DNA of 42,288 nt, taken from a virus. The notes beneath the pieces are model-generated. The model was given only the letters and a program-made list of their open reading frames with translations, searched no databases and was not told the DNA's origin. Shown here in pieces: positions 1 to 42,288 of the stretch (position 1 is its first letter; the number at the start of each line of letters is the position of its first letter). The stretch lies in the IMG/VR virus record IMGVR_UViG_3300001419_000011, positions 1-42,288 of that record; one strand, written 5' to 3'. The position numbers were made by a program, and so were the translations under genes.

Positions 1-26
1 CTTTTTTATGTGCTAAAAAATACTAC

Positions 27-55
27 TTGACTTTCTGTGTGGTGTAAGCTATAAT
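27..55 (+). promoter_or_regulatory. sigma-70 promoter for the mazG operon
   Basis: The -35 box TTGACT (27-32) and -10 box TATAAT (50-55) are 17 bp apart, with an A-rich block (16-21) upstream. Transcription should start near 62, just before the GGAGG ribosome site (68-72) of the next gene. Confidence 0.85.
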
Positions 56-78
56 ATTCTTCCAAGTGGAGGATTATT

Positions 79-471
79 ATGTTTAACAAAGTAGCAGAGT
101 TTATGCGCTCTTTCGGGCAGCACGTTCACGAAGAACCGGCGCTAAAGAATCGCCCGCTAGAACTTCGACTTCATCTTATTGAGGAAGAAGTTCAGGAACT
201 TCGAGACGGCCTGTATAAGTACGAGCAGGGGCTTATTGATGAGAAAGAAGCACTTATTGAAGTGGCCGACGCTCTTACGGACATTCTTTATGTCACCCTA
301 GGAGCCGGTCATGCTTTCGGTATTGATCTAGACTCTTGCTTTGAAGAAGTACATTCAAGCAACATGAGTAAGCTCGGGGCTGACGGTAAGCCTCTGCGGC
401 GTGAAGATGGTAAAGTAATGAAAGGCCCTAACTATCGTGAGCCGAATCTGGAACCCTGCATATGGAAATAA
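79..471 (+). CDS. mazG: MazG-like nucleotide pyrophosphohydrolase
   Basis: A 130-residue all-alpha protein of the MazG/PRA-PH type, which hydrolyses nucleoside triphosphates or related nucleotides to monophosphate and pyrophosphate. The metal-binding pattern is visible: EEE at residues 35-37 with E40, then E61, D64 and D68 in the following helix (EVADALTD). The C-terminal 35 residues carry the GKPLRREDGKV-type loop common in single-domain phage MazG proteins. The ATG follows GGAGG by six bases and lies directly behind a strong promoter, so the start is well supported. It is the first gene of a plus-strand unit of five. In phages such enzymes are thought to adjust nucleotide pools or (p)ppGpp; the substrate here is not known. 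Confidence 0.9.
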   Translation: MFNKVAEFMRSFGQHVHEEPALKNRPLELRLHLIEEEVQELRDGLYKYEQGLIDEKEALIEVADALTDILYVTLGAGHAFGIDLDSCFEEVHSSNMSKLGADGKPLRREDGKVMKGPNYREPNLEPCIWK

Positions 472-632
472 GACTCTTCTATCTAAAGCATCCTACTGAA
501 CCATATGTTCGTTACGTAGTTTCGATGAATGAAGATCCTGAGTGGAAAGAGTTCTGGGAGCTTGATCCTAATTCTATGTACCGCACTTTAAATATGTTTC
601 CTGAATTGTTTAACTGGAGCCCTGTTCATTAA
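462..632 (+). CDS. small hypothetical protein, 56 aa
   Basis: A short ORF (starts MEIRLFYLKHPTEPYVRY) overlaps the mazG stop by 10 nt and ends in TAATG, where its stop overlaps the start of the next gene. This tight packing on both sides is the main support. The peptide is rich in aromatic residues (W, Y, F) and has no membrane segment. The ribosome site is weak (GGAA), so it is probably translated by coupling to mazG. I recognise no family. Confidence 0.6.
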   Translation: MEIRLFYLKHPTEPYVRYVVSMNEDPEWKEFWELDPNSMYRTLNMFPELFNWSPVH

Positions 633-868
633 TGGCCCTGGGTAGTAATGATGGATTTCCCCCAATGTGGAGATATAGTCTAGAGAAAAGAAAAGAGGGG
701 TGGTTTATATTGTGCTTTGATCCACTTTGCGTCGACCCCGTGAGAGAGTATTTCACGAGTTATACTCCAAGATTTGAAAACTTTATTGAGAACTTTGAGA
801 GCAAACACTGTCTCAGTCTGAACGAGATAATGTATGAATATACGAAAGTACATTTTCAAGTCTCCTGA
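632..868 (+). CDS. small hypothetical protein, 78 aa
   Basis: The ATG overlaps the stop of the preceding micro-gene (TAATG), which suggests coupled translation. A GGAG lies 12 bases upstream, rather far for independent initiation. The protein is soluble with aromatic-rich stretches and two cysteines in an LCFDPLCVDP stretch. No family is recognised. It overlaps the next small membrane gene by 35 nt in another frame. Confidence 0.55.
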   Translation: MALGSNDGFPPMWRYSLEKRKEGWFILCFDPLCVDPVREYFTSYTPRFENFIENFESKHCLSLNEIMYEYTKVHFQVS

Positions 869-1001
869 TCCAGAGGACTTGACTGTTGATAACGCGTACA
901 AAACGCGATGGATCTGGTATCATACGATACTCGCACTTGAGTTATTGATGGTCAATATTCTACTGATTGCTCTTATAGTAATGGTAGCAATAAAACTATG
1001 A
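834..1001 (+). CDS. small membrane protein, 55 aa
   Basis: This short ORF begins MNIRKYIFKSPDPEDL and ends with a single hydrophobic segment (about residues 30-54, rich in L, I, V, A) directly before its stop, so it is a C-tail-anchored inner-membrane peptide. GAGA stands six bases before the ATG. The stop codon overlaps the start of the next gene by 4 nt (ATGA), placing it in the mazG operon. The overlap with the gene before it is 35 nt. Function unknown; small membrane peptides in such operons can be host-interaction or superinfection factors, but nothing here shows that. Confidence 0.6.
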   Translation: MNIRKYIFKSPDPEDLTVDNAYKTRWIWYHTILALELLMVNILLIALIVMVAIKL

Positions 1002-1372
1002 ATACACGAGAATACACTTTACGACTTGAAGGAATGTGGCCGGTAGGTCGATACTGGAGTATGAATCGACCGATCGAACATGAGTGTGAGCGAGGACATC
1101 GCTGGAAAGAGAGTCCTCGAGCACTACTACAGAGAGGGCATTGTAAAATGTGTAAACTTGAGAAGACTCCGAACGTATGGCTTTATTTGACCTGTATGAA
1201 ACGTCCTACGAGTGAAATCTGGAAGTTACATACAACGCGCACTGACCCCGGGGAAGTTCCCTGGAAATGTATGTACGGAAATGCATTGCTTGCGCACTAT
1301 AATGCAGAAGAAATCGATTCAAAAGCGGCAGGAAAGATAAGAAAATTTACTTACTCACTAAGGCCCTTTTAA
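998..1372 (+). CDS. zinc-finger protein with CxxGHxW...CxxC motif
   Basis: A 124-residue protein. Residues about 29-53 hold a short zinc-ribbon-like motif, CERGHRW followed about 16 residues later by CKMC, the pattern found as a DNA-binding accessory domain in many phage homing endonucleases and stand-alone phage proteins. No nuclease domain (HNH or GIY-YIG) is visible in the rest, so it may be a free-standing DNA-binding protein. Its start overlaps the previous stop (ATGA), and its stop lies inside the stem of the terminator that closes the operon. Confidence 0.6.
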   Translation: MNTREYTLRLEGMWPVGRYWSMNRPIEHECERGHRWKESPRALLQRGHCKMCKLEKTPNVWLYLTCMKRPTSEIWKLHTTRTDPGEVPWKCMYGNALLAHYNAEEIDSKAAGKIRKFTYSLRPF

Positions 1373-1383
1373 GAGCCTTTTTT
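1360..1383 (+). terminator. rho-independent terminator of the mazG operon
   Basis: AAGGC (1360-1364) pairs with GCCTT (1375-1379) and is followed by a run of T (1378-1383). The stem is short but sits exactly at the end of the last gene. Confidence 0.6.
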
Positions 1384-1436
1384 ATGGCTATCGAAGCACA
1401 CAGCTGAAAGTAGTCATACCTGCTCAAAAATAATTC

Positions 1437-1465
1437 TTTACATTCAAATAGATGTATGATAAAAT
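1437..1465 (+). promoter_or_regulatory. promoter in front of a gene-poor region
   Basis: TTTACA (1437-1442) and TAAAAT (1460-1465) are 17 bp apart, with the A-rich upstream block (AAAAATAATTC) that precedes many other promoters in this window. Start expected near 1472. No convincing gene lies downstream, so a non-coding transcript is likely. Confidence 0.55.
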
Positions 1466-1471
1466 ATTTAT

Positions 1472-2046
1472 ATTCTTTAGAAGCAGCTATGTTAGTTACT
1501 TCTGCCTCGCTACTGCCGAGCTAAAATCTGATGAGAAGCTGCGCTTAAGCCTAGAGTGAAATCCTCCAAAGTGATATCGCAATTGAAATCGTTTTTTACA
1601 GCGTCGGAGCGAAAGGTGTAGCCTTAGCGGAACCCTTTCTCTCCAGGTGTAATAAAAACCTTTCTTTTTCGATATATCGTTGGAATGCTCTAGAGTTAAT
1701 TGCATGGTTCTCTAAATCCCCGTTATTGCATAATAACTGGAAGAAACCAAACTTCCATATGTAATTTACTTTTTAAGACGGGTATGCGACAATTCGCGAT
1801 TTTCTCAACGAAACTAAAGCGGGGTTATACTTCACTCCCACTTGTTGAAGCCCATAAGTCTAATATGAGTCGTTACCTTCGTAAGGGACGTATTTAAGAG
1901 AATAAGTAATAAAATTACTCAAAGTTATCCCTCTTTCACACGAAGTTTCTCCTAGCTTACGTAAACGAAAATTGTGAGGAAGGCCCCGCCGTGACTGTCT
2001 ATATTTTCTAGCTCAGTAGGTCTTACGATGACCCCGCCGGCAATAA
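1472..2046 (+). other. gene-poor stretch, possible non-coding RNA
   Basis: About 575 bases after a promoter hold no ORF with a plausible start. The one 65-codon ORF begins with TTG, lacks a ribosome site and has no protein-like composition. Several RNA-like features are visible: AAGC-TGC-GCTT near 1547; GAAAGGT at 1611-1617, which can pair either with CCTTTC (1634-1639) or with ACCTTTC (1658-1664) that is followed by five T; and CGATATATCG at 1670-1679. The two exclusive pairings look like a leader or attenuator. It could also be a larger structured phage RNA of the kind found near phage tRNA genes. Confidence 0.35.
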
Positions 2047-2067
2047 AAACCCGCTCTAGGCGGGTTT
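2047..2067 (-). terminator. terminator closing the minus-strand tRNA unit
   Basis: On the minus strand AAACCCGC and GCGGGTTT form an 8-bp stem with a 5-base loop, running into TTTTT (2049-2045). The stop codon of the last small gene (2066-2068) lies in the stem. It could also slow transcription coming from the left. Confidence 0.85.
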
Positions 2068-2230
2068 AGCGGGGCAGCCCCGGTATCAAATCTTCAATCT
2101 CACGCTGGAGTATTCGAGCTTTTTGCCCCACTACGGGGTCTTTATGCGTTTCCAGGTATCTTAGCAACGCATGACATTTTGCAAGAGCTACTCGCTCTCC
2201 AGGATTACTTCGTATGCCTCGAGTTCCCAT
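2066..2230 (-). CDS. small hypothetical protein, 54 aa
   Basis: This minus-strand ORF (starts MGTRGIRSNPGERVALAK) has a good ribosome site (AGAGGA just upstream of the ATG) and overlaps the preceding 49-codon gene by 43 nt in another frame. It looks helical and basic, with an amphipathic middle. It is the last gene before the strong terminator. No family is recognised. Confidence 0.5.
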   Translation of the reverse strand: MGTRGIRSNPGERVALAKCHALLRYLETHKDPVVGQKARILQREIEDLIPGLPR

Positions 2231-2337
2231 TCCTCTTCTCCTGCTTTTCGTAGCAGACGCAAATATCTTCTAGCTTCTGCTTTGTTTTCGTTTTCAAGGG
2301 CTTTGAGCAACCCCGCCGTGATTTCTTCTTTCGTCAT
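2188..2337 (-). CDS. small acidic protein, 49 aa, directly behind tRNA-Arg
   Basis: The ORF (MTKEEITAGLLKALENEN...) is rich in E, K, A and L and probably all-helical. Its ATG lies three bases after the encoded CCA end of tRNA-Arg, so once the tRNA is cut out the mRNA would have a leader of only about three bases. No ribosome site is visible between them. It may be translated from the unprocessed transcript or as a leaderless message. No family is recognised. Confidence 0.5.
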   Translation of the reverse strand: MTKEEITAGLLKALENENKAEARRYLRLLRKAGEEEWELEAYEVILESE

Positions 2338-2340
2338 AAT

Positions 2341-2417
2341 TGGTACCCGCTGAGAGGCTCGAACTCCCGACCGTCTGCTTAGAAGGCAGATGCTCTATCC
2401 AGCTGAGCTAAGCGGGC
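2341..2417 (-). tRNA. tRNA-Arg (anticodon TCT)
   Basis: A full cloverleaf can be read on the minus strand. The acceptor stem is GCCCGCT / AGCGGGT, the D arm AGCTCAGCTGGATAGAGC, and the anticodon arm TCTGC-CTTCTAA-GCAGA with anticodon TCT at 2383-2381. The T arm contains GTTCGAG, the discriminator base is A, and CCA is encoded (2343-2341). It reads AGA codons, which are frequent in this phage's late genes. Confidence 0.96.
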
Positions 2418-2572
2418 AGAATGAGTTCTTGAACTTTATTGATTAGACTACGAACTTCAGACAACTCTTCAATTACGTCAGCACTATCATCGTCAACGTA
2501 CTTAAAGTTAAGTATCGTTTCCTGACTTCTTAGATTTTTTAAAATAAGAAATAATTCTTTTTCCGTAAACAT
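2408..2572 (-). CDS. small hypothetical protein between two tRNAs, 54 aa
   Basis: The start chosen is the ATG at 2572 (MFTEKELFLILKNL...), six bases after GGAG; a longer frame reaches into the tRNA-Thr trailer and is less likely. The protein is acidic and helical. Its last codons and stop (CCC GCT TAG) overlap the first ten bases of tRNA-Arg, so tRNA processing should destroy this mRNA. No family is recognised. Confidence 0.5.
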   Translation of the reverse strand: MFTEKELFLILKNLRSQETILNFKYVDDDSADVIEELSEVRSLINKVQELILPA

Positions 2573-2587
2573 AGCCACTCCAAAAAC

Positions 2588-2662
2588 TGGTGCCTCCTGA
2601 GAGAATCGAACTCCCAATCTACTGATTACAAATCAGTTGCCTTACCATTCGGCCAAGGAGGC
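2588..2662 (-). tRNA. tRNA-Thr (anticodon TGT)
   Basis: On the minus strand the acceptor stem is GCCTCCT / AGGAGGC, with discriminator A and encoded CCA (2590-2588). The anticodon arm is ACTGA-TTTGTAA-TCAGT, anticodon TGT at 2630-2628, and the T arm holds GTTCGAT. It reads ACA codons. Confidence 0.96.
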
Positions 2663-2674
2663 AGAAAAATGATG

Positions 2675-2853
2675 GTTTTTATCTGCATCTCGCCCTTGGG
2701 CACCACCCCTATACGCAACTTAATCGTGGCTGATGGCGCTTGCTAACGACAGACCGGGCGAACCAACAACCGGTAAACGGCCCTCACGATTTGAGCATTG
2801 TTAAGAGGCTTGGAGGGCTCTATAATGCCGGATTTATGGGTCCGGCTGCCCCC
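2675..2853 (-). other. structured intergenic region, possible RNA on the minus strand
   Basis: No gene lies here. AATCGTG (2722-2728) and CACGATT (2785-2791) form a long-range stem. GCCGGA (2827-2832) and TCCGGC (2841-2846) form a hairpin, enclosed by 2813-2818 pairing with 2848-2853. That outer stem has an A-C mismatch if read on the plus strand but a G-U pair on the minus strand, which favours an RNA in the direction of the tRNAs. I could not fit a tRNA cloverleaf to it. Confidence 0.3.
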
Positions 2854-2876
2854 ATTTCTTATATATTATATGGCTT

Positions 2877-3410
2877 TTAGTCCAAAGAATCAAGAAAAAT
2901 TTTCAAGATATGTTCAGGATCTGTTTCACCATAAGGATCGTCGTCAGCATTGTTACGGAAACCAGGCTCCACAAACCAATGCGAGATATTGCCGTCTCGA
3001 GCGATAAAGGCATATCTCCAGCTTCGTTTTCCAAAACCAAGATTTTCTTTATCCACGAGCATACCCATAGCGCGAGTGAAGTCACCATTTCCATCAGGAA
3101 GTGCCTTAACGTTTTTCACGTCTTGATGCTCTAGCCATTTATTCATGACAAACGCATCATTTACACTGCACACATAGACCTCGTCCACTCCTTGCAACTG
3201 AAACTTATTATACAGCTTCTCAAAGTTCGGAAGCTGATAAGTGCTGCACGTTGGAGTAAATGCTCCAGGCAGAGAAAAGACTACTACAGTCTTTCCTGTA
3301 AAAAGCTCGCCTGTCTGCACAAGTTCCCAACGAAACGGATTTGGTCCTTCAATACTTTCATCACGAACTCTCGTGTAGAGAGTAACATTTGGTACTTTCT
3401 CACCGATCAC
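2877..3410 (-). CDS. peroxiredoxin (Prx5-like)
   Basis: A 177-residue thiol peroxidase that would reduce hydrogen peroxide or organic peroxides in the cytoplasm. The signature PGAFTPTCS surrounds the peroxidatic Cys55, and a second cysteine lies at 81 (YVCSVND). Length and the NDAFVMNKW and WRYAFI blocks fit the Prx5/AhpE-like class rather than classic 2-Cys AhpC. Translation starts at GTG, overlapping the previous stop by 4 nt (GTGA) with GAGG about nine bases upstream. It is last in a chain with the SleB-type hydrolase and a secreted peptide. A phage copy may protect the infected cell or virions from oxidative stress; this role is inference. Confidence 0.9.
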   Translation of the reverse strand: MIGEKVPNVTLYTRVRDESIEGPNPFRWELVQTGELFTGKTVVVFSLPGAFTPTCSTYQLPNFEKLYNKFQLQGVDEVYVCSVNDAFVMNKWLEHQDVKNVKALPDGNGDFTRAMGMLVDKENLGFGKRSWRYAFIARDGNISHWFVEPGFRNNADDDPYGETDPEHILKIFLDSLD

Positions 3411-3640
3411 TCATGCACCTCTTTCGTCTTACGATCACAGTAAACAACGTGCTTGCCAGTCAAATCCCACACAATAATCTTAATCTTGTGCCGGTTCATA
3501 CGAGAAATGCGGGTTTTAGCAACATCTTGATACTCATGCTTAATGGATTGAAGACAAGCGTTATAATCTTTGGTGTCATCACCAGCGTTGGCCGTGGAAA
3601 TCAAACTTGCGAAAACTAGGGGAAGTACAATCTTTTTCAT
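3407..3640 (-). CDS. secreted small protein, 77 aa
   Basis: Residues 1-19 form a classic signal peptide (MKKIVLPLVFASLISTANA) with a likely cut after ANA. The mature part is about 58 residues, basic, with two cysteines (ACLQ and YCDR) that could form a disulphide in the periplasm. The ATG follows AGAG. It overlaps the upstream hydrolase gene by 62 nt and the downstream peroxiredoxin gene by 4 nt. Being next to a wall hydrolase it might act in lysis or envelope modification, but no family is recognised. Confidence 0.65.
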   Translation of the reverse strand: MKKIVLPLVFASLISTANAGDDTKDYNACLQSIKHEYQDVAKTRISRMNRHKIKIIVWDLTGKHVVYCDRKTKEVHE

Positions 3641-4052
3641 CTTTTTCTCTATAGAATATATGGTCGCCGATTATTTGTGTAGGCTCAAATCTCATAGCCC
3701 AATCGGGGTCCACTTGAATTGTATGATAATATAATTCGCACGGGGCTACTCTATCTTCTTGCCCGCTCCAAATACGATTAGCAAGTATTAGCGCTTCAGC
3801 ATATGCTCGCCAATCGGTTGGGTAGTCTGACAGGCCATCACAATACCAGCTAAAGTGGCACCGGTGCTTCTTGGGATGACCGCTCGGCCAGGTTTTAGCT
3901 TGGTAAATAACATCACACGGATGATTAGGAAACTTTGGAGAATATGATCGATTGATCACTACTTCTGCAACCGCCCTCTTCCCCTTAATCGGCTGATTAC
4001 GAGCTTCCCAATAAATATTTAAAGCCAAACACATGACCGCATCTGCAAGCAT
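3579..4052 (-). CDS. cell-wall hydrolase, SleB family
   Basis: A 157-residue protein of the SleB/Hydrolase_2 family, peptidoglycan hydrolases related to lytic transglycosylases. The family pattern is clear: WEARNQPIKGKRAVAEVVINR near the N-terminus with the catalytic glutamate (E16), and a CHFSWYCDG block in the middle. The domain fills about residues 5-137; the tail overlaps the next gene. There is no signal peptide, so it would need a holin or act as a cytosolic endolysin. The start overlaps the previous stop (TAATG). It is the best endolysin candidate in the window. Confidence 0.85.
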   Translation of the reverse strand: MLADAVMCLALNIYWEARNQPIKGKRAVAEVVINRSYSPKFPNHPCDVIYQAKTWPSGHPKKHRCHFSWYCDGLSDYPTDWRAYAEALILANRIWSGQEDRVAPCELYYHTIQVDPDWAMRFEPTQIIGDHIFYREKDEKDCTSPSFRKFDFHGQRW

Positions 4053-4273
4053 TAGTAAGAGTCCCTAACTGTCCATCCTACAAGTTCTTGTTTTTGTTTA
4101 CAGGTCAGAGTGTTACCATAGCGATATAACTTGCCACGAGCCCACTCTTCCATGTCATCTTCCAGATCCTCGTCATGGACATAGCCAAGGTCTACTTCTC
4201 TGAGACCTCTATAATTCCAGTCTCTACCGTTTGCAGTTTCATAATACTTGACCGTCGCAAGTACTTGTTTCAC
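4052..4273 (-). CDS. hypothetical acidic protein, 73 aa
   Basis: Translation starts at GTG (4273) with AGAGGA eight bases upstream, inside the 3' end of the preceding paralogue gene (35-nt overlap). The middle is strongly acidic (VHDEDLEDDMEEW). The stop overlaps the start of the hydrolase gene (TAATG), so the two are probably translated together. No family is recognised. Confidence 0.55.
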   Translation of the reverse strand: MKQVLATVKYYETANGRDWNYRGLREVDLGYVHDEDLEDDMEEWARGKLYRYGNTLTCKQKQELVGWTVRDSY

Positions 4274-4595
4274 GCAGTGTGTCCTCTAATCGTTGGATAA
4301 GATATTTAAGCTCTAGCTTAGGTGCTTTTTCCAACCCTTGCAGTCTCTCGGGGTCTGCACTAATCAAAGAAGATAGATTTGCAACTAACTCTTTTTTCGT
4401 CACAGGAAGTTCGCCCGACTTGCTGCGATAAACACGTTTTTCGTAAACATTCTCCTTGGAGAGTTTACCAATAATCGACTTCTCACTCTTGTTGAGTTCC
4501 TGGGCTAGACGCTTAATTACTTCATCATCGTCTTTGTTCTTCAGGTACTCGTCAATAACGTAAGTAGTCTGCTCTGCAGTGTAATTAATAGACAT
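4239..4595 (-). CDS. paralogue A of a four-member phage family (putative DNA-binding)
   Basis: 118 residues. The N-terminal half holds a helix-turn-helix-like segment, LAQELNKSEKSIIGKL followed by NVY. The C-terminal half has the shared SKSGELPVTKKELVANL and GLEKAPKLELKYL blocks. The same order of blocks occurs in the proteins at 5391-5708, 7868-8164 and 9221-9520. This is the most diverged member and has a 15-residue C-terminal extension. The SIIGKL pattern resembles GcrA-type or Myb-like DNA-binding helices; that is a resemblance, not a proven function. The start follows GGAG by nine bases and overlaps the previous gene by 11 nt. Confidence 0.65.
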   Translation of the reverse strand: MSINYTAEQTTYVIDEYLKNKDDDEVIKRLAQELNKSEKSIIGKLSKENVYEKRVYRSKSGELPVTKKELVANLSSLISADPERLQGLEKAPKLELKYLIQRLEDTLRETSTCDGQVL

Positions 4596-4767
4596 CCTCT
4601 ACGTCTCCCTCGTAAAACCCATCGAGAGTGTAGCGGTATTCCATAAATGCTTGAATGTCAGACTGCGAGTAGCCTTGTGCACGAAGAGCGGAAAGAGCAT
4701 CCTCTTCGTTAGCATATGCACAAGCAAGATCGTAGCCGTCCATATAATAATCACCAGTCATAGACAT
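4585..4767 (-). CDS. hypothetical protein, 60 aa
   Basis: The start chosen is the ATG at 4767 (MSMTGDYYMDGYDLACAYA), eight bases after GGGA; a start at 4815 would need a 65-nt overlap with the gene before. The protein is acidic and rich in tyrosine, aspartate and alanine, with a predicted helical core (EEDALSALRAQGYSQ). No family is recognised. It lies second in the unit starting at the 5092-5064 promoter. Confidence 0.55.
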   Translation of the reverse strand: MSMTGDYYMDGYDLACAYANEEDALSALRAQGYSQSDIQAFMEYRYTLDGFYEGDVEDVY

Positions 4768-5038
4768 ATTCAAAGTCCCACTGAAATGTGTCCTGGGAGT
4801 TATACTCACCGCCAAGAAAGAGTTCCCAGTATTCTTCCTCGACGTTATCTTCGCCTACAAGGTAGGCATAGGCCATAAATGCTTGCTGATATTCAGTAAA
4901 ACTGATCGCAAGATTAACCCAAGCCTCGCTGTTTTTTACACTGTAGTCATGCACAATATCAATCAACTCATTGAGTCTTTGTTGTGCTTGCTGCCCGTGC
5001 TTTTTAGCTGAGTTTGGAAACTTTATTATGTCGCCCAC
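4751..5038 (-). CDS. hypothetical protein, 95 aa
   Basis: The frame is open from 5092, but its first 18 codons cover the promoter itself. The GTG at 5038 (giving MGDIIKFPNSAKK...) lies seven bases after AGGAG and downstream of the expected start of transcription, so it is the likely start. The protein is acidic at its C-terminus and aromatic-rich (EEEYWELFLGGEY, FQWDFEYVYDW). First gene of a unit reading on to the SleB hydrolase and peroxiredoxin. No family is recognised. Confidence 0.6.
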   Translation of the reverse strand: MGDIIKFPNSAKKHGQQAQQRLNELIDIVHDYSVKNSEAWVNLAISFTEYQQAFMAYAYLVGEDNVEEEYWELFLGGEYNSQDTFQWDFEYVYDW

Positions 5039-5063
5039 ACTTATACTCCTGCGCGAAGAACAT

Positions 5064-5092
5064 ATTATCCCATAGCAGAGAAAAAATGTCAA
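5064..5092 (-). promoter_or_regulatory. minus-strand sigma-70 promoter
   Basis: On the minus strand TTGACA (5092-5087) and GATAAT (5069-5064) are 17 bp apart, preceded by AATAAATC. It starts the unit from the 95-aa gene to peroxiredoxin and probably the tRNAs. Confidence 0.85.
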
Positions 5093-5115
5093 GATTTATT
5101 TTTTGAACCTATAAA

Positions 5116-5140
5116 GAAAAAGGGTGGACAGTGCCACCCC
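5116..5140 (-). terminator. rho-independent terminator
   Basis: On the minus strand GGGTGG (5139-5134) pairs with CCACCC (5127-5122), followed by TTTTTCTTT. It ends the unit 5708-5146 just before the next promoter. Confidence 0.85.
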
Positions 5141-5145
5141 TTTCA

Positions 5146-5394
5146 CTATACTTTTTGTACTTTATTCGATAGCTTTTTTACTACCGAATCGTAGATTTCT
5201 TCGTAGAGCTCGGACATGTCGTCCTCGTCCCAGGCTTCGTCGATAGCATCCACAATATCGCTTTTGGCAGCAAAAAGTCCCTGCTCCTTGAGATAGTCAA
5301 CAATATCTTGAGTACAAACAGACACGAACACTTTCGTGTCGTGCCTGTTTTCCCAAGCGCCCAGTTCCGTCCACTTGGTGCTAGGAAGCATCAT
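5146..5394 (-). CDS. hypothetical acidic protein, 82 aa
   Basis: The start overlaps the stop of the preceding paralogue B gene by 4 nt (ATGA), so both form one short operon ending at the terminator at 5140-5116. Residues 40-65 are very acidic (DAIDEAWDEDDMSELYEE), the C-terminus is basic. It is probably soluble and mixed alpha/beta. No family is recognised. Confidence 0.6.
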   Translation of the reverse strand: MMLPSTKWTELGAWENRHDTKVFVSVCTQDIVDYLKEQGLFAAKSDIVDAIDEAWDEDDMSELYEEIYDSVVKKLSNKVQKV

Positions 5395-5708
5395 GCAACA
5401 TCTCGCTGAATAGCAGCAGCCAGCTTCGTGAGGTCTGCTTTCGTAGCTTTTGCAAGAGAAGGCAGCTCAACTGCGAGTTTGTTTGCGATGAATGCCACAA
5501 GCTGCTCCTTACGAATCACAGGCTCGCCGGTCTTAGAAGTACGGGGCTGCGCCTGGTAAACGCCTTCGCGAGTGAGCTTGGCGATAATCGAACGAGCAGG
5601 CTTGTCGAACTCCTCTGCAATCGCGTCCACCGTCTCACGAGTAGGATTCGCGGTGTAAAGCTGGACCATACGCTCAACCATTTCTTCAGTGTACTTAACT
5701 TCGCTCAT
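5391..5708 (-). CDS. paralogue B of the four-member family (putative DNA-binding)
   Basis: 105 residues. It holds the family's two blocks: an N-terminal HTH-like segment (IAEEFDKPARSIIAKLTREG, about 30-49) and a C-terminal block RKEQLVAFIANKL followed by LPSLAKATKADLTKLAAAI. The family looks like a two-domain protein, an N-terminal DNA-binding-like module and a C-terminal helical bundle. GGAGG stands seven bases before the ATG. It has its own promoter (5772-5744). Similar proteins occur in other phages as far as I recall, without known function. Confidence 0.7.
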   Translation of the reverse strand: MSEVKYTEEMVERMVQLYTANPTRETVDAIAEEFDKPARSIIAKLTREGVYQAQPRTSKTGEPVIRKEQLVAFIANKLAVELPSLAKATKADLTKLAAAIQRDVA

Positions 5709-5743
5709 GTCGTGCCTCCAGTGGCTCTTTGATTTAAAAATAT

Positions 5744-5772
5744 ATTATAGGGCTTTTCAGTATTCCATGCAA
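5744..5772 (-). promoter_or_regulatory. promoter of paralogue B operon
   Basis: On the minus strand TTGCAT (5772-5767) and TATAAT (5749-5744) are 17 bp apart. The -35 box lies within the last codons of the upstream gene. Confidence 0.6.
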
Positions 5773-5954
5773 GAACTATTTTTCATAATCTCGAACTGGG
5801 CTTCTCGAACGAGGCGCTTTGCATCCATTAGCGCGTCAATACGTCCACGAAGAAAGCCTAGCATATCTTCGTCATAATTAAAGAAGTCACAATTACTACG
5901 AGCAGTACGAAGCTGCTCATTAATCTTCTCGACGATCATATCCATTTCGGTCAT
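5757..5954 (-). CDS. hypothetical helical protein, 65 aa
   Basis: The ATG follows GGAG by eight bases. The protein is almost certainly all-helical (MTEMDMIVEKINEQLRTARS...). Its 5' end overlaps the ArfA-like ORF by 35 nt, and its 3' end contains the -35 box of the next promoter. No family is recognised. Confidence 0.6.
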   Translation of the reverse strand: MTEMDMIVEKINEQLRTARSNCDFFNYDEDMLGFLRGRIDALMDAKRLVREAQFEIMKNSSCMEY

Positions 5955-6039
5955 TTCGTTTCTCCGCAGGTCGATGATATTTTTTCTTGTTGCGTTCTAC
6001 TCGAGCCCGATACTTCGGACTCCGACAATCTTTATGCAC
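5920..6039 (-). CDS. ArfA-like ribosome-rescue peptide, about 39 aa
   Basis: A short basic ORF whose core, YRARVERNKKKYHRP, matches the conserved ArfA motif (F-R-x-R-V-E-x-N-K-K...Y-x-R). ArfA recruits release factor 2 to ribosomes stalled on broken mRNAs. In-frame GTG codons at 6051, 6042 and 6039 could start it; 6039 is closest to a weak GAAGAG site. It overlaps the metalloprotease-like gene by 8 nt and the next gene by 35 nt. The bacterial family has a hydrophobic C-terminus that is normally removed; this one ends in a polar RNDRNGYDRRED tail. The similarity is by eye over about 15 residues, so treat as a good guess. Confidence 0.5.
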   Translation of the reverse strand: MHKDCRSPKYRARVERNKKKYHRPAEKRNDRNGYDRRED

Positions 6040-6472
6040 CACGCTCTTCACAATCAATCTCCCAGAATCGAAGCATAGCCTCTTCCATTGCTCGTGCTTC
6101 CATTTCCCACGGAGATAGCCAATAGTCTTTCTCCGACCTCACATTGAATTTTTCACCTTGCCAGCTTACTTTCTTGGCACCAATCTTAAAATCGTCTTTC
6201 ATATACTGCTTGATATGCGTCATCTCATGAAAGACACTGCGAGCAAGACTTTCATCTGAGTCAATCTGATTTTTTGAGAGAACAATCATGAACTTCTTCT
6301 TGCCGAGTTTCAGAGCTTCTGCAATACTACCGCTTTCAATTTCCTCATCCATCAGAACTTCTAGCTTACCTTTGCCGAGATCAAAATAACGAATAGCAAA
6401 GTCAACCAGCTGTTCCGTAAGCAGAGCATCTTCCGTACTCCAGCACCGTTCCCAAAAAACTTTTGCTCGCAT
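6032..6472 (-). CDS. HExxH (SprT-like) putative metallopeptidase
   Basis: The motif HEMTHIKQY is a zinc-binding HExxH helix, and acidic residues in the later WEMEARAMEEAM helix could give the third ligand. Phage proteins with this layout are usually called SprT-like, but their substrates are unknown. The frame is open to 6532, but that part overlaps the promoter. The ATG at 6472 (MRAKVFWERCW...) follows GGAG by eight bases and leaves a sensible leader, giving 146 residues. No signal peptide, so cytoplasmic. First gene of its unit. Confidence 0.7.
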   Translation of the reverse strand: MRAKVFWERCWSTEDALLTEQLVDFAIRYFDLGKGKLEVLMDEEIESGSIAEALKLGKKKFMIVLSKNQIDSDESLARSVFHEMTHIKQYMKDDFKIGAKKVSWQGEKFNVRSEKDYWLSPWEMEARAMEEAMLRFWEIDCEERGA

Positions 6473-6503
6473 TGCGTATTGCTCCATTTCAAAATATGTA
6501 CAT

Positions 6504-6532
6504 ATTATACGGTGTTGGAGGTGTGTTGTCAA
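6504..6532 (-). promoter_or_regulatory. consensus minus-strand promoter
   Basis: On the minus strand TTGACA (6532-6527) and TATAAT (6509-6504) match consensus at a 17-bp spacing, preceded by AAAAATAATTC. It drives the HExxH protein and downstream genes. Confidence 0.9.
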
Positions 6533-6541
6533 GAATTATTT

Positions 6542-6718
6542 TTACTCACCATTCCACATTGCTTCCATTTCAGTCGGATCTACGGTATAACCGATAGCGT
6601 TCATGAAGTCAACCCATTTCATAAACACTTCTTTGTGAGTCTTGTCATCCATGTTAAACTTAAAGACGACTTTTTCATTTCCGTACTGGTATGTCCAAGT
6701 TATTCTCTGCTCAACCAT
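6542..6718 (-). CDS. hypothetical protein, 58 aa
   Basis: GGAG lies eight bases before the ATG at 6718 (MVEQRITWTYQYGNEK...); upstream GTG and ATG codons are too close to it. The sequence alternates charged and hydrophobic residues, suggesting a small beta-sheet followed by a helix (KEVFMKWVDFMNAIGY). It is the last gene of the unit starting at 7544. No family is recognised. Confidence 0.6.
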   Translation of the reverse strand: MVEQRITWTYQYGNEKVVFKFNMDDKTHKEVFMKWVDFMNAIGYTVDPTEMEAMWNGE

Positions 6719-6730
6719 ATTCATCACTCC

Positions 6731-7084
6731 TTAGACAATCAGAGGCGCATAGAAAATTTGATTCATATCAGCATCTTCGTCGGCCAACTCTTGCAGCACA
6801 TTATCCCACTCATGTAGCGTGAAAACATTGAGATCATTCGTCTCTTGATCAAAGAACATCATGTAGTTGGTGTTGCGCTCAACATGGAAAGCATCAGTAA
6901 ACACTTCATCGCCATAGAACATCTCGACAACTTCAAAGTCGTACAACTGCTCAGCTACAATTTCATTCAGCTCGCCTGCATCAATCAGCGACTCACGATG
7001 CCGACGCACTTTCTCCGTCCATTCCATCGGCTGAAAGAAAGAGAACTGCGCGTCAGCTGCGTCAAACATTACTCGTACAATCAT
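6731..7084 (-). CDS. hypothetical acidic protein, 117 aa
   Basis: The start overlaps the previous stop by 4 nt (ATGA). The protein is acidic, rich in phenylalanine and methionine, with mixed secondary structure and no membrane segment. It lies third in a four-gene unit of small proteins. No family is recognised. Confidence 0.65.
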   Translation of the reverse strand: MIVRVMFDAADAQFSFFQPMEWTEKVRRHRESLIDAGELNEIVAEQLYDFEVVEMFYGDEVFTDAFHVERNTNYMMFFDQETNDLNVFTLHEWDNVLQELADEDADMNQIFYAPLIV

Positions 7085-7344
7085 GCTTTTTCTCCAAATA
7101 ACGAACTAACCGGGAAACTACCCTCTACACTATTTGCCCAACGGTCGAAATCTTCAATAGGCTCGCTGCGATCAACTACGAATTCTTCCGCCCACCAACG
7201 CCACCGAAACAAACGCCCATCACATTCAGTGACATATGCCTCTCGCTCTAGGTTTCGAGGAACTTTGTGGCCTGCTCGTTTGAGCATAGTTTTAAGCTCA
7301 CTCAAAGAGTAACCGTTTAACTGCTTTCGAGTAGGACGCTTCAT
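7081..7344 (-). CDS. hypothetical protein, 87 aa
   Basis: The ATG at 7344 (MKRPTRKQLNGYSLSELK...) overlaps the previous stop by 4 nt, which is preferred over an upstream codon at 7365. Residues 10-35 (YSLSELKTMLKRAGHKVPR) resemble a SAP or Rho-N-like helix-loop-helix that often binds nucleic acid; this is a weak impression. A Trp/Arg-rich stretch follows (FRWRWWAEEF). Confidence 0.6.
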   Translation of the reverse strand: MKRPTRKQLNGYSLSELKTMLKRAGHKVPRNLEREAYVTECDGRLFRWRWWAEEFVVDRSEPIEDFDRWANSVEGSFPVSSLFGEKA

Positions 7345-7484
7345 TTTACTTTCTCCACAAGCCACACCACATCTTTGGCATCAAACTTCATGAGCAGAAT
7401 ATAGCTTAGGGCTTGCTCTTTGGAGCAGCCGTCCTGAACCATACCGTAATAAGCCGTTAGCATATCTAACTGGGCCTTCGTCAT
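7341..7484 (-). CDS. hypothetical helical protein, 47 aa
   Basis: The ATG at 7484 (MTKAQLDMLTAYYG...) lies six bases after GGAG and downstream of the promoter; the longer frame from 7544 would begin inside the -35 box. All-helical, one cysteine. First gene of a four-gene unit. No family is recognised. Confidence 0.6.
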   Translation of the reverse strand: MTKAQLDMLTAYYGMVQDGCSKEQALSYILLMKFDAKDVVWLVEKVK

Positions 7485-7515
7485 AATCTTCTCCGCTTTT
7501 CCAAAGTATGCGCAT

Positions 7516-7544
7516 ATTATACGCAAAGGAGTCTTTGGAGTCAA
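7516..7544 (-). promoter_or_regulatory. strong minus-strand promoter
   Basis: On the minus strand TTGACT (7544-7539) and TATAAT (7521-7516) are 17 bp apart, preceded by AAAATAAATC as at the promoters at 5092 and 6532. Confidence 0.88.
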
Positions 7545-7698
7545 GATTTATTTTCGGGGTATGTCGGAAGCAGAACGCACTGTATTTCGGGGGGCCACAC
7601 ACGACCTAAAATTGTCAAGAATTATTTGCAATTAAACTAAATTTTCAAAAATTATGTTGCCCCGCCCCGGCTTACCCCGAGACAACCGAAAATAAGCC

Positions 7699-7727
7699 TT
7701 GACAAACCTTGCCGGCCCGCGTATAAT
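7699..7727 (+). promoter_or_regulatory. perfect-consensus plus-strand promoter without a following gene
   Basis: TTGACA (7699-7704), 17 bp, TATAAT (7722-7727): full sigma-70 consensus. It points towards the 3' end of the minus-strand paralogue C gene, so it makes a short RNA or antisense transcript. Confidence 0.85.
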
Positions 7728-7733
7728 ATATGA

Positions 7734-7822
7734 AAATGGGGGAGAACGTGCGGTTCGGCGCAGGCGCGCAAATTTCAGTTAGCTTTCGCACTTTATTTGG
7801 CGCAGCTACGCTGCCCATTTTT
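7734..7822 (+). ncRNA. putative small RNA 1, about 89 nt
   Basis: From the expected start, the 5' AAAATGGG (7733-7740) is complementary to CCCATTTT (7814-7821) at the end. The end itself is a hairpin GCAGC-TAC-GCTGC (7802-7814) followed by CCATTTTT, a fair terminator. A TTTCGCACTTT box (7784-7794) is shared with the next RNA at 8338. A 47-codon frame from ATG 7736 also exists but lacks a ribosome site, so a non-coding RNA is more likely. Confidence 0.5.
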
Positions 7823-7830
7823 GTAAAGCA

Positions 7831-7859
7831 TAAAAAAGCCGGGGCAGTTGCCCCGGCTT
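7831..7859 (-). terminator. terminator of paralogue C gene
   Basis: On the minus strand AAGCCGGGGCA pairs with TGCCCCGGCTT, running into TTTTTT (7837-7832). It sits just after the stop of the gene at 7868. Confidence 0.92.
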
Positions 7860-7867
7860 GGTTCGGA

Positions 7868-8164
7868 CTACACGGCTGAGAGAAGGGCCTGTAGCGACTG
7901 CTTCGTAGCTTTCTCAAGCCCGGACAGGTTAGCGCCAACCTTCTCCGAAATCTGCGCAACCAGGTCCTCCTTCGAGACAGCCGGACCGCCATTCTTGGAC
8001 ATACGAGCCTTGCGCTCATATTGAATGCCAGCACGAACTGCGGCAGCGATAATAGCACGCGGCTTTTCACCAAACTGCTCAGCAAGTGCTTCTGCTTTTT
8101 CCAGGTTGAGAGGAGCTGCTGCCTGCATTGCTGCGAGTACTGCGTCGTCGAAACGAGATGCCAT
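7868..8164 (-). CDS. paralogue C of the four-member family (putative DNA-binding)
   Basis: 98 residues, roughly 60-65 % identical by eye to paralogue D (9221-9520). The shared core EQFGEKPRAIIAAAVRAGI (residues about 29-47) corresponds to the HTH-like segment of A and B. The C-terminal block SKEDLVAQI...LSGLEKATKQSLQALL is also conserved. AGGA stands nine bases before the ATG. It is a single-gene transcript with its own promoter and terminator, facing away from D across a 1-kb regulatory region. Possible roles are a regulator or nucleoid-type protein binding the repeats between C and D; this is inference. Confidence 0.75.
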   Translation of the reverse strand: MASRFDDAVLAAMQAAAPLNLEKAEALAEQFGEKPRAIIAAAVRAGIQYERKARMSKNGGPAVSKEDLVAQISEKVGANLSGLEKATKQSLQALLSAV

Positions 8165-8222
8165 AATAGTTTTTCCTAGAGTCTCCGGGGATGCCCATTG
8201 CTTCCCCTATGTTTGAAAAGAT

Positions 8223-8251
8223 ATTATACGGAGGGCCGAGCAAAAAAGCAA
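8223..8251 (-). promoter_or_regulatory. promoter of paralogue C
   Basis: On the minus strand TTGCTT (8251-8246) and TATAAT (8228-8223) are 17 bp apart. The leader to the ATG is about 50 nt. Confidence 0.7.
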
Positions 8252-8294
8252 GAAAAATTTTCGACCGTCTGTCGAGAGACATCGAAAGTTTTTC

Positions 8295-8324
8295 TTGACA
8301 ACGCGCGTGCTTTCGTGGTACAAT
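8295..8324 (+). promoter_or_regulatory. plus-strand promoter of small RNA 2
   Basis: TTGACA (8295-8300) and TACAAT (8319-8324) are 18 bp apart. It is followed within 50 bases by a terminator. Confidence 0.75.
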
Positions 8325-8330
8325 ATAATG

Positions 8331-8369
8331 GGCTAGGTTTCGCACTTTGGTGCCTGCGGCACGTTTTTT
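8331..8369 (+). ncRNA. putative small RNA 2, about 39 nt
   Basis: The predicted transcript holds the box TTTCGCACTTTGG (8338-8350), then the hairpin GTGCC-TGC-GGCAC (8350-8362) and GTTTTTT (8363-8369), a compact rho-independent terminator. There is no room for a gene. Box plus hairpin are repeated at 8381-8403 and 8424-8447 and, more loosely, in small RNA 1. Confidence 0.55.
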
Positions 8370-8380
8370 AGGTTTATCAC

Positions 8381-8447
8381 TTTCGCACTTTGGCGCGGAG
8401 CGCAAACTCAATAGATTGTTGACTTTGCACTTTGGCGCGAAGCGCGC
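8381..8447 (+). repeat. two further copies of the TTTCGCACTTTGG-hairpin module
   Basis: Copy 1: TTTCGCACTTTGG (8381-8393) with GCGC-GGA-GCGC (8393-8403). Copy 2: TTTGCACTTTGG (8424-8435) with a GCGC-GAA-GCGC hairpin to 8447, preceded by TTGACT (8419). Neither has a clear -10 box or T run, so they may be decayed or may function as protein or RNA binding sites. Confidence 0.6.
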
Positions 8448-8459
8448 ATTTGATTGTCA

Positions 8460-8626
8460 AATGCAATAGTTGTTGAATGCAATAGTTGTTGAATGCAATA
8501 GTTGTTGAATGCAATAGTTGTTGAATGCAATAGTTGTTGAATGTAATAGTTGTTGAATGCAATAGTTGTTGAATGTAATAGTTGTTGAATGCAATAGTTG
8601 TTGAATGTAATAGTTGTTGAATGCAA
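8460..8626 (+). repeat. array of ten 16-bp tandem repeats (iteron-like)
   Basis: Ten full copies of AATGCAATAGTTGTTG run head to tail from 8460 to 8619, followed by a 7-base partial copy. Copies 6, 8 and 10 carry T instead of C at position 5; otherwise all are identical. The array is AT-rich and directly precedes the Fur-like palindrome. Frames reading through it are artefacts of a repeat whose length is not a multiple of three. Tandem iterons of this size are typical of replication origins or operator arrays. Confidence 0.9.
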
Positions 8627-8630
8627 CTAA

Positions 8631-8656
8631 TTTGCGGAATGAGAATCATTCGCAAA
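8631..8656. promoter_or_regulatory. palindromic operator resembling a Fur box
   Basis: GAATGA (8637-8642), GAA, TCATTC (8646-8651) is a perfect 6-3-6 palindrome, extended by TTTGC/GCAAA. The 19 bases 8635-8653 match the Escherichia coli Fur box consensus at 13 positions by my count. A second such site lies at 11049-11067. Confidence 0.5.
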
Positions 8657-8676
8657 AGACCGTTCGTCGGCTCGGG

Positions 8677-8751
8677 CTTGACTTTTGAAATTGGCATGGA
8701 TATTGCAGGCCCCGCTCTTATGCAAGAACCGTGCCAATCTCAAAAGTCAAG
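8677..8751. repeat. long inverted repeat, 20-bp arms
   Basis: CTTGACTTTTGAAATTGGCA (8677-8696) and its complement at 8732-8751 match at 19 of 20 positions, with a 35-base spacer containing a shorter inverted pair (TTGCA/TGCAA). Both arms start with a -35-like CTTGAC pointing inward. Confidence 0.9.
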
Positions 8752-8796
8752 GATTATTTTGGAATAAGCATATAACAAAAAAGACTAAAAAACCTA

Positions 8797-8826
8797 TTGA
8801 CAGACCCCCGCCCGCTCGCGTAAAAT
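8797..8826 (+). promoter_or_regulatory. plus-strand promoter of small RNA 3
   Basis: TTGACA (8797-8802) and TAAAAT (8821-8826) are 18 bp apart, followed by no gene but by a short hairpin region. Confidence 0.6.
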
Positions 8827-8832
8827 CTCCCA

Positions 8833-8882
8833 AGAGGGGTGCGGGTAAAATTTTGGCGCGACCCCTGGTCGCTACCTTTATT
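8833..8882 (+). ncRNA. putative small RNA 3, about 50 nt
   Basis: After the promoter the sequence holds TTTTGGC (8851-8857), similar to the box in RNAs 1 and 2, and a perfect hairpin GCGACC-CCT-GGTCGC (8858-8872). The T-rich tail is weak (TACCTTTATT), so termination is uncertain. Confidence 0.35.
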
Positions 8883-8901
8883 ATAGCAGCCCGCCCGCCC
8901 A

Positions 8902-8963
8902 TTTGTCCAATTGTTTTTTTCTATCGAAAGGCCCGGACCCATTCAAATAATCAATTGGACAAA
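8902..8963. repeat. inverted repeat TTTGTCCAATTG / CAATTGGACAAA
   Basis: Perfect 12-bp arms at 8902-8913 and 8952-8963, 38 bases apart. A possible minus-strand promoter (TGGACA, 18 bp, TATAAT at 8885-8880) overlaps the left arm. Confidence 0.85.
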
Positions 8964-8988
8964 CAGACCTGGCATGAAAATTGCTTGC

Positions 8989-9012
8989 GACCATTCGTCG
9001 GCTCGGCTTGAC
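8989..9012 (+). repeat. second copy of a GACC-TTCGTCGGCTCGG-CTTGAC element
   Basis: GACCATTCGTCGGCTCGG followed by CTTGAC repeats, with one substitution and one base missing, the sequence at 8658-8682. Both copies stand directly in front of a -35-like TTGAC. A weak -10 (TATTTT, 9031) follows the second copy at 17 bp. Confidence 0.8.
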
Positions 9013-9099
9013 CTAGCTTCCGAAGTATGCTATTTTGGCGCGCGGCGAAGCCGCTATTTCCATTATAACATTTTTTGGTGCCGGGCTGTCAAGCAGTTT

Positions 9100-9131
9100 T
9101 TTTCGATGAAAAGCGCTTTTATCATCGAAAA
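9100..9131. promoter_or_regulatory. palindrome upstream of paralogue D, possible operator
   Basis: TTTTCGATGA (9100-9109) and TCATCGAAAA (9122-9131) form inverted arms around AAAGCGCTTTTA. It ends 17 bp before the -35 box of the paralogue D promoter, where a regulator could act. Confidence 0.55.
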
Positions 9132-9148
9132 TTTCAATGATAAAAACC

Positions 9149-9177
9149 TTGCCTTTCTCGCTCTCGGGGGCCATAAT
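9149..9177 (+). promoter_or_regulatory. promoter of the 9221-10991 operon
   Basis: TTGCCT (9149-9154) and CATAAT (9172-9177) are 17 bp apart. It is weaker than others, which fits regulation by an activator or by the palindrome just upstream. Confidence 0.6.
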
Positions 9178-9220
9178 GCTCGGGCAGTAAAGGAAAACGT
9201 TTCAATTAAGGAGTTTCAAT

Positions 9221-9520
9221 ATGGCTAGCAAGTTTGAAGGTGAGGTGATGGCTGCTATGGTAGCAGCTGCGCCCTTGGATATGGCGAAAGCTACGGCTAT
9301 CGCCGAACAATTCGGGGAAAAGCCGCGTGCCATTATTGCTGCAGCAGTTCGCGCCGGTATTCAATACGAGCGCGCAGCAAAGCGTAGCAAGGACGGCTCG
9401 CCGGTTCAATCGAAGGAAGATATCGTGCGAGCCATTTCTGACAGGCTAGGCGTTAGCCTTCCCGGCTTGGAAAAGGCTACTAAAGAAAGCCTGGGAGCGC
9501 TTTTCAATGCGCTGGGATAA
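9221..9520 (+). CDS. paralogue D of the four-member family (putative DNA-binding)
   Basis: 99 residues, the closest relative of paralogue C and pointing the opposite way. The core EQFGEKPRAIIAAAVRAGI is identical in C and D; the C-terminal SKEDIVRAI...LPGLEKATKESLGALFNAL block is also shared. AAGGAG lies seven bases before the ATG. It is first in a plus-strand operon with a membrane protein, HAD phosphatase and exonuclease. The near-identical core in C and D compared with diverged A and B suggests a recent duplication or gene conversion. Confidence 0.75.
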   Translation: MASKFEGEVMAAMVAAAPLDMAKATAIAEQFGEKPRAIIAAAVRAGIQYERAAKRSKDGSPVQSKEDIVRAISDRLGVSLPGLEKATKESLGALFNALG

Positions 9521-9704
9521 CGTTATGGGGTGGGTGGGCGCTTGCGCGCTCGCCCTCGCTCCCTACCATATGCCAGGGGTCAGGGGTTACTGGCTCGCTT
9601 GCGTAGGGCTCGCCCTACTCACCACGCAAGCAGCCAGGCTCCGGGCTTGGAATTTGGTGGGCCTAAATATTGTTTCCATTGTTGGCTACTGGAGCCTAAT
9701 ATAA
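9507..9704 (+). CDS. small membrane protein, 65 aa
   Basis: Two or three hydrophobic segments (about 8-20, 28-42 and 48-64) with a positive loop (AARLRAW) mark it as an inner-membrane protein. Start at 9507 has GGGAG nine bases upstream; ATG 9525 is an alternative (MGWVGACALAL...). It overlaps paralogue D by 14 nt and the next gene by one base (TAATG). Function unknown. Confidence 0.6.
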   Translation: MRWDNVMGWVGACALALAPYHMPGVRGYWLACVGLALLTTQAARLRAWNLVGLNIVSIVGYWSLI

Positions 9705-10147
9705 TGCTTATTTTTGATTTAGATGGGACCGTGGTTTGCTCTCGCCATCGCCAGCTGGCGTGCCCCGATGGTTCCCTGGACCTAGACGCATGGCGCGAAC
9801 ATTCCACGCCGGAAAAAATTGAGCAGGATTCGCTGCTTCCCCTGGCTCGCCTCATGCGCCATGCTCTCGCCACGGATAAGCAGGTGGCAATATGTACCGC
9901 TCGAGTTTTAGGTGATGCTGACAGGGCATACCTTCGCAAGCATGGCCTAGAAGCGCCAGTAATTCTGGCGCGCAGTGAAGGGGACAATCGTTCGGATGCA
10001 GAATTGAAGCGAGAAAAACTGCTTTCCTTGGGAGTGGACCTGCGCGGCGTTACGTTCTATGATGACAATCACTCGGTTCTAGCAATGGCCCGAGAGTTGG
10101 GCATCAACGCCCTAGATGCAACCTTAATAAATGAGGCTTTAAAATGA
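9704..10147 (+). CDS. HAD-family phosphatase, polynucleotide kinase 3'-phosphatase-like
   Basis: The frame is open from 9530, but the first 58 codons are an artefact overlapping the membrane gene. The ATG at 9704 has GGAG nine bases upstream and begins MLIFDLDGTVV, the HAD motif I with D5 and D7. Motif II-like CTARV and the motif IV-like FYDDNHS follow. At 147 residues it is a compact HAD without a kinase domain. Layout and CTAR fit the phosphatase half of phage polynucleotide kinases, or a small 5'-nucleotidase. It is followed by an exonuclease, which suggests work on nucleic-acid ends or nucleotides. Confidence 0.8.
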   Translation: MLIFDLDGTVVCSRHRQLACPDGSLDLDAWREHSTPEKIEQDSLLPLARLMRHALATDKQVAICTARVLGDADRAYLRKHGLEAPVILARSEGDNRSDAELKREKLLSLGVDLRGVTFYDDNHSVLAMARELGINALDATLINEALK

Positions 10148-10764
10148 TTATCTGTTTAGTGGATACGGAAACAACCTCGGGGAATACTGTTGCCGATTTC
10201 GGAGCAGTAATTGCCGATTTAAATTCCGGTGAAGTATTAGATGAAATTGGAACGCTTATATATAATCAGTTTGATAAAATGGAATTATGGTCCAATCCCC
10301 ATTCTAAGCCTGGCGAGTTTTGGTCAATTCAAAATGTTAGGGCACGCCGTAAACATTATATGTCACGCATTGAATCCGGTTCGCGTTCTATTGCATCTAA
10401 TCATTTAATTAATATTTGGTTATCTAAAAATGTGGGGCGCTATAATCCGGCAGTCACCGCATTTAATATCTCTTTTGATTATCCAAAGTGTATGGCGACA
10501 GATATTAATTTAGGATTATTCAGAAAGCGTTTTTGTTTGCTTCAAAAGGCTCGCGCTTATTTTAGTAATGACGCGAATTATATTAAATATTGCCATGCTA
10601 ATAATGCGTTAACTAAAACGGGTAAGCCTAAAATGACCGCCGACAATGTAGCGCGCTATATTATAGGCGAACAATTAGAAGCGGAGCCGCATACAGCTTT
10701 GGAAGATGCGCGTGATTATGAATTACCTATTGCGCAGTTTCTATATAATAAAGGCGCCTTATAA
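10144..10764 (+). CDS. DnaQ-like 3'-5' exonuclease (DEDDh)
   Basis: 206 residues with the DEDDh set: D7 and E9 in VDTETT, D112 in FNISFDYPK, H183 and D188 in HTALEDARD. Such enzymes remove nucleotides from 3' ends of DNA or RNA; similar proteins proofread or degrade nucleic acid. There is no polymerase domain. The ATG overlaps the HAD stop (ATGA). Codon use is markedly AT-rich (many TTA, ATT, AAT) compared with the GC-richer genes before it, hinting at separate acquisition. Confidence 0.85.
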   Translation: MIICLVDTETTSGNTVADFGAVIADLNSGEVLDEIGTLIYNQFDKMELWSNPHSKPGEFWSIQNVRARRKHYMSRIESGSRSIASNHLINIWLSKNVGRYNPAVTAFNISFDYPKCMATDINLGLFRKRFCLLQKARAYFSNDANYIKYCHANNALTKTGKPKMTADNVARYIIGEQLEAEPHTALEDARDYELPIAQFLYNKGAL

Positions 10765-10770
10765 GGCGCC
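10753..10770 (+). terminator. perfect palindrome at the end of the exonuclease gene
   Basis: GGCGCCTTA-TAAGGCGCC is an 18-bp perfect palindrome covering the stop codon. It is followed by TTATAAC without a T run, so it is a weak terminator or an mRNA-end stabiliser. Confidence 0.45.
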
Positions 10771-10788
10771 TTATAACAGGGTTTAAAT

Positions 10789-10881
10789 ATGCTTTATATT
10801 ATTATGGCTATTATGGTTTTAATCCCCCTAGGCGCGCTTGTTTACGCAATTATAACTGATCCGATTATTTGGAGAAAATAA
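10789..10881 (+). CDS. membrane micro-peptide, 30 aa
   Basis: MLYIIMAIMVLIPLGALVYA followed by IITDPIIWRK: a single transmembrane helix with a short charged tail. Its stop overlaps the next start (TAATG). The ribosome site is poor (AGGG 14 bases upstream), so it may be made at a low level. Function unknown. Confidence 0.45.
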   Translation: MLYIIMAIMVLIPLGALVYAIITDPIIWRK

Positions 10882-10991
10882 TGCGCCTAATAACTAACGC
10901 TTATTATTATAAGTCGCCCGTTGTAGCATGGCGTTCTTATTATTATAAAGGGCATCTAGTTACATATATAAGGCGTGATTACCGCAAGTAA
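10881..10991 (+). CDS. basic micro-peptide, 36 aa
   Basis: The ATG follows GGAG by seven bases and overlaps the previous stop. The peptide is very basic and tyrosine-rich (NAYYYKSP, RSYYYKGH, YIRRDYRK) with a repeated YYYK element. Function unknown. Confidence 0.45.
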   Translation: MRLITNAYYYKSPVVAWRSYYYKGHLVTYIRRDYRK

Positions 10992-10998
10992 TAACGCG

Positions 10999-11023
10999 CC
11001 CCCGTTATAATATATAACGGGGG
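10999..11023. repeat. 11-bp perfect inverted repeat, CCCCCGTTATA / TATAACGGGGG
   Basis: The arms (10999-11009, 11013-11023) enclose three bases. A third, direct copy of the right arm (TATAACGGGGG) lies at 11035-11046. It probably ends the upstream transcript or binds a protein; no T run follows. Confidence 0.75.
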
Positions 11024-11048
11024 CTAGTTATATATTATAACGGGGGGC

Positions 11049-11067
11049 GGTAATGAGACTCATTCTC
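11049..11067. promoter_or_regulatory. Fur-box-like site upstream of the late promoter
   Basis: GGTAATGAGACTCATTCTC matches the 19-bp Fur consensus of Escherichia coli at 15 positions by my count. It lies about 100 bp upstream of the strong promoter at 11169, so direct repression would need looping or a second promoter. Confidence 0.45.
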
Positions 11068-11168
11068 ATTTAGTTGCTCGCCACACACCCACACGTGTAA
11101 CACGCAAGAAATTCTTCTTCCAAAAAGGCGCTATAGCCTACAAAACCGAACCCAAGCAAAAACAATCC

Positions 11169-11197
11169 TTGACAACCGCCCCACAACCCCTTATAAT
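11169..11197 (+). promoter_or_regulatory. perfect-consensus promoter of the exported-protein cassette
   Basis: TTGACA (11169-11174), 17 bp, TATAAT (11192-11197). The expected start (about 11204) falls on or next to an ATG at 11205, while the best protein start is at 11232. Confidence 0.92.
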
Positions 11198-11231
11198 TTG
11201 ATACATGATAGGACCACCCCCAAAACAAATT

Positions 11232-11738
11232 ATGAAAAAACTAATTTTACTTCTTCTTCCGATTACCGCTCTCGCACAAGAAGCGCCCATCGTGACGGAG
11301 GCCACAACAGATAGTACAGTTCGGACAACCGTAGAGAGTCCGCCTCCGTCCGCAATCATTCCGACAATGAACTTCAGTAATTCGGATCTTTGCACAGTCG
11401 GAGTGGCAGGCGCAGTCCAGACACAAATTCTTGGTCTCAGTGCAGGCGCAACTGTACGAGACATGAACTGCGAGCGCCTCAAGAACGCAAAGACGCTCTA
11501 TGATATGGGTATGAAAGTTGCCGCCGTCTCTACGATGTGCCAGGATAAGCGTGTGTTCGACGCCATGATGAATGCCGGGACACCCTGCCCCTACGATGGG
11601 CTAATCGGTCCAGAGGCAAAAGCTGCATGGCTCGCACACGAAGAAGAGCAGCCGGAGAAGGAAATTTCAAATGGTAAGAAGACTGCATTTGGTGGTATTG
11701 GCATTGCTAGCCTCCTCGCACTGCTACTCGCAATCTGA
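11232..11738 (+). CDS. exported protein with C-terminal membrane anchor, 168 aa
   Basis: The start is uncertain. ATG 11232 gives a clean signal peptide (MKKLILLLLPITALAQE) but has no ribosome site; ATG 11205 adds nine residues and would lie at the first transcribed base. The mature part holds cysteines at DLCTVG, MNCERL, STMCQD and TPCPYDG. It ends in a hydrophobic helix (AFGGIGIASLLALLLAI), so it may be anchored with its body in the periplasm. The NCERL helix region resembles the NCNTL region of the protein at 13280, pointing to a shared fold. No known function. Confidence 0.65.
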   Translation: MKKLILLLLPITALAQEAPIVTEATTDSTVRTTVESPPPSAIIPTMNFSNSDLCTVGVAGAVQTQILGLSAGATVRDMNCERLKNAKTLYDMGMKVAAVSTMCQDKRVFDAMMNAGTPCPYDGLIGPEAKAAWLAHEEEQPEKEISNGKKTAFGGIGIASLLALLLAI

Positions 11739-12453
11739 GGTTTTCGAGAGTACGCCGAATGTCGTCGCGCTCGGCCGAACCTGGAATATGCAGAATGTGC
11801 TTCCTCCAGAGACAGGACTTGTCGTAAATGGAATCGCCTGGCGTTATGCCGTGAGCAAAAACCCCGCAGACGATTTTCAAGTCAATATTGAGCAGAACTC
11901 AGTAGCCGGTTCTCGACTATTTACTTTCACAGATAACTGGAATGGATTGCCAGGCAACACAATTACAAGAGGCGCACCTCTGAATATTTTAGGGGAGACT
12001 ATGGGTGCTGGTGCTTTGAGCCTACAAGGCCAGGGAACTGTATTCAACGAAAACATCGTCTATACCTATCAGTACGATTCCTGCGCTGAGCCGACTCTTG
12101 GATGTCCTAACTATATTCCTCCAGCGCCTTCGGTAGAGATTCCTTCGGTTGAGTATACTCTGGACGCTCTACGAGATCAGAATCAAGAGGATCTCGAGCG
12201 CCGCCAGATGCAGGTAAAAGAAAGAACAAGAGAAGCGGGGTCGAACGCCGTTGCTCAAGCGGAGCTTGCAGCACAATTTTTTGCACTCGATATTGTTCCA
12301 GCGAGCTACTACGTTGCGATGCCGGGTGGATCAATACAAGACTCTTTTCTTCCTGGGAAGGACATTTCTGATAATAGGCAAGGACGTAGAATGAACTTTG
12401 CCCAACAGCGTTTACATGATGAAATGGTAAACGCACAGTATGAGGAGAAATAA
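11671..12453 (+). CDS. exported protein, 260 aa
   Basis: Residues 1-20 are a signal peptide (MVRRLHLVVLALLASSHCYS). The ATG has AAGGA seven bases upstream and overlaps the previous gene by 68 nt. The middle is Gly/Asn/Thr-rich and beta-like; two cysteines lie in DSCAEPTLGCPNY; residues 165-205 form a charged helix (DALRDQNQEDLERRQMQVKE). It could be a periplasmic or surface protein made during infection. No family is recognised. Confidence 0.65.
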   Translation: MVRRLHLVVLALLASSHCYSQSEVFESTPNVVALGRTWNMQNVLPPETGLVVNGIAWRYAVSKNPADDFQVNIEQNSVAGSRLFTFTDNWNGLPGNTITRGAPLNILGETMGAGALSLQGQGTVFNENIVYTYQYDSCAEPTLGCPNYIPPAPSVEIPSVEYTLDALRDQNQEDLERRQMQVKERTREAGSNAVAQAELAAQFFALDIVPASYYVAMPGGSIQDSFLPGKDISDNRQGRRMNFAQQRLHDEMVNAQYEEK

Positions 12454-12945
12454 ATGAAAAAGTTGGCTTTGGCAATCGCTTTCTTGGCGGGGCCTGTGCT
12501 AGCGGAAGACACCCCCATTATGGGAACGGTTGCTTCCAAGTGTGTAATTGTAACAGATACTCCCGGCGTGTATGGCAACCCGACTCCGAGTCGCTTGAGC
12601 ACTGCTGCGGCAGACGGAGGTGTGGAGCCGGTGATTCGGTTTGATGTAATCAGTGCGAACTTCTACAAGGCTGTGATTTCCACACCCGAAGTGTTTTCTT
12701 CCAGCCCCGCGTTGAGTGACGTTGTAAACTGGACGGGGTCGGTGAGCGTTGCAGAAGTTACAGATCCTCTTCAGGCGGACTATGACACGAATAAGCGTAC
12801 ATACAACAATGTGTCAGAATTTGATCTCACAGTAGCAGGTACAGTATGGTTTGGAGTAAGTTCACAAGCAGACTATGGTGCGGACAAGGCGTTTCCTGGA
12901 GGCGAATATACCTCCGTGGTAAATGCGGAGTGTGTTGCGCTTTAA
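12454..12945 (+). CDS. exported beta-rich protein, pilin-like appearance, 163 aa
   Basis: GAGGAG lies six bases before the ATG. A signal peptide (MKKLALAIAFLAGPVLAED) precedes a Ser/Thr/Val-rich mature part with two cysteines (SKCVIV and AECVAL at the very end). Such spacing could form one disulphide closing an Ig-like or fimbrial-subunit-like fold. That resemblance is of composition only. It follows the previous gene without a gap and overlaps the next. Confidence 0.6.
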   Translation: MKKLALAIAFLAGPVLAEDTPIMGTVASKCVIVTDTPGVYGNPTPSRLSTAAADGGVEPVIRFDVISANFYKAVISTPEVFSSSPALSDVVNWTGSVSVAEVTDPLQADYDTNKRTYNNVSEFDLTVAGTVWFGVSSQADYGADKAFPGGEYTSVVNAECVAL

Positions 12946-13283
12946 TCGCATCGAGTGCTAGCGCACATCAGTTTACTCCTACCTATCCGCAGCTTTTGCC
13001 CTCTTACATGCCGGGCATACTGCAAACTCGTATGGAGCTGTTTAACAGTCGACGAGAGATTGAATACTACCAGTTTGATGTTTATGACGCAGACTGGCTT
13101 CCAGTACCTTTTGCAACAGCAGAACGAATTGTAAAAATACCGCATCTAGGTCGACGTAAGATTGACATTTATATAAGAGAGATTGACTCGACGCGTGTAA
13201 TGTATATTTGCTCAATGTCCAAGATTCTGCGCGGGGTAAAAGGTACTGTAATTTCTTCTAAAATTTGTTCCAAGGTAAAATGA
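12930..13283 (+). CDS. exported small protein, about 117 aa
   Basis: The frame is open from ATG 12846, but that part reads like a shadow of the previous gene. A GTG at 12930 gives a short signal-like N-terminus (CCALIASSASA, then HQFTPTYPQ), coupled to the stop of the previous gene. The mature region looks beta-rich (IEYYQFDVYDADWLPVPF, RRKIDIYIREID), with two cysteines near the end (YICSMSK, SKICSK). An Ig-like chaperone or subunit fold is possible. The start is the weak point. Confidence 0.5.
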   Translation: MCCALIASSASAHQFTPTYPQLLPSYMPGILQTRMELFNSRREIEYYQFDVYDADWLPVPFATAERIVKIPHLGRRKIDIYIREIDSTRVMYICSMSKILRGVKGTVISSKICSKVK

Positions 13284-13687
13284 AAAGATTAATACTTTTT
13301 TTGCTACCTTTGAGCGTATTTGCACAGACAAGTTCTTTGAACCTTGCAATTCCTCAGACTCAGCAAAGTTTTCAAACAGATAGATTTCGAGCGGGCGACT
13401 TAGATTGCTCTAGTGCCATTGGGTCCGCGACGAATGTTGAGTTTGGAGTAGTGGGTATTATTAATCAGGGAAATCAACTTGGAAACACTTTTGTGGATCC
13501 TGTAATTACAAATGACCAGATGAAAGATGTGGGTGTGTACGGCAAGATAACGATACCGATTGGAGCACCCGCAGAGAGATTAAATTGTAATACTCTTTAC
13601 CAGTTAGAGCTGGAAAGACGACGATTGGAGGTGCAGAAGTTGAGAGCGGAAATAAACGCCCTCAATAACCTCAAGTTTGAGAACTAA
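13280..13687 (+). CDS. exported protein with C-terminal helix, 135 aa
   Basis: ATG 13280 overlaps the previous stop (ATGA) and has AAGG four bases upstream. The signal peptide is MKRLILFLLPLSVFAQ. The mature part has DLDCSSA, then a glycine/valine-rich stretch, then RLNCNTLYQLELERRR leading into a long charged helix to the end. The two-cysteine plus NC-helix order resembles the protein at 11232. No known function. Confidence 0.6.
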   Translation: MKRLILFLLPLSVFAQTSSLNLAIPQTQQSFQTDRFRAGDLDCSSAIGSATNVEFGVVGIINQGNQLGNTFVDPVITNDQMKDVGVYGKITIPIGAPAERLNCNTLYQLELERRRLEVQKLRAEINALNNLKFEN

Positions 13688-13689
13688 AT

Positions 13690-14229
13690 ATGGCTGATCT
13701 GGGGGACGGAGTAGAGAAAGTCGAAGAAGAGATTGAAAATCTCAAAAACACAAAATTTACAGTGGCAGGTATTTCGATGACGCCTACCACGATTGGAGCA
13801 GCATTTGCACTTCTTGGCTCTCTGCTAGGAACACTTTACGCAGGTTTCGAGTCCTATAAGGCTTTTCAGGAAATGGCAGAAAAGCTAGAGGTACTTGACA
13901 TCGAAGCTGTAGAAGCTCGCAATGTTGCAATTGAGCGTAAACTTGATGATGCAATTGATTATACAAGAGATATTAAGAATAGTCTCAGAGACGACATTCT
14001 TCGAGTAGAAAGAGTGACAGAAGATACAAGCAAGCGAATGAAAGATGTACAAGACGAGATTGATTCTCGACTACGACAAGTATCTGACCTTTCTCGAGAG
14101 TCAGAAAAAGATGTTAGAAATACAATGCGAGAAGTAGAAGATCGTATTGATATGAAGATGCAAAAGCTAGACGAAGATTTAAGAGATACCCTACAAAAAG
14201 CGCTGGATAATCCTTTGTCAGATGGCTAA
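13690..14229 (+). CDS. membrane-anchored coiled-coil protein, 179 aa
   Basis: One hydrophobic segment (about 28-52, MTPTTIGAAFALLGSLLGTL) is followed by about 120 residues of almost unbroken heptad-like charged helix (ERKLDDAIDYTRDIKNSL to DEDLRDTLQKAL). The architecture is that of a membrane-tethered coiled coil, as in inner-membrane spanins or motor/tether proteins. The lipoprotein gene that follows (8-nt overlap) makes an i-spanin/o-spanin pair one possibility, though this protein is longer than usual i-spanins. Confidence 0.65.
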   Translation: MADLGDGVEKVEEEIENLKNTKFTVAGISMTPTTIGAAFALLGSLLGTLYAGFESYKAFQEMAEKLEVLDIEAVEARNVAIERKLDDAIDYTRDIKNSLRDDILRVERVTEDTSKRMKDVQDEIDSRLRQVSDLSRESEKDVRNTMREVEDRIDMKMQKLDEDLRDTLQKALDNPLSDG

Positions 14230-14419
14230 GTATTTAATTATATTTCTTCTCGGCGGGTGTGCTTCGACTTCAATAGTGGAAGAAGCACAACTCGCTCAAG
14301 TTCGTCATTTACGGGAACAGTGCATGAATTCTTTTAGCAATCGTGCTGTTCCCTCACCAATGATAAGAGTATCTGCCATTCATCAGTGTAATGCGTGGGC
14401 AAGAGCAAAAGTATTATAG
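14222..14419 (+). CDS. small lipoprotein, 65 aa (possible o-spanin)
   Basis: MAKYLIIFLLGGCASTS shows a lipobox (LLGGC) with the acylated cysteine at 13, leaving about 52 mature residues. It ends the exported cassette. Size and position after a membrane-anchored coiled coil fit an outer-membrane spanin; alternatively it is just part of the exported set. No proline-rich linker is present. Confidence 0.65.
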   Translation: MAKYLIIFLLGGCASTSIVEEAQLAQVRHLREQCMNSFSNRAVPSPMIRVSAIHQCNAWARAKVL

Positions 14420-14447
14420 TTCGGCCGAAGGTTCTAAAAAATATCAC

Positions 14448-14476
14448 TTGACCTAGGCCACACAACAGATTACAAT
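14448..14476 (+). promoter_or_regulatory. promoter of the packaging/head module
   Basis: TTGACC (14448-14453) and TACAAT (14471-14476) are 17 bp apart, with an AAAAAATA block upstream. Confidence 0.8.
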
Positions 14477-14520
14477 ATACAACATAACCGAATTTTAATT
14501 CGATTTTTTGGAGATAAGAA

Positions 14521-14829
14521 ATGGAAGTTACCTGGAGCATCGCTCAGCTTGAAAGAAATACCGCAGACGGTGGAGTCACCGTAGCCCATTGGCGTGTAGA
14601 CGCAACAGAAACTGTAGGCGAAGATAAGTTTTATGCTTCTTCCTACGGTACCTGTGGATTCACTCCCGATGCAGATGCTGATGGCTTTGTTGCTTTTGAA
14701 AGCCTTACTGAAAGTGATGTTCTCGACTGGTGCTTCCAGACCATTGACAAAGAAGCAACAGAGACCTCTCTCGCCGCACAAATCGAAGAGCAAAAAGCTC
14801 CCAAGACTGCAACAGGTCTGCCCTGGTAA
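14521..14829 (+). CDS. conserved phage protein (DUF7936-like), 102 aa
   Basis: The ATG has GGAG seven bases upstream and a clean 40-nt leader. The sequence (VTWSIAQLERNTADGGV, YGTCGFTPDADAD, KAPKTATGLPW at the end) matches a family of small phage proteins I recall as DUF7936, of unknown function, often near structural genes. It is acidic and beta-rich at the N-terminus. The TAATG overlap with the small terminase gene suggests expression together. Confidence 0.65.
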   Translation: MEVTWSIAQLERNTADGGVTVAHWRVDATETVGEDKFYASSYGTCGFTPDADADGFVAFESLTESDVLDWCFQTIDKEATETSLAAQIEEQKAPKTATGLPW

Positions 14830-15284
14830 TGAATAAACTCCCGACGATCTCTCCAGAAGGTCTCGAGCTGGCCAACGCTTATCTGTCGTTTGGATCGCTA
14901 AAAGAGGCGGCGTCCTCTCTGGCGATCTCTCCAGATAAGGCTGCTGAGATTCTTGATCGTCGAGAAGTGCGTTCTTATATTGATCAAGTTTATCTTGACC
15001 TAGGCTATCGCAATCGTTTTCGTTTAGGTAGCCTTCTGGATGAGATTATTGAGAAAAAGTTTGAAGAAGCGCAAGAATCGGATATGTATACCAGCAAAGA
15101 CCTTGTGGACCTCATTCAACTTGCGCACAAGATGAGAATGGATGAGCTAAAGGCTCAGCAACAGCAAACAACGATTAAAAATCAGACAAATGTCCAGATA
15201 AATGAAACTCCATTTGGGCAAGGCAACTACGGCAAACTTATGACAAAATTGCTGGGTGGTATAGATGAATCAAGTAATAAATAA
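14829..15284 (+). CDS. terS: terminase small subunit (probable)
   Basis: 151 residues. The N-terminal half is an HTH with the usual TerS logic, [20 protein letters not shown]...[17 protein letters not shown], followed by a central helical part for oligomerisation and a flexible glutamine-rich C-terminus that would contact the large subunit. TerS binds the packaging site and feeds DNA to the motor. It lies about 6 kb from the large subunit; the gap holds small structural genes and mobile endonucleases. Its last 20 nt overlap the HNH gene inserted behind it. Confidence 0.75.
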
Positions 15285-15900
15285 TATTTTAACCTGTCTA
15301 AGCCGTTCTGGAAAAGAGGTTGTAAAAAGAAAACGCGGAAAGAGCCCCGAAGTCACTTTATACGAGTTAGTTTCTTTGTACTTAAACGAAGGGGATATTG
15401 AAAGTATATCAAAAAAGCTGTATGTTAATAAAGACACAGTTTCAAGAATAACTAACAAAACTTTCCCCGATGCAAACAAAGAAAAAGGAAAAAGCTGGAA
15501 AACTTATTTTTTAGACTTGAGCGATTTCAAATATTGTGGAAGCTGTAATAAATACAAAGAAAACAACGCTTTCGGTAACTGGAGCTCTACGTCTAACGGT
15601 CTTAGTATTTGGTGCTCTAAGTGCGACAATGAAAGGTCAAAAAAGTACTATAAAAGACATCCAGAAGTATCAAAACACCATGCGTCAAAAAGAAAAGCAA
15701 TCTTGTTGAATAGAATGGTGATTCCTTCTCAAGAAGAACAAATACGTCTCTTTTACGCTAACTGCCCGAAGGGACACCATGTAGACCACATCGTTCCGCT
15801 ACAGAACCCTCTAGTGAGCGGTCTTCATGTTTTGAGTAACTTACAATACCTTCCCGCCAAGGAAAATTTGGCTAAGAGCAACAAGTTTGTTGTAGGGTAA
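15265..15900 (+). CDS. HNH homing endonuclease
   Basis: 211 residues. Residues 88-126 hold two CxxC pairs (YCGSCNKY and WCSKCDNE) making a zinc ribbon. An HNH nuclease follows ([20 protein letters not shown], then [17 protein letters not shown]). An HTH-like region lies at about 35-70. Such free-standing genes cut alleles lacking them and spread by repair. Codon use is AT-richer than its neighbours, as expected for a mobile gene. It begins inside the end of terS. Confidence 0.88.
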
Positions 15901-15907
15901 TTACTTC

Positions 15908-16111
15908 ATGGAGAAACTAAGTCTTAGCCTACTTCTGGGCTTTACTCTTGAGTTTGCTGCTGTAATTTGGTGGGCTTCTGCACTTTCCGAAAAAGTAGAG
16001 GCTCATGAAGAAGCTCTCAACAAGCAAGAAGTAATGCTTGAAAAAGTAAACCAGCTTCAAGTCGATGTTGCTAGAGTTCATGCACAACTCGAAATACTGG
16101 TGAAACAATGA
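15908..16111 (+). CDS. membrane protein with coiled coil, 67 aa (possible holin or i-spanin)
   Basis: A hydrophobic helix (about 3-25, LSLSLLLGFTLEFAAVIWWAS) is followed by a 40-residue amphipathic heptad helix (ALSEKVEAHEEALNKQEVML...). This N-in, one-helix plus coiled-coil layout is seen in inner-membrane spanins and some class III holins. The stop overlaps the next start by 4 nt (ATGA). No ribosome site stands out. Confidence 0.6.
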   Translation: MEKLSLSLLLGFTLEFAAVIWWASALSEKVEAHEEALNKQEVMLEKVNQLQVDVARVHAQLEILVKQ

Positions 16112-16413
16112 TTTATCGTAGAGGATACTGGCGCGTTCGCACTGACCGCCTATATAGATTTCCTACAAAGAAAGAGGCTGAAGCCTTTTTAGGAGAATAC
16201 AATGGCAACACGAACAGGCGGAGTTCTGACGGGGGTTCCTCGTCCGCACGTCTCTCTGAAACTACCGAAGCACACGCAGGGTCGGGGCCTCTCTCGGGAG
16301 ATGAACCGAGCAGCGGGGACGCAAGTGACCTCAGTGGCCTCGACGGGCTCGACAGCAGTGCGTCGGAACACTCGGACGACGAAAGCAGCGACCCCCCGGA
16401 CCGGCAGCTTTAA
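16108..16413 (+). CDS. hypothetical protein overprinted on the next gene, 101 aa
   Basis: The ATG overlaps the preceding stop (ATGA). The first 31 residues (MIYRRGYWRVRTDRLYRF...) look like a genuine compact protein. The last 70 are low-complexity, rich in S, D, G and E, and overlap the next gene in another frame for 212 nt. Either the gene really ends as a disordered acidic tail, or only the N-terminal part is under selection. GC content is high in the overlap. Confidence 0.45.
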   Translation: MIYRRGYWRVRTDRLYRFPTKKEAEAFLGEYNGNTNRRSSDGGSSSARLSETTEAHAGSGPLSGDEPSSGDASDLSGLDGLDSSASEHSDDESSDPPDRQL

Positions 16414-16486
16414 AACTTCTGTACGGGGCATCGGTGCTGCACCTGCTCGCCGTCGCCGTCGTACTCGGATGGTTCGGAGAGGCTAA
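16202..16486 (+). CDS. very basic, Arg/Thr-rich protein, 94 aa
   Basis: AGGAG lies six bases before the ATG, the best ribosome site in the area. The protein is highly basic, low in hydrophobics, and ends APARRRRRTRMVRRG. It belongs to a run of small basic proteins (16202-19372) near head genes; these may bind packaged DNA or be minor virion parts. It overlaps the preceding ORF in another frame by 212 nt. No family is recognised. Confidence 0.6.
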   Translation: MATRTGGVLTGVPRPHVSLKLPKHTQGRGLSREMNRAAGTQVTSVASTGSTAVRRNTRTTKAATPRTGSFKTSVRGIGAAPARRRRRTRMVRRG

Positions 16487-16756
16487 TTGGCTGTTTCCGC
16501 GACTGTACGAAAGACACTCGCACAAAAAGCAAAGGGCACCAAGTTTACGACCGGAGATCTTGTAAAAGTATATAGTCGTGGGCAAGGTGCCTTTCTTTCG
16601 AGTGGGTCTCGTCCAGGCATGACAATGCAGAGATGGGCCTATGCTCGTGTGAATTCGTTTTTGCGAGGTTCTCGCAAGCACGACACCGATATTCGTCGTA
16701 CGAGAAACAAAAGTGCCGCAAAAAAGAAGACGCGTACCAAAAGACGCAAAAAGTAA
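16487..16756 (+). CDS. DUF5824-like basic protein, 89 aa
   Basis: TTG start directly after the previous stop. The core KGTKFTTGDLVKVYSRGQGAF followed by SSGSRPGMTMQRWAYARVNSF resembles a small phage family (DUF5824, from memory) found near head genes of aquatic phages. The tail is a run of lysine and arginine. Function unknown; a DNA-binding or virion role is plausible. Confidence 0.65.
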   Translation: MAVSATVRKTLAQKAKGTKFTTGDLVKVYSRGQGAFLSSGSRPGMTMQRWAYARVNSFLRGSRKHDTDIRRTRNKSAAKKKTRTKRRKK

Positions 16757-16928
16757 AATTCCGAAGAAGTATCTTAGCGGAGTAAAGGGCGGAGAACGAG
16801 TTCGCCTTGCGTCTGTAATTAAAAGAATTGCCAAATTATATAAAGAGGGAAAACGCATTCCTCAAGCGCTGGTAAATGAAAGGGTGAGGCTTGGAACTTC
16901 AAGACGCAATCGACGCAGTAAACGCTAA
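16713..16928 (+). CDS. small basic protein, 71 aa
   Basis: GTG start, overlapping the previous gene by 44 nt. The middle is a helical block (KIPKKYLSGVKGGER, SVIKRIAKLYKEGKRIP) flanked by basic tails ending RRNRRSKR. It is one of several basic proteins in a row and overlaps the next gene by 38 nt. No firm family. Confidence 0.55.
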   Translation: MPQKRRRVPKDAKSKIPKKYLSGVKGGERVRLASVIKRIAKLYKEGKRIPQALVNERVRLGTSRRNRRSKR

Positions 16929-17286
16929 GTTTAAATATAAAAAAGACGAAGGTATTGATCGCTGGGAAGTAATGGGTTCCGATATGCAAGGAGATTGTGA
17001 GGACTATGCTCTTACAATTTCTTATCTGCACTCTGGAAGCTGGAAAACTTTCTTTTGGCGTTGGATGACCGGGTACTACAAAATGTGGTACGTTACTACT
17101 AAGAAAGGCCGAGGTCACGCGGTTCTTGAAGTCCAAGGTAAATACATCGATAACTTTTATCGAGCTCTAGTTCCAGAAATGAAACTTCATGATTTTAAAG
17201 GGGTCTACCCTCGTTTCATACTCATCGGAAAACTTTTCTGGTCTTTAGTATTGGAATTAAAAGATGCCCTACGTCGTAAGAGGTAA
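16891..17286 (+). CDS. transglutaminase-like cysteine protease (BTLCP type)
   Basis: 131 residues. A cysteine-protease triad can be read: C36 in GDCEDYAL, H76 in GRGHAVLEV and D87 in GKYIDNFY. This is the order and spacing of bacterial transglutaminase-like cysteine proteinases (COG3672). TTG start with AAGGG six bases upstream. No signal peptide. In phages such proteins lie near structural genes and could process or crosslink virion proteins; that is inference. Confidence 0.75.
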   Translation: MELQDAIDAVNAKFKYKKDEGIDRWEVMGSDMQGDCEDYALTISYLHSGSWKTFFWRWMTGYYKMWYVTTKKGRGHAVLEVQGKYIDNFYRALVPEMKLHDFKGVYPRFILIGKLFWSLVLELKDALRRKR

Positions 17287-17410
17287 GACCGTTTACAAGA
17301 AAACCGGAAAGAAAATAGCGACAGCCAAATCTAAAAGCAGTGCAGGTAAAATGGTTCGTCTACTAAGAGCAATTGAATATGGCGGATTTAAACCTCGTCG
17401 CAGAAAATAA
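17264..17410 (+). CDS. small basic protein, 48 aa
   Basis: MPYVVRGKTVYKKTGKKIAT followed by a Lys/Ser/Arg-rich rest ending GGFKPRRRK. It overlaps the previous gene by 23 nt and the sulfotransferase by 32 nt. The sequence is like other tiny basic proteins in phage head regions. The ribosome site is weak. Confidence 0.6.
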   Translation: MPYVVRGKTVYKKTGKKIATAKSKSSAGKMVRLLRAIEYGGFKPRRRK

Positions 17411-17972
17411 GTTTCTTTTGATGTTTACGCCGAAAGCTGCGAATAGCGCTATGAAAACAGCTATTCGTGAGTGGGCAGGCGGAAGTACTCACCCAGACAA
17501 GCTACATGGAGGCTGGAAAAGAGTCCCTCTTGAAGAGATTCCTTTCAGCCCTCTTTTTAAGGTAGCTTGCGTAAGAAATCCTTATGATCGCTTAGTGTCT
17601 TGCTGGAAACAAAAACTCTGGGAAGGCGGTAAAAGCAGTATCACAGACACGAAGGGTTTTTACGCAAAGATGCCTTTTGATGAATTTATTGATCGAGTGT
17701 GTGAACTCCCTTTTGAGGAACACAATATTCATTTTAGGCCAATGCATCTTCATATTCCCTGCTGGGATTATCTCATTAAGTTTGAGACACTAGAACAAGA
17801 CTGGGAGAATATGATGAAATGGTTTGGTCTTCCAAAGTTAAAACTTATTAACTCTTCTACTCATCGCCCTTGGCGAGAGTATTATAGCATACAAACCGCT
17901 TTGAAGGTTGCAGAGAAATTTGCCAAAGACCTGGAAATGTTTGAATACGGAGATTCAGGTGTCAAGAAATAG
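17379..17972 (+). CDS. sulfotransferase-family protein
   Basis: ATG 17379 (MADLNLVAENKFLLMF...) is preferred to a TTG two codons upstream. 197 residues. FLLMFTPKAANSAMKTAI matches the 5'-phosphosulfate-binding loop and VRNPYDRLVSCW the 3'-phosphate-binding motif of Golgi-type/Sulfotransfer_2 enzymes. These transfer sulfate from PAPS to sugars or other hydroxyls. It could modify host surface glycans or virion sugars; no direct evidence. Inserted between basic-protein genes and a virion protein. Confidence 0.82.
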   Translation: MADLNLVAENKFLLMFTPKAANSAMKTAIREWAGGSTHPDKLHGGWKRVPLEEIPFSPLFKVACVRNPYDRLVSCWKQKLWEGGKSSITDTKGFYAKMPFDEFIDRVCELPFEEHNIHFRPMHLHIPCWDYLIKFETLEQDWENMMKWFGLPKLKLINSSTHRPWREYYSIQTALKVAEKFAKDLEMFEYGDSGVKK

Positions 17973-18681
17973 TTTTGTAGAGTGGAATTATCTCAACATT
18001 GCAAGAGGGCTCGTTCCTGGTGCAAGTATTATTCATAAGTTTGGTGCAAATTTTGACTGTGATCAAGGAACGGAGACTCTTTGGACGGTTGGGGGTATTT
18101 ATCCTTGGGGAACTTTAGCTACCGCTACTGCGTTGGATGTAATTTCTTCTACGGATGACGATACTGGAGAGAGCGTAGCAATTGAAGGTCTCGATGCAAA
18201 CTATAATCCTCTTCGAGAAGTTGTAGTTCTTACTGCGGCTGACGGTACCCCCACGAATGCTACTACTCAAAATAGTTTTATTCGAGTCTTTCGTATGTAC
18301 GGAACTTCAAATGGGGGAGTAGCAGGAACTGTAAATGCCAGCATCGGAGCAACCGTCGTAGCACAGATTGCTGCTGGACGAGGGCAAAGTCTTATGGGAG
18401 TTTATACAGTTCCCGCAGGCAAGACGGGGTATCTTCTTTGCGGAGACTCTTCCATTTCCAAGGGCGGCGACGGGCAAATTACGATGATGGCTCGAATTTT
18501 CGGAGAAGGAGGTTTTCGAGTCGCTCATATAGCAGAACTATATGATAACTCTTATCGTTATGACTTTCCCGTACCTTTAAGAATTTCAGAAAAATCGGAT
18601 ATTGACATTCGCTTTACTACAGCAAATAATAACTTTAAAGTTACTTGTGCGTTCGACATTATTCTCGTCGACGGAGCTTAG
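17959..18681 (+). CDS. putative virion structural protein, 240 aa
   Basis: GTG 17959 (MSRNSFVEWNYLNIARGL...) lies six bases after GGAG and overlaps the sulfotransferase by 14 nt; the frame upstream is a shadow. The beginning, NIARGLVPGASIIHKFGAN, with WTVGGIYPW and the long beta-rich middle, resembles a widespread structural protein of marine phages that I know only as hypothetical/structural. It may be a head decoration or fibre-like protein. No known enzymatic motif. Confidence 0.65.
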   Translation: MSRNSFVEWNYLNIARGLVPGASIIHKFGANFDCDQGTETLWTVGGIYPWGTLATATALDVISSTDDDTGESVAIEGLDANYNPLREVVVLTAADGTPTNATTQNSFIRVFRMYGTSNGGVAGTVNASIGATVVAQIAAGRGQSLMGVYTVPAGKTGYLLCGDSSISKGGDGQITMMARIFGEGGFRVAHIAELYDNSYRYDFPVPLRISEKSDIDIRFTTANNNFKVTCAFDIILVDGA

Positions 18682-18691
18682 GAGAAAGTAA

Positions 18692-18838
18692 ATGCCAGGA
18701 CATTATGGTAACAAAAAGCCGATGGGCGGCAAAAAGCGGAAAGGCGGCAAGAAGTCTATGGGCTTGACAGCAAAGCAGAAAAAGCTGCCGATGGCTCTTC
18801 AGCGAGCAATTATGAAAAGAAAGAAGCGTGCCCGCTAA
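18692..18838 (+). CDS. small basic protein, 48 aa
   Basis: GGAG lies seven bases before the ATG. The peptide starts MPGHYGNKKPMGGKKRKGGK and continues with TAKQKKLPMALQRAIMKRKK, a pattern I recall from tiny phage proteins beside head genes. It is very basic and probably partly disordered. Overlaps the next gene by 11 nt. Confidence 0.7.
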   Translation: MPGHYGNKKPMGGKKRKGGKKSMGLTAKQKKLPMALQRAIMKRKKRAR

Positions 18839-19082
18839 AATTGTAACTCGCCTTATGCGCCAGCTGCGCGGAAAGGGGGTCAAGAACCCCAAAACTGCCG
18901 CGTATGGCCTTTTAAATAAAGCTGGATTACTCAAAGGTACTAAACTTACTGCAAAAGGACGACGAAGAAACGCAATGACTCCAGGCCAGAGAGCAAAAGC
19001 AAGGGCTGCAAAAGCCTCTGGACGTCCTGCAAGGGCCTATAAGTACAACAAACGTACAAATAGAGCAAAATTGAGAAGATAA
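18828..19082 (+). CDS. small basic protein, 84 aa
   Basis: GTG start, overlapping the preceding gene by 11 nt. It begins MPAKIVTRLMRQLRGKGVKN, and about a third of residues are K or R. The stop overlaps the next ATG (TAATG). Like its neighbours it could bind DNA in the capsid. No family is recognised. Confidence 0.6.
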   Translation: MPAKIVTRLMRQLRGKGVKNPKTAAYGLLNKAGLLKGTKLTAKGRRRNAMTPGQRAKARAAKASGRPARAYKYNKRTNRAKLRR

Positions 19083-19372
19083 TGCCTCGTAAAGCAGACT
19101 CCAGATTGAAGCGAGCAGGCGTAAAAGGCTACAACAAGCCGAAGCGCACTCCCAGCCATCCCAAAAAATCTCACATTGTGGTTGCAAAGGTGGGTAGCAA
19201 GGTAAAAACCATTCGATTCGGTCAGCAAGGCGCAAAAACAGCAGGCAAGCCTAAGAAAGGCGAAAGCGAAGCAATGAAAAAGAAGCGCGCCTCTTTCAAA
19301 GCTCGGCATGCCAGAAATATCGCAAAGGGCAAAATGAGTGCAGCCTGGTGGGCCAACAAAATTAAATGGTAG
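19082..19372 (+). CDS. small basic protein with SFKARHxxN motif, 96 aa
   Basis: The ATG overlaps the previous stop. Blocks VKGYNKPKRTPSHPKKSH, TIRFGQQGAKTAG and SFKARHARNIAKGKMSAAWW match a small family (DUF5872-like, from memory) seen in phages and some algal viruses. Basic and compact. It ends the run of basic proteins before the HNH insertion. Confidence 0.7.
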   Translation: MPRKADSRLKRAGVKGYNKPKRTPSHPKKSHIVVAKVGSKVKTIRFGQQGAKTAGKPKKGESEAMKKKRASFKARHARNIAKGKMSAAWWANKIKW

Positions 19373-19416
19373 CCCCGCTGTATAGGTTTTTATTACTAAC
19401 TAAGCAAAAATATTCT

Positions 19417-19445
19417 TTGACATTTTTAGTCTATTGTGCTATTAT
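19417..19445 (+). promoter_or_regulatory. promoter of the second HNH endonuclease
   Basis: TTGACA (19417-19422) and TATTAT (19440-19445) are 17 bp apart, with AAAAATATTC upstream. It probably came with the mobile gene. Confidence 0.8.
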
Positions 19446-19492
19446 GGTAAAGTGGTAAATTAATCAAAATAGCATAAAAAAGGAGACTAAAT

Positions 19493-20005
19493 ATGCCAAA
19501 AGCACTAGAATTACCGCCTGAAGTTTTTCAAAGAGAAGATGGAAGATGGTGTAAGCCGTGCCCAGAATGCGGAGAAATGCAAGATTACCTAAGAAGAAAT
19601 TATGCCATTGAATCTTTTCGGCTAGGAAAAACCTGCAAAAAGTGTTCTAATAGAAAAACTGAGAACTGCCATAGAGGTTTTGTAGGTAAGGTTAGAATAT
19701 CCCACTTTAATAAGTTTAAGGTAGGCGCAGAAACCAGAGGATTAGAGTTCTCTATAACTCCAGAATATGTGCAAGAGTTATGGGAAAAGAATAATTGCTG
19801 CTGCGCTCTTTCAGGCGTGCCAATTGACTGGGAAGGTATTCCTGTTAATAATATTACAGTATCTTTGGATAGAATTGATTCTTCTAAGGGTTATGTAGAA
19901 GGAAATGTTCAAGTTGTTCATAAACATATTAATATGATGAAACAACATTATGATAATAAATACTTTATTAAACTATGTCAAGCTGTAGCAAAGCATACCT
20001 CTTAG
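19493..20005 (+). CDS. HNH homing endonuclease
   Basis: 170 residues. CPECGEMQ and CKKCSNRK (about 23-59) make a zinc ribbon. The HNH part is CALSGVPIDWEG, then VSLDRIDSSKGYVEGNVQVV and HKHINMMKQ. AAGGAG lies seven bases before the ATG, and the gene has its own promoter. AT-rich codon use differs from the neighbouring basic-protein genes. Its end overlaps the lipoprotein gene by 31 nt, so the insertion seems to have taken over that gene's 5' end. Confidence 0.88.
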   Translation: MPKALELPPEVFQREDGRWCKPCPECGEMQDYLRRNYAIESFRLGKTCKKCSNRKTENCHRGFVGKVRISHFNKFKVGAETRGLEFSITPEYVQELWEKNNCCCALSGVPIDWEGIPVNNITVSLDRIDSSKGYVEGNVQVVHKHINMMKQHYDNKYFIKLCQAVAKHTS

Positions 20006-20280
20006 GATTTGCGTTGCTAGGCGGATGCTCTATCTCGGGGTCGCTCGAACTACTCGATCCCGAAGGGTCTCGCTCAGACCCAATGAATTATTATTATGAA
20101 GTCCGTGGAACTTATCCAGGCAAGAAACCCCTATTTTCGAGTGCTGAGTTCATACAACTAAGACAAATGCCTCCTCAGCGCAAAGAACTTCTGGAAGATG
20201 ACTTGCTGGAACAAAACAGAAGGGAAACGGAGTTTTTTGAAAAATGGATAAAAGATCCTCTAAACGCTTTATTAGATTAA
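19975..20280 (+). CDS. lipoprotein, 101 aa
   Basis: MSSCSKAYLLGFALLGGCSI shows a lipobox (LLGGC) with acylated Cys18. The mature part is about 84 residues, polar and charged with a helical middle (RKELLEDDLLEQNRRE). The first codons lie in the HNH gene, so the natural start may have been altered by that insertion. It could be an outer-membrane spanin or other envelope lipoprotein. No family is recognised. Confidence 0.65.
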   Translation: MSSCSKAYLLGFALLGGCSISGSLELLDPEGSRSDPMNYYYEVRGTYPGKKPLFSSAEFIQLRQMPPQRKELLEDDLLEQNRRETEFFEKWIKDPLNALLD

Positions 20281-20342
20281 ATGTATTGCTTCTTTTCCTA
20301 TTCATACTTGAAAAAATCAGGGACTTAGTAAACCTCGAGTAG
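20244..20342 (+). CDS. small membrane peptide, 32 aa
   Basis: MDKRSSKRFIRLNVLLLFLF followed by ILEKIRDLVNLE: positively charged start, one membrane helix, amphipathic end. It overlaps the lipoprotein gene by 37 nt in another frame. Support is only its composition and position; no clear ribosome site. Confidence 0.35.
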   Translation: MDKRSSKRFIRLNVLLLFLFILEKIRDLVNLE

Positions 20343-20369
20343 GGAAAGAAGCATTTTATAAGGTTACTT

Positions 20370-21098
20370 ATGATAGTTTTTATTTCTGATATTCATTTAG
20401 GTTCTCGACACGCAAAAGCTGAACAATGCTATGAGTTTTTGTGCTCTGTTCAACCAGAAAAGTTGTATCTTGTTGGGGATATTATTGACGGCTGGAGGCT
20501 ACAAAAGAAGTGGTACTGGCCTCAGAAACATACAAAACTTCTAAAAAAGATAGTAACTTTATCTCAAAAAGGTACTGAAGTAATTTACGTTACGGGTAAT
20601 CATGATGAATTTCTTCGTAGTTGGGCGCCTTGTGATGTTGGAAAAATTAAAGTTGTTAATCGGGCAGATTTAGAAATAGAAGGAAAAAAGTATCTTGTGA
20701 TTCATGGGGACTTTTTTGATTACCTTATGAGATCTCAGTTTGGCCAATTAGTTATGAAATTAGGCGATAAGGCTTATGACGCTGTAACTTATATAAATTT
20801 ATGGATTACGCGTATTCGTAGATGGCTAGGTTTAGATTATTGGTCTCTTAGCAGGTACCTTAAAAGTAAAGCAAAAAATGCTGCTAACTATATTGGTAAC
20901 TTTGAGGGCGAAATGGCAAAATATGCTCGTAGCAAGGGGTATGATGGAATCATCGCGGGGCATATACATTCTGCGTGCAATCGAGAAATTGAAGGAATTC
21001 ATTACTTGAATACTGGAGATTGGGTCGAAAGTATGACAGCAATTATTTACGACGGAAAATGGAAAATTAAAGAATGGAAGTCAGCAGAAAAGATGTAA
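20370..21098 (+). CDS. LpxH-like metallophosphatase (UDP-2,3-diacylglucosamine diphosphatase type)
   Basis: 242 residues with calcineurin-like motifs in order: SDIHLGSRHA, GDIIDGW, TGNHDEF, VIHGDFFD and GHIHSA. The start SDIHLGSRHAKAEQ and lengths between motifs fit the LpxH group, which cleaves UDP-2,3-diacylglucosamine in lipid A synthesis. AAGG stands six bases before the ATG. It overlaps the large terminase gene by 25 nt. A phage copy could alter lipid A or act on another phosphoester; the family link is solid, the substrate is not. Confidence 0.8.
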   Translation: MIVFISDIHLGSRHAKAEQCYEFLCSVQPEKLYLVGDIIDGWRLQKKWYWPQKHTKLLKKIVTLSQKGTEVIYVTGNHDEFLRSWAPCDVGKIKVVNRADLEIEGKKYLVIHGDFFDYLMRSQFGQLVMKLGDKAYDAVTYINLWITRIRRWLGLDYWSLSRYLKSKAKNAANYIGNFEGEMAKYARSKGYDGIIAGHIHSACNREIEGIHYLNTGDWVESMTAIIYDGKWKIKEWKSAEKM

Positions 21099-22372
21099 TT
21101 ATTGACCACATTGTGGAAAGCGAGGATCCTCGTAGGTTCATTAAACTACCAATCGAAGGCTATCTTGAGCTTCTTGGCATTGAGCCTATTCCCTCTCAGG
21201 TGGCTCTTATCAATGCAATCAATTCGCCAAAGTATAGATTTGTGTGTGCGGCTTTGTCTCGACGCCAAGGAAAGACTTATATCGCTAATATCATTGGACA
21301 ACTCATTTCGTTGATTCCAAATTGCCACATTCTTATCATGTCTCCAAACTACTCGCTGTCTCAGATCTCTTTTGATTTGCAGCGAAACCTCATTAAGCAC
21401 TTTGACCTAGAAGTAGCACGAGACAACGCAAAAGACAAAGTTATTGAGCTTACAAATGGCTCGACCGTAAGAATGGGATCCATTAATCAGGTCGATTCCA
21501 GCGTGGGTAGAAGCTATGATCTGATTATTTTTGACGAAGCCGCCCTCGCAAATGGAAGAGATGCATTTAATGTGGCTCTCAGACCAACGCTGGACAAAGA
21601 TAACTCAAAAGCGATCTTTATTTCTACTCCTCGAGGTAGAAACAATTGGTTTTCTGAATTCTTTTATCGTGGTTTTTCCGATGAATTCCCCGAATGGGTA
21701 TCAATCAAAGCAACTTATTTAGACAATCCTCGTATTTCTCAAACAGACATTGACGAGGCGAGACGAACAATGAGTGAAGCTGAATTCGCTCAAGAATATA
21801 TGGCAGACTTTAATGTTTATGAAGGTCAAATCTGGAGTTTCAACTTTCAAGATTGCGTCCAAAACCTTTCTGAGTTGGATACATCGAGAATGGATATTAT
21901 CGCTGGGCTCGACGTCGGCTTTCGTGATCCTACCGCCTTGGTGGTTATAGCGTACGACTGGGATTCCGAAAAGTTTTATCTTCTCGAAGAATATTACCAT
22001 GCTGAGCGCACAACAGAGCAGCACGCTCAGTATATTCGAGAAATTCTAGACAAATATCAGGTAGACTTTGTTTTTATTGACTCCGCAGCGCAGCAAACGA
22101 AGTTCGACTTTGCTCAGAATTACGATATTAGCTGTACAAATGCGAAGAAATCCGTGATTGATGGAATTGGGCATGTCTCCTCTATTATTGACAATGATCG
22201 GCTCGTCATTCACCAAGAGTGTAAAGAAACCCTTAGATCCATCGACCAGTATCGCTGGGATGATCGACCAGGACTGCAAACCGAAAAACCAAAACATGAT
22301 GAAAGCTCGCACATTGCGGATGCGCTTCGTTATGCTCTTTACTCATTTGAAACTAGTCAAACAGGTTTCTGA
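21074..22372 (+). CDS. terL: terminase large subunit
   Basis: 432 residues. ATPase domain: Walker A SRRQGKT at 62-68, Walker B LIIFDE ending at 155, and STPRG (184-188) as coupling motif. RNase H-like nuclease domain: D280 in GLDVGF, D336 in FIDSAA and D416 in SHIADALRY. It packages DNA into the prohead and cuts it. The start overlaps the LpxH-like gene. An 8-bp hairpin overlaps its stop codon. Confidence 0.95.
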   Translation: MEVSRKDVIIDHIVESEDPRRFIKLPIEGYLELLGIEPIPSQVALINAINSPKYRFVCAALSRRQGKTYIANIIGQLISLIPNCHILIMSPNYSLSQISFDLQRNLIKHFDLEVARDNAKDKVIELTNGSTVRMGSINQVDSSVGRSYDLIIFDEAALANGRDAFNVALRPTLDKDNSKAIFISTPRGRNNWFSEFFYRGFSDEFPEWVSIKATYLDNPRISQTDIDEARRTMSEAEFAQEYMADFNVYEGQIWSFNFQDCVQNLSELDTSRMDIIAGLDVGFRDPTALVVIAYDWDSEKFYLLEEYYHAERTTEQHAQYIREILDKYQVDFVFIDSAAQQTKFDFAQNYDISCTNAKKSVIDGIGHVSSIIDNDRLVIHQECKETLRSIDQYRWDDRPGLQTEKPKHDESSHIADALRYALYSFETSQTGF

Positions 22373-22423
22373 TGAACCTGTTCAAAAATAACTGTTGACT
22401 TTACCTACCTTCGATGATACAAT
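22360..22423 (+). promoter_or_regulatory. hairpin at terL end and promoter of the GIY-YIG gene
   Basis: AACAGGTT (22360-22367) and AACCTGTT (22375-22382) form an 8-bp stem around the terL stop, without a T run. TTGACT (22395-22400) and TACAAT (22418-22423) are 17 bp apart. The expected start (22430) is three bases before the next ATG. Confidence 0.7.
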
Positions 22424-22432
22424 TTCTTTGAA

Positions 22433-23162
22433 ATGACAATACAAGAAGGTATTTTAAAAAAGAAAAACGGAACCTCGACAATGGAAAGATGGTTAGAAGT
22501 CGAAACAGATATTTTGTTTAGTTTATACCCAAAGTACGGGGCTGACTTCTGTAATAAACTTCTTCCTAATAGAACAAAGAAAGCTATAATTCTTAAAGCA
22601 AGTAAATTAAAAATTAAGTTACTAGAAAAGGAATAAAGACCGTAGAAGGTCTCCAAAAGAATACCGGGAGGAGATAAAATATAGCGAGTACGAAGTTTTA
22701 GAGCCTTATACTGTTTCTTCCCAAAAAATACTACATAGACACAAAAAATGCGGTTATAAGTGGAAGGTATCACCTAACAATATAAGAAAACTCGCAGGAT
22801 GCCCAAAGTGCTCTGATACAGGCAAAAATTACTTGTATTTATTAAAGATAGAAGAATTAGACCTATATAAAATAGGTATTAGTTCTAACGTTAAACGAAG
22901 AGTATATGATCTATCTAATAAATATACTATAGATTGCATATGTTATTGGTATTTTGAAGATTTTGAAGAGACATATATAGTAGAACAAGCTCTTCTTAAG
23001 AAACTACCATTGTATAACACCTATAAATTAAGTAGTGGAAATACGGAAACTTTTAAATGGTGCAGCTCCCAAGATACTTTACTAAATTGGTTAGAGACGG
23101 AGCTAAGTCAGCTTATGCAAAGGGCACCGCCTGTGAAATTTGCGGGTCTACCGAAAATTTAG
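22433..23162 (+). pseudogene. frameshifted Myb-HTH / zinc ribbon / GIY-YIG homing endonuclease
   Basis: Two frames together make one typical endonuclease of about 240 residues. Frame 1 (22433-22636) encodes a Myb/SANT-like domain (ETDILFSLYPKYGADF, RTKKAIILKASKLKIK) and stops at TAA 22634. Frame 2, shifted by +1 and open from 22626 to 23162, continues with KDRRRSPKEYREEI, a zinc ribbon (CGYKWKVSPNNI then GCPKC) and a GIY-YIG-like domain (YLYLLKIEELDLYKIGIS, VKRRVYDL). The break lies around GAAAAGGAATAAAG. The second part has no proper start. Most likely inactive, unless the ribosome shifts or the read has an error. Confidence 0.75.
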
Positions 23163-23431
23163 ACTTTCATCACTTTTACTCGGTCGCTGAGCTAGTAAAT
23201 CGCTGGTTAAAAACAAACAAACTTAACATAGAAAGTGTTGACCAAGCCTACGAACTCAGAGACCGTTTTATTACTGAGCATCACGCTGAACTTTACGATC
23301 ACGCAGTTACTCTGTGCCATACTCACCACATGAAGCTGCACTCCATTTATGGTAGAAACCCTCAGTTGATCACTGCGAAAAAGCAAATGAGCTGGGTAAG
23401 CAAACAAAGAGAAAAACATGGCATGGTATAA
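23057..23431 (+). CDS. HNH endonuclease of the packaging module
   Basis: 124 residues. CEICGSTENLDFHHF and LCHTHHMKLHSIYGRNP form an HNH domain of the type found beside phage terminases, where HNH proteins help cut concatemers. It is less likely to be a homing enzyme, as it overlaps the portal start by 14 nt like an operon gene. Its first 35 codons overlap the GIY-YIG remnant, which must have been inserted right at its 5' end. Start at ATG 23057 (MVQLPRYFTKLVRDG) is probable. Confidence 0.8.
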   Translation: MVQLPRYFTKLVRDGAKSAYAKGTACEICGSTENLDFHHFYSVAELVNRWLKTNKLNIESVDQAYELRDRFITEHHAELYDHAVTLCHTHHMKLHSIYGRNPQLITAKKQMSWVSKQREKHGMV

Positions 23432-24623
23432 CTTCTGGCAGGACAAAAAGGTAGACGAAGAGAAGCTGAATCCTGCCCAGTTTGTCATTTCTCGTGATGA
23501 AGGCATTACGATTGATACTCGGGAAATTCCGGATAACTATCGTAGGCAATACGAAAGTTTAGAGGTTGTAAACCGTGGCGTCAATATGATTGTAGACGAT
23601 ACGGCTGAAATTCCGACTGCGGTCGGCGAAATGAACAGAAATGTTACTCCGATTGTAAAAAATGTACGGGCTGAAACCGTTCGCAGACTTCTCAATGTCG
23701 AGCCGAATCCGTTTCAGGACATTAGTGCTTTTAAGCGTAACCTCGTCATTGACTATCTAATTGATGGTAACATTTTTGTATATTTCGACGGGGCTCATCT
23801 TTATCACCTCCCAGCGGAGAAGATGAGAATCTATTCTGACACTCGTACTTATATTGAGCGTTTTGAATTTGATGCCAGCATAGATTACTCTCCCCAAGAG
23901 ATTATTCATGTTAAGGAAAATTCTTTTTACTCTATTTATCGTGGGGTCTCTCGGCTTCGCCCTGCCTATCGCACCATGCAGCTAATGGTGTCGATGAGAA
24001 AGTTTCAGGATAACTTCTTTAAAAATGGTGCAGTTCCTGGACTCGTTCTCAAAACACCGAATACTCTTAGTGAAAAGATTAAGGAGCGCATGATTCAAAG
24101 TTGGAATGTGCGTTACCGTCCTGATAATGGTGGTCGCCGTCCCATGATTCTTGATGGCGGGCTGGAAGTAGATTCGATTACTGAGGTAAACTTTAAGGAT
24201 CTAGACTTTCAGAGTTCTATCGAGGACAATGAAAAAGTTATTCTCAAAGCTCTTGGGATTCCGCCGATCCTCCTGGATGGTGGCAATAATGCAAATATTC
24301 GCCCGAATCATCGACTATATTACCTCGAAACGATTCTTCCAATCGTTCGGAAAATAAACTACGCGTTTGAGCGTTTCTTCGGATTCCAGCTCCGCGAAGA
24401 TGTAACAAGTATTCCAGCACTACAGCCCGAGCTTCGTGACCAAGCGGCTTACTATCAAACACTTGTAAATGCTGGAATTCTCACGCCGAACGAGGCAAGA
24501 GTGAAGCTCGGAAAAGAACCAATGGAGGGATACGATGATCTTCGTGTTCCTGCAAACATTGCCGGCAGTGCTGTCAATCCTGAGTTAGGGGGCAGACCGC
24601 CACAAGAGGATACCAATGTATGA
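23418..24623 (+). CDS. portal protein, HK97 type
   Basis: 401 residues, usual length for HK97-family portals. Recognisable blocks are VVNRGVNMIVDDTAEIP near the N-terminus, NLVIDYLIDGNIFVYF, SRLRPAYRTMQLMVSM, then LDFQSSIEDNEKVILKALGI in the stem/clip region, and the C-terminal ILTPNEARVKLGKEP typical of portals. It forms the dodecameric ring for DNA entry and exit and docks the terminase and connector. It lies directly behind the HNH gene. Confidence 0.93.
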   Translation: MAWYNFWQDKKVDEEKLNPAQFVISRDEGITIDTREIPDNYRRQYESLEVVNRGVNMIVDDTAEIPTAVGEMNRNVTPIVKNVRAETVRRLLNVEPNPFQDISAFKRNLVIDYLIDGNIFVYFDGAHLYHLPAEKMRIYSDTRTYIERFEFDASIDYSPQEIIHVKENSFYSIYRGVSRLRPAYRTMQLMVSMRKFQDNFFKNGAVPGLVLKTPNTLSEKIKERMIQSWNVRYRPDNGGRRPMILDGGLEVDSITEVNFKDLDFQSSIEDNEKVILKALGIPPILLDGGNNANIRPNHRLYYLETILPIVRKINYAFERFFGFQLREDVTSIPALQPELRDQAAYYQTLVNAGILTPNEARVKLGKEPMEGYDDLRVPANIAGSAVNPELGGRPPQEDTNV

Positions 24624-24955
24624 AAAGTAGAAAAGGTGTAATCATTAAGCAAGTTGCAGAATATTTTGCCGAAAAAGGCCGTATTCTGACGCGCAATGAG
24701 TATGCAAAGGATGAAGAGGCGCCAATTCGTTTTGCTATTCTTCGTCGCTATGTTCCAGTTTGGTCACGTCTTGATTCCATTATTAAGGCCAGCCATCCCG
24801 ACATTTATGCAAAAATTATGCAAGAGCCGGAGCCCGCTTCCGAGCCGCCGAAGCCTGAGCCGCCCAAGCCCGAGCCGAAACCAGCTCTGAAGCCCGCTCC
24901 TACTAGAACAGTGGCGAAACCCTCGCCCAAGCCGGTGAGCAAAGATGAAGAATAA
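24620..24955 (+). CDS. hypothetical protein with proline-rich tail, 111 aa
   Basis: The ATG overlaps the portal stop (ATGA). Residues 1-70 are a small helical domain (MKSRKGVIIKQVAEYFAEKG...). Residues 71-111 are a P/E/K/A-rich linker (repeated PPKPEP-type units) that is surely disordered. It overlaps the protease-capsid gene by 11 nt. It may be a scaffold-like or head accessory protein. No family is recognised. Confidence 0.65.
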   Translation: MKSRKGVIIKQVAEYFAEKGRILTRNEYAKDEEAPIRFAILRRYVPVWSRLDSIIKASHPDIYAKIMQEPEPASEPPKPEPPKPEPKPALKPAPTRTVAKPSPKPVSKDEE

Positions 24956-26975
24956 AATTTTCCATCTGGGGTCGACCTTTAAGGCACTCGGCGAAGGCGA
25001 TGACGGTTCCGTAGAAATTCGTGGCTTTGCAAGCACAGCGGACCGTGACCGTGTCGGCGACATCATTGATGTAGATGCTTGGACGAAAGGTGGCCTCGAT
25101 AATTTTCATAATAACCCGATTATTCTTTTTAATCACGATTACAATAAGCCTATTGGTCGTGCGACCGGTGTGAAAGCTACACCACAAGGTCTAGAACTTC
25201 AAGCTAAAATCTCGAAATCTGCTGGTGCAATTCGAGATATGGTGAAAGAAGGCATCCTCGGAGCTTTTTCCGTTGGTTTCCGTGTAAAGGATGCTGATTA
25301 TATGGCGGAAACTGACGGATATCGCATTAAGGATGCGGAACTGTTTGAGGTATCGGTTGTATCCGTTCCTGCAAATCAGGCTGCAACCTTTTCTTTAGCA
25401 AAGTCTTTTGATTCTGAGAATGAATACAAAGACTTTATCAATCAATTTAAACGCGTTGAACCGGCCGAGCACCTAGCTGAAGATTCAGCAAAAGCTCAAG
25501 ATTCAGCTGGGGATACGGCAAAAGTCGTTGAAGAAACGACAGTACAGGAGAAAACCATGGATAATGAAAAGAGCATCGATCTTGATGCTATCACCAAGGC
25601 CGCCGCTGCTGAAGCTGCTAAGGCTGTAAGTGAGCAACTGGCCGCTGAACGTAAGGCTGCTGAAGAGCAGGCTGCTCGCCTAGAGGCTGAAGAAAAGCAG
25701 TTTGAAGAGCGTGTTCGCGTCTCGGTCGAGTCCAACGCTACCAAACTCGTTCAAGACATCGAAAAGCGTTTTGAAGAGCAAAAGGGCGACCTCGAAAAGA
25801 CCATTGAAGGTCTTCAGGGCGAACTCAAAGAGAAGGCTGGTGAAATCGAGAAGATGCGCGAGTCCAAGCGTGTGTTTGCTGACCGTGGCAACGGCGAGTG
25901 GCAGAAGACCTTTGAAGGCGATATCGTGGACAGCTATGTTCTCGGTCTTGCAACTGGCAAAGGCTGGAATACCTCTCGTGCTCAAAACGTGATGGAAAAA
26001 GTGAATGCTCACTCCGGTGTGCAGGTTTCCAGTGCTGACTTCGAGCAAGTTGTGTCCACCAACATCGAGCGTGACATTCAGAACGCTCTTGTGATGGCTC
26101 CCTTGTTCCGTGAAATTCAGATGACCTCTGCTTCGATGATTCTTCCGATTCTTCCCGATGCAGGCTATGCTGAGTTCGCTTCCGCACAAACCGCCGCAGG
26201 TTCTGCTCCCAATGGCAACCTCGCAACTCGCGGCGACACCTACGGTTCTCCGTTTGGTGGTGTGACCATGACGGAGCGTACGCTCACCGTCAAGAAGCTC
26301 ATTTCTCAGTCCTATCTCGGCAACGAGACGGAAGAGGATGCAATTCTGCCCATTCTGCCCCTGATTCGTGAGTCGATGGTCCGTTCGCACGCTCGTGCGA
26401 TTGAAAACGCACTTCTCGTGGGCAACCACGCTGATGGCGCATTCGGTACCGGCGGTGCTGCATTCAACGGTCTCGTTGCTCTTGCTGCTGCTGACTCCGA
26501 CACGACTACTGACGTTGGTGGCGGTTCTGGCGGCACTTATGCAGCTACGGACGCTCTCACGGCTGCTGACCTTCTTGCAATGCGTAAGAACATGGGTAAG
26601 TACGGTGTACGTCCCGAGGAAGTCATCTACCTCGTGTCTCAGGACGCTTACTACAACCTGCTCGAAGACGCAGAATTCCAAGATGCCAACCTTGTTGGTG
26701 ACATGGCAACGAAACTGACTGGTGAAATCGGTCAGGTGTTCGGTAGCCGTGTGCTTCTCGTCGACGAGTTTGCTGCTAAGGCTGCTGGTAAGTTCGCTGC
26801 TGTTGCAGTTAACCCCCGCAACTTCGTTATTCCGCGTCTTCGCGGTGTGACGGTGGAAGCAGACTACGAAGTGGCGAATCAGCGCCGCGTTCTGGTTGCT
26901 TCTCAGCGCATTGGCTTCGTCGATATCATCGACAGCGCTACCTCCAAGTGGGCTTGGAAATACGCAGCTAACTAA
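24945..26975 (+). CDS. prohead protease fused to major capsid protein (HK97 type)
   Basis: 676 residues. Residues 1-180 are an HK97 prohead protease: GFASTADRDRVGD, His64 in FNHDYNKPIG and Ser109 in GAFSVGF. Residues 205-320 are an E/K/A-rich coiled coil, acting as the delta/scaffold domain. About 325-676 are the HK97-fold capsid (FEQVVSTNIERDIQNAL, PILPDAGYAEF, RKNMGKYGVRPEEVIYLVS, ATSKWAWKYAAN at the end). In many phages protease and capsid are separate genes; here one frame encodes both. A strong internal start at 25557 would give capsid alone. Confidence 0.93.
   Translation: MKNKIFHLGSTFKALGEGDDGSVEIRGFASTADRDRVGDIIDVDAWTKGGLDNFHNNPIILFNHDYNKPIGRATGVKATPQGLELQAKISKSAGAIRDMVKEGILGAFSVGFRVKDADYMAETDGYRIKDAELFEVSVVSVPANQAATFSLAKSFDSENEYKDFINQFKRVEPAEHLAEDSAKAQDSAGDTAKVVEETTVQEKTMDNEKSIDLDAITKAAAAEAAKAVSEQLAAERKAAEEQAARLEAEEKQFEERVRVSVESNATKLVQDIEKRFEEQKGDLEKTIEGLQGELKEKAGEIEKMRESKRVFADRGNGEWQKTFEGDIVDSYVLGLATGKGWNTSRAQNVMEKVNAHSGVQVSSADFEQVVSTNIERDIQNALVMAPLFREIQMTSASMILPILPDAGYAEFASAQTAAGSAPNGNLATRGDTYGSPFGGVTMTERTLTVKKLISQSYLGNETEEDAILPILPLIRESMVRSHARAIENALLVGNHADGAFGTGGAAFNGLVALAAADSDTTTDVGGGSGGTYAATDALTAADLLAMRKNMGKYGVRPEEVIYLVSQDAYYNLLEDAEFQDANLVGDMATKLTGEIGQVFGSRVLLVDEFAAKAAGKFAAVAVNPRNFVIPRLRGVTVEADYEVANQRRVLVASQRIGFVDIIDSATSKWAWKYAAN
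25546..25559 (+). promoter_or_regulatory. internal ribosome site and start for the capsid part
   Basis: AGGAG (25546-25550), six bases, ATG (25557), in frame with the fusion. The product would be 472 residues, beginning MDNEKSIDLDAITK with the delta-like coiled coil and the capsid domain. This would allow many capsid copies per protease copy. Confidence 0.65.
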
Positions 26976-26989
26976 GTTGCATAGACCTT

Positions 26990-27018
26990 GGGGGCTCTAC
27001 CGAGCCCCCTCGGTTTTT
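26990..27018 (+). terminator. strong terminator after the capsid gene
   Basis: GGGGGCTC (26990-26997) and GAGCCCCC (27002-27009) form an 8-bp stem with a 4-base loop, then TCGGTTTTT. It may let some transcription pass to the connector genes, as no clear promoter lies between. Confidence 0.92.
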
Positions 27019-27033
27019 ACAAGTTGATTCTAT

Positions 27034-27633
27034 ATGGCAAACTTAATTGACATTGATACTTATAAGCGAGCAGAGGGAATCTCAGGCGTAAAAGACGACG
27101 CCAAAATTGAGATTCTTATCCCCTCTGTGAGTCAGCTTGTAAAAACTTATTGTGGTCACAATATTATTGATTTTTATTCTACTGCAAAAACTGAGTTTTT
27201 TACTTTGGAGTGGGATACTGACATTGTTCAGCTTACGGAAAGTCCTGTAAGAACTGTAAGTGAAGTATATGAGCGAGACGGACAAGCCGCGAGTTATGTT
27301 CAACTTTATACTGGCGGAACAAATGGTAAGTATGACTACTATGTCGATACAAACACAGACTCTATTCGCAGAACTACTAGCACTTCTTACAAGTACTGGC
27401 CCAAGGGCGCGGGATCAGTAAAGGTTGTGTATACTGCTGGCTATGAAAATGTTCCGGAAGACTTGAAACTTGCTGTTATTGATCTGATTACTTACTACTT
27501 AAAAGATGAGCACAAAGAGCGTAGAACTATTGCAGGAGCTTCGATTCAGAACCAGTCGTCTACAAGCCTTCGAGACAGCGTGGCTTTTCCAGATCACATA
27601 AAGCGCGTTCTTGATATGTATAAAAATTTCTAA
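27034..27633 (+). CDS. head-tail connector protein (HK97 gp6-like)
   Basis: 199 residues. The helical start (MANLIDIDTYKRAEGISG, IEILIPSVSQLVKTYCGH) and the end (PEDLKLAVIDLITYYLKDEH, then RVLDMYKNF) are typical of gp6/gp15-like connectors that form a ring under the portal. The middle contains an added beta-rich part. The ribosome site is weak. One base overlap with the next gene (TAATG). Confidence 0.8.
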   Translation: MANLIDIDTYKRAEGISGVKDDAKIEILIPSVSQLVKTYCGHNIIDFYSTAKTEFFTLEWDTDIVQLTESPVRTVSEVYERDGQAASYVQLYTGGTNGKYDYYVDTNTDSIRRTTSTSYKYWPKGAGSVKVVYTAGYENVPEDLKLAVIDLITYYLKDEHKERRTIAGASIQNQSSTSLRDSVAFPDHIKRVLDMYKNF

Positions 27634-29018
27634 TGAGCAAGCAGTTTGTAGAAAAGTTATTCAACGAAAGACTACTTAGAATTAGTAATAACAATGTAGA
27701 AATGAGAAAAGACCTGGAGGGTCAGTCGGGTCAGGTTTTGTTTCTAGAGAACTTAGTAGGTTTTAATAAAGCACTAGAATCCTTAGGTGTAGAAGAGCTA
27801 AGTAGTGATAATGTAGATTCTATTTTGCGTGCGGTGCGTAAAAAAGCTAAAAAACTTCATACGGCTTTTTATAAAAAGAATAGGCCTAGATACAATAAAG
27901 CGGTTAGAAAGTTACAAGAGCTAGGAGTTCCTCTTACCGATATAGGCACAAAAGTATTTATAGTAAGTACTTTTAGAAATAGCCTAGATGCTATAAAATC
28001 TGATATTGTTGACGAAATAAAGAAAGTCACGGGTATATCAGAAGATGAAGGAAAAAAGCTAGCTGCTATGACTCACAAAGGTCATGGTGTACGAGGTTTC
28101 GCAGTATCTCAGGTCGAGATTGCTTCAGGCGCTAACTTTATTGAGAAAACTCTAAAGGAAGCAGGGGTTAGTAATCCTCAACAATTTCTAGAAAATTCTT
28201 TTGCTTCGTTCGTAAAGGGCGGAACATTATCCGGAGAAGAATACAGTCTAATTCAAGAAATAACAACAAATTACAGACAGCTTGTTACTACTAGAGGCAA
28301 ATTAAAAGCGGACTATATTTCAAAAATAACTTATCAATACGGGGCCGATAATTTAGAAGATTCCGTATTTGAAAAAAGACTTAAAAGTATATTTTTTAAA
28401 GAGTTTGCACCTCAAGTAGCTAAAGACATAGCTAAGATGCCCGGCTCTAGTAGTCTAGAACAAAAGACGTTAGCAAGCATAATTGCACAGTTTAAATTGA
28501 CAATTAAACCCGGCAAAAATGGGACTTTAGTTTTAAAAATAGAAAATAGTTATAATCCAGACACTACTAAATTAAAAACTTCTGGAGTAGCTAAAACTAA
28601 AGGGAAGCGTTCTGGAAAAGCAAAATTTACTCAAGGTAAAACACCAACGAAGCCAAGAATAAGAGTAAGGTCAGGATCTTCTTTACCAGACATTAGAGCT
28701 TTAATTGGCTTACTAAATGAAAGACTACCACAACAAGTGGCGAAGAATATGGAAAGCCCTGCTCTTAATTATAGAACCGGGAGATTTGCATCTAGCGTAA
28801 GAGTTACAGATATAACATCTACATCAAAAGGCTTGCCAAGTATTGGGTTTAGCTATATGAAGAATCCGTACCAAGTTTTTGAGTATCCAGGGTCAGGAAA
28901 CTCCTTAGCACAGAATCCCTTTCCTGGAGCTAGGGATCCTAGAGCCTTAATTGATAAGTCAATACGAGAAATTATGGCACAGTTTATAGTAGGAAGATTC
29001 TACACTAGGAGACAGTAA
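27633..29018 (+). CDS. neck / minor head-type protein, 461 aa
   Basis: The C-terminal 110 residues (LIGLLNERLPQQVAKNM, NYRTGRFASSVRVTDI, NPYQVFEYPGSG, DKSIREIMAQFIVGRFY) look like the head-tail neck family related to HK97 gp10, which would link connector and tail. The first 330 residues are a long charged region that I cannot place; codon use is AT-rich (many AGA, TTA, CTA). The usual gp10 is about 130-150 residues, so this is a large N-terminal extension. Start and end overlap neighbours by one base. Confidence 0.6.
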   Translation: MSKQFVEKLFNERLLRISNNNVEMRKDLEGQSGQVLFLENLVGFNKALESLGVEELSSDNVDSILRAVRKKAKKLHTAFYKKNRPRYNKAVRKLQELGVPLTDIGTKVFIVSTFRNSLDAIKSDIVDEIKKVTGISEDEGKKLAAMTHKGHGVRGFAVSQVEIASGANFIEKTLKEAGVSNPQQFLENSFASFVKGGTLSGEEYSLIQEITTNYRQLVTTRGKLKADYISKITYQYGADNLEDSVFEKRLKSIFFKEFAPQVAKDIAKMPGSSSLEQKTLASIIAQFKLTIKPGKNGTLVLKIENSYNPDTTKLKTSGVAKTKGKRSGKAKFTQGKTPTKPRIRVRSGSSLPDIRALIGLLNERLPQQVAKNMESPALNYRTGRFASSVRVTDITSTSKGLPSIGFSYMKNPYQVFEYPGSGNSLAQNPFPGARDPRALIDKSIREIMAQFIVGRFYTRRQ

Positions 29019-29470
29019 TGGCATCTAGAGATTATACTAGCAGAAGACTTGCCATTGTTGATGCTCTGGTAAGCAAATTGAAGGTTATAAATGGTACCGG
29101 CAACTTCAGAACAGAGCTAAATGATAATGTGTTTCCTAGGCTAAAGTTTTGGGATGAAGTAGAAGAATTTCCTGCTGTACATCTAAATGCTGGAAGCGAA
29201 AGAAGAGATTATCAAGGCGGCGGATACAAAGACAGGTACTTAACTGTAACTATTCGTTGTTATGTAAACGAGGAAGATGCTGTAAAAGCTCTAGAGGGTC
29301 TGTTAGAAGATGTAGAAACAGTCCTTGAAGATAATAGCAGACTAGCCTACACTGATCGGCTAGGTGCAACAAATTATACTCAACAAATTACTATACTTTC
29401 AGTCGACACTGACGAAGGTGTTTTGGAACCTCTTGGCGTAGGAGAAATCATATGCGAGGTTCGTTACTGA
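29018..29470 (+). CDS. tail terminator / tail completion protein (lambda U-like)
   Basis: 150 residues. RRLAIVDALVSKLKVING, then beta strands (FPAVHLNAGSERRDYQGGGY, LTVTIRCYV) and EEDAVKALEGLLEDVETVL match the shape of phage minor tail U-type proteins that cap the tail tube. Position between neck and tail tube genes fits. The start overlaps the previous stop (TAATG). Confidence 0.75.
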   Translation: MASRDYTSRRLAIVDALVSKLKVINGTGNFRTELNDNVFPRLKFWDEVEEFPAVHLNAGSERRDYQGGGYKDRYLTVTIRCYVNEEDAVKALEGLLEDVETVLEDNSRLAYTDRLGATNYTQQITILSVDTDEGVLEPLGVGEIICEVRY

Positions 29471-29521
29471 AGAAGCAAGAAAACAAAAGTTTCTCTTCCT
29501 TCTCAGTTTAGGAGATACTAA

Positions 29522-30634
29522 ATGGCCGATACATTGTACTTTAGTCGCGATACTAAAGTCTACCTCAAGCAAGGTTCCAATGTTTGGGAAATCCCTGTGC
29601 TTGATGGTTTTAGCTTTTCGCAAGCAACTAATGCTTCCGAAATTACTCTGAACGAAATGTCGGACGCCTCCGGCGTCAGTCGTCGTGCTCGTCAGATGTT
29701 TACAGACTCTTATGCTCCGGCAGAATGGTCTTTTTCGACATATATGCGTCCGTTCATTTCCAGCACGTCAGCGGGCCAGTGGGAAGATACAAATGCAAAT
29801 CATCACTGCGTTGAAGAAGCGCTTTGGGCAAATTTTGTTGCCGTTAATGCCTGGACTCCTCCTTCTTCGGGAGATTCTGCGTGGACCAATGGCGTTACTC
29901 TTGGCACTTCTAGCCTTGCCTTTGACTTTGATAGCTCTAATGCTGTTACTCTTGGCACTTTTGATCTTTTCTTTGTTATGGGTGGTGCTGGAAGCGGAAC
30001 CAAAACTACCTATAAAATAGAAGGCTGTGTAGCGAACTCTGCCTCTATTGATTTCGATATTGATGGGATTGCTACAATTAACTGGTCTGGTTTTGGTAAG
30101 ATTATTACTGAAGATACCGCTCCGACTGCAACAATTACAGAAGCCCTGACTTCCACTAGCAACTTTATTCGTAATCGTTTGACCTCCTTGGTGGCTACTT
30201 CCTCTTTGAGTGGTACCTCCGTTAGTTATGATTTGGTTCTGACAGGCGGAAACATTACCTTCGAGAACAACATTACGTTTCTTACGCCCGAGACTCTTGG
30301 TGTTGTGAACCAGCCTCTTGGACACGTTACAGGTACTCGTGCGATTTCTGGTAACTTTACTTGCTATTTGAATGCGGACACAAACTCCAGTGCCGACCTA
30401 TTTGAAGATATTATCGAAGCTACTTCTACTATCACGAACTCGTTTAATCTTACTTTTAGCGTTGGTGGTTCGGCAGCTCCGAAAGTAGCAATTGCTCTTC
30501 CTCAGTGCCACTTGGAAGTTCCTACACACTCAATTGATGACGTTATCTCTGTTGAAGCTAATTTCCATGCTCTTCCCAGCAATATTAGCGAAACTGACGA
30601 AGCAACAATCACATACACTGGTACAGCTTACTAA
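29522..30634 (+). CDS. major tail tube protein
   Basis: 370 residues. GGAG lies seven bases before the ATG. The beginning (TLYFSRDTKVYLKQGSNVWE, then DGFSFSQATNASEITLNEM) is like tail tube proteins with a beta-sandwich fold, and the strongly S/T/A-rich beta sequence fits. It is longer than the usual 200-250 residues, so extra beta domains probably decorate the tube. It lies directly before the tail chaperone genes, as in other long-tailed phages. Codon use is optimised compared with the preceding two genes, as expected for a major virion protein. Confidence 0.82.
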   Translation: MADTLYFSRDTKVYLKQGSNVWEIPVLDGFSFSQATNASEITLNEMSDASGVSRRARQMFTDSYAPAEWSFSTYMRPFISSTSAGQWEDTNANHHCVEEALWANFVAVNAWTPPSSGDSAWTNGVTLGTSSLAFDFDSSNAVTLGTFDLFFVMGGAGSGTKTTYKIEGCVANSASIDFDIDGIATINWSGFGKIITEDTAPTATITEALTSTSNFIRNRLTSLVATSSLSGTSVSYDLVLTGGNITFENNITFLTPETLGVVNQPLGHVTGTRAISGNFTCYLNADTNSSADLFEDIIEATSTITNSFNLTFSVGGSAAPKVAIALPQCHLEVPTHSIDDVISVEANFHALPSNISETDEATITYTGTAY

Positions 30635-30652
30635 GGTATAAAAAAATAGTTG

Positions 30653-30681
30653 TTGACATTTTGATGTTACATGGATATAAT
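30653..30681 (+). promoter_or_regulatory. consensus promoter before the tail chaperone genes
   Basis: TTGACA (30653-30658), 17 bp, TATAAT (30676-30681), with an AAAAAAATA block upstream. It re-starts transcription for the tail assembly genes. Confidence 0.92.
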
Positions 30682-30692
30682 AGTTAGGAAAT

Positions 30693-30712
30693 CGGGGGAG
30701 TTCGCTCCCCCG
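30693..30712 (+). other. UUCG-capped hairpin in the mRNA leader
   Basis: CGGGGGAG-TTCG-CTCCCCCG is a perfect 8-bp stem with a very stable tetraloop, about 5 bases after the expected transcript start. No T run follows, so it is more likely an mRNA-stabilising 5' hairpin than a terminator for the tail tube gene. Confidence 0.7.
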
Positions 30713-30736
30713 AATTAACTTTAAGAAGAGGTAATT

Positions 30737-31165
30737 ATGACAGAACCCGTTTCTCTCGCGAGTCTCATGACTCCTAGTAAAACTGTCGAGATTGATTTTC
30801 CCGGACATACAGGATTCAAAGTATCTCTTTGCTATCTTGCCCGAGAAGAGCTGCTCAAACTACGTAAAAAGTGTATTACTCAGAAGTTTGACCGTAAGAC
30901 CCGACAGCCCACCGAAGTTCTTGATGAAGAAAAGTTTCTTACAGAATATGTAAAAGCAGTCATCAAAGGATGGTCAGGATTTAAGTATCGTATCCTAGAA
31001 GAGCTTCTGTTGGTGGATACTTCTAATCTCGACCCCGAAGATGAGCTTGGTTACAGCCAAGAAAACGCAGAACTTCTAATGAAGAATTCTAGCGATTTTG
31101 ACACTTGGGTAACTGAGACGGTCGCAGAATTAGAAAATTTTACGACGAGCAGATCGAGCGAATAA
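30737..31165 (+). CDS. tail assembly chaperone, short form (lambda G-like)
   Basis: 142 residues, the zero-frame product. The N-terminal part (PSKTVEIDFPGHTGFKVSLC) and helical middle (AREELLKLRKKCITQKFD) are typical of tail chaperone G proteins, which coat the tape measure before tube assembly. Its own end after the slippery site is a short SRSSE tail. AAGAGG lies six bases before the ATG. Confidence 0.85.
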   Translation: MTEPVSLASLMTPSKTVEIDFPGHTGFKVSLCYLAREELLKLRKKCITQKFDRKTRQPTEVLDEEKFLTEYVKAVIKGWSGFKYRILEELLLVDTSNLDPEDELGYSQENAELLMKNSSDFDTWVTETVAELENFTTSRSSE

Positions 31166-31551
31166 TCGGTCTGCTTGAAAAGTATATTAAGTCTCCGCAA
31201 ATTGATGTAGATAAATATCTTAAAATTTGTGAAGAATTAGGGCAAGAGCCCGACCCCAACAGAATGCCAATGGACCTATCGGATATGCCGTATGAAGTCC
31301 AGTTGGCATTTTTTGTGTACGGATTTTTACCGGATCGTTGGGAAGGTATGAGCAGCACTTATCTAGGCAAAGATTGGTCTAGTGTAGGCGAAGTTTTGAA
31401 TATTTACGAAATACAAGAGAGAAAGCTAGTTTTTACACTTTGTAAGCATATTGAAAGATTCACAGTACAAAAGGCACACGAAGATTCTGAGCGCAAACGA
31501 AAGCGCGAAAGCAGTAAAGGAAAAAACTTTACTCATAACGTGAAAGGTTAA
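30737..31551 (+). CDS. tail assembly chaperone, frameshifted long form (lambda GT-like), 271 aa
   Basis: After a -1 shift at AAATTTT (31135-31141) the frame continues without a stop to 31551: 135 residues from G, then 136 of the T part (beginning YDEQIERIIGLLEKYI, ending KGKNFTHNVKG). An ATG at 31264 in the T frame has no good ribosome site, and the frame is open all the way back to the slippery site, so fusion is the natural reading. The T part binds the tail tube protein in lambda. The stop overlaps the tape measure start (TAATG). Confidence 0.85.
31135..31175 (+). promoter_or_regulatory. programmed -1 ribosomal frameshift site
   Basis: The heptamer A AAT TTT (31135-31141) fits the X XXY YYZ rule in the zero frame. 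After a 6-base spacer, AGCAGATC (31148-31155) pairs with GGTCTGCT (31168-31175), an 8-bp stem with one G-U pair and a 12-base loop. Heptamer, spacing and stem together are the standard design. Confidence 0.85.
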
Positions 31552-34500
31552 TGGCAAATACAATTGAGCTTGGTATTGTTGTCGATGATAACGGTAGCCT
31601 AAAGCTAGTAACCAAAGAAGCCCAAGCAGCAGGAAAGGCCCTGGGTGGGGTTAGTAGTAACGCACAAACTGCTGACCGTCGACTAAAGGGCACAGCTAAG
31701 GCTTCCTCTAATTCTTCTAAAAACTTTGCTAAACAAGCCCAGGGAATTACCAGCGGGCTTGTACCTGCTTATGCAACTCTTGCTGCTAATCTTTTTGCCG
31801 CCCAGGCCGCCTTTGCATTTTTAAGAGAGTCCGCAGACTATTTACAATTATTGCAAGGTCAAGAAGCTCTTACAATGGCTACGGGTATCGCATATCAATC
31901 CCTGGCTAAAAGCCTACAGGCAGCCACCGATAATCAAATTACTTTTACAGAAGCCTCTAGAGCTACTGCTATTTCTTTGGCGGCAGGCTTATCAGGTGAT
32001 CAACTTAAAGAGCTCGGCTCCGCTGCTCTCACAGTTTCTAGAACTCTCGGTAGAGACCTGACAGATTCTTTCAATCGTCTTATTCGTGGTGTTACCAAAG
32101 CAGAGCCGGAACTACTTGACGAATTGGGTATTATTCTTCGCCTGGAGGATGCAACTCGCGAATATGCTCGCGCTCTAAATGTAGGTAGAAATGATTTAAC
32201 TGCATACCAAAGAACTCAAGCTGTAACCAATGACGTTCTTCGTCAGGTAGAAGAAAGATATGGAAAAATTAATGCTATCATGGACCCTGTAGGAAACTCC
32301 ATGAATAAGCTAGCTGTGTCTTTAGAAGCTGTAGCTCGTCAGATAGGTACTGCGCTCGTAGGGCCAGCTAACTTTATAGCTGATGTGCTTACTAAAAATG
32401 TTTTTGCTGCGGCTGCTTCTTTCGGTCTTTTTGCTTCTTCTATTCTTAGCTCCGTTATTCCGAGTGTTACAGACCTAGCTGACGAAAGCCAGTTTTTGGA
32501 TAAAAGAATGCAAAACCTAGACAGAGGTATTGTAGGAATTTCTGAGACTTTAGATAGAAATTCTAAAGCAACGGAAAAGTTAGGCACGTCTATAGATATT
32601 TTAGGTTTAAAAGTAGAAAAAACAAAACTTAGATTCCAGAAAGCAGGTATAGCAGTTGAAAAGTTTAAGGTCGGTGCCCTCAGAGCAGCACGAGCTTTAT
32701 CTAGGATGGCAGGTGTTATTGGTATCGCTATTGTAGCTTGGGAACTCCTTACCGCAATATTTGACGTAGCAAGAAAAAAACTTGGGCTGTTTAACGAAGA
32801 ATACGAAAAATTAAAAGAGGCCGCAGAAGCTAACAGTCAGGCTCTCCAAGGTTCGGCAGATGATTTTGAGAAAATGGGTCGTCGTATTGAGGAAGTACCT
32901 TTTCGTACTCTAAGAGAAGAACTCGAGTTTATTGGAAACGCAGCAAACTCTATTAGTCTACAAACTTTAGAAGATCAGATTGCTATTATTCGGCAACTAC
33001 CCGAAGAAGTTATGAAAACTAATACAAAATTAAGGGGTAGGGCAGGAAGAGGCTCCGGAGCCGGGGCAGTTACAACCGTAGTTGGTCTTAGCCAAGAAGC
33101 CAAAGATGCTAATCAAGGATTAAAAGATTATTTAAATACTGTTGGTCAAGTAGTTCCGGGAGTCTTGGATTTAGCTAATTCTATTGATATTAATACTGGA
33201 GTAACTGACGAGCAGCTTGCTAGTTTAAGAAGGCTTGTAGATACTTATGCCGAGCAAGCTGCTAGAAGTTCAGAAATTAAAGAACTTATTCAGCAAGAAA
33301 CCAGAGCAAGGGATGCTTTAAACAGTCAATTTAATGCGACACCTATACAAACAGTACTAAACTTAAATGAAAAATTAGCGAAGGCACGCGCCAAAGACCT
33401 GGCTGTGCTAGCTAGCCAATTAAATGCGAATGATAAATACTATGAGCAAAAGCTAAAAGAGTATGCATTAGCAGCTAGAAGTTTGGCTCTTGCTCGCGCA
33501 ACTGCTACAGAATTTCAACAGCTTAGAGACGACGAGATTGCTCTATTAGATAGACAAAATTCTTTAACATTGAAAAAGCTCGGTCTGGAAAGCCAAGTAA
33601 CTATGGCCGCTCAAAGACAGAGCGCATTACTTCGTGAACAAGAAATCTCGTTAGCAATTGATCAAAAGCGGCTACAGATTCGGGCTGCCATGGCATCTGT
33701 AGATAAAAATGATCCTTTGTCTGTGGAGAATGCAGAAAGAACAGTTCAAGCTCTAGAAAGAGAAATAGCTCTTGACGAAAAAAGACTTGATATTTTAAGG
33801 CAACAAAACAACGAGCTTATTCAAATGCGGGATAATGCTATTCAAGCATTTGAAGGGTCTATGAATACTGCTTTACAGCAACTGATTAAAGGACAAGAAA
33901 CAAATATTAAGACTCTTGTTTTGAATATTGCTGAAGCAACGCTTAACTCCGTGGCAGATAGCCTTGCGAAACAGTTTACTACAAGAATTAGTGAGTTTAT
34001 GTTTGGCAAAAAGGAAGATCCTGCTGAAAAAATAAGAAATGCAATGGTAGACGGCGCAAATTATTTTGGTTCTGTAGCTGCAAGAGCAATGGGCAAAACG
34101 ACCCCAGTTTCTCCTACACAAAGTTCTCTGCCTCCTGAAGCAACAAAAGCCATAGGGGATTTAAATACAGAAGGGTCTGGGTTTAGCATGAAGAGGTATT
34201 TGTTTGGTGCACAAGGCCAAGTTTCTGTTTCAGAAGGTAACGATACTCAAACTACCACAGGAAGAATGGGCGGTGTTTTTGGTCCTTTTCTTAACAGCCT
34301 AAGCAACCTTTTTAGTGGAGATGCTCCTTTCTTGAAATCTTTGGGAGGCGTGTTCGCTAACGGCCTCAAAGGGTTTGGTACTCTTTTTAGTGATCTACTT
34401 GGTGGTATCTTCGGAGGTGGAGGTTCCGGTGTATTAGGAATGGTGGGGGGTTTCTTTGGTCTTGCTCGGGGCGGAGTTATGCCTCGTGGGTATGCCTCTG

Positions 34501-34793
34501 GCGGTATCGTAAAGGAGCCGACTTTCCTTGTGGGCGAAGGTCGCCATAATGAAGCAGTAGTTCCTCTTCCTGACGGCAGATCTATTCCTGTTTCTATGCC
34601 TTCTGGTGCTAATGGCATAAATAACGTTACCGTTAATGTAGCTGTAGACAATCAAGGAAACGGCACTTCACAAACTCAGATGGATAATCAACAGGCTGGA
34701 AACCTGGGCAAAGTTATTTCTCTTGCAGTTCAAGAAGAGCTTCAAAGACAAAAACGACCCGGCGGTATTCTTAGCCCGTATGGAGCAGCATAA
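31551..34793 (+). CDS. tail tape measure protein
   Basis: 1080 residues, the longest complete gene here; tail length would be about 160 nm if the usual 0.15 nm per residue holds. It starts with a conserved block (ELGIVVDDNGSLKLVTKEAQ), has long coiled-coil stretches (about 600-770), a few hydrophobic segments (about 75-95, 280-300, 380-400) and ends with GVMPRGYASGGIVKEP and FLVGEGRHNEAVVPLP, which is typical of tape measures. The stop overlaps the next start (TAATG). Confidence 0.95.
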   Translation: MANTIELGIVVDDNGSLKLVTKEAQAAGKALGGVSSNAQTADRRLKGTAKASSNSSKNFAKQAQGITSGLVPAYATLAANLFAAQAAFAFLRESADYLQLLQGQEALTMATGIAYQSLAKSLQAATDNQITFTEASRATAISLAAGLSGDQLKELGSAALTVSRTLGRDLTDSFNRLIRGVTKAEPELLDELGIILRLEDATREYARALNVGRNDLTAYQRTQAVTNDVLRQVEERYGKINAIMDPVGNSMNKLAVSLEAVARQIGTALVGPANFIADVLTKNVFAAAASFGLFASSILSSVIPSVTDLADESQFLDKRMQNLDRGIVGISETLDRNSKATEKLGTSIDILGLKVEKTKLRFQKAGIAVEKFKVGALRAARALSRMAGVIGIAIVAWELLTAIFDVARKKLGLFNEEYEKLKEAAEANSQALQGSADDFEKMGRRIEEVPFRTLREELEFIGNAANSISLQTLEDQIAIIRQLPEEVMKTNTKLRGRAGRGSGAGAVTTVVGLSQEAKDANQGLKDYLNTVGQVVPGVLDLANSIDINTGVTDEQLASLRRLVDTYAEQAARSSEIKELIQQETRARDALNSQFNATPIQTVLNLNEKLAKARAKDLAVLASQLNANDKYYEQKLKEYALAARSLALARATATEFQQLRDDEIALLDRQNSLTLKKLGLESQVTMAAQRQSALLREQEISLAIDQKRLQIRAAMASVDKNDPLSVENAERTVQALEREIALDEKRLDILRQQNNELIQMRDNAIQAFEGSMNTALQQLIKGQETNIKTLVLNIAEATLNSVADSLAKQFTTRISEFMFGKKEDPAEKIRNAMVDGANYFGSVAARAMGKTTPVSPTQSSLPPEATKAIGDLNTEGSGFSMKRYLFGAQGQVSVSEGNDTQTTTGRMGGVFGPFLNSLSNLFSGDAPFLKSLGGVFANGLKGFGTLFSDLLGGIFGGGGSGVLGMVGGFFGLARGGVMPRGYASGGIVKEPTFLVGEGRHNEAVVPLPDGRSIPVSMPSGANGINNVTVNVAVDNQGNGTSQTQMDNQQAGNLGKVISLAVQEELQRQKRPGGILSPYGAA

Positions 34794-35176
34794 TGGCACT
34801 TGGATTTAATACTGGAGCTACTTACGGTAATAGACAAGTAACTCCTGATAAAACAATGCAAAGAAGTACTAAACCGAAAGTATATCGAGCAGCTTTTGGT
34901 GATGGATATGAGCAAAGACTTGCACAAGGGATTAATCCACTTGAACAGACATATTCTGTAGCTTTCTCTACTAGAGACAACGAAGAGATTGATGATATTG
35001 TTGCTTTTCTTGATGATAAGCAGGGAGTTACTAGTTTTGCTTTTACTATTCCGGACTCTAACGGGGTTTCAAACCAAACTACAATTCGAGTCATTTGCGA
35101 AGACTATTCTTTAACCTATACAAACGATGAATTTTATAGCTGTGATGCTACCTTTAGACGAGTATATGAGCCGTGA
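34793..35176 (+). CDS. minor tail protein M-like
   Basis: 127 residues. KVYRAAFGDGYEQRLAQGIN, YSVAFSTRDNEEIDDIVAFL and DATFRRVYEP fit the phage minor tail M family, part of the tail tip complex. It lies right after the tape measure and overlaps the L-like gene by 4 nt (GTGA), the same order as in lambda. Confidence 0.87.
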   Translation: MALGFNTGATYGNRQVTPDKTMQRSTKPKVYRAAFGDGYEQRLAQGINPLEQTYSVAFSTRDNEEIDDIVAFLDDKQGVTSFAFTIPDSNGVSNQTTIRVICEDYSLTYTNDEFYSCDATFRRVYEP

Positions 35177-36312
35177 GTGAAATTATAGAAGCTGTACAGA
35201 AGCAGGACCCCGGGTCTGAGCTTATAACTTTATTTGACCTGTCCCTACCAGACGGGTCTACAGCTTATTTTACTTCTAATTACGATGCCTCTAGTGTCGA
35301 ATTTAGGGACTCTGGCGGAACTCCGAGAACTTATGTCTCTCTCCCAATGGAGGCTGACGGTTTCGATATTTCCTCCGACGGTTCTTATTCCAGACCTACT
35401 CTAACTGTTGCAAATGTGAATAGTGTTTTTGCTGATTCAATTGGTATAGATTTTGAAGAGCTTATTGGTCGTAGAATTACTCGTAGATTAACATTAAAAA
35501 AATACTTATATGGAGAGAGCGGAGATTCTAATCCCCCTATAGAGTACCCAAGAACAACTTATGTAATTGATCGTATTAAAGACAAAAATATTATTCAAGT
35601 TACTTTTGAACTAGCAGCACCTTTTGACATTGCTGGAATAACTTTGCCTCGTCGCCAAGTAATTAGTGGCGGCTGCCCGTGGAGATACCAAGGAGCCTCT
35701 GCTAGCCTTAATGAAGAGGATAAAAAGGGCGGATGTATTTGGCATGCAGAAGGCGACTATAGAGGTGGAAATATTTATGTCAATTCAAAAGATGAGTACA
35801 TAGTTTCTTCTACACTCACTTTTACAACCTTCTCGGGTTCAGGCACAGCGGGGTCTTATTACAGAACTGTAAAAACGGGACTCACGCAAGTAGATTCTAG
35901 TGGAGAATATGCAACTCCTTCTGGAACGATTTATGACTATTGGCAGTGCTTGACAAACACTTCTAGTACTCCTTCGGACACAAATACGGACTGGAGAAGG
36001 GTTAGAATATTTTATATCTATAGTGCTTCTACCACATATAAAGCGTTTACTGATACTTCTTACAATGACTATGTTTTATACAGCTCCCAGATTTGGAAAG
36101 TAAAAACAATTACACAGGATGCAAATAGCCACATTTCTACTCCTCAGTCAAATAACTACTGGACTCGAGGGGATTCTTGTGGAAAAAGAGTAACTTCTTG
36201 TTCTCGAAGATTTCATGCCACTCCAGATGGTTCTGGAGGTATTTTAACAACTACGACGAAAGAGGTGGCCTTGCCTTTTGGAGGGTTCCCAGCTTCGAGA
36301 ATTTACAAGTGA
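35173..36312 (+). CDS. minor tail protein L-like, with four conserved cysteines
   Basis: 379 residues, GTG start. The N-terminal 160 residues match lambda L (PDGSTAYFTSNYDASSVEF, EELIGRRITRRLTLKKYL, FELAAPFDIAGITLPRRQ). Cysteines 168 (GGCPW), 188 (GGCIW), 336 and 343 (SCGKRVTSC) correspond to the [4Fe-4S] cluster ligands known for lambda gpL. Between them about 140 residues are inserted (200-330), a beta-rich Ser/Thr/Tyr domain resembling a binding module. It lies between M and K genes. Confidence 0.88.
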   Translation: MSEIIEAVQKQDPGSELITLFDLSLPDGSTAYFTSNYDASSVEFRDSGGTPRTYVSLPMEADGFDISSDGSYSRPTLTVANVNSVFADSIGIDFEELIGRRITRRLTLKKYLYGESGDSNPPIEYPRTTYVIDRIKDKNIIQVTFELAAPFDIAGITLPRRQVISGGCPWRYQGASASLNEEDKKGGCIWHAEGDYRGGNIYVNSKDEYIVSSTLTFTTFSGSGTAGSYYRTVKTGLTQVDSSGEYATPSGTIYDYWQCLTNTSSTPSDTNTDWRRVRIFYIYSASTTYKAFTDTSYNDYVLYSSQIWKVKTITQDANSHISTPQSNNYWTRGDSCGKRVTSCSRRFHATPDGSGGILTTTTKEVALPFGGFPASRIYK

Positions 36313-36983
36313 TAGAGCACTTAATGAATGAGTACCCGCGAGAAGCCTGCGGAATACTTTTAAATAAGCGAGGAAAATTGGAATGGTTTCCTTGTGAGAA
36401 TGTAGCAGAAGGTGACGAAGAGTTTCGCATTTCAGCAAATGACTATATAAAAGCAAGTTTGCAGGGAGATATTCATGCAATTGTTCATAGCCATCCCGAC
36501 TCATCTCCTGAGCCAAGTGAGGCAGATAAGCAAGCATCTGATTTTCTTGGGATTCCTTATTGGATATACGCCATACCTAGTTGTGAGCTTTATGTTTATG
36601 AGCCGAAAAGAAAAAAAGAGCCGCTACTAGGCAAAGAATACAAGTTTGGAGTAAATGATTGTTATTCACTTGTAAGAGATTACTATAAAGATTTAAATAT
36701 TGATTTACCTGCAATTCCTTTTGAAGATGATTTTTGGCTAAAAGGAATCAACTATTTTGATGAACTGCAAGATGCTTTTGGATTTGTTACTGTAGACGAA
36801 CCACAAAAGCATGATATGATTATTTTTAATGTTATTTCAAATATTCCGAATCACTGCGGGGTTTACTTAGGCGAAGACGTTTTTATACACCACGCAGTTG
36901 ATAGGCTTTCATGCCGAGAATCCCTACACTCCTTTTGGGGTAGATACGTTACGAGATATATACGATGCAAAAAGTTTATTTAA
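36309..36983 (+). CDS. tail tip protein K-like: JAMM + NlpC/P60 domains
   Basis: GTG 36309 overlaps the L stop (GTGA); upstream codons are a shadow. 224 residues. A JAMM metalloprotease domain has E12 (REACGI), H60 and H62 (HSHPD), S70 and D73. The NlpC/P60 part has C118 (NDCYSL) and H182 (HCGVYL). In lambda-like phages K is needed for tail tip assembly and may cut peptidoglycan during DNA entry. Both active sites seem complete. Confidence 0.9.
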   Translation: MIEHLMNEYPREACGILLNKRGKLEWFPCENVAEGDEEFRISANDYIKASLQGDIHAIVHSHPDSSPEPSEADKQASDFLGIPYWIYAIPSCELYVYEPKRKKEPLLGKEYKFGVNDCYSLVRDYYKDLNIDLPAIPFEDDFWLKGINYFDELQDAFGFVTVDEPQKHDMIIFNVISNIPNHCGVYLGEDVFIHHAVDRLSCRESLHSFWGRYVTRYIRCKKFI

Positions 36984-38107
36984 ACGGAGATATTGCAAAG
37001 TTTGGTTCTGTGTGGGAAACTTCTTGCAGAACAATTCCTGAAATTTTTAAATTGATTGACTGCCAAACTCCGGGATTTCGTAAGTATCTTATTGACGCAG
37101 CGGATAACGGTATTGAGTATGAAATTCGTCGAGGAGAAGAGTTTGTAAGCGAAGAAAACCTACTTCTCTCTTTGGGCAAAGAAGATATTATTATTACGGA
37201 AGTTCCTACGGGATCAAAGTCTGGAGGTGCGAAACTTTTAGTAGCTGCCGCAATTGTAGCACTTTTGGTAATCAACCCTGGAGGGGCCTTTACTACTACT
37301 ACTCAGATGTCAGGAGCAGCCATTGGTCAGAGTGGAACAGTAACGGTAACGACTGGACTTAATGCGACGGGTCTTGCACTCGCAAGTGTTGCTGTTAATC
37401 TGTCTTTAACGGGAATTTCTCAGCTTATCGCCCCCGGCCCAGAAGCCGACGGTGCCGATACAAATGAAGGCTACCTTTTTAATGGACCTATAAATACTAC
37501 GAAGCAGGGATTGCCGGTTCCTGTTGCATATGGTGAGCTTATTGTTGGTGGTGCCGCCATTTCTGCTGCATTTACTGCAAGTCGTCAACCTCCGGCTGCA
37601 TCTACAAATTTTGGTCCTGGATTTTCTAACCCTAGCGAATCTCAGGAATTAGACTCTCCGAATACTGCTGGGGGCGGCGCATACCAAGACTGTTTCATAG
37701 CGGATGCTCTTGTGACAATGAAAGACGGAACAGAAAAAAGAATTCAAGAGATAGTTCCGGGGGAGGAAGTAAAAAGCCAAAGTGGGTTTAACACAGTCAT
37801 TGAAAACAATGCTCAGCTTGGAAAAGCTAGGCTATATTCGATAAATAATAATTCTCATTTTGTAACTGATACTCACCCTTTCCTGACTTTAGAAGGGTGG
37901 AAAAGTTTTAATCCCTCGGTAACAAGAGAGATTCACCCAGGGCTAGAAGTTAGCCAACTAAACATTGGTGATACGTTAGTTACGGCGGAAGGCGAAGAGG
38001 TTCTGGAAAAATTTACTAAAATTTACAAAACCACTCCAATATTTAACTTAAATGTAGACGGAGACGATACGTATATTGTGAACAAGTTTATTGTTCACAA
38101 TAAATAG
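36965..38107 (+). CDS. tail assembly protein I with C-terminal Hint (intein-like) domain
   Basis: 380 residues. Residues 1-85 are the ubiquitin-like part of lambda I (KVYLNGDIAKFGSVWE), 90-155 contain hydrophobic segments, and 165-242 are the usual glycine/alanine-rich end (GLPVPVAYGELIVGGA). From C243 a Hint module follows: block A CFIADALVTMKDG, block B with TDTHPF (H304), and block F TYIVNKFIVHNK at the very end. All residues for N-S shift and Asn cyclisation are present, but after HN only K380 remains and no endonuclease is inserted. It could cleave I at C243. Overlaps K by 19 nt. Confidence 0.85.
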   Translation: MQKVYLNGDIAKFGSVWETSCRTIPEIFKLIDCQTPGFRKYLIDAADNGIEYEIRRGEEFVSEENLLLSLGKEDIIITEVPTGSKSGGAKLLVAAAIVALLVINPGGAFTTTTQMSGAAIGQSGTVTVTTGLNATGLALASVAVNLSLTGISQLIAPGPEADGADTNEGYLFNGPINTTKQGLPVPVAYGELIVGGAAISAAFTASRQPPAASTNFGPGFSNPSESQELDSPNTAGGGAYQDCFIADALVTMKDGTEKRIQEIVPGEEVKSQSGFNTVIENNAQLGKARLYSINNNSHFVTDTHPFLTLEGWKSFNPSVTREIHPGLEVSQLNIGDTLVTAEGEEVLEKFTKIYKTTPIFNLNVDGDDTYIVNKFIVHNK

Positions 38108-38117
38108 GAAATAATTC

Positions 38118-41100
38118 ATGGCAATAAGAACAATCCCTTATAGACAACAATATGGTGCTGTATATGATCTTATTTCGGAAGGACCGATCGAAGGTCTGGT
38201 AAACAGCGAAGCCAGCGTCTACCTTAATGAAACTCCTATTACTAATTCTTCTGCCGTAGAAATTTATGGCTCTAGAATTATCACAGTCTCTGCATCTGCG
38301 AGCAGTGCTAATATTACTGGAACTTTTCTTAGTACTGACGTAGGAAAAAATATAAATATTCCTGGAGCGGAAGCTGCCAGCACTACCTCTGCGTCTTTAA
38401 CTCCCGGCTCCACTACTTTAATTACTTCTTCCTCCATTTTTAATGCCGCCTATATCGAAGCAAGTGCTCGAGGGGCTTCCGCAGCTTATGTTAGAATTGC
38501 TGGGGCTGGTCCCGACGGAGGAGAGTATCGTGGTAGAATTTATAAAGTTAATTCCGGTACTTCTGTATTAATCACGCCGGCAACAACTACTGCCGTATCT
38601 TCGGGCGCTGCAGTAACCATCGACTTTGTTGCCTCTATCTCGAACGTGACTTCTAGCACTACGGCTACCGTATCTCGAGTGGTTCCTCGAACTGCAACTT
38701 CTGTACGAGGTCAAATTTATGCCGCTCAAGCTGTTACGGGAGACTACTATAAGAATTTCTCAAATGCAAAAGTATTTTTTCGCCCTGGAAACACCTATCA
38801 GAATCCTATAACGAGTATTGCCTGGGCACCTACCGACAGCTTTATAGTTGCAGACGGAAGCGAATTAAAGTGGTATGACAAAGATAGTGTAAACGAGGTT
38901 ATAGTCAATCCGTTAGACTCTCAAGGATTAGGACTTACACGAGAACGCTCTCAAGAAATCTCAAATGTAAAACTAACGCTAGAGTTTCCTGCCGGGTTAT
39001 TAATCGCACAAAAAGATGGAGACATTAAACAAGGCGTTGCAGAGTTTCAAGTTTTCATTGATTACAAGAGAGCTGCGTCTGATACTGCCTATGAGACTTT
39101 TCTTATTTATGGAAGATCAAACCCTCCTGCCTGGCCTTCAGGTACAAGAAGAATTACTGGTATCTTTGAAGAGGACTATCGTTTAGGCCAAGAAGGTGTT
39201 ATTCGCACTATTTCAACCCGTAGCTCTTTTGTTACAGAAATAGACTTAAATATTTCTGACTATGCCCCTTTCTATGAATGGAGACTCAGAATACGCCGAC
39301 GCACTCCAGAAGACCCCAAAGATTTTGTAGGGTCTGCCAACTTAGATGACGGCTACAACTTTATCGGAGTTACTCGACTAAAAACAATCCAGGCTTCTAC
39401 TCAGAATATTTTTAGCTATCCGAATTCGGCTTATGCTGCTGTTGAATTTTCTGCGGAAGATTTTGACACGCCTCCTAATCGTAGTTATCATATTCGTGGT
39501 AAAAAAGTAAAAGTTCCTACCAACTATATTACTCGAGAAGAGGCGGGAACGAATGAAGCAAAGTACACTCGAAATAAAACTACCGGAGCAGATACAGGCG
39601 CATACGTAACTTGGGATGGAACATTCCGAGGCGATCTTTCTCTGTCTGCTTCTTCTGTTAATTATCCTTTAGTTTATACGAATAACCCTGCTTGGATTTT
39701 TTACGATATTCTTACTAATAAAAACTACGGTATTGGTGATTTTGTAGAAGAGTCAGATATTGATAAATATTCTCTTTATCAAATTGCTAGATATTGTGAT
39801 GAATTAGTCGACGATGGAAACGGTGGACTAGAGCCTCGGTTTACCTGTAATGTTTACTTTAGCACTAAGCAAGAAGCCTATAAAGTACTAAAAGATCTTG
39901 CTAGTGTTTTTAGAGGTATGATGTACTGGGTTGATGGACAGATTACTCCTGTTCAAGATCGTCCAAAAGAGCCGGTATACACCTTTACTCAAGGTAATGT
40001 AATTGATGGTTTATTCTCCTATGAGACTACGGGCCAGCGGGCTCGTATTAATCAAGTAAATGTTACTTGGAATAACCCAGAAGAATTATACAAGCAATCA
40101 GTAGTTACTGTAGATGATATTGATAACATAGCAGAAACTGGAAGAATTGTAGCAAAAGATGTTGTTGCTTTTGGTTGTACTTCAGAGGGACAGGCGCTGC
40201 GTGTTGGCCGCTGGCATCTATTGACCGATACACTTGAGACTGAGATAGTTAAGTTTCAGACTTCGATTAATGCAGGCTTTTTACGTCCCGGAGATATAAT
40301 CAATATTCAGGACGCTAAGCTAAATTCTGTTGAATTTAGTGGCCGTACTTCTAATGGTAGCACGACCACTTCGATTGAGCTAGACAGAAGTGTGGTACTG
40401 CAGGCTGGTGAAACATACAATCTTTATTTAATATACCCAGAGCCTGGATGTTATTTGCAGCAGGCTTCTGCAACTATTAATAGCACTTCTTATGAAAGAG
40501 GTGATTTAATTCTTTTAGATGCTGGCGGAAGCGCCATTGAAACTGCTGAAGATGCGGCAAATCTTGTAGATGACTCCGGCAATAAAGTATTCACTTCTTT
40601 CAACCCTAATTCTAGACTAGAGAAAAAACAAATTTCTACAAGTGCGGGTACTGTTAGCACTCTTACTGTTTCTTCCGCTTTTTCTTCAGCTCCTGGAACT
40701 GAAGTAATTTGGGCAGTTTCTAATATTAACGAATACCAAAGAGAAGATGCAGTTGTTCGTTACAGAATTTTAGGAATCACAGAAGACCAAAAAAATCTAT
40801 TTTCAATCGTTGGTTCTAAGGTTATCTTTGAAAAATACGACGAGGTAGAAAAGAATTATGCTAGATATGTAGAGCAATATAAGCCTACTCCATCTAGAAA
40901 TGAGACTGTTCCTTCTCCTTCTGAGCTGAAAGTAGAGCTATTACCTACTGCGAGCCCAGAAGAAGGGACAGCAGGGGTAGGACAAAAAGTTGTAGTTTCT
41001 TGGAACGAACCTGTAGAAACTTTTACGGACTCAAACGGTAACTCTACTACTCGTAAATATCAATTTATTGATACCTATGAAATCCAGCATAATTTTAAAG

Positions 41101-42288
41101 GTACGGGCTATGACGGAGGTTTTGAAACTATTCCGATACCCGCCTCTCAAAACAGTGCTATTTTTGACAATGTTACGGCAGGAAATTATACTGTAAAACT
41201 TCGTACTAGAAATATACAAGGGCAGCGTTCGCCTTGGATTTCTATTACTCAGCTTGTAAAAGCTACTGAGCAAACGGCTTCTTATTTTGATAGAGTTACA
41301 AGAGCCATTCTTGGCGGGAGCATAAATTCTCCTATAACATTAAATACTAGTACTGGCTTAGTTAGTATTGTCAACAGTGACTACAAGTTTGTGTCGTCTG
41401 TGGGTCGTTCCTACACTGTGGCAAGTGCAACAACCGCTCAAAGCGAAATTAATTTTTCCTCTCTTTCAAGTGGACAAAGCGCATATTGGTATTTTGATTA
41501 TAGTGATACTGTAGATCCTTGGAAAACCGCAGTAATTCATGTAGACTCTGTGGTTGAGAGTGTATCGGGCGGTACAATTGATTATCAGTACTGGAAAGAA
41601 CTCGGGGCCTCTAATAATGGACTCGCTTTAATTTCCGGAACTATTTCTGTGGCCACCGGTTCTGCTACAGTTACTGGAGTCGGCACCTCTTTTACTACTG
41701 ATTTTTCTGAAGGAGATCTAATTAAGCTGTCTCCTAATGGGTCCCATACAGAAGTTGCTGGAGCAGAGTACTCTGAGGTCGCAAGCGTTGAAAGCGATAC
41801 GATTCTTCATCTTCGCGGTAACTTAACAAAAACTTTTAGCGGAGATTATGCTTACAAACAGTCTTTGAAGCCTGATTTTGTTAATGACAATATTTTGGCA
41901 GAAGTAACTAACTCTGCGGGTACCTACAGTATTGAGTACTTTGTTTTAAAAAGCGGAGAACAAGGAGCGGAGGGAGAGACCGGCCCCCAAGGCGCAACAG
42001 GCATACAAGGGGTTCAGGGCGTTCAAGGTCCTATCGGGGATACAGGCCCTATTGGGGATACAGGGCCTCAAGGGGTTCAAGGTGCTCAAGGCCCTATAGG
42101 TGATACTGGTATTCAAGGTGTACAAGGCCCTCAAGGTAATACCGGTGTTCAAGGTGTACAAGGCCCTCAAGGTAATACCGGTGTTCAAGGTGCTGTTGGT
42201 GACACAGGTGTTCAGGGTCCTCAAGGACCTATCGGAAATACTGGTATTCAAGGTGTACAAGGCCCTCAAGGTAATACCGGTGTTCAAG
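38118..42288 (+). CDS. tail tip / host-specificity protein J-like (3' end outside the window)
   Basis: At least 1390 residues, no stop before the window edge. Start MAIRTIPYRQQYGAVYDLIS then EGPIEGLVNSEASVYLNE is the J N-terminus. An inserted S/T/A-rich domain (about 55-185) precedes the conserved tip domains (WIFYDILTNKNYGIGDFV, QEAYKVLKDLASVFRGMMYW). A fibronectin III-like domain lies at about 940-1045, then a beta-rich region, and from residue 1280 a collagen-like GXY tail. It is the baseplate hub that contacts the receptor. GGAA lies seven bases before the ATG. Confidence 0.9.
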   Translation, partial: MAIRTIPYRQQYGAVYDLISEGPIEGLVNSEASVYLNETPITNSSAVEIYGSRIITVSASASSANITGTFLSTDVGKNINIPGAEAASTTSASLTPGSTTLITSSSIFNAAYIEASARGASAAYVRIAGAGPDGGEYRGRIYKVNSGTSVLITPATTTAVSSGAAVTIDFVASISNVTSSTTATVSRVVPRTATSVRGQIYAAQAVTGDYYKNFSNAKVFFRPGNTYQNPITSIAWAPTDSFIVADGSELKWYDKDSVNEVIVNPLDSQGLGLTRERSQEISNVKLTLEFPAGLLIAQKDGDIKQGVAEFQVFIDYKRAASDTAYETFLIYGRSNPPAWPSGTRRITGIFEEDYRLGQEGVIRTISTRSSFVTEIDLNISDYAPFYEWRLRIRRRTPEDPKDFVGSANLDDGYNFIGVTRLKTIQASTQNIFSYPNSAYAAVEFSAEDFDTPPNRSYHIRGKKVKVPTNYITREEAGTNEAKYTRNKTTGADTGAYVTWDGTFRGDLSLSASSVNYPLVYTNNPAWIFYDILTNKNYGIGDFVEESDIDKYSLYQIARYCDELVDDGNGGLEPRFTCNVYFSTKQEAYKVLKDLASVFRGMMYWVDGQITPVQDRPKEPVYTFTQGNVIDGLFSYETTGQRARINQVNVTWNNPEELYKQSVVTVDDIDNIAETGRIVAKDVVAFGCTSEGQALRVGRWHLLTDTLETEIVKFQTSINAGFLRPGDIINIQDAKLNSVEFSGRTSNGSTTTSIELDRSVVLQAGETYNLYLIYPEPGCYLQQASATINSTSYERGDLILLDAGGSAIETAEDAANLVDDSGNKVFTSFNPNSRLEKKQISTSAGTVSTLTVSSAFSSAPGTEVIWAVSNINEYQREDAVVRYRILGITEDQKNLFSIVGSKVIFEKYDEVEKNYARYVEQYKPTPSRNETVPSPSELKVELLPTASPEEGTAGVGQKVVVSWNEPVETFTDSNGNSTTRKYQFIDTYEIQHNFKGTGYDGGFETIPIPASQNSAIFDNVTAGNYTVKLRTRNIQGQRSPWISITQLVKATEQTASYFDRVTRAILGGSINSPITLNTSTGLVSIVNSDYKFVSSVGRSYTVASATTAQSEINFSSLSSGQSAYWYFDYSDTVDPWKTAVIHVDSVVESVSGGTIDYQYWKELGASNNGLALISGTISVATGSATVTGVGTSFTTDFSEGDLIKLSPNGSHTEVAGAEYSEVASVESDTILHLRGNLTKTFSGDYAYKQSLKPDFVNDNILAEVTNSAGTYSIEYFVLKSGEQGAEGETGPQGATGIQGVQGVQGPIGDTGPIGDTGPQGVQGAQGPIGDTGIQGVQGPQGNTGVQGVQGPQGNTGVQGAVGDTGVQGPQGPIGNTGIQGVQGPQGNTGVQ
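41955..42288 (+). repeat. collagen-like GXY repeats in the J tail
   Basis: At least 37 Gly-X-Y triplets with few breaks, rich in GPQ, GVQ, GIQ, GNT and GDT. The DNA itself is repetitive: a unit containing GGTGTACAAGGCCCTCAAGG recurs at about 42117, 42156 and 42249. Such runs form trimeric fibres and change length easily by recombination. The array continues beyond the window. Confidence 0.92.

What the first reader, a model, noticed from the sequence alone, without database searches (positions are those of the whole stretch)
36965..38107. Tail assembly protein I ends in a complete Hint (intein-like) domain without a C-extein
Residues 243-380 carry the catalytic residues of intein-type self-processing (C243, TxxH with H304, final HN), placed exactly after the glycine-rich end of the tail protein. 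Only one lysine follows the HN, so splicing to a downstream part cannot happen in cis. The likely outcome is self-cleavage at C243, or attack of the thioester by another nucleophile, which would couple protein I to something else during tail-tip assembly. The next gene J has its own start, so trans-splicing is not obvious. Bacterial intein-like domains are known in secreted proteins; I know of no settled role in phage tail tips.
Basis: partly seen in the sequence, partly recalled or inferred. Interest (0 to 1): 0.85.

Follow-up and report, generated by a model that had tools for sequence, protein, structure and literature searches.

The report
Self-processing domain on phage tail protein
A phage tail-tip protein ends in an intein-like self-processing domain whose very last residue is always lysine; the same ending recurs on several unrelated phage particle proteins and was not found in bacterial genomes, so phages may use it to cut, or to chemically tie together, parts of their particles.

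Summary
Gene I (36965-38107) encodes lambda-type tail assembly protein I (phrog_32, E 1e-37) followed by a complete Hint domain, residues 243-380, ending H378-N379-K380-stop. Single-sequence Pfam hits are below cut-off, but a family profile matches solved BIL and intein structures at E about 1e-10, and the AlphaFold model (pLDDT 91) best matches the BIL2 domain of Tetrahymena BUBL1 (TM 0.80). The domain is under purifying selection (dN/dS 0.07-0.13), entered protein I once among the sampled loci, and follows a protein part (242 aa) as long as Hint-less relatives (234-253 aa). It belongs to a wider phage family: C-terminal Hints of this type also occur on a J-like tail protein, a DUF4815 protein, a virion structural protein and unknowns. 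An unbiased scan for HN-x-stop found 33 distinct ends, all HN-Lys-stop; the signature was absent from 84,980 prokaryote genomes. Most likely Cys243 forms a thioester that detaches I(1-242), by hydrolysis or by transfer to an amine; lysine isopeptide transfer is reported for the closest solved relative. No activity was tested. New variant of a known kind: A-type-BIL-like, phage-specific, obligatory +1 Lys.

The parts
36965..38107 (+). Gene I: tail assembly protein I with C-terminal Hint domain (380 aa)
36965..37690 (+). N-extein: protein I residues 1-242, as long as whole Hint-less I relatives; residues 1-81 correspond to the ubiquitin-like N-terminal domain published for this family
   Evidence: PMC1779556
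37655..37690 (+). Variable Gly-rich linker SPNTAGGGAYQD ending in D242 (-1 position)
37691..38104 (+). Hint (A-type-BIL-like) domain, residues 243-380
37691..37693 (+). Cys243, position 1 nucleophile, invariant in 39 of 39 aligned family members
37865..37876 (+). Block B T301-D-T-H304; H304 invariant, T301 nearly so (T or S)
37895..37903 (+). G311-W312-K313, invariant in the family
38096..38104 (+). H378-N379-K380, the terminal HNK; K380 is the last residue
36177..36983 (+). Gene K: JAB + NlpC/P60 peptidase (true start uncertain)
38118..42288 (+). Gene J: tail hub / central fibre with collagen-like repeats, cut by the window end

Best explanation
The C-terminal 138 residues of protein I are a phage-type bacterial-intein-like (BIL) autoprocessing domain. 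Cys243 attacks the D242-C243 peptide bond (N-to-S acyl shift, helped by the block B Thr and His), giving a thioester between I(1-242) and the Hint. Since there is no Ser, Thr or Cys at +1 and no C-extein, the thioester is resolved by water or by an amine. This detaches the Hint and leaves a tail protein of ordinary protein I length (242 aa) for the tail-tip plug beside J; Asn379 could release the terminal lysine. Shown here: the domain, its intact key catalytic residues, selection, single origin in I among sampled loci, the family, the invariant Lys. Inferred: that it cleaves, when, and what becomes of the thioester.
For: Hint fold by profile and model, both best with a BIL domain. C1, block B His and terminal HN invariant in 39 of 39 aligned members from several protein backgrounds, and C1, a (T/S)xxH block and HNK present in all 28 scannable C-terminal members. 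Purifying selection on the Hint (dN/dS 0.066-0.128). Hint-less I relatives are 234-253 aa and the N-extein is 242 aa. In lambda, gpI is modelled to its last residue inside the tip, contacting gpJ through three beta-augmentations (PMC10721106), so a 138-aa C-terminal domain would be an unusual addition there. Asp at -1, as in the window and in 5 of the 7 distinct I-Hints aligned, gives premature N-terminal cleavage in many inteins (PMC11842431). BILs without a +1 nucleophile yield mainly cleavage products (PMC7664689; PMC4031507).
Against: No activity data. The -1 residue is Ala in L005 and L006, a slow residue in one tested intein. If cleavage were the only function, an invariant terminal Lys and the retained HN are unexplained, because cleavage at C243 needs neither. 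The block F Asp of inteins is Asn here (residue 361). The full-length I model is poor (pLDDT 53), so the junction cannot be judged structurally.
Confidence: 0.6

Rival explanations
1. Isopeptide or amide transfer: the C243 thioester of I is attacked by a lysine amine, either the family's invariant +1 Lys (K380) or a lysine of a tail-tip partner such as J, so that the Hint is a ligase that ties virion proteins together covalently. (This is a specific continuation of the best explanation, so the two confidences overlap.)
For: 33 of 33 distinct C-terminal HN-x-stop Hints found without specifying x carry Lys; Lys is also +1 in 53 of 65 internal matches, and most of the others are Cys. The closest solved relative by sequence and fold, BUBL1 BIL2, is reported to form an isopeptide bond to a lysine epsilon-amine and to conjugate ubl4 to other proteins (PMC8616854). 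Hint-less relatives end in a conserved xFEV-like tail that Hint+ I lacks, which a covalent link could replace.
Against: In BIL2 the +1 residue of the solved construct is Met, not Lys, and the nucleophile lies in the next domain. No target is known. The J lysines specific to Hint+ phages (for example K299, K584) are fully confounded with ancestry, since the Hint+ loci form one clade.
Confidence: 0.28
2. Non-cleaving structural or regulatory domain: the Hint stays attached in the virion and no longer processes.
For: A terminal HNK leaves almost nothing to release at the C-terminus; no activity is shown.
Against: C1, block B His and HN are all retained across deeply diverged members; a purely structural domain would be expected to lose some of them.
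Confidence: 0.17
3. Relic of a mini-intein that lost its C-extein and is decaying.
For: Inteins are common in phages; the Hint resembles mini-inteins and lacks an endonuclease.
Against: Low dN/dS; identical HNK-stop ends on unrelated proteins; intein relics should not keep Lys and stop precisely.
Confidence: 0.04
4. Trans-splicing of I to a separate protein, such as a partner with an N-terminal nucleophile.
For: BILs can ligate through a free amine (PMC4031507).
Against: The Hint is complete, not split; only one Hint in the window and in the 98-kb relative; J begins MAIRT, MASIF or MSRQQ, with no conserved Cys or Ser at its start.
Confidence: 0.04

Closest known systems
BIL2 domain of the Tetrahymena thermophila BUBL1 polyubiquitin-like locus (PDB 6Y75, 6TMM)
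   Same: Best match by sequence profile (E 1.2e-10) and by fold (TM 0.80); lacks a +1 Ser/Thr/Cys; associated with ubiquitin-like domains, and protein I is published to start with one (PMC1779556).
   Different: BIL2 sits between two ubiquitin-like domains and is reported to make isopeptides; the +1 residue of its construct is Met. Here the Hint is C-terminal, about 155 residues away from the end of the ubiquitin-like domain, and +1 is an invariant terminal Lys.
A-type BIL domains (e.g. CthBIL4, PDB 2LWY)
   Same: Hint fold, Cys1, C-terminal His-Asn, no +1 Ser/Thr/Cys, no endonuclease.
   Different: Published A-type BILs lie in hypervariable, non-conserved bacterial proteins (PMC7765530). This group is on phage virion proteins, shares +1 Lys, and is often C-terminal with nothing after the Lys.
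Canonical (class 1) inteins, e.g. gp41-1 and Ssp DnaB
   Same: Fold and splicing-motif residues C1, block B Thr/His, terminal HN.
   Different: No C-extein and no +1 nucleophile, so splicing in cis is impossible.
Hedgehog C-terminal autoprocessing (Hog) domain
   Same: A C-terminal Hint whose thioester can be resolved by an external nucleophile; fold match 1at0.
   Different: Ends in HNK instead of a sterol-recognition region; no evidence of lipid transfer.
Lambda gpI / TAPI (phrog_32)
   Same: Residues 1-208 homologous; gene order L-K-I-J.
   Different: Lambda gpI (223 aa) and the Hint-less relatives end without any Hint.

Membership tests
Lambda tail assembly protein I (phrog_32) | Profile match and position between K and J | tested here: met
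   E 1.2e-37 over residues 1-208; K has JAB and NlpC/P60, J follows
Hint superfamily | Horseshoe Hint fold with blocks A, B, F, G | tested here: met
Class 1 intein | C-extein with +1 Cys/Ser/Thr | tested here: not met
   Lys380 then stop
A-type BIL | Hint with C-terminal His-Asn and no +1 nucleophilic Ser/Thr/Cys | tested here: met
   H378-N379-K380
A-type BIL | No homing endonuclease domain | tested here: met
   138-residue domain fully accounted for by the Hint fold
A-type BIL | Located in hypervariable, non-conserved bacterial proteins (descriptive, PMC7765530) | tested here: not met
   On a conserved phage tail protein; signature absent from 84,980 prokaryote genomes apart from one chance hit
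A-type BIL | Autocatalytic cleavage or ligation | not testable with these tools
   needs biochemistry
BUBL BIL | Hint placed directly after a ubiquitin-like domain | tested here: not met
   the ubiquitin-like region ends near residue 81; the Hint starts at 243
BUBL BIL | Isopeptide transfer to lysine | not testable with these tools
   needs biochemistry

The most novel reading that the evidence does not exclude
A phage-specific family of C-terminal Hint domains works as a self-contained, ATP-independent protein ligase in virion assembly: each virion protein is activated as a Cys1 thioester and passed to a lysine amine (the invariant +1 Lys or a partner's Lys), creating isopeptide or amide links in tail tips and other virion structures.
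Probability: 0.25. Interest if true: 0.92.

Novelty: new variant of a known kind. Interest (0 to 1): 0.68.

Why it matters
Bacterial intein-like domains are published for bacterial surface and secreted proteins and for a ciliate ubiquitin-like locus; the papers searched here gave none on phage virion proteins. A recurrent, catalytically intact Hint with an obligatory terminal lysine on tail-tip and other virion proteins points to unrecognised self-processing, or covalent joining, in phage particle assembly. It can be tested directly with one expressed protein and three point mutants, and the module could be useful as a small C-terminal protein-ligation tag.

Tried and rejected
Single-sequence Pfam, NCBIfam and PHROGs scans left the Hint below cut-off, so profile and fold evidence was used instead. 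The genome-contig scan with the Hint alignment found no relative. The one hit of the HNK signature in genomes (L206) is chance: stops upstream, no Hint. Cultured phage records gave only canonical inteins, or weak or unidentified matches, for the Hint queries. The full-length I model is too poor to use. J lysines specific to Hint+ phages were listed but are confounded with ancestry. JAB is not a general companion of the family: 0 of 12 records with HNK-type Hints on other proteins have one, though many are fragments. A phrogs scan of internal-Hint proteins failed on wrong coordinates and was not repeated. The MAFFT alignment of the Hint end (NKFIVHNK) with the NEFEV tail of Hint-less I is probably coincidence.

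Full report
1. What is there. Window 36965-38107 (+) encodes a 380-residue protein. Residues 1-208 are lambda-type tail assembly protein I (phrog_32, E 1.2e-37), in the usual order L, K (JAB + NlpC/P60), I, J. After a Gly-rich linker (SPNTAGGGAYQD) residues 243-380 form a Hint domain with C243, T301-D-T-H304 and H378-N379, followed by K380 and stop. J has its own start 10 nt downstream.

2. Is it really a Hint. Alone the domain scores below Pfam cut-offs and matches PDB BIL2 6y75 at 2e-4. A profile of 39 relatives matches 6y75/6tmm (BIL2 of Tetrahymena BUBL1) at 1.2e-10, CthBIL4 2lwy at 3.8e-10 and then inteins. The AlphaFold2 model has pLDDT 90.7, and Foldseek ranks BIL2 first (TM 0.80), then gp41-1 and Ssp DnaB inteins and CthBIL4. 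Hint membership is secure.

3. Relatives with and without it. Ten other loci (several may be near-copies of one virus) have I with the Hint; nine end in HNK-stop and L007 is cut off. Fourteen loci with 51-56% identical I lack the Hint; those translated are 234-253 aa. The N-extein is 242 aa, so removing the Hint leaves a protein of normal length. The Hint-less ones mostly end in a tail such as NEFEV or NQFEV that the Hint+ proteins lack. The sampled I-Hints form one clade (99/99), so one acquisition and vertical descent is the simplest reading. dN/dS on the Hint is 0.066-0.128 in six comparisons.

4. A phage family with terminal lysine. The same type of Hint, again ending HNK-stop, occurs on a J-like protein with Phage-tail_3 (L031, L036), a DUF4815 / phrog_358 protein (L032), a virion structural protein of phrog_10938 (L139) and several proteins without a named family (L056, L149, L152, L153, L175, L179, L181, L183, L200). 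L149 has two such genes close together. Other members are internal, with HNK followed by a C-terminal part, at times twice in one protein (L039-L041, L096). In a set gathered without specifying the +1 residue, 70 distinct Hints have Lys at +1 (53 internal, 17 terminal) against 7 Cys, 2 Ala and single Leu, Ser and Ile calls (the Ile call is a mis-parsed HNC, since L104 reads VVVHNCHN). A dedicated scan for HN-x-stop with x free returned 49 stretches, 47 of them already found with Lys specified; by sequence there are 33 distinct Lys-stop ends, and the only other is an internal HNS-Trp intein. The patterns are anchored on T(Y/F)xV(N/D) or a slightly wider form of it, so the count holds for Hints of this type. 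The signature plus Lys gave one hit in 84,980 prokaryote genomes, a chance match. Across 39 aligned members the invariant positions are C1, F2, the block B His, T308, G-W-K (311-313), D336, T369, H, N and K in window numbering.

5. How it most likely works. Known BILs without a +1 Ser/Thr/Cys form the Cys1 thioester and mainly cleave; type A BILs can ligate when a free amine attacks the thioester (PMC4031507; PMC7664689). Asp at -1, present in the window, favours premature N-terminal cleavage in many inteins (PMC11842431). I therefore expect C243 to detach I(1-242). In lambda the C-terminal half of gpI is the plug in the tail tip and is modelled to its last residue against gpJ (PMC10721106, PMC11101478), so processing would fit assembly of that region. 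What resolves the thioester is open. Hydrolysis is simplest. The obligatory Lys, and the report that BIL2 makes an isopeptide bond to a lysine epsilon-amine (PMC8616854), make amine transfer a serious possibility. Steps shown: sequence, fold (predicted), conservation, selection, family. Steps inferred: all chemistry.

6. Membership. It meets the fold, His-Asn and no-nucleophile criteria of A-type BILs but not their published setting in hypervariable bacterial proteins, so I call it A-type-BIL-like rather than a plain member. It is not a splicing intein. It resembles BUBL BIL2 most but is not placed directly after a ubiquitin-like domain. Iyer et al. (PMC1779556) proposed that JAB of K trims protein I at the ubiquitin-like glycine; that site (near residues 87-88) is separate from the Hint junction.

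7. Limits. The evidence is from fragments of uncultivated viruses and from pattern scans that favour close relatives, so counts are of distinct sequences, not independent events. Ten paper searches found no report of Hint domains on phage virion proteins, but only open-licence papers are held; 'Hint domain containing protein' already appears as an annotation on uncultured phages in BFVD. No biochemical result exists for any member of this group in what I could read.

Noticed in passing
L149:8961-11871: Two nearby genes on one viral contig, each with a divergent C-terminal Hint ending HNK-stop, with a short related-looking Hint-less ORF between them and others before: possible duplicated virion modules.
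   Followed up: partly
L039-L041 (e.g. L041:4446-5423) and L096:4414-5403: Proteins with two tandem internal HNK Hints in Pro-rich or linker-like surroundings.
   Followed up: no
L062:1791-3083, L073:3324-4646 and similar: A second, more divergent Hint group with HNKG(G/A/S/T)N followed by about 100 further residues; some twenty or more loci.
   Followed up: no
window 38118-42288: J ends in collagen-like Gly-x-y repeats and is cut by the window end; L004 (98-kb contig, identical I) carries more of J (1960 aa read there).
   Followed up: no
window 38105-38118 and L008-L021: Hint+ phages keep a 9-10 nt gap between I and J, whereas I and J touch or overlap in most Hint-less relatives (L011, L012, L020 have an 11-nt gap).
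   Followed up: partly
window 38118-42288 (J residues 299, 584, 712, 734, 823): Lysines invariant in J of the sampled Hint+ phages and not Lys in Hint-less ones; confounded with ancestry but candidates for acceptor sites.
   Followed up: partly
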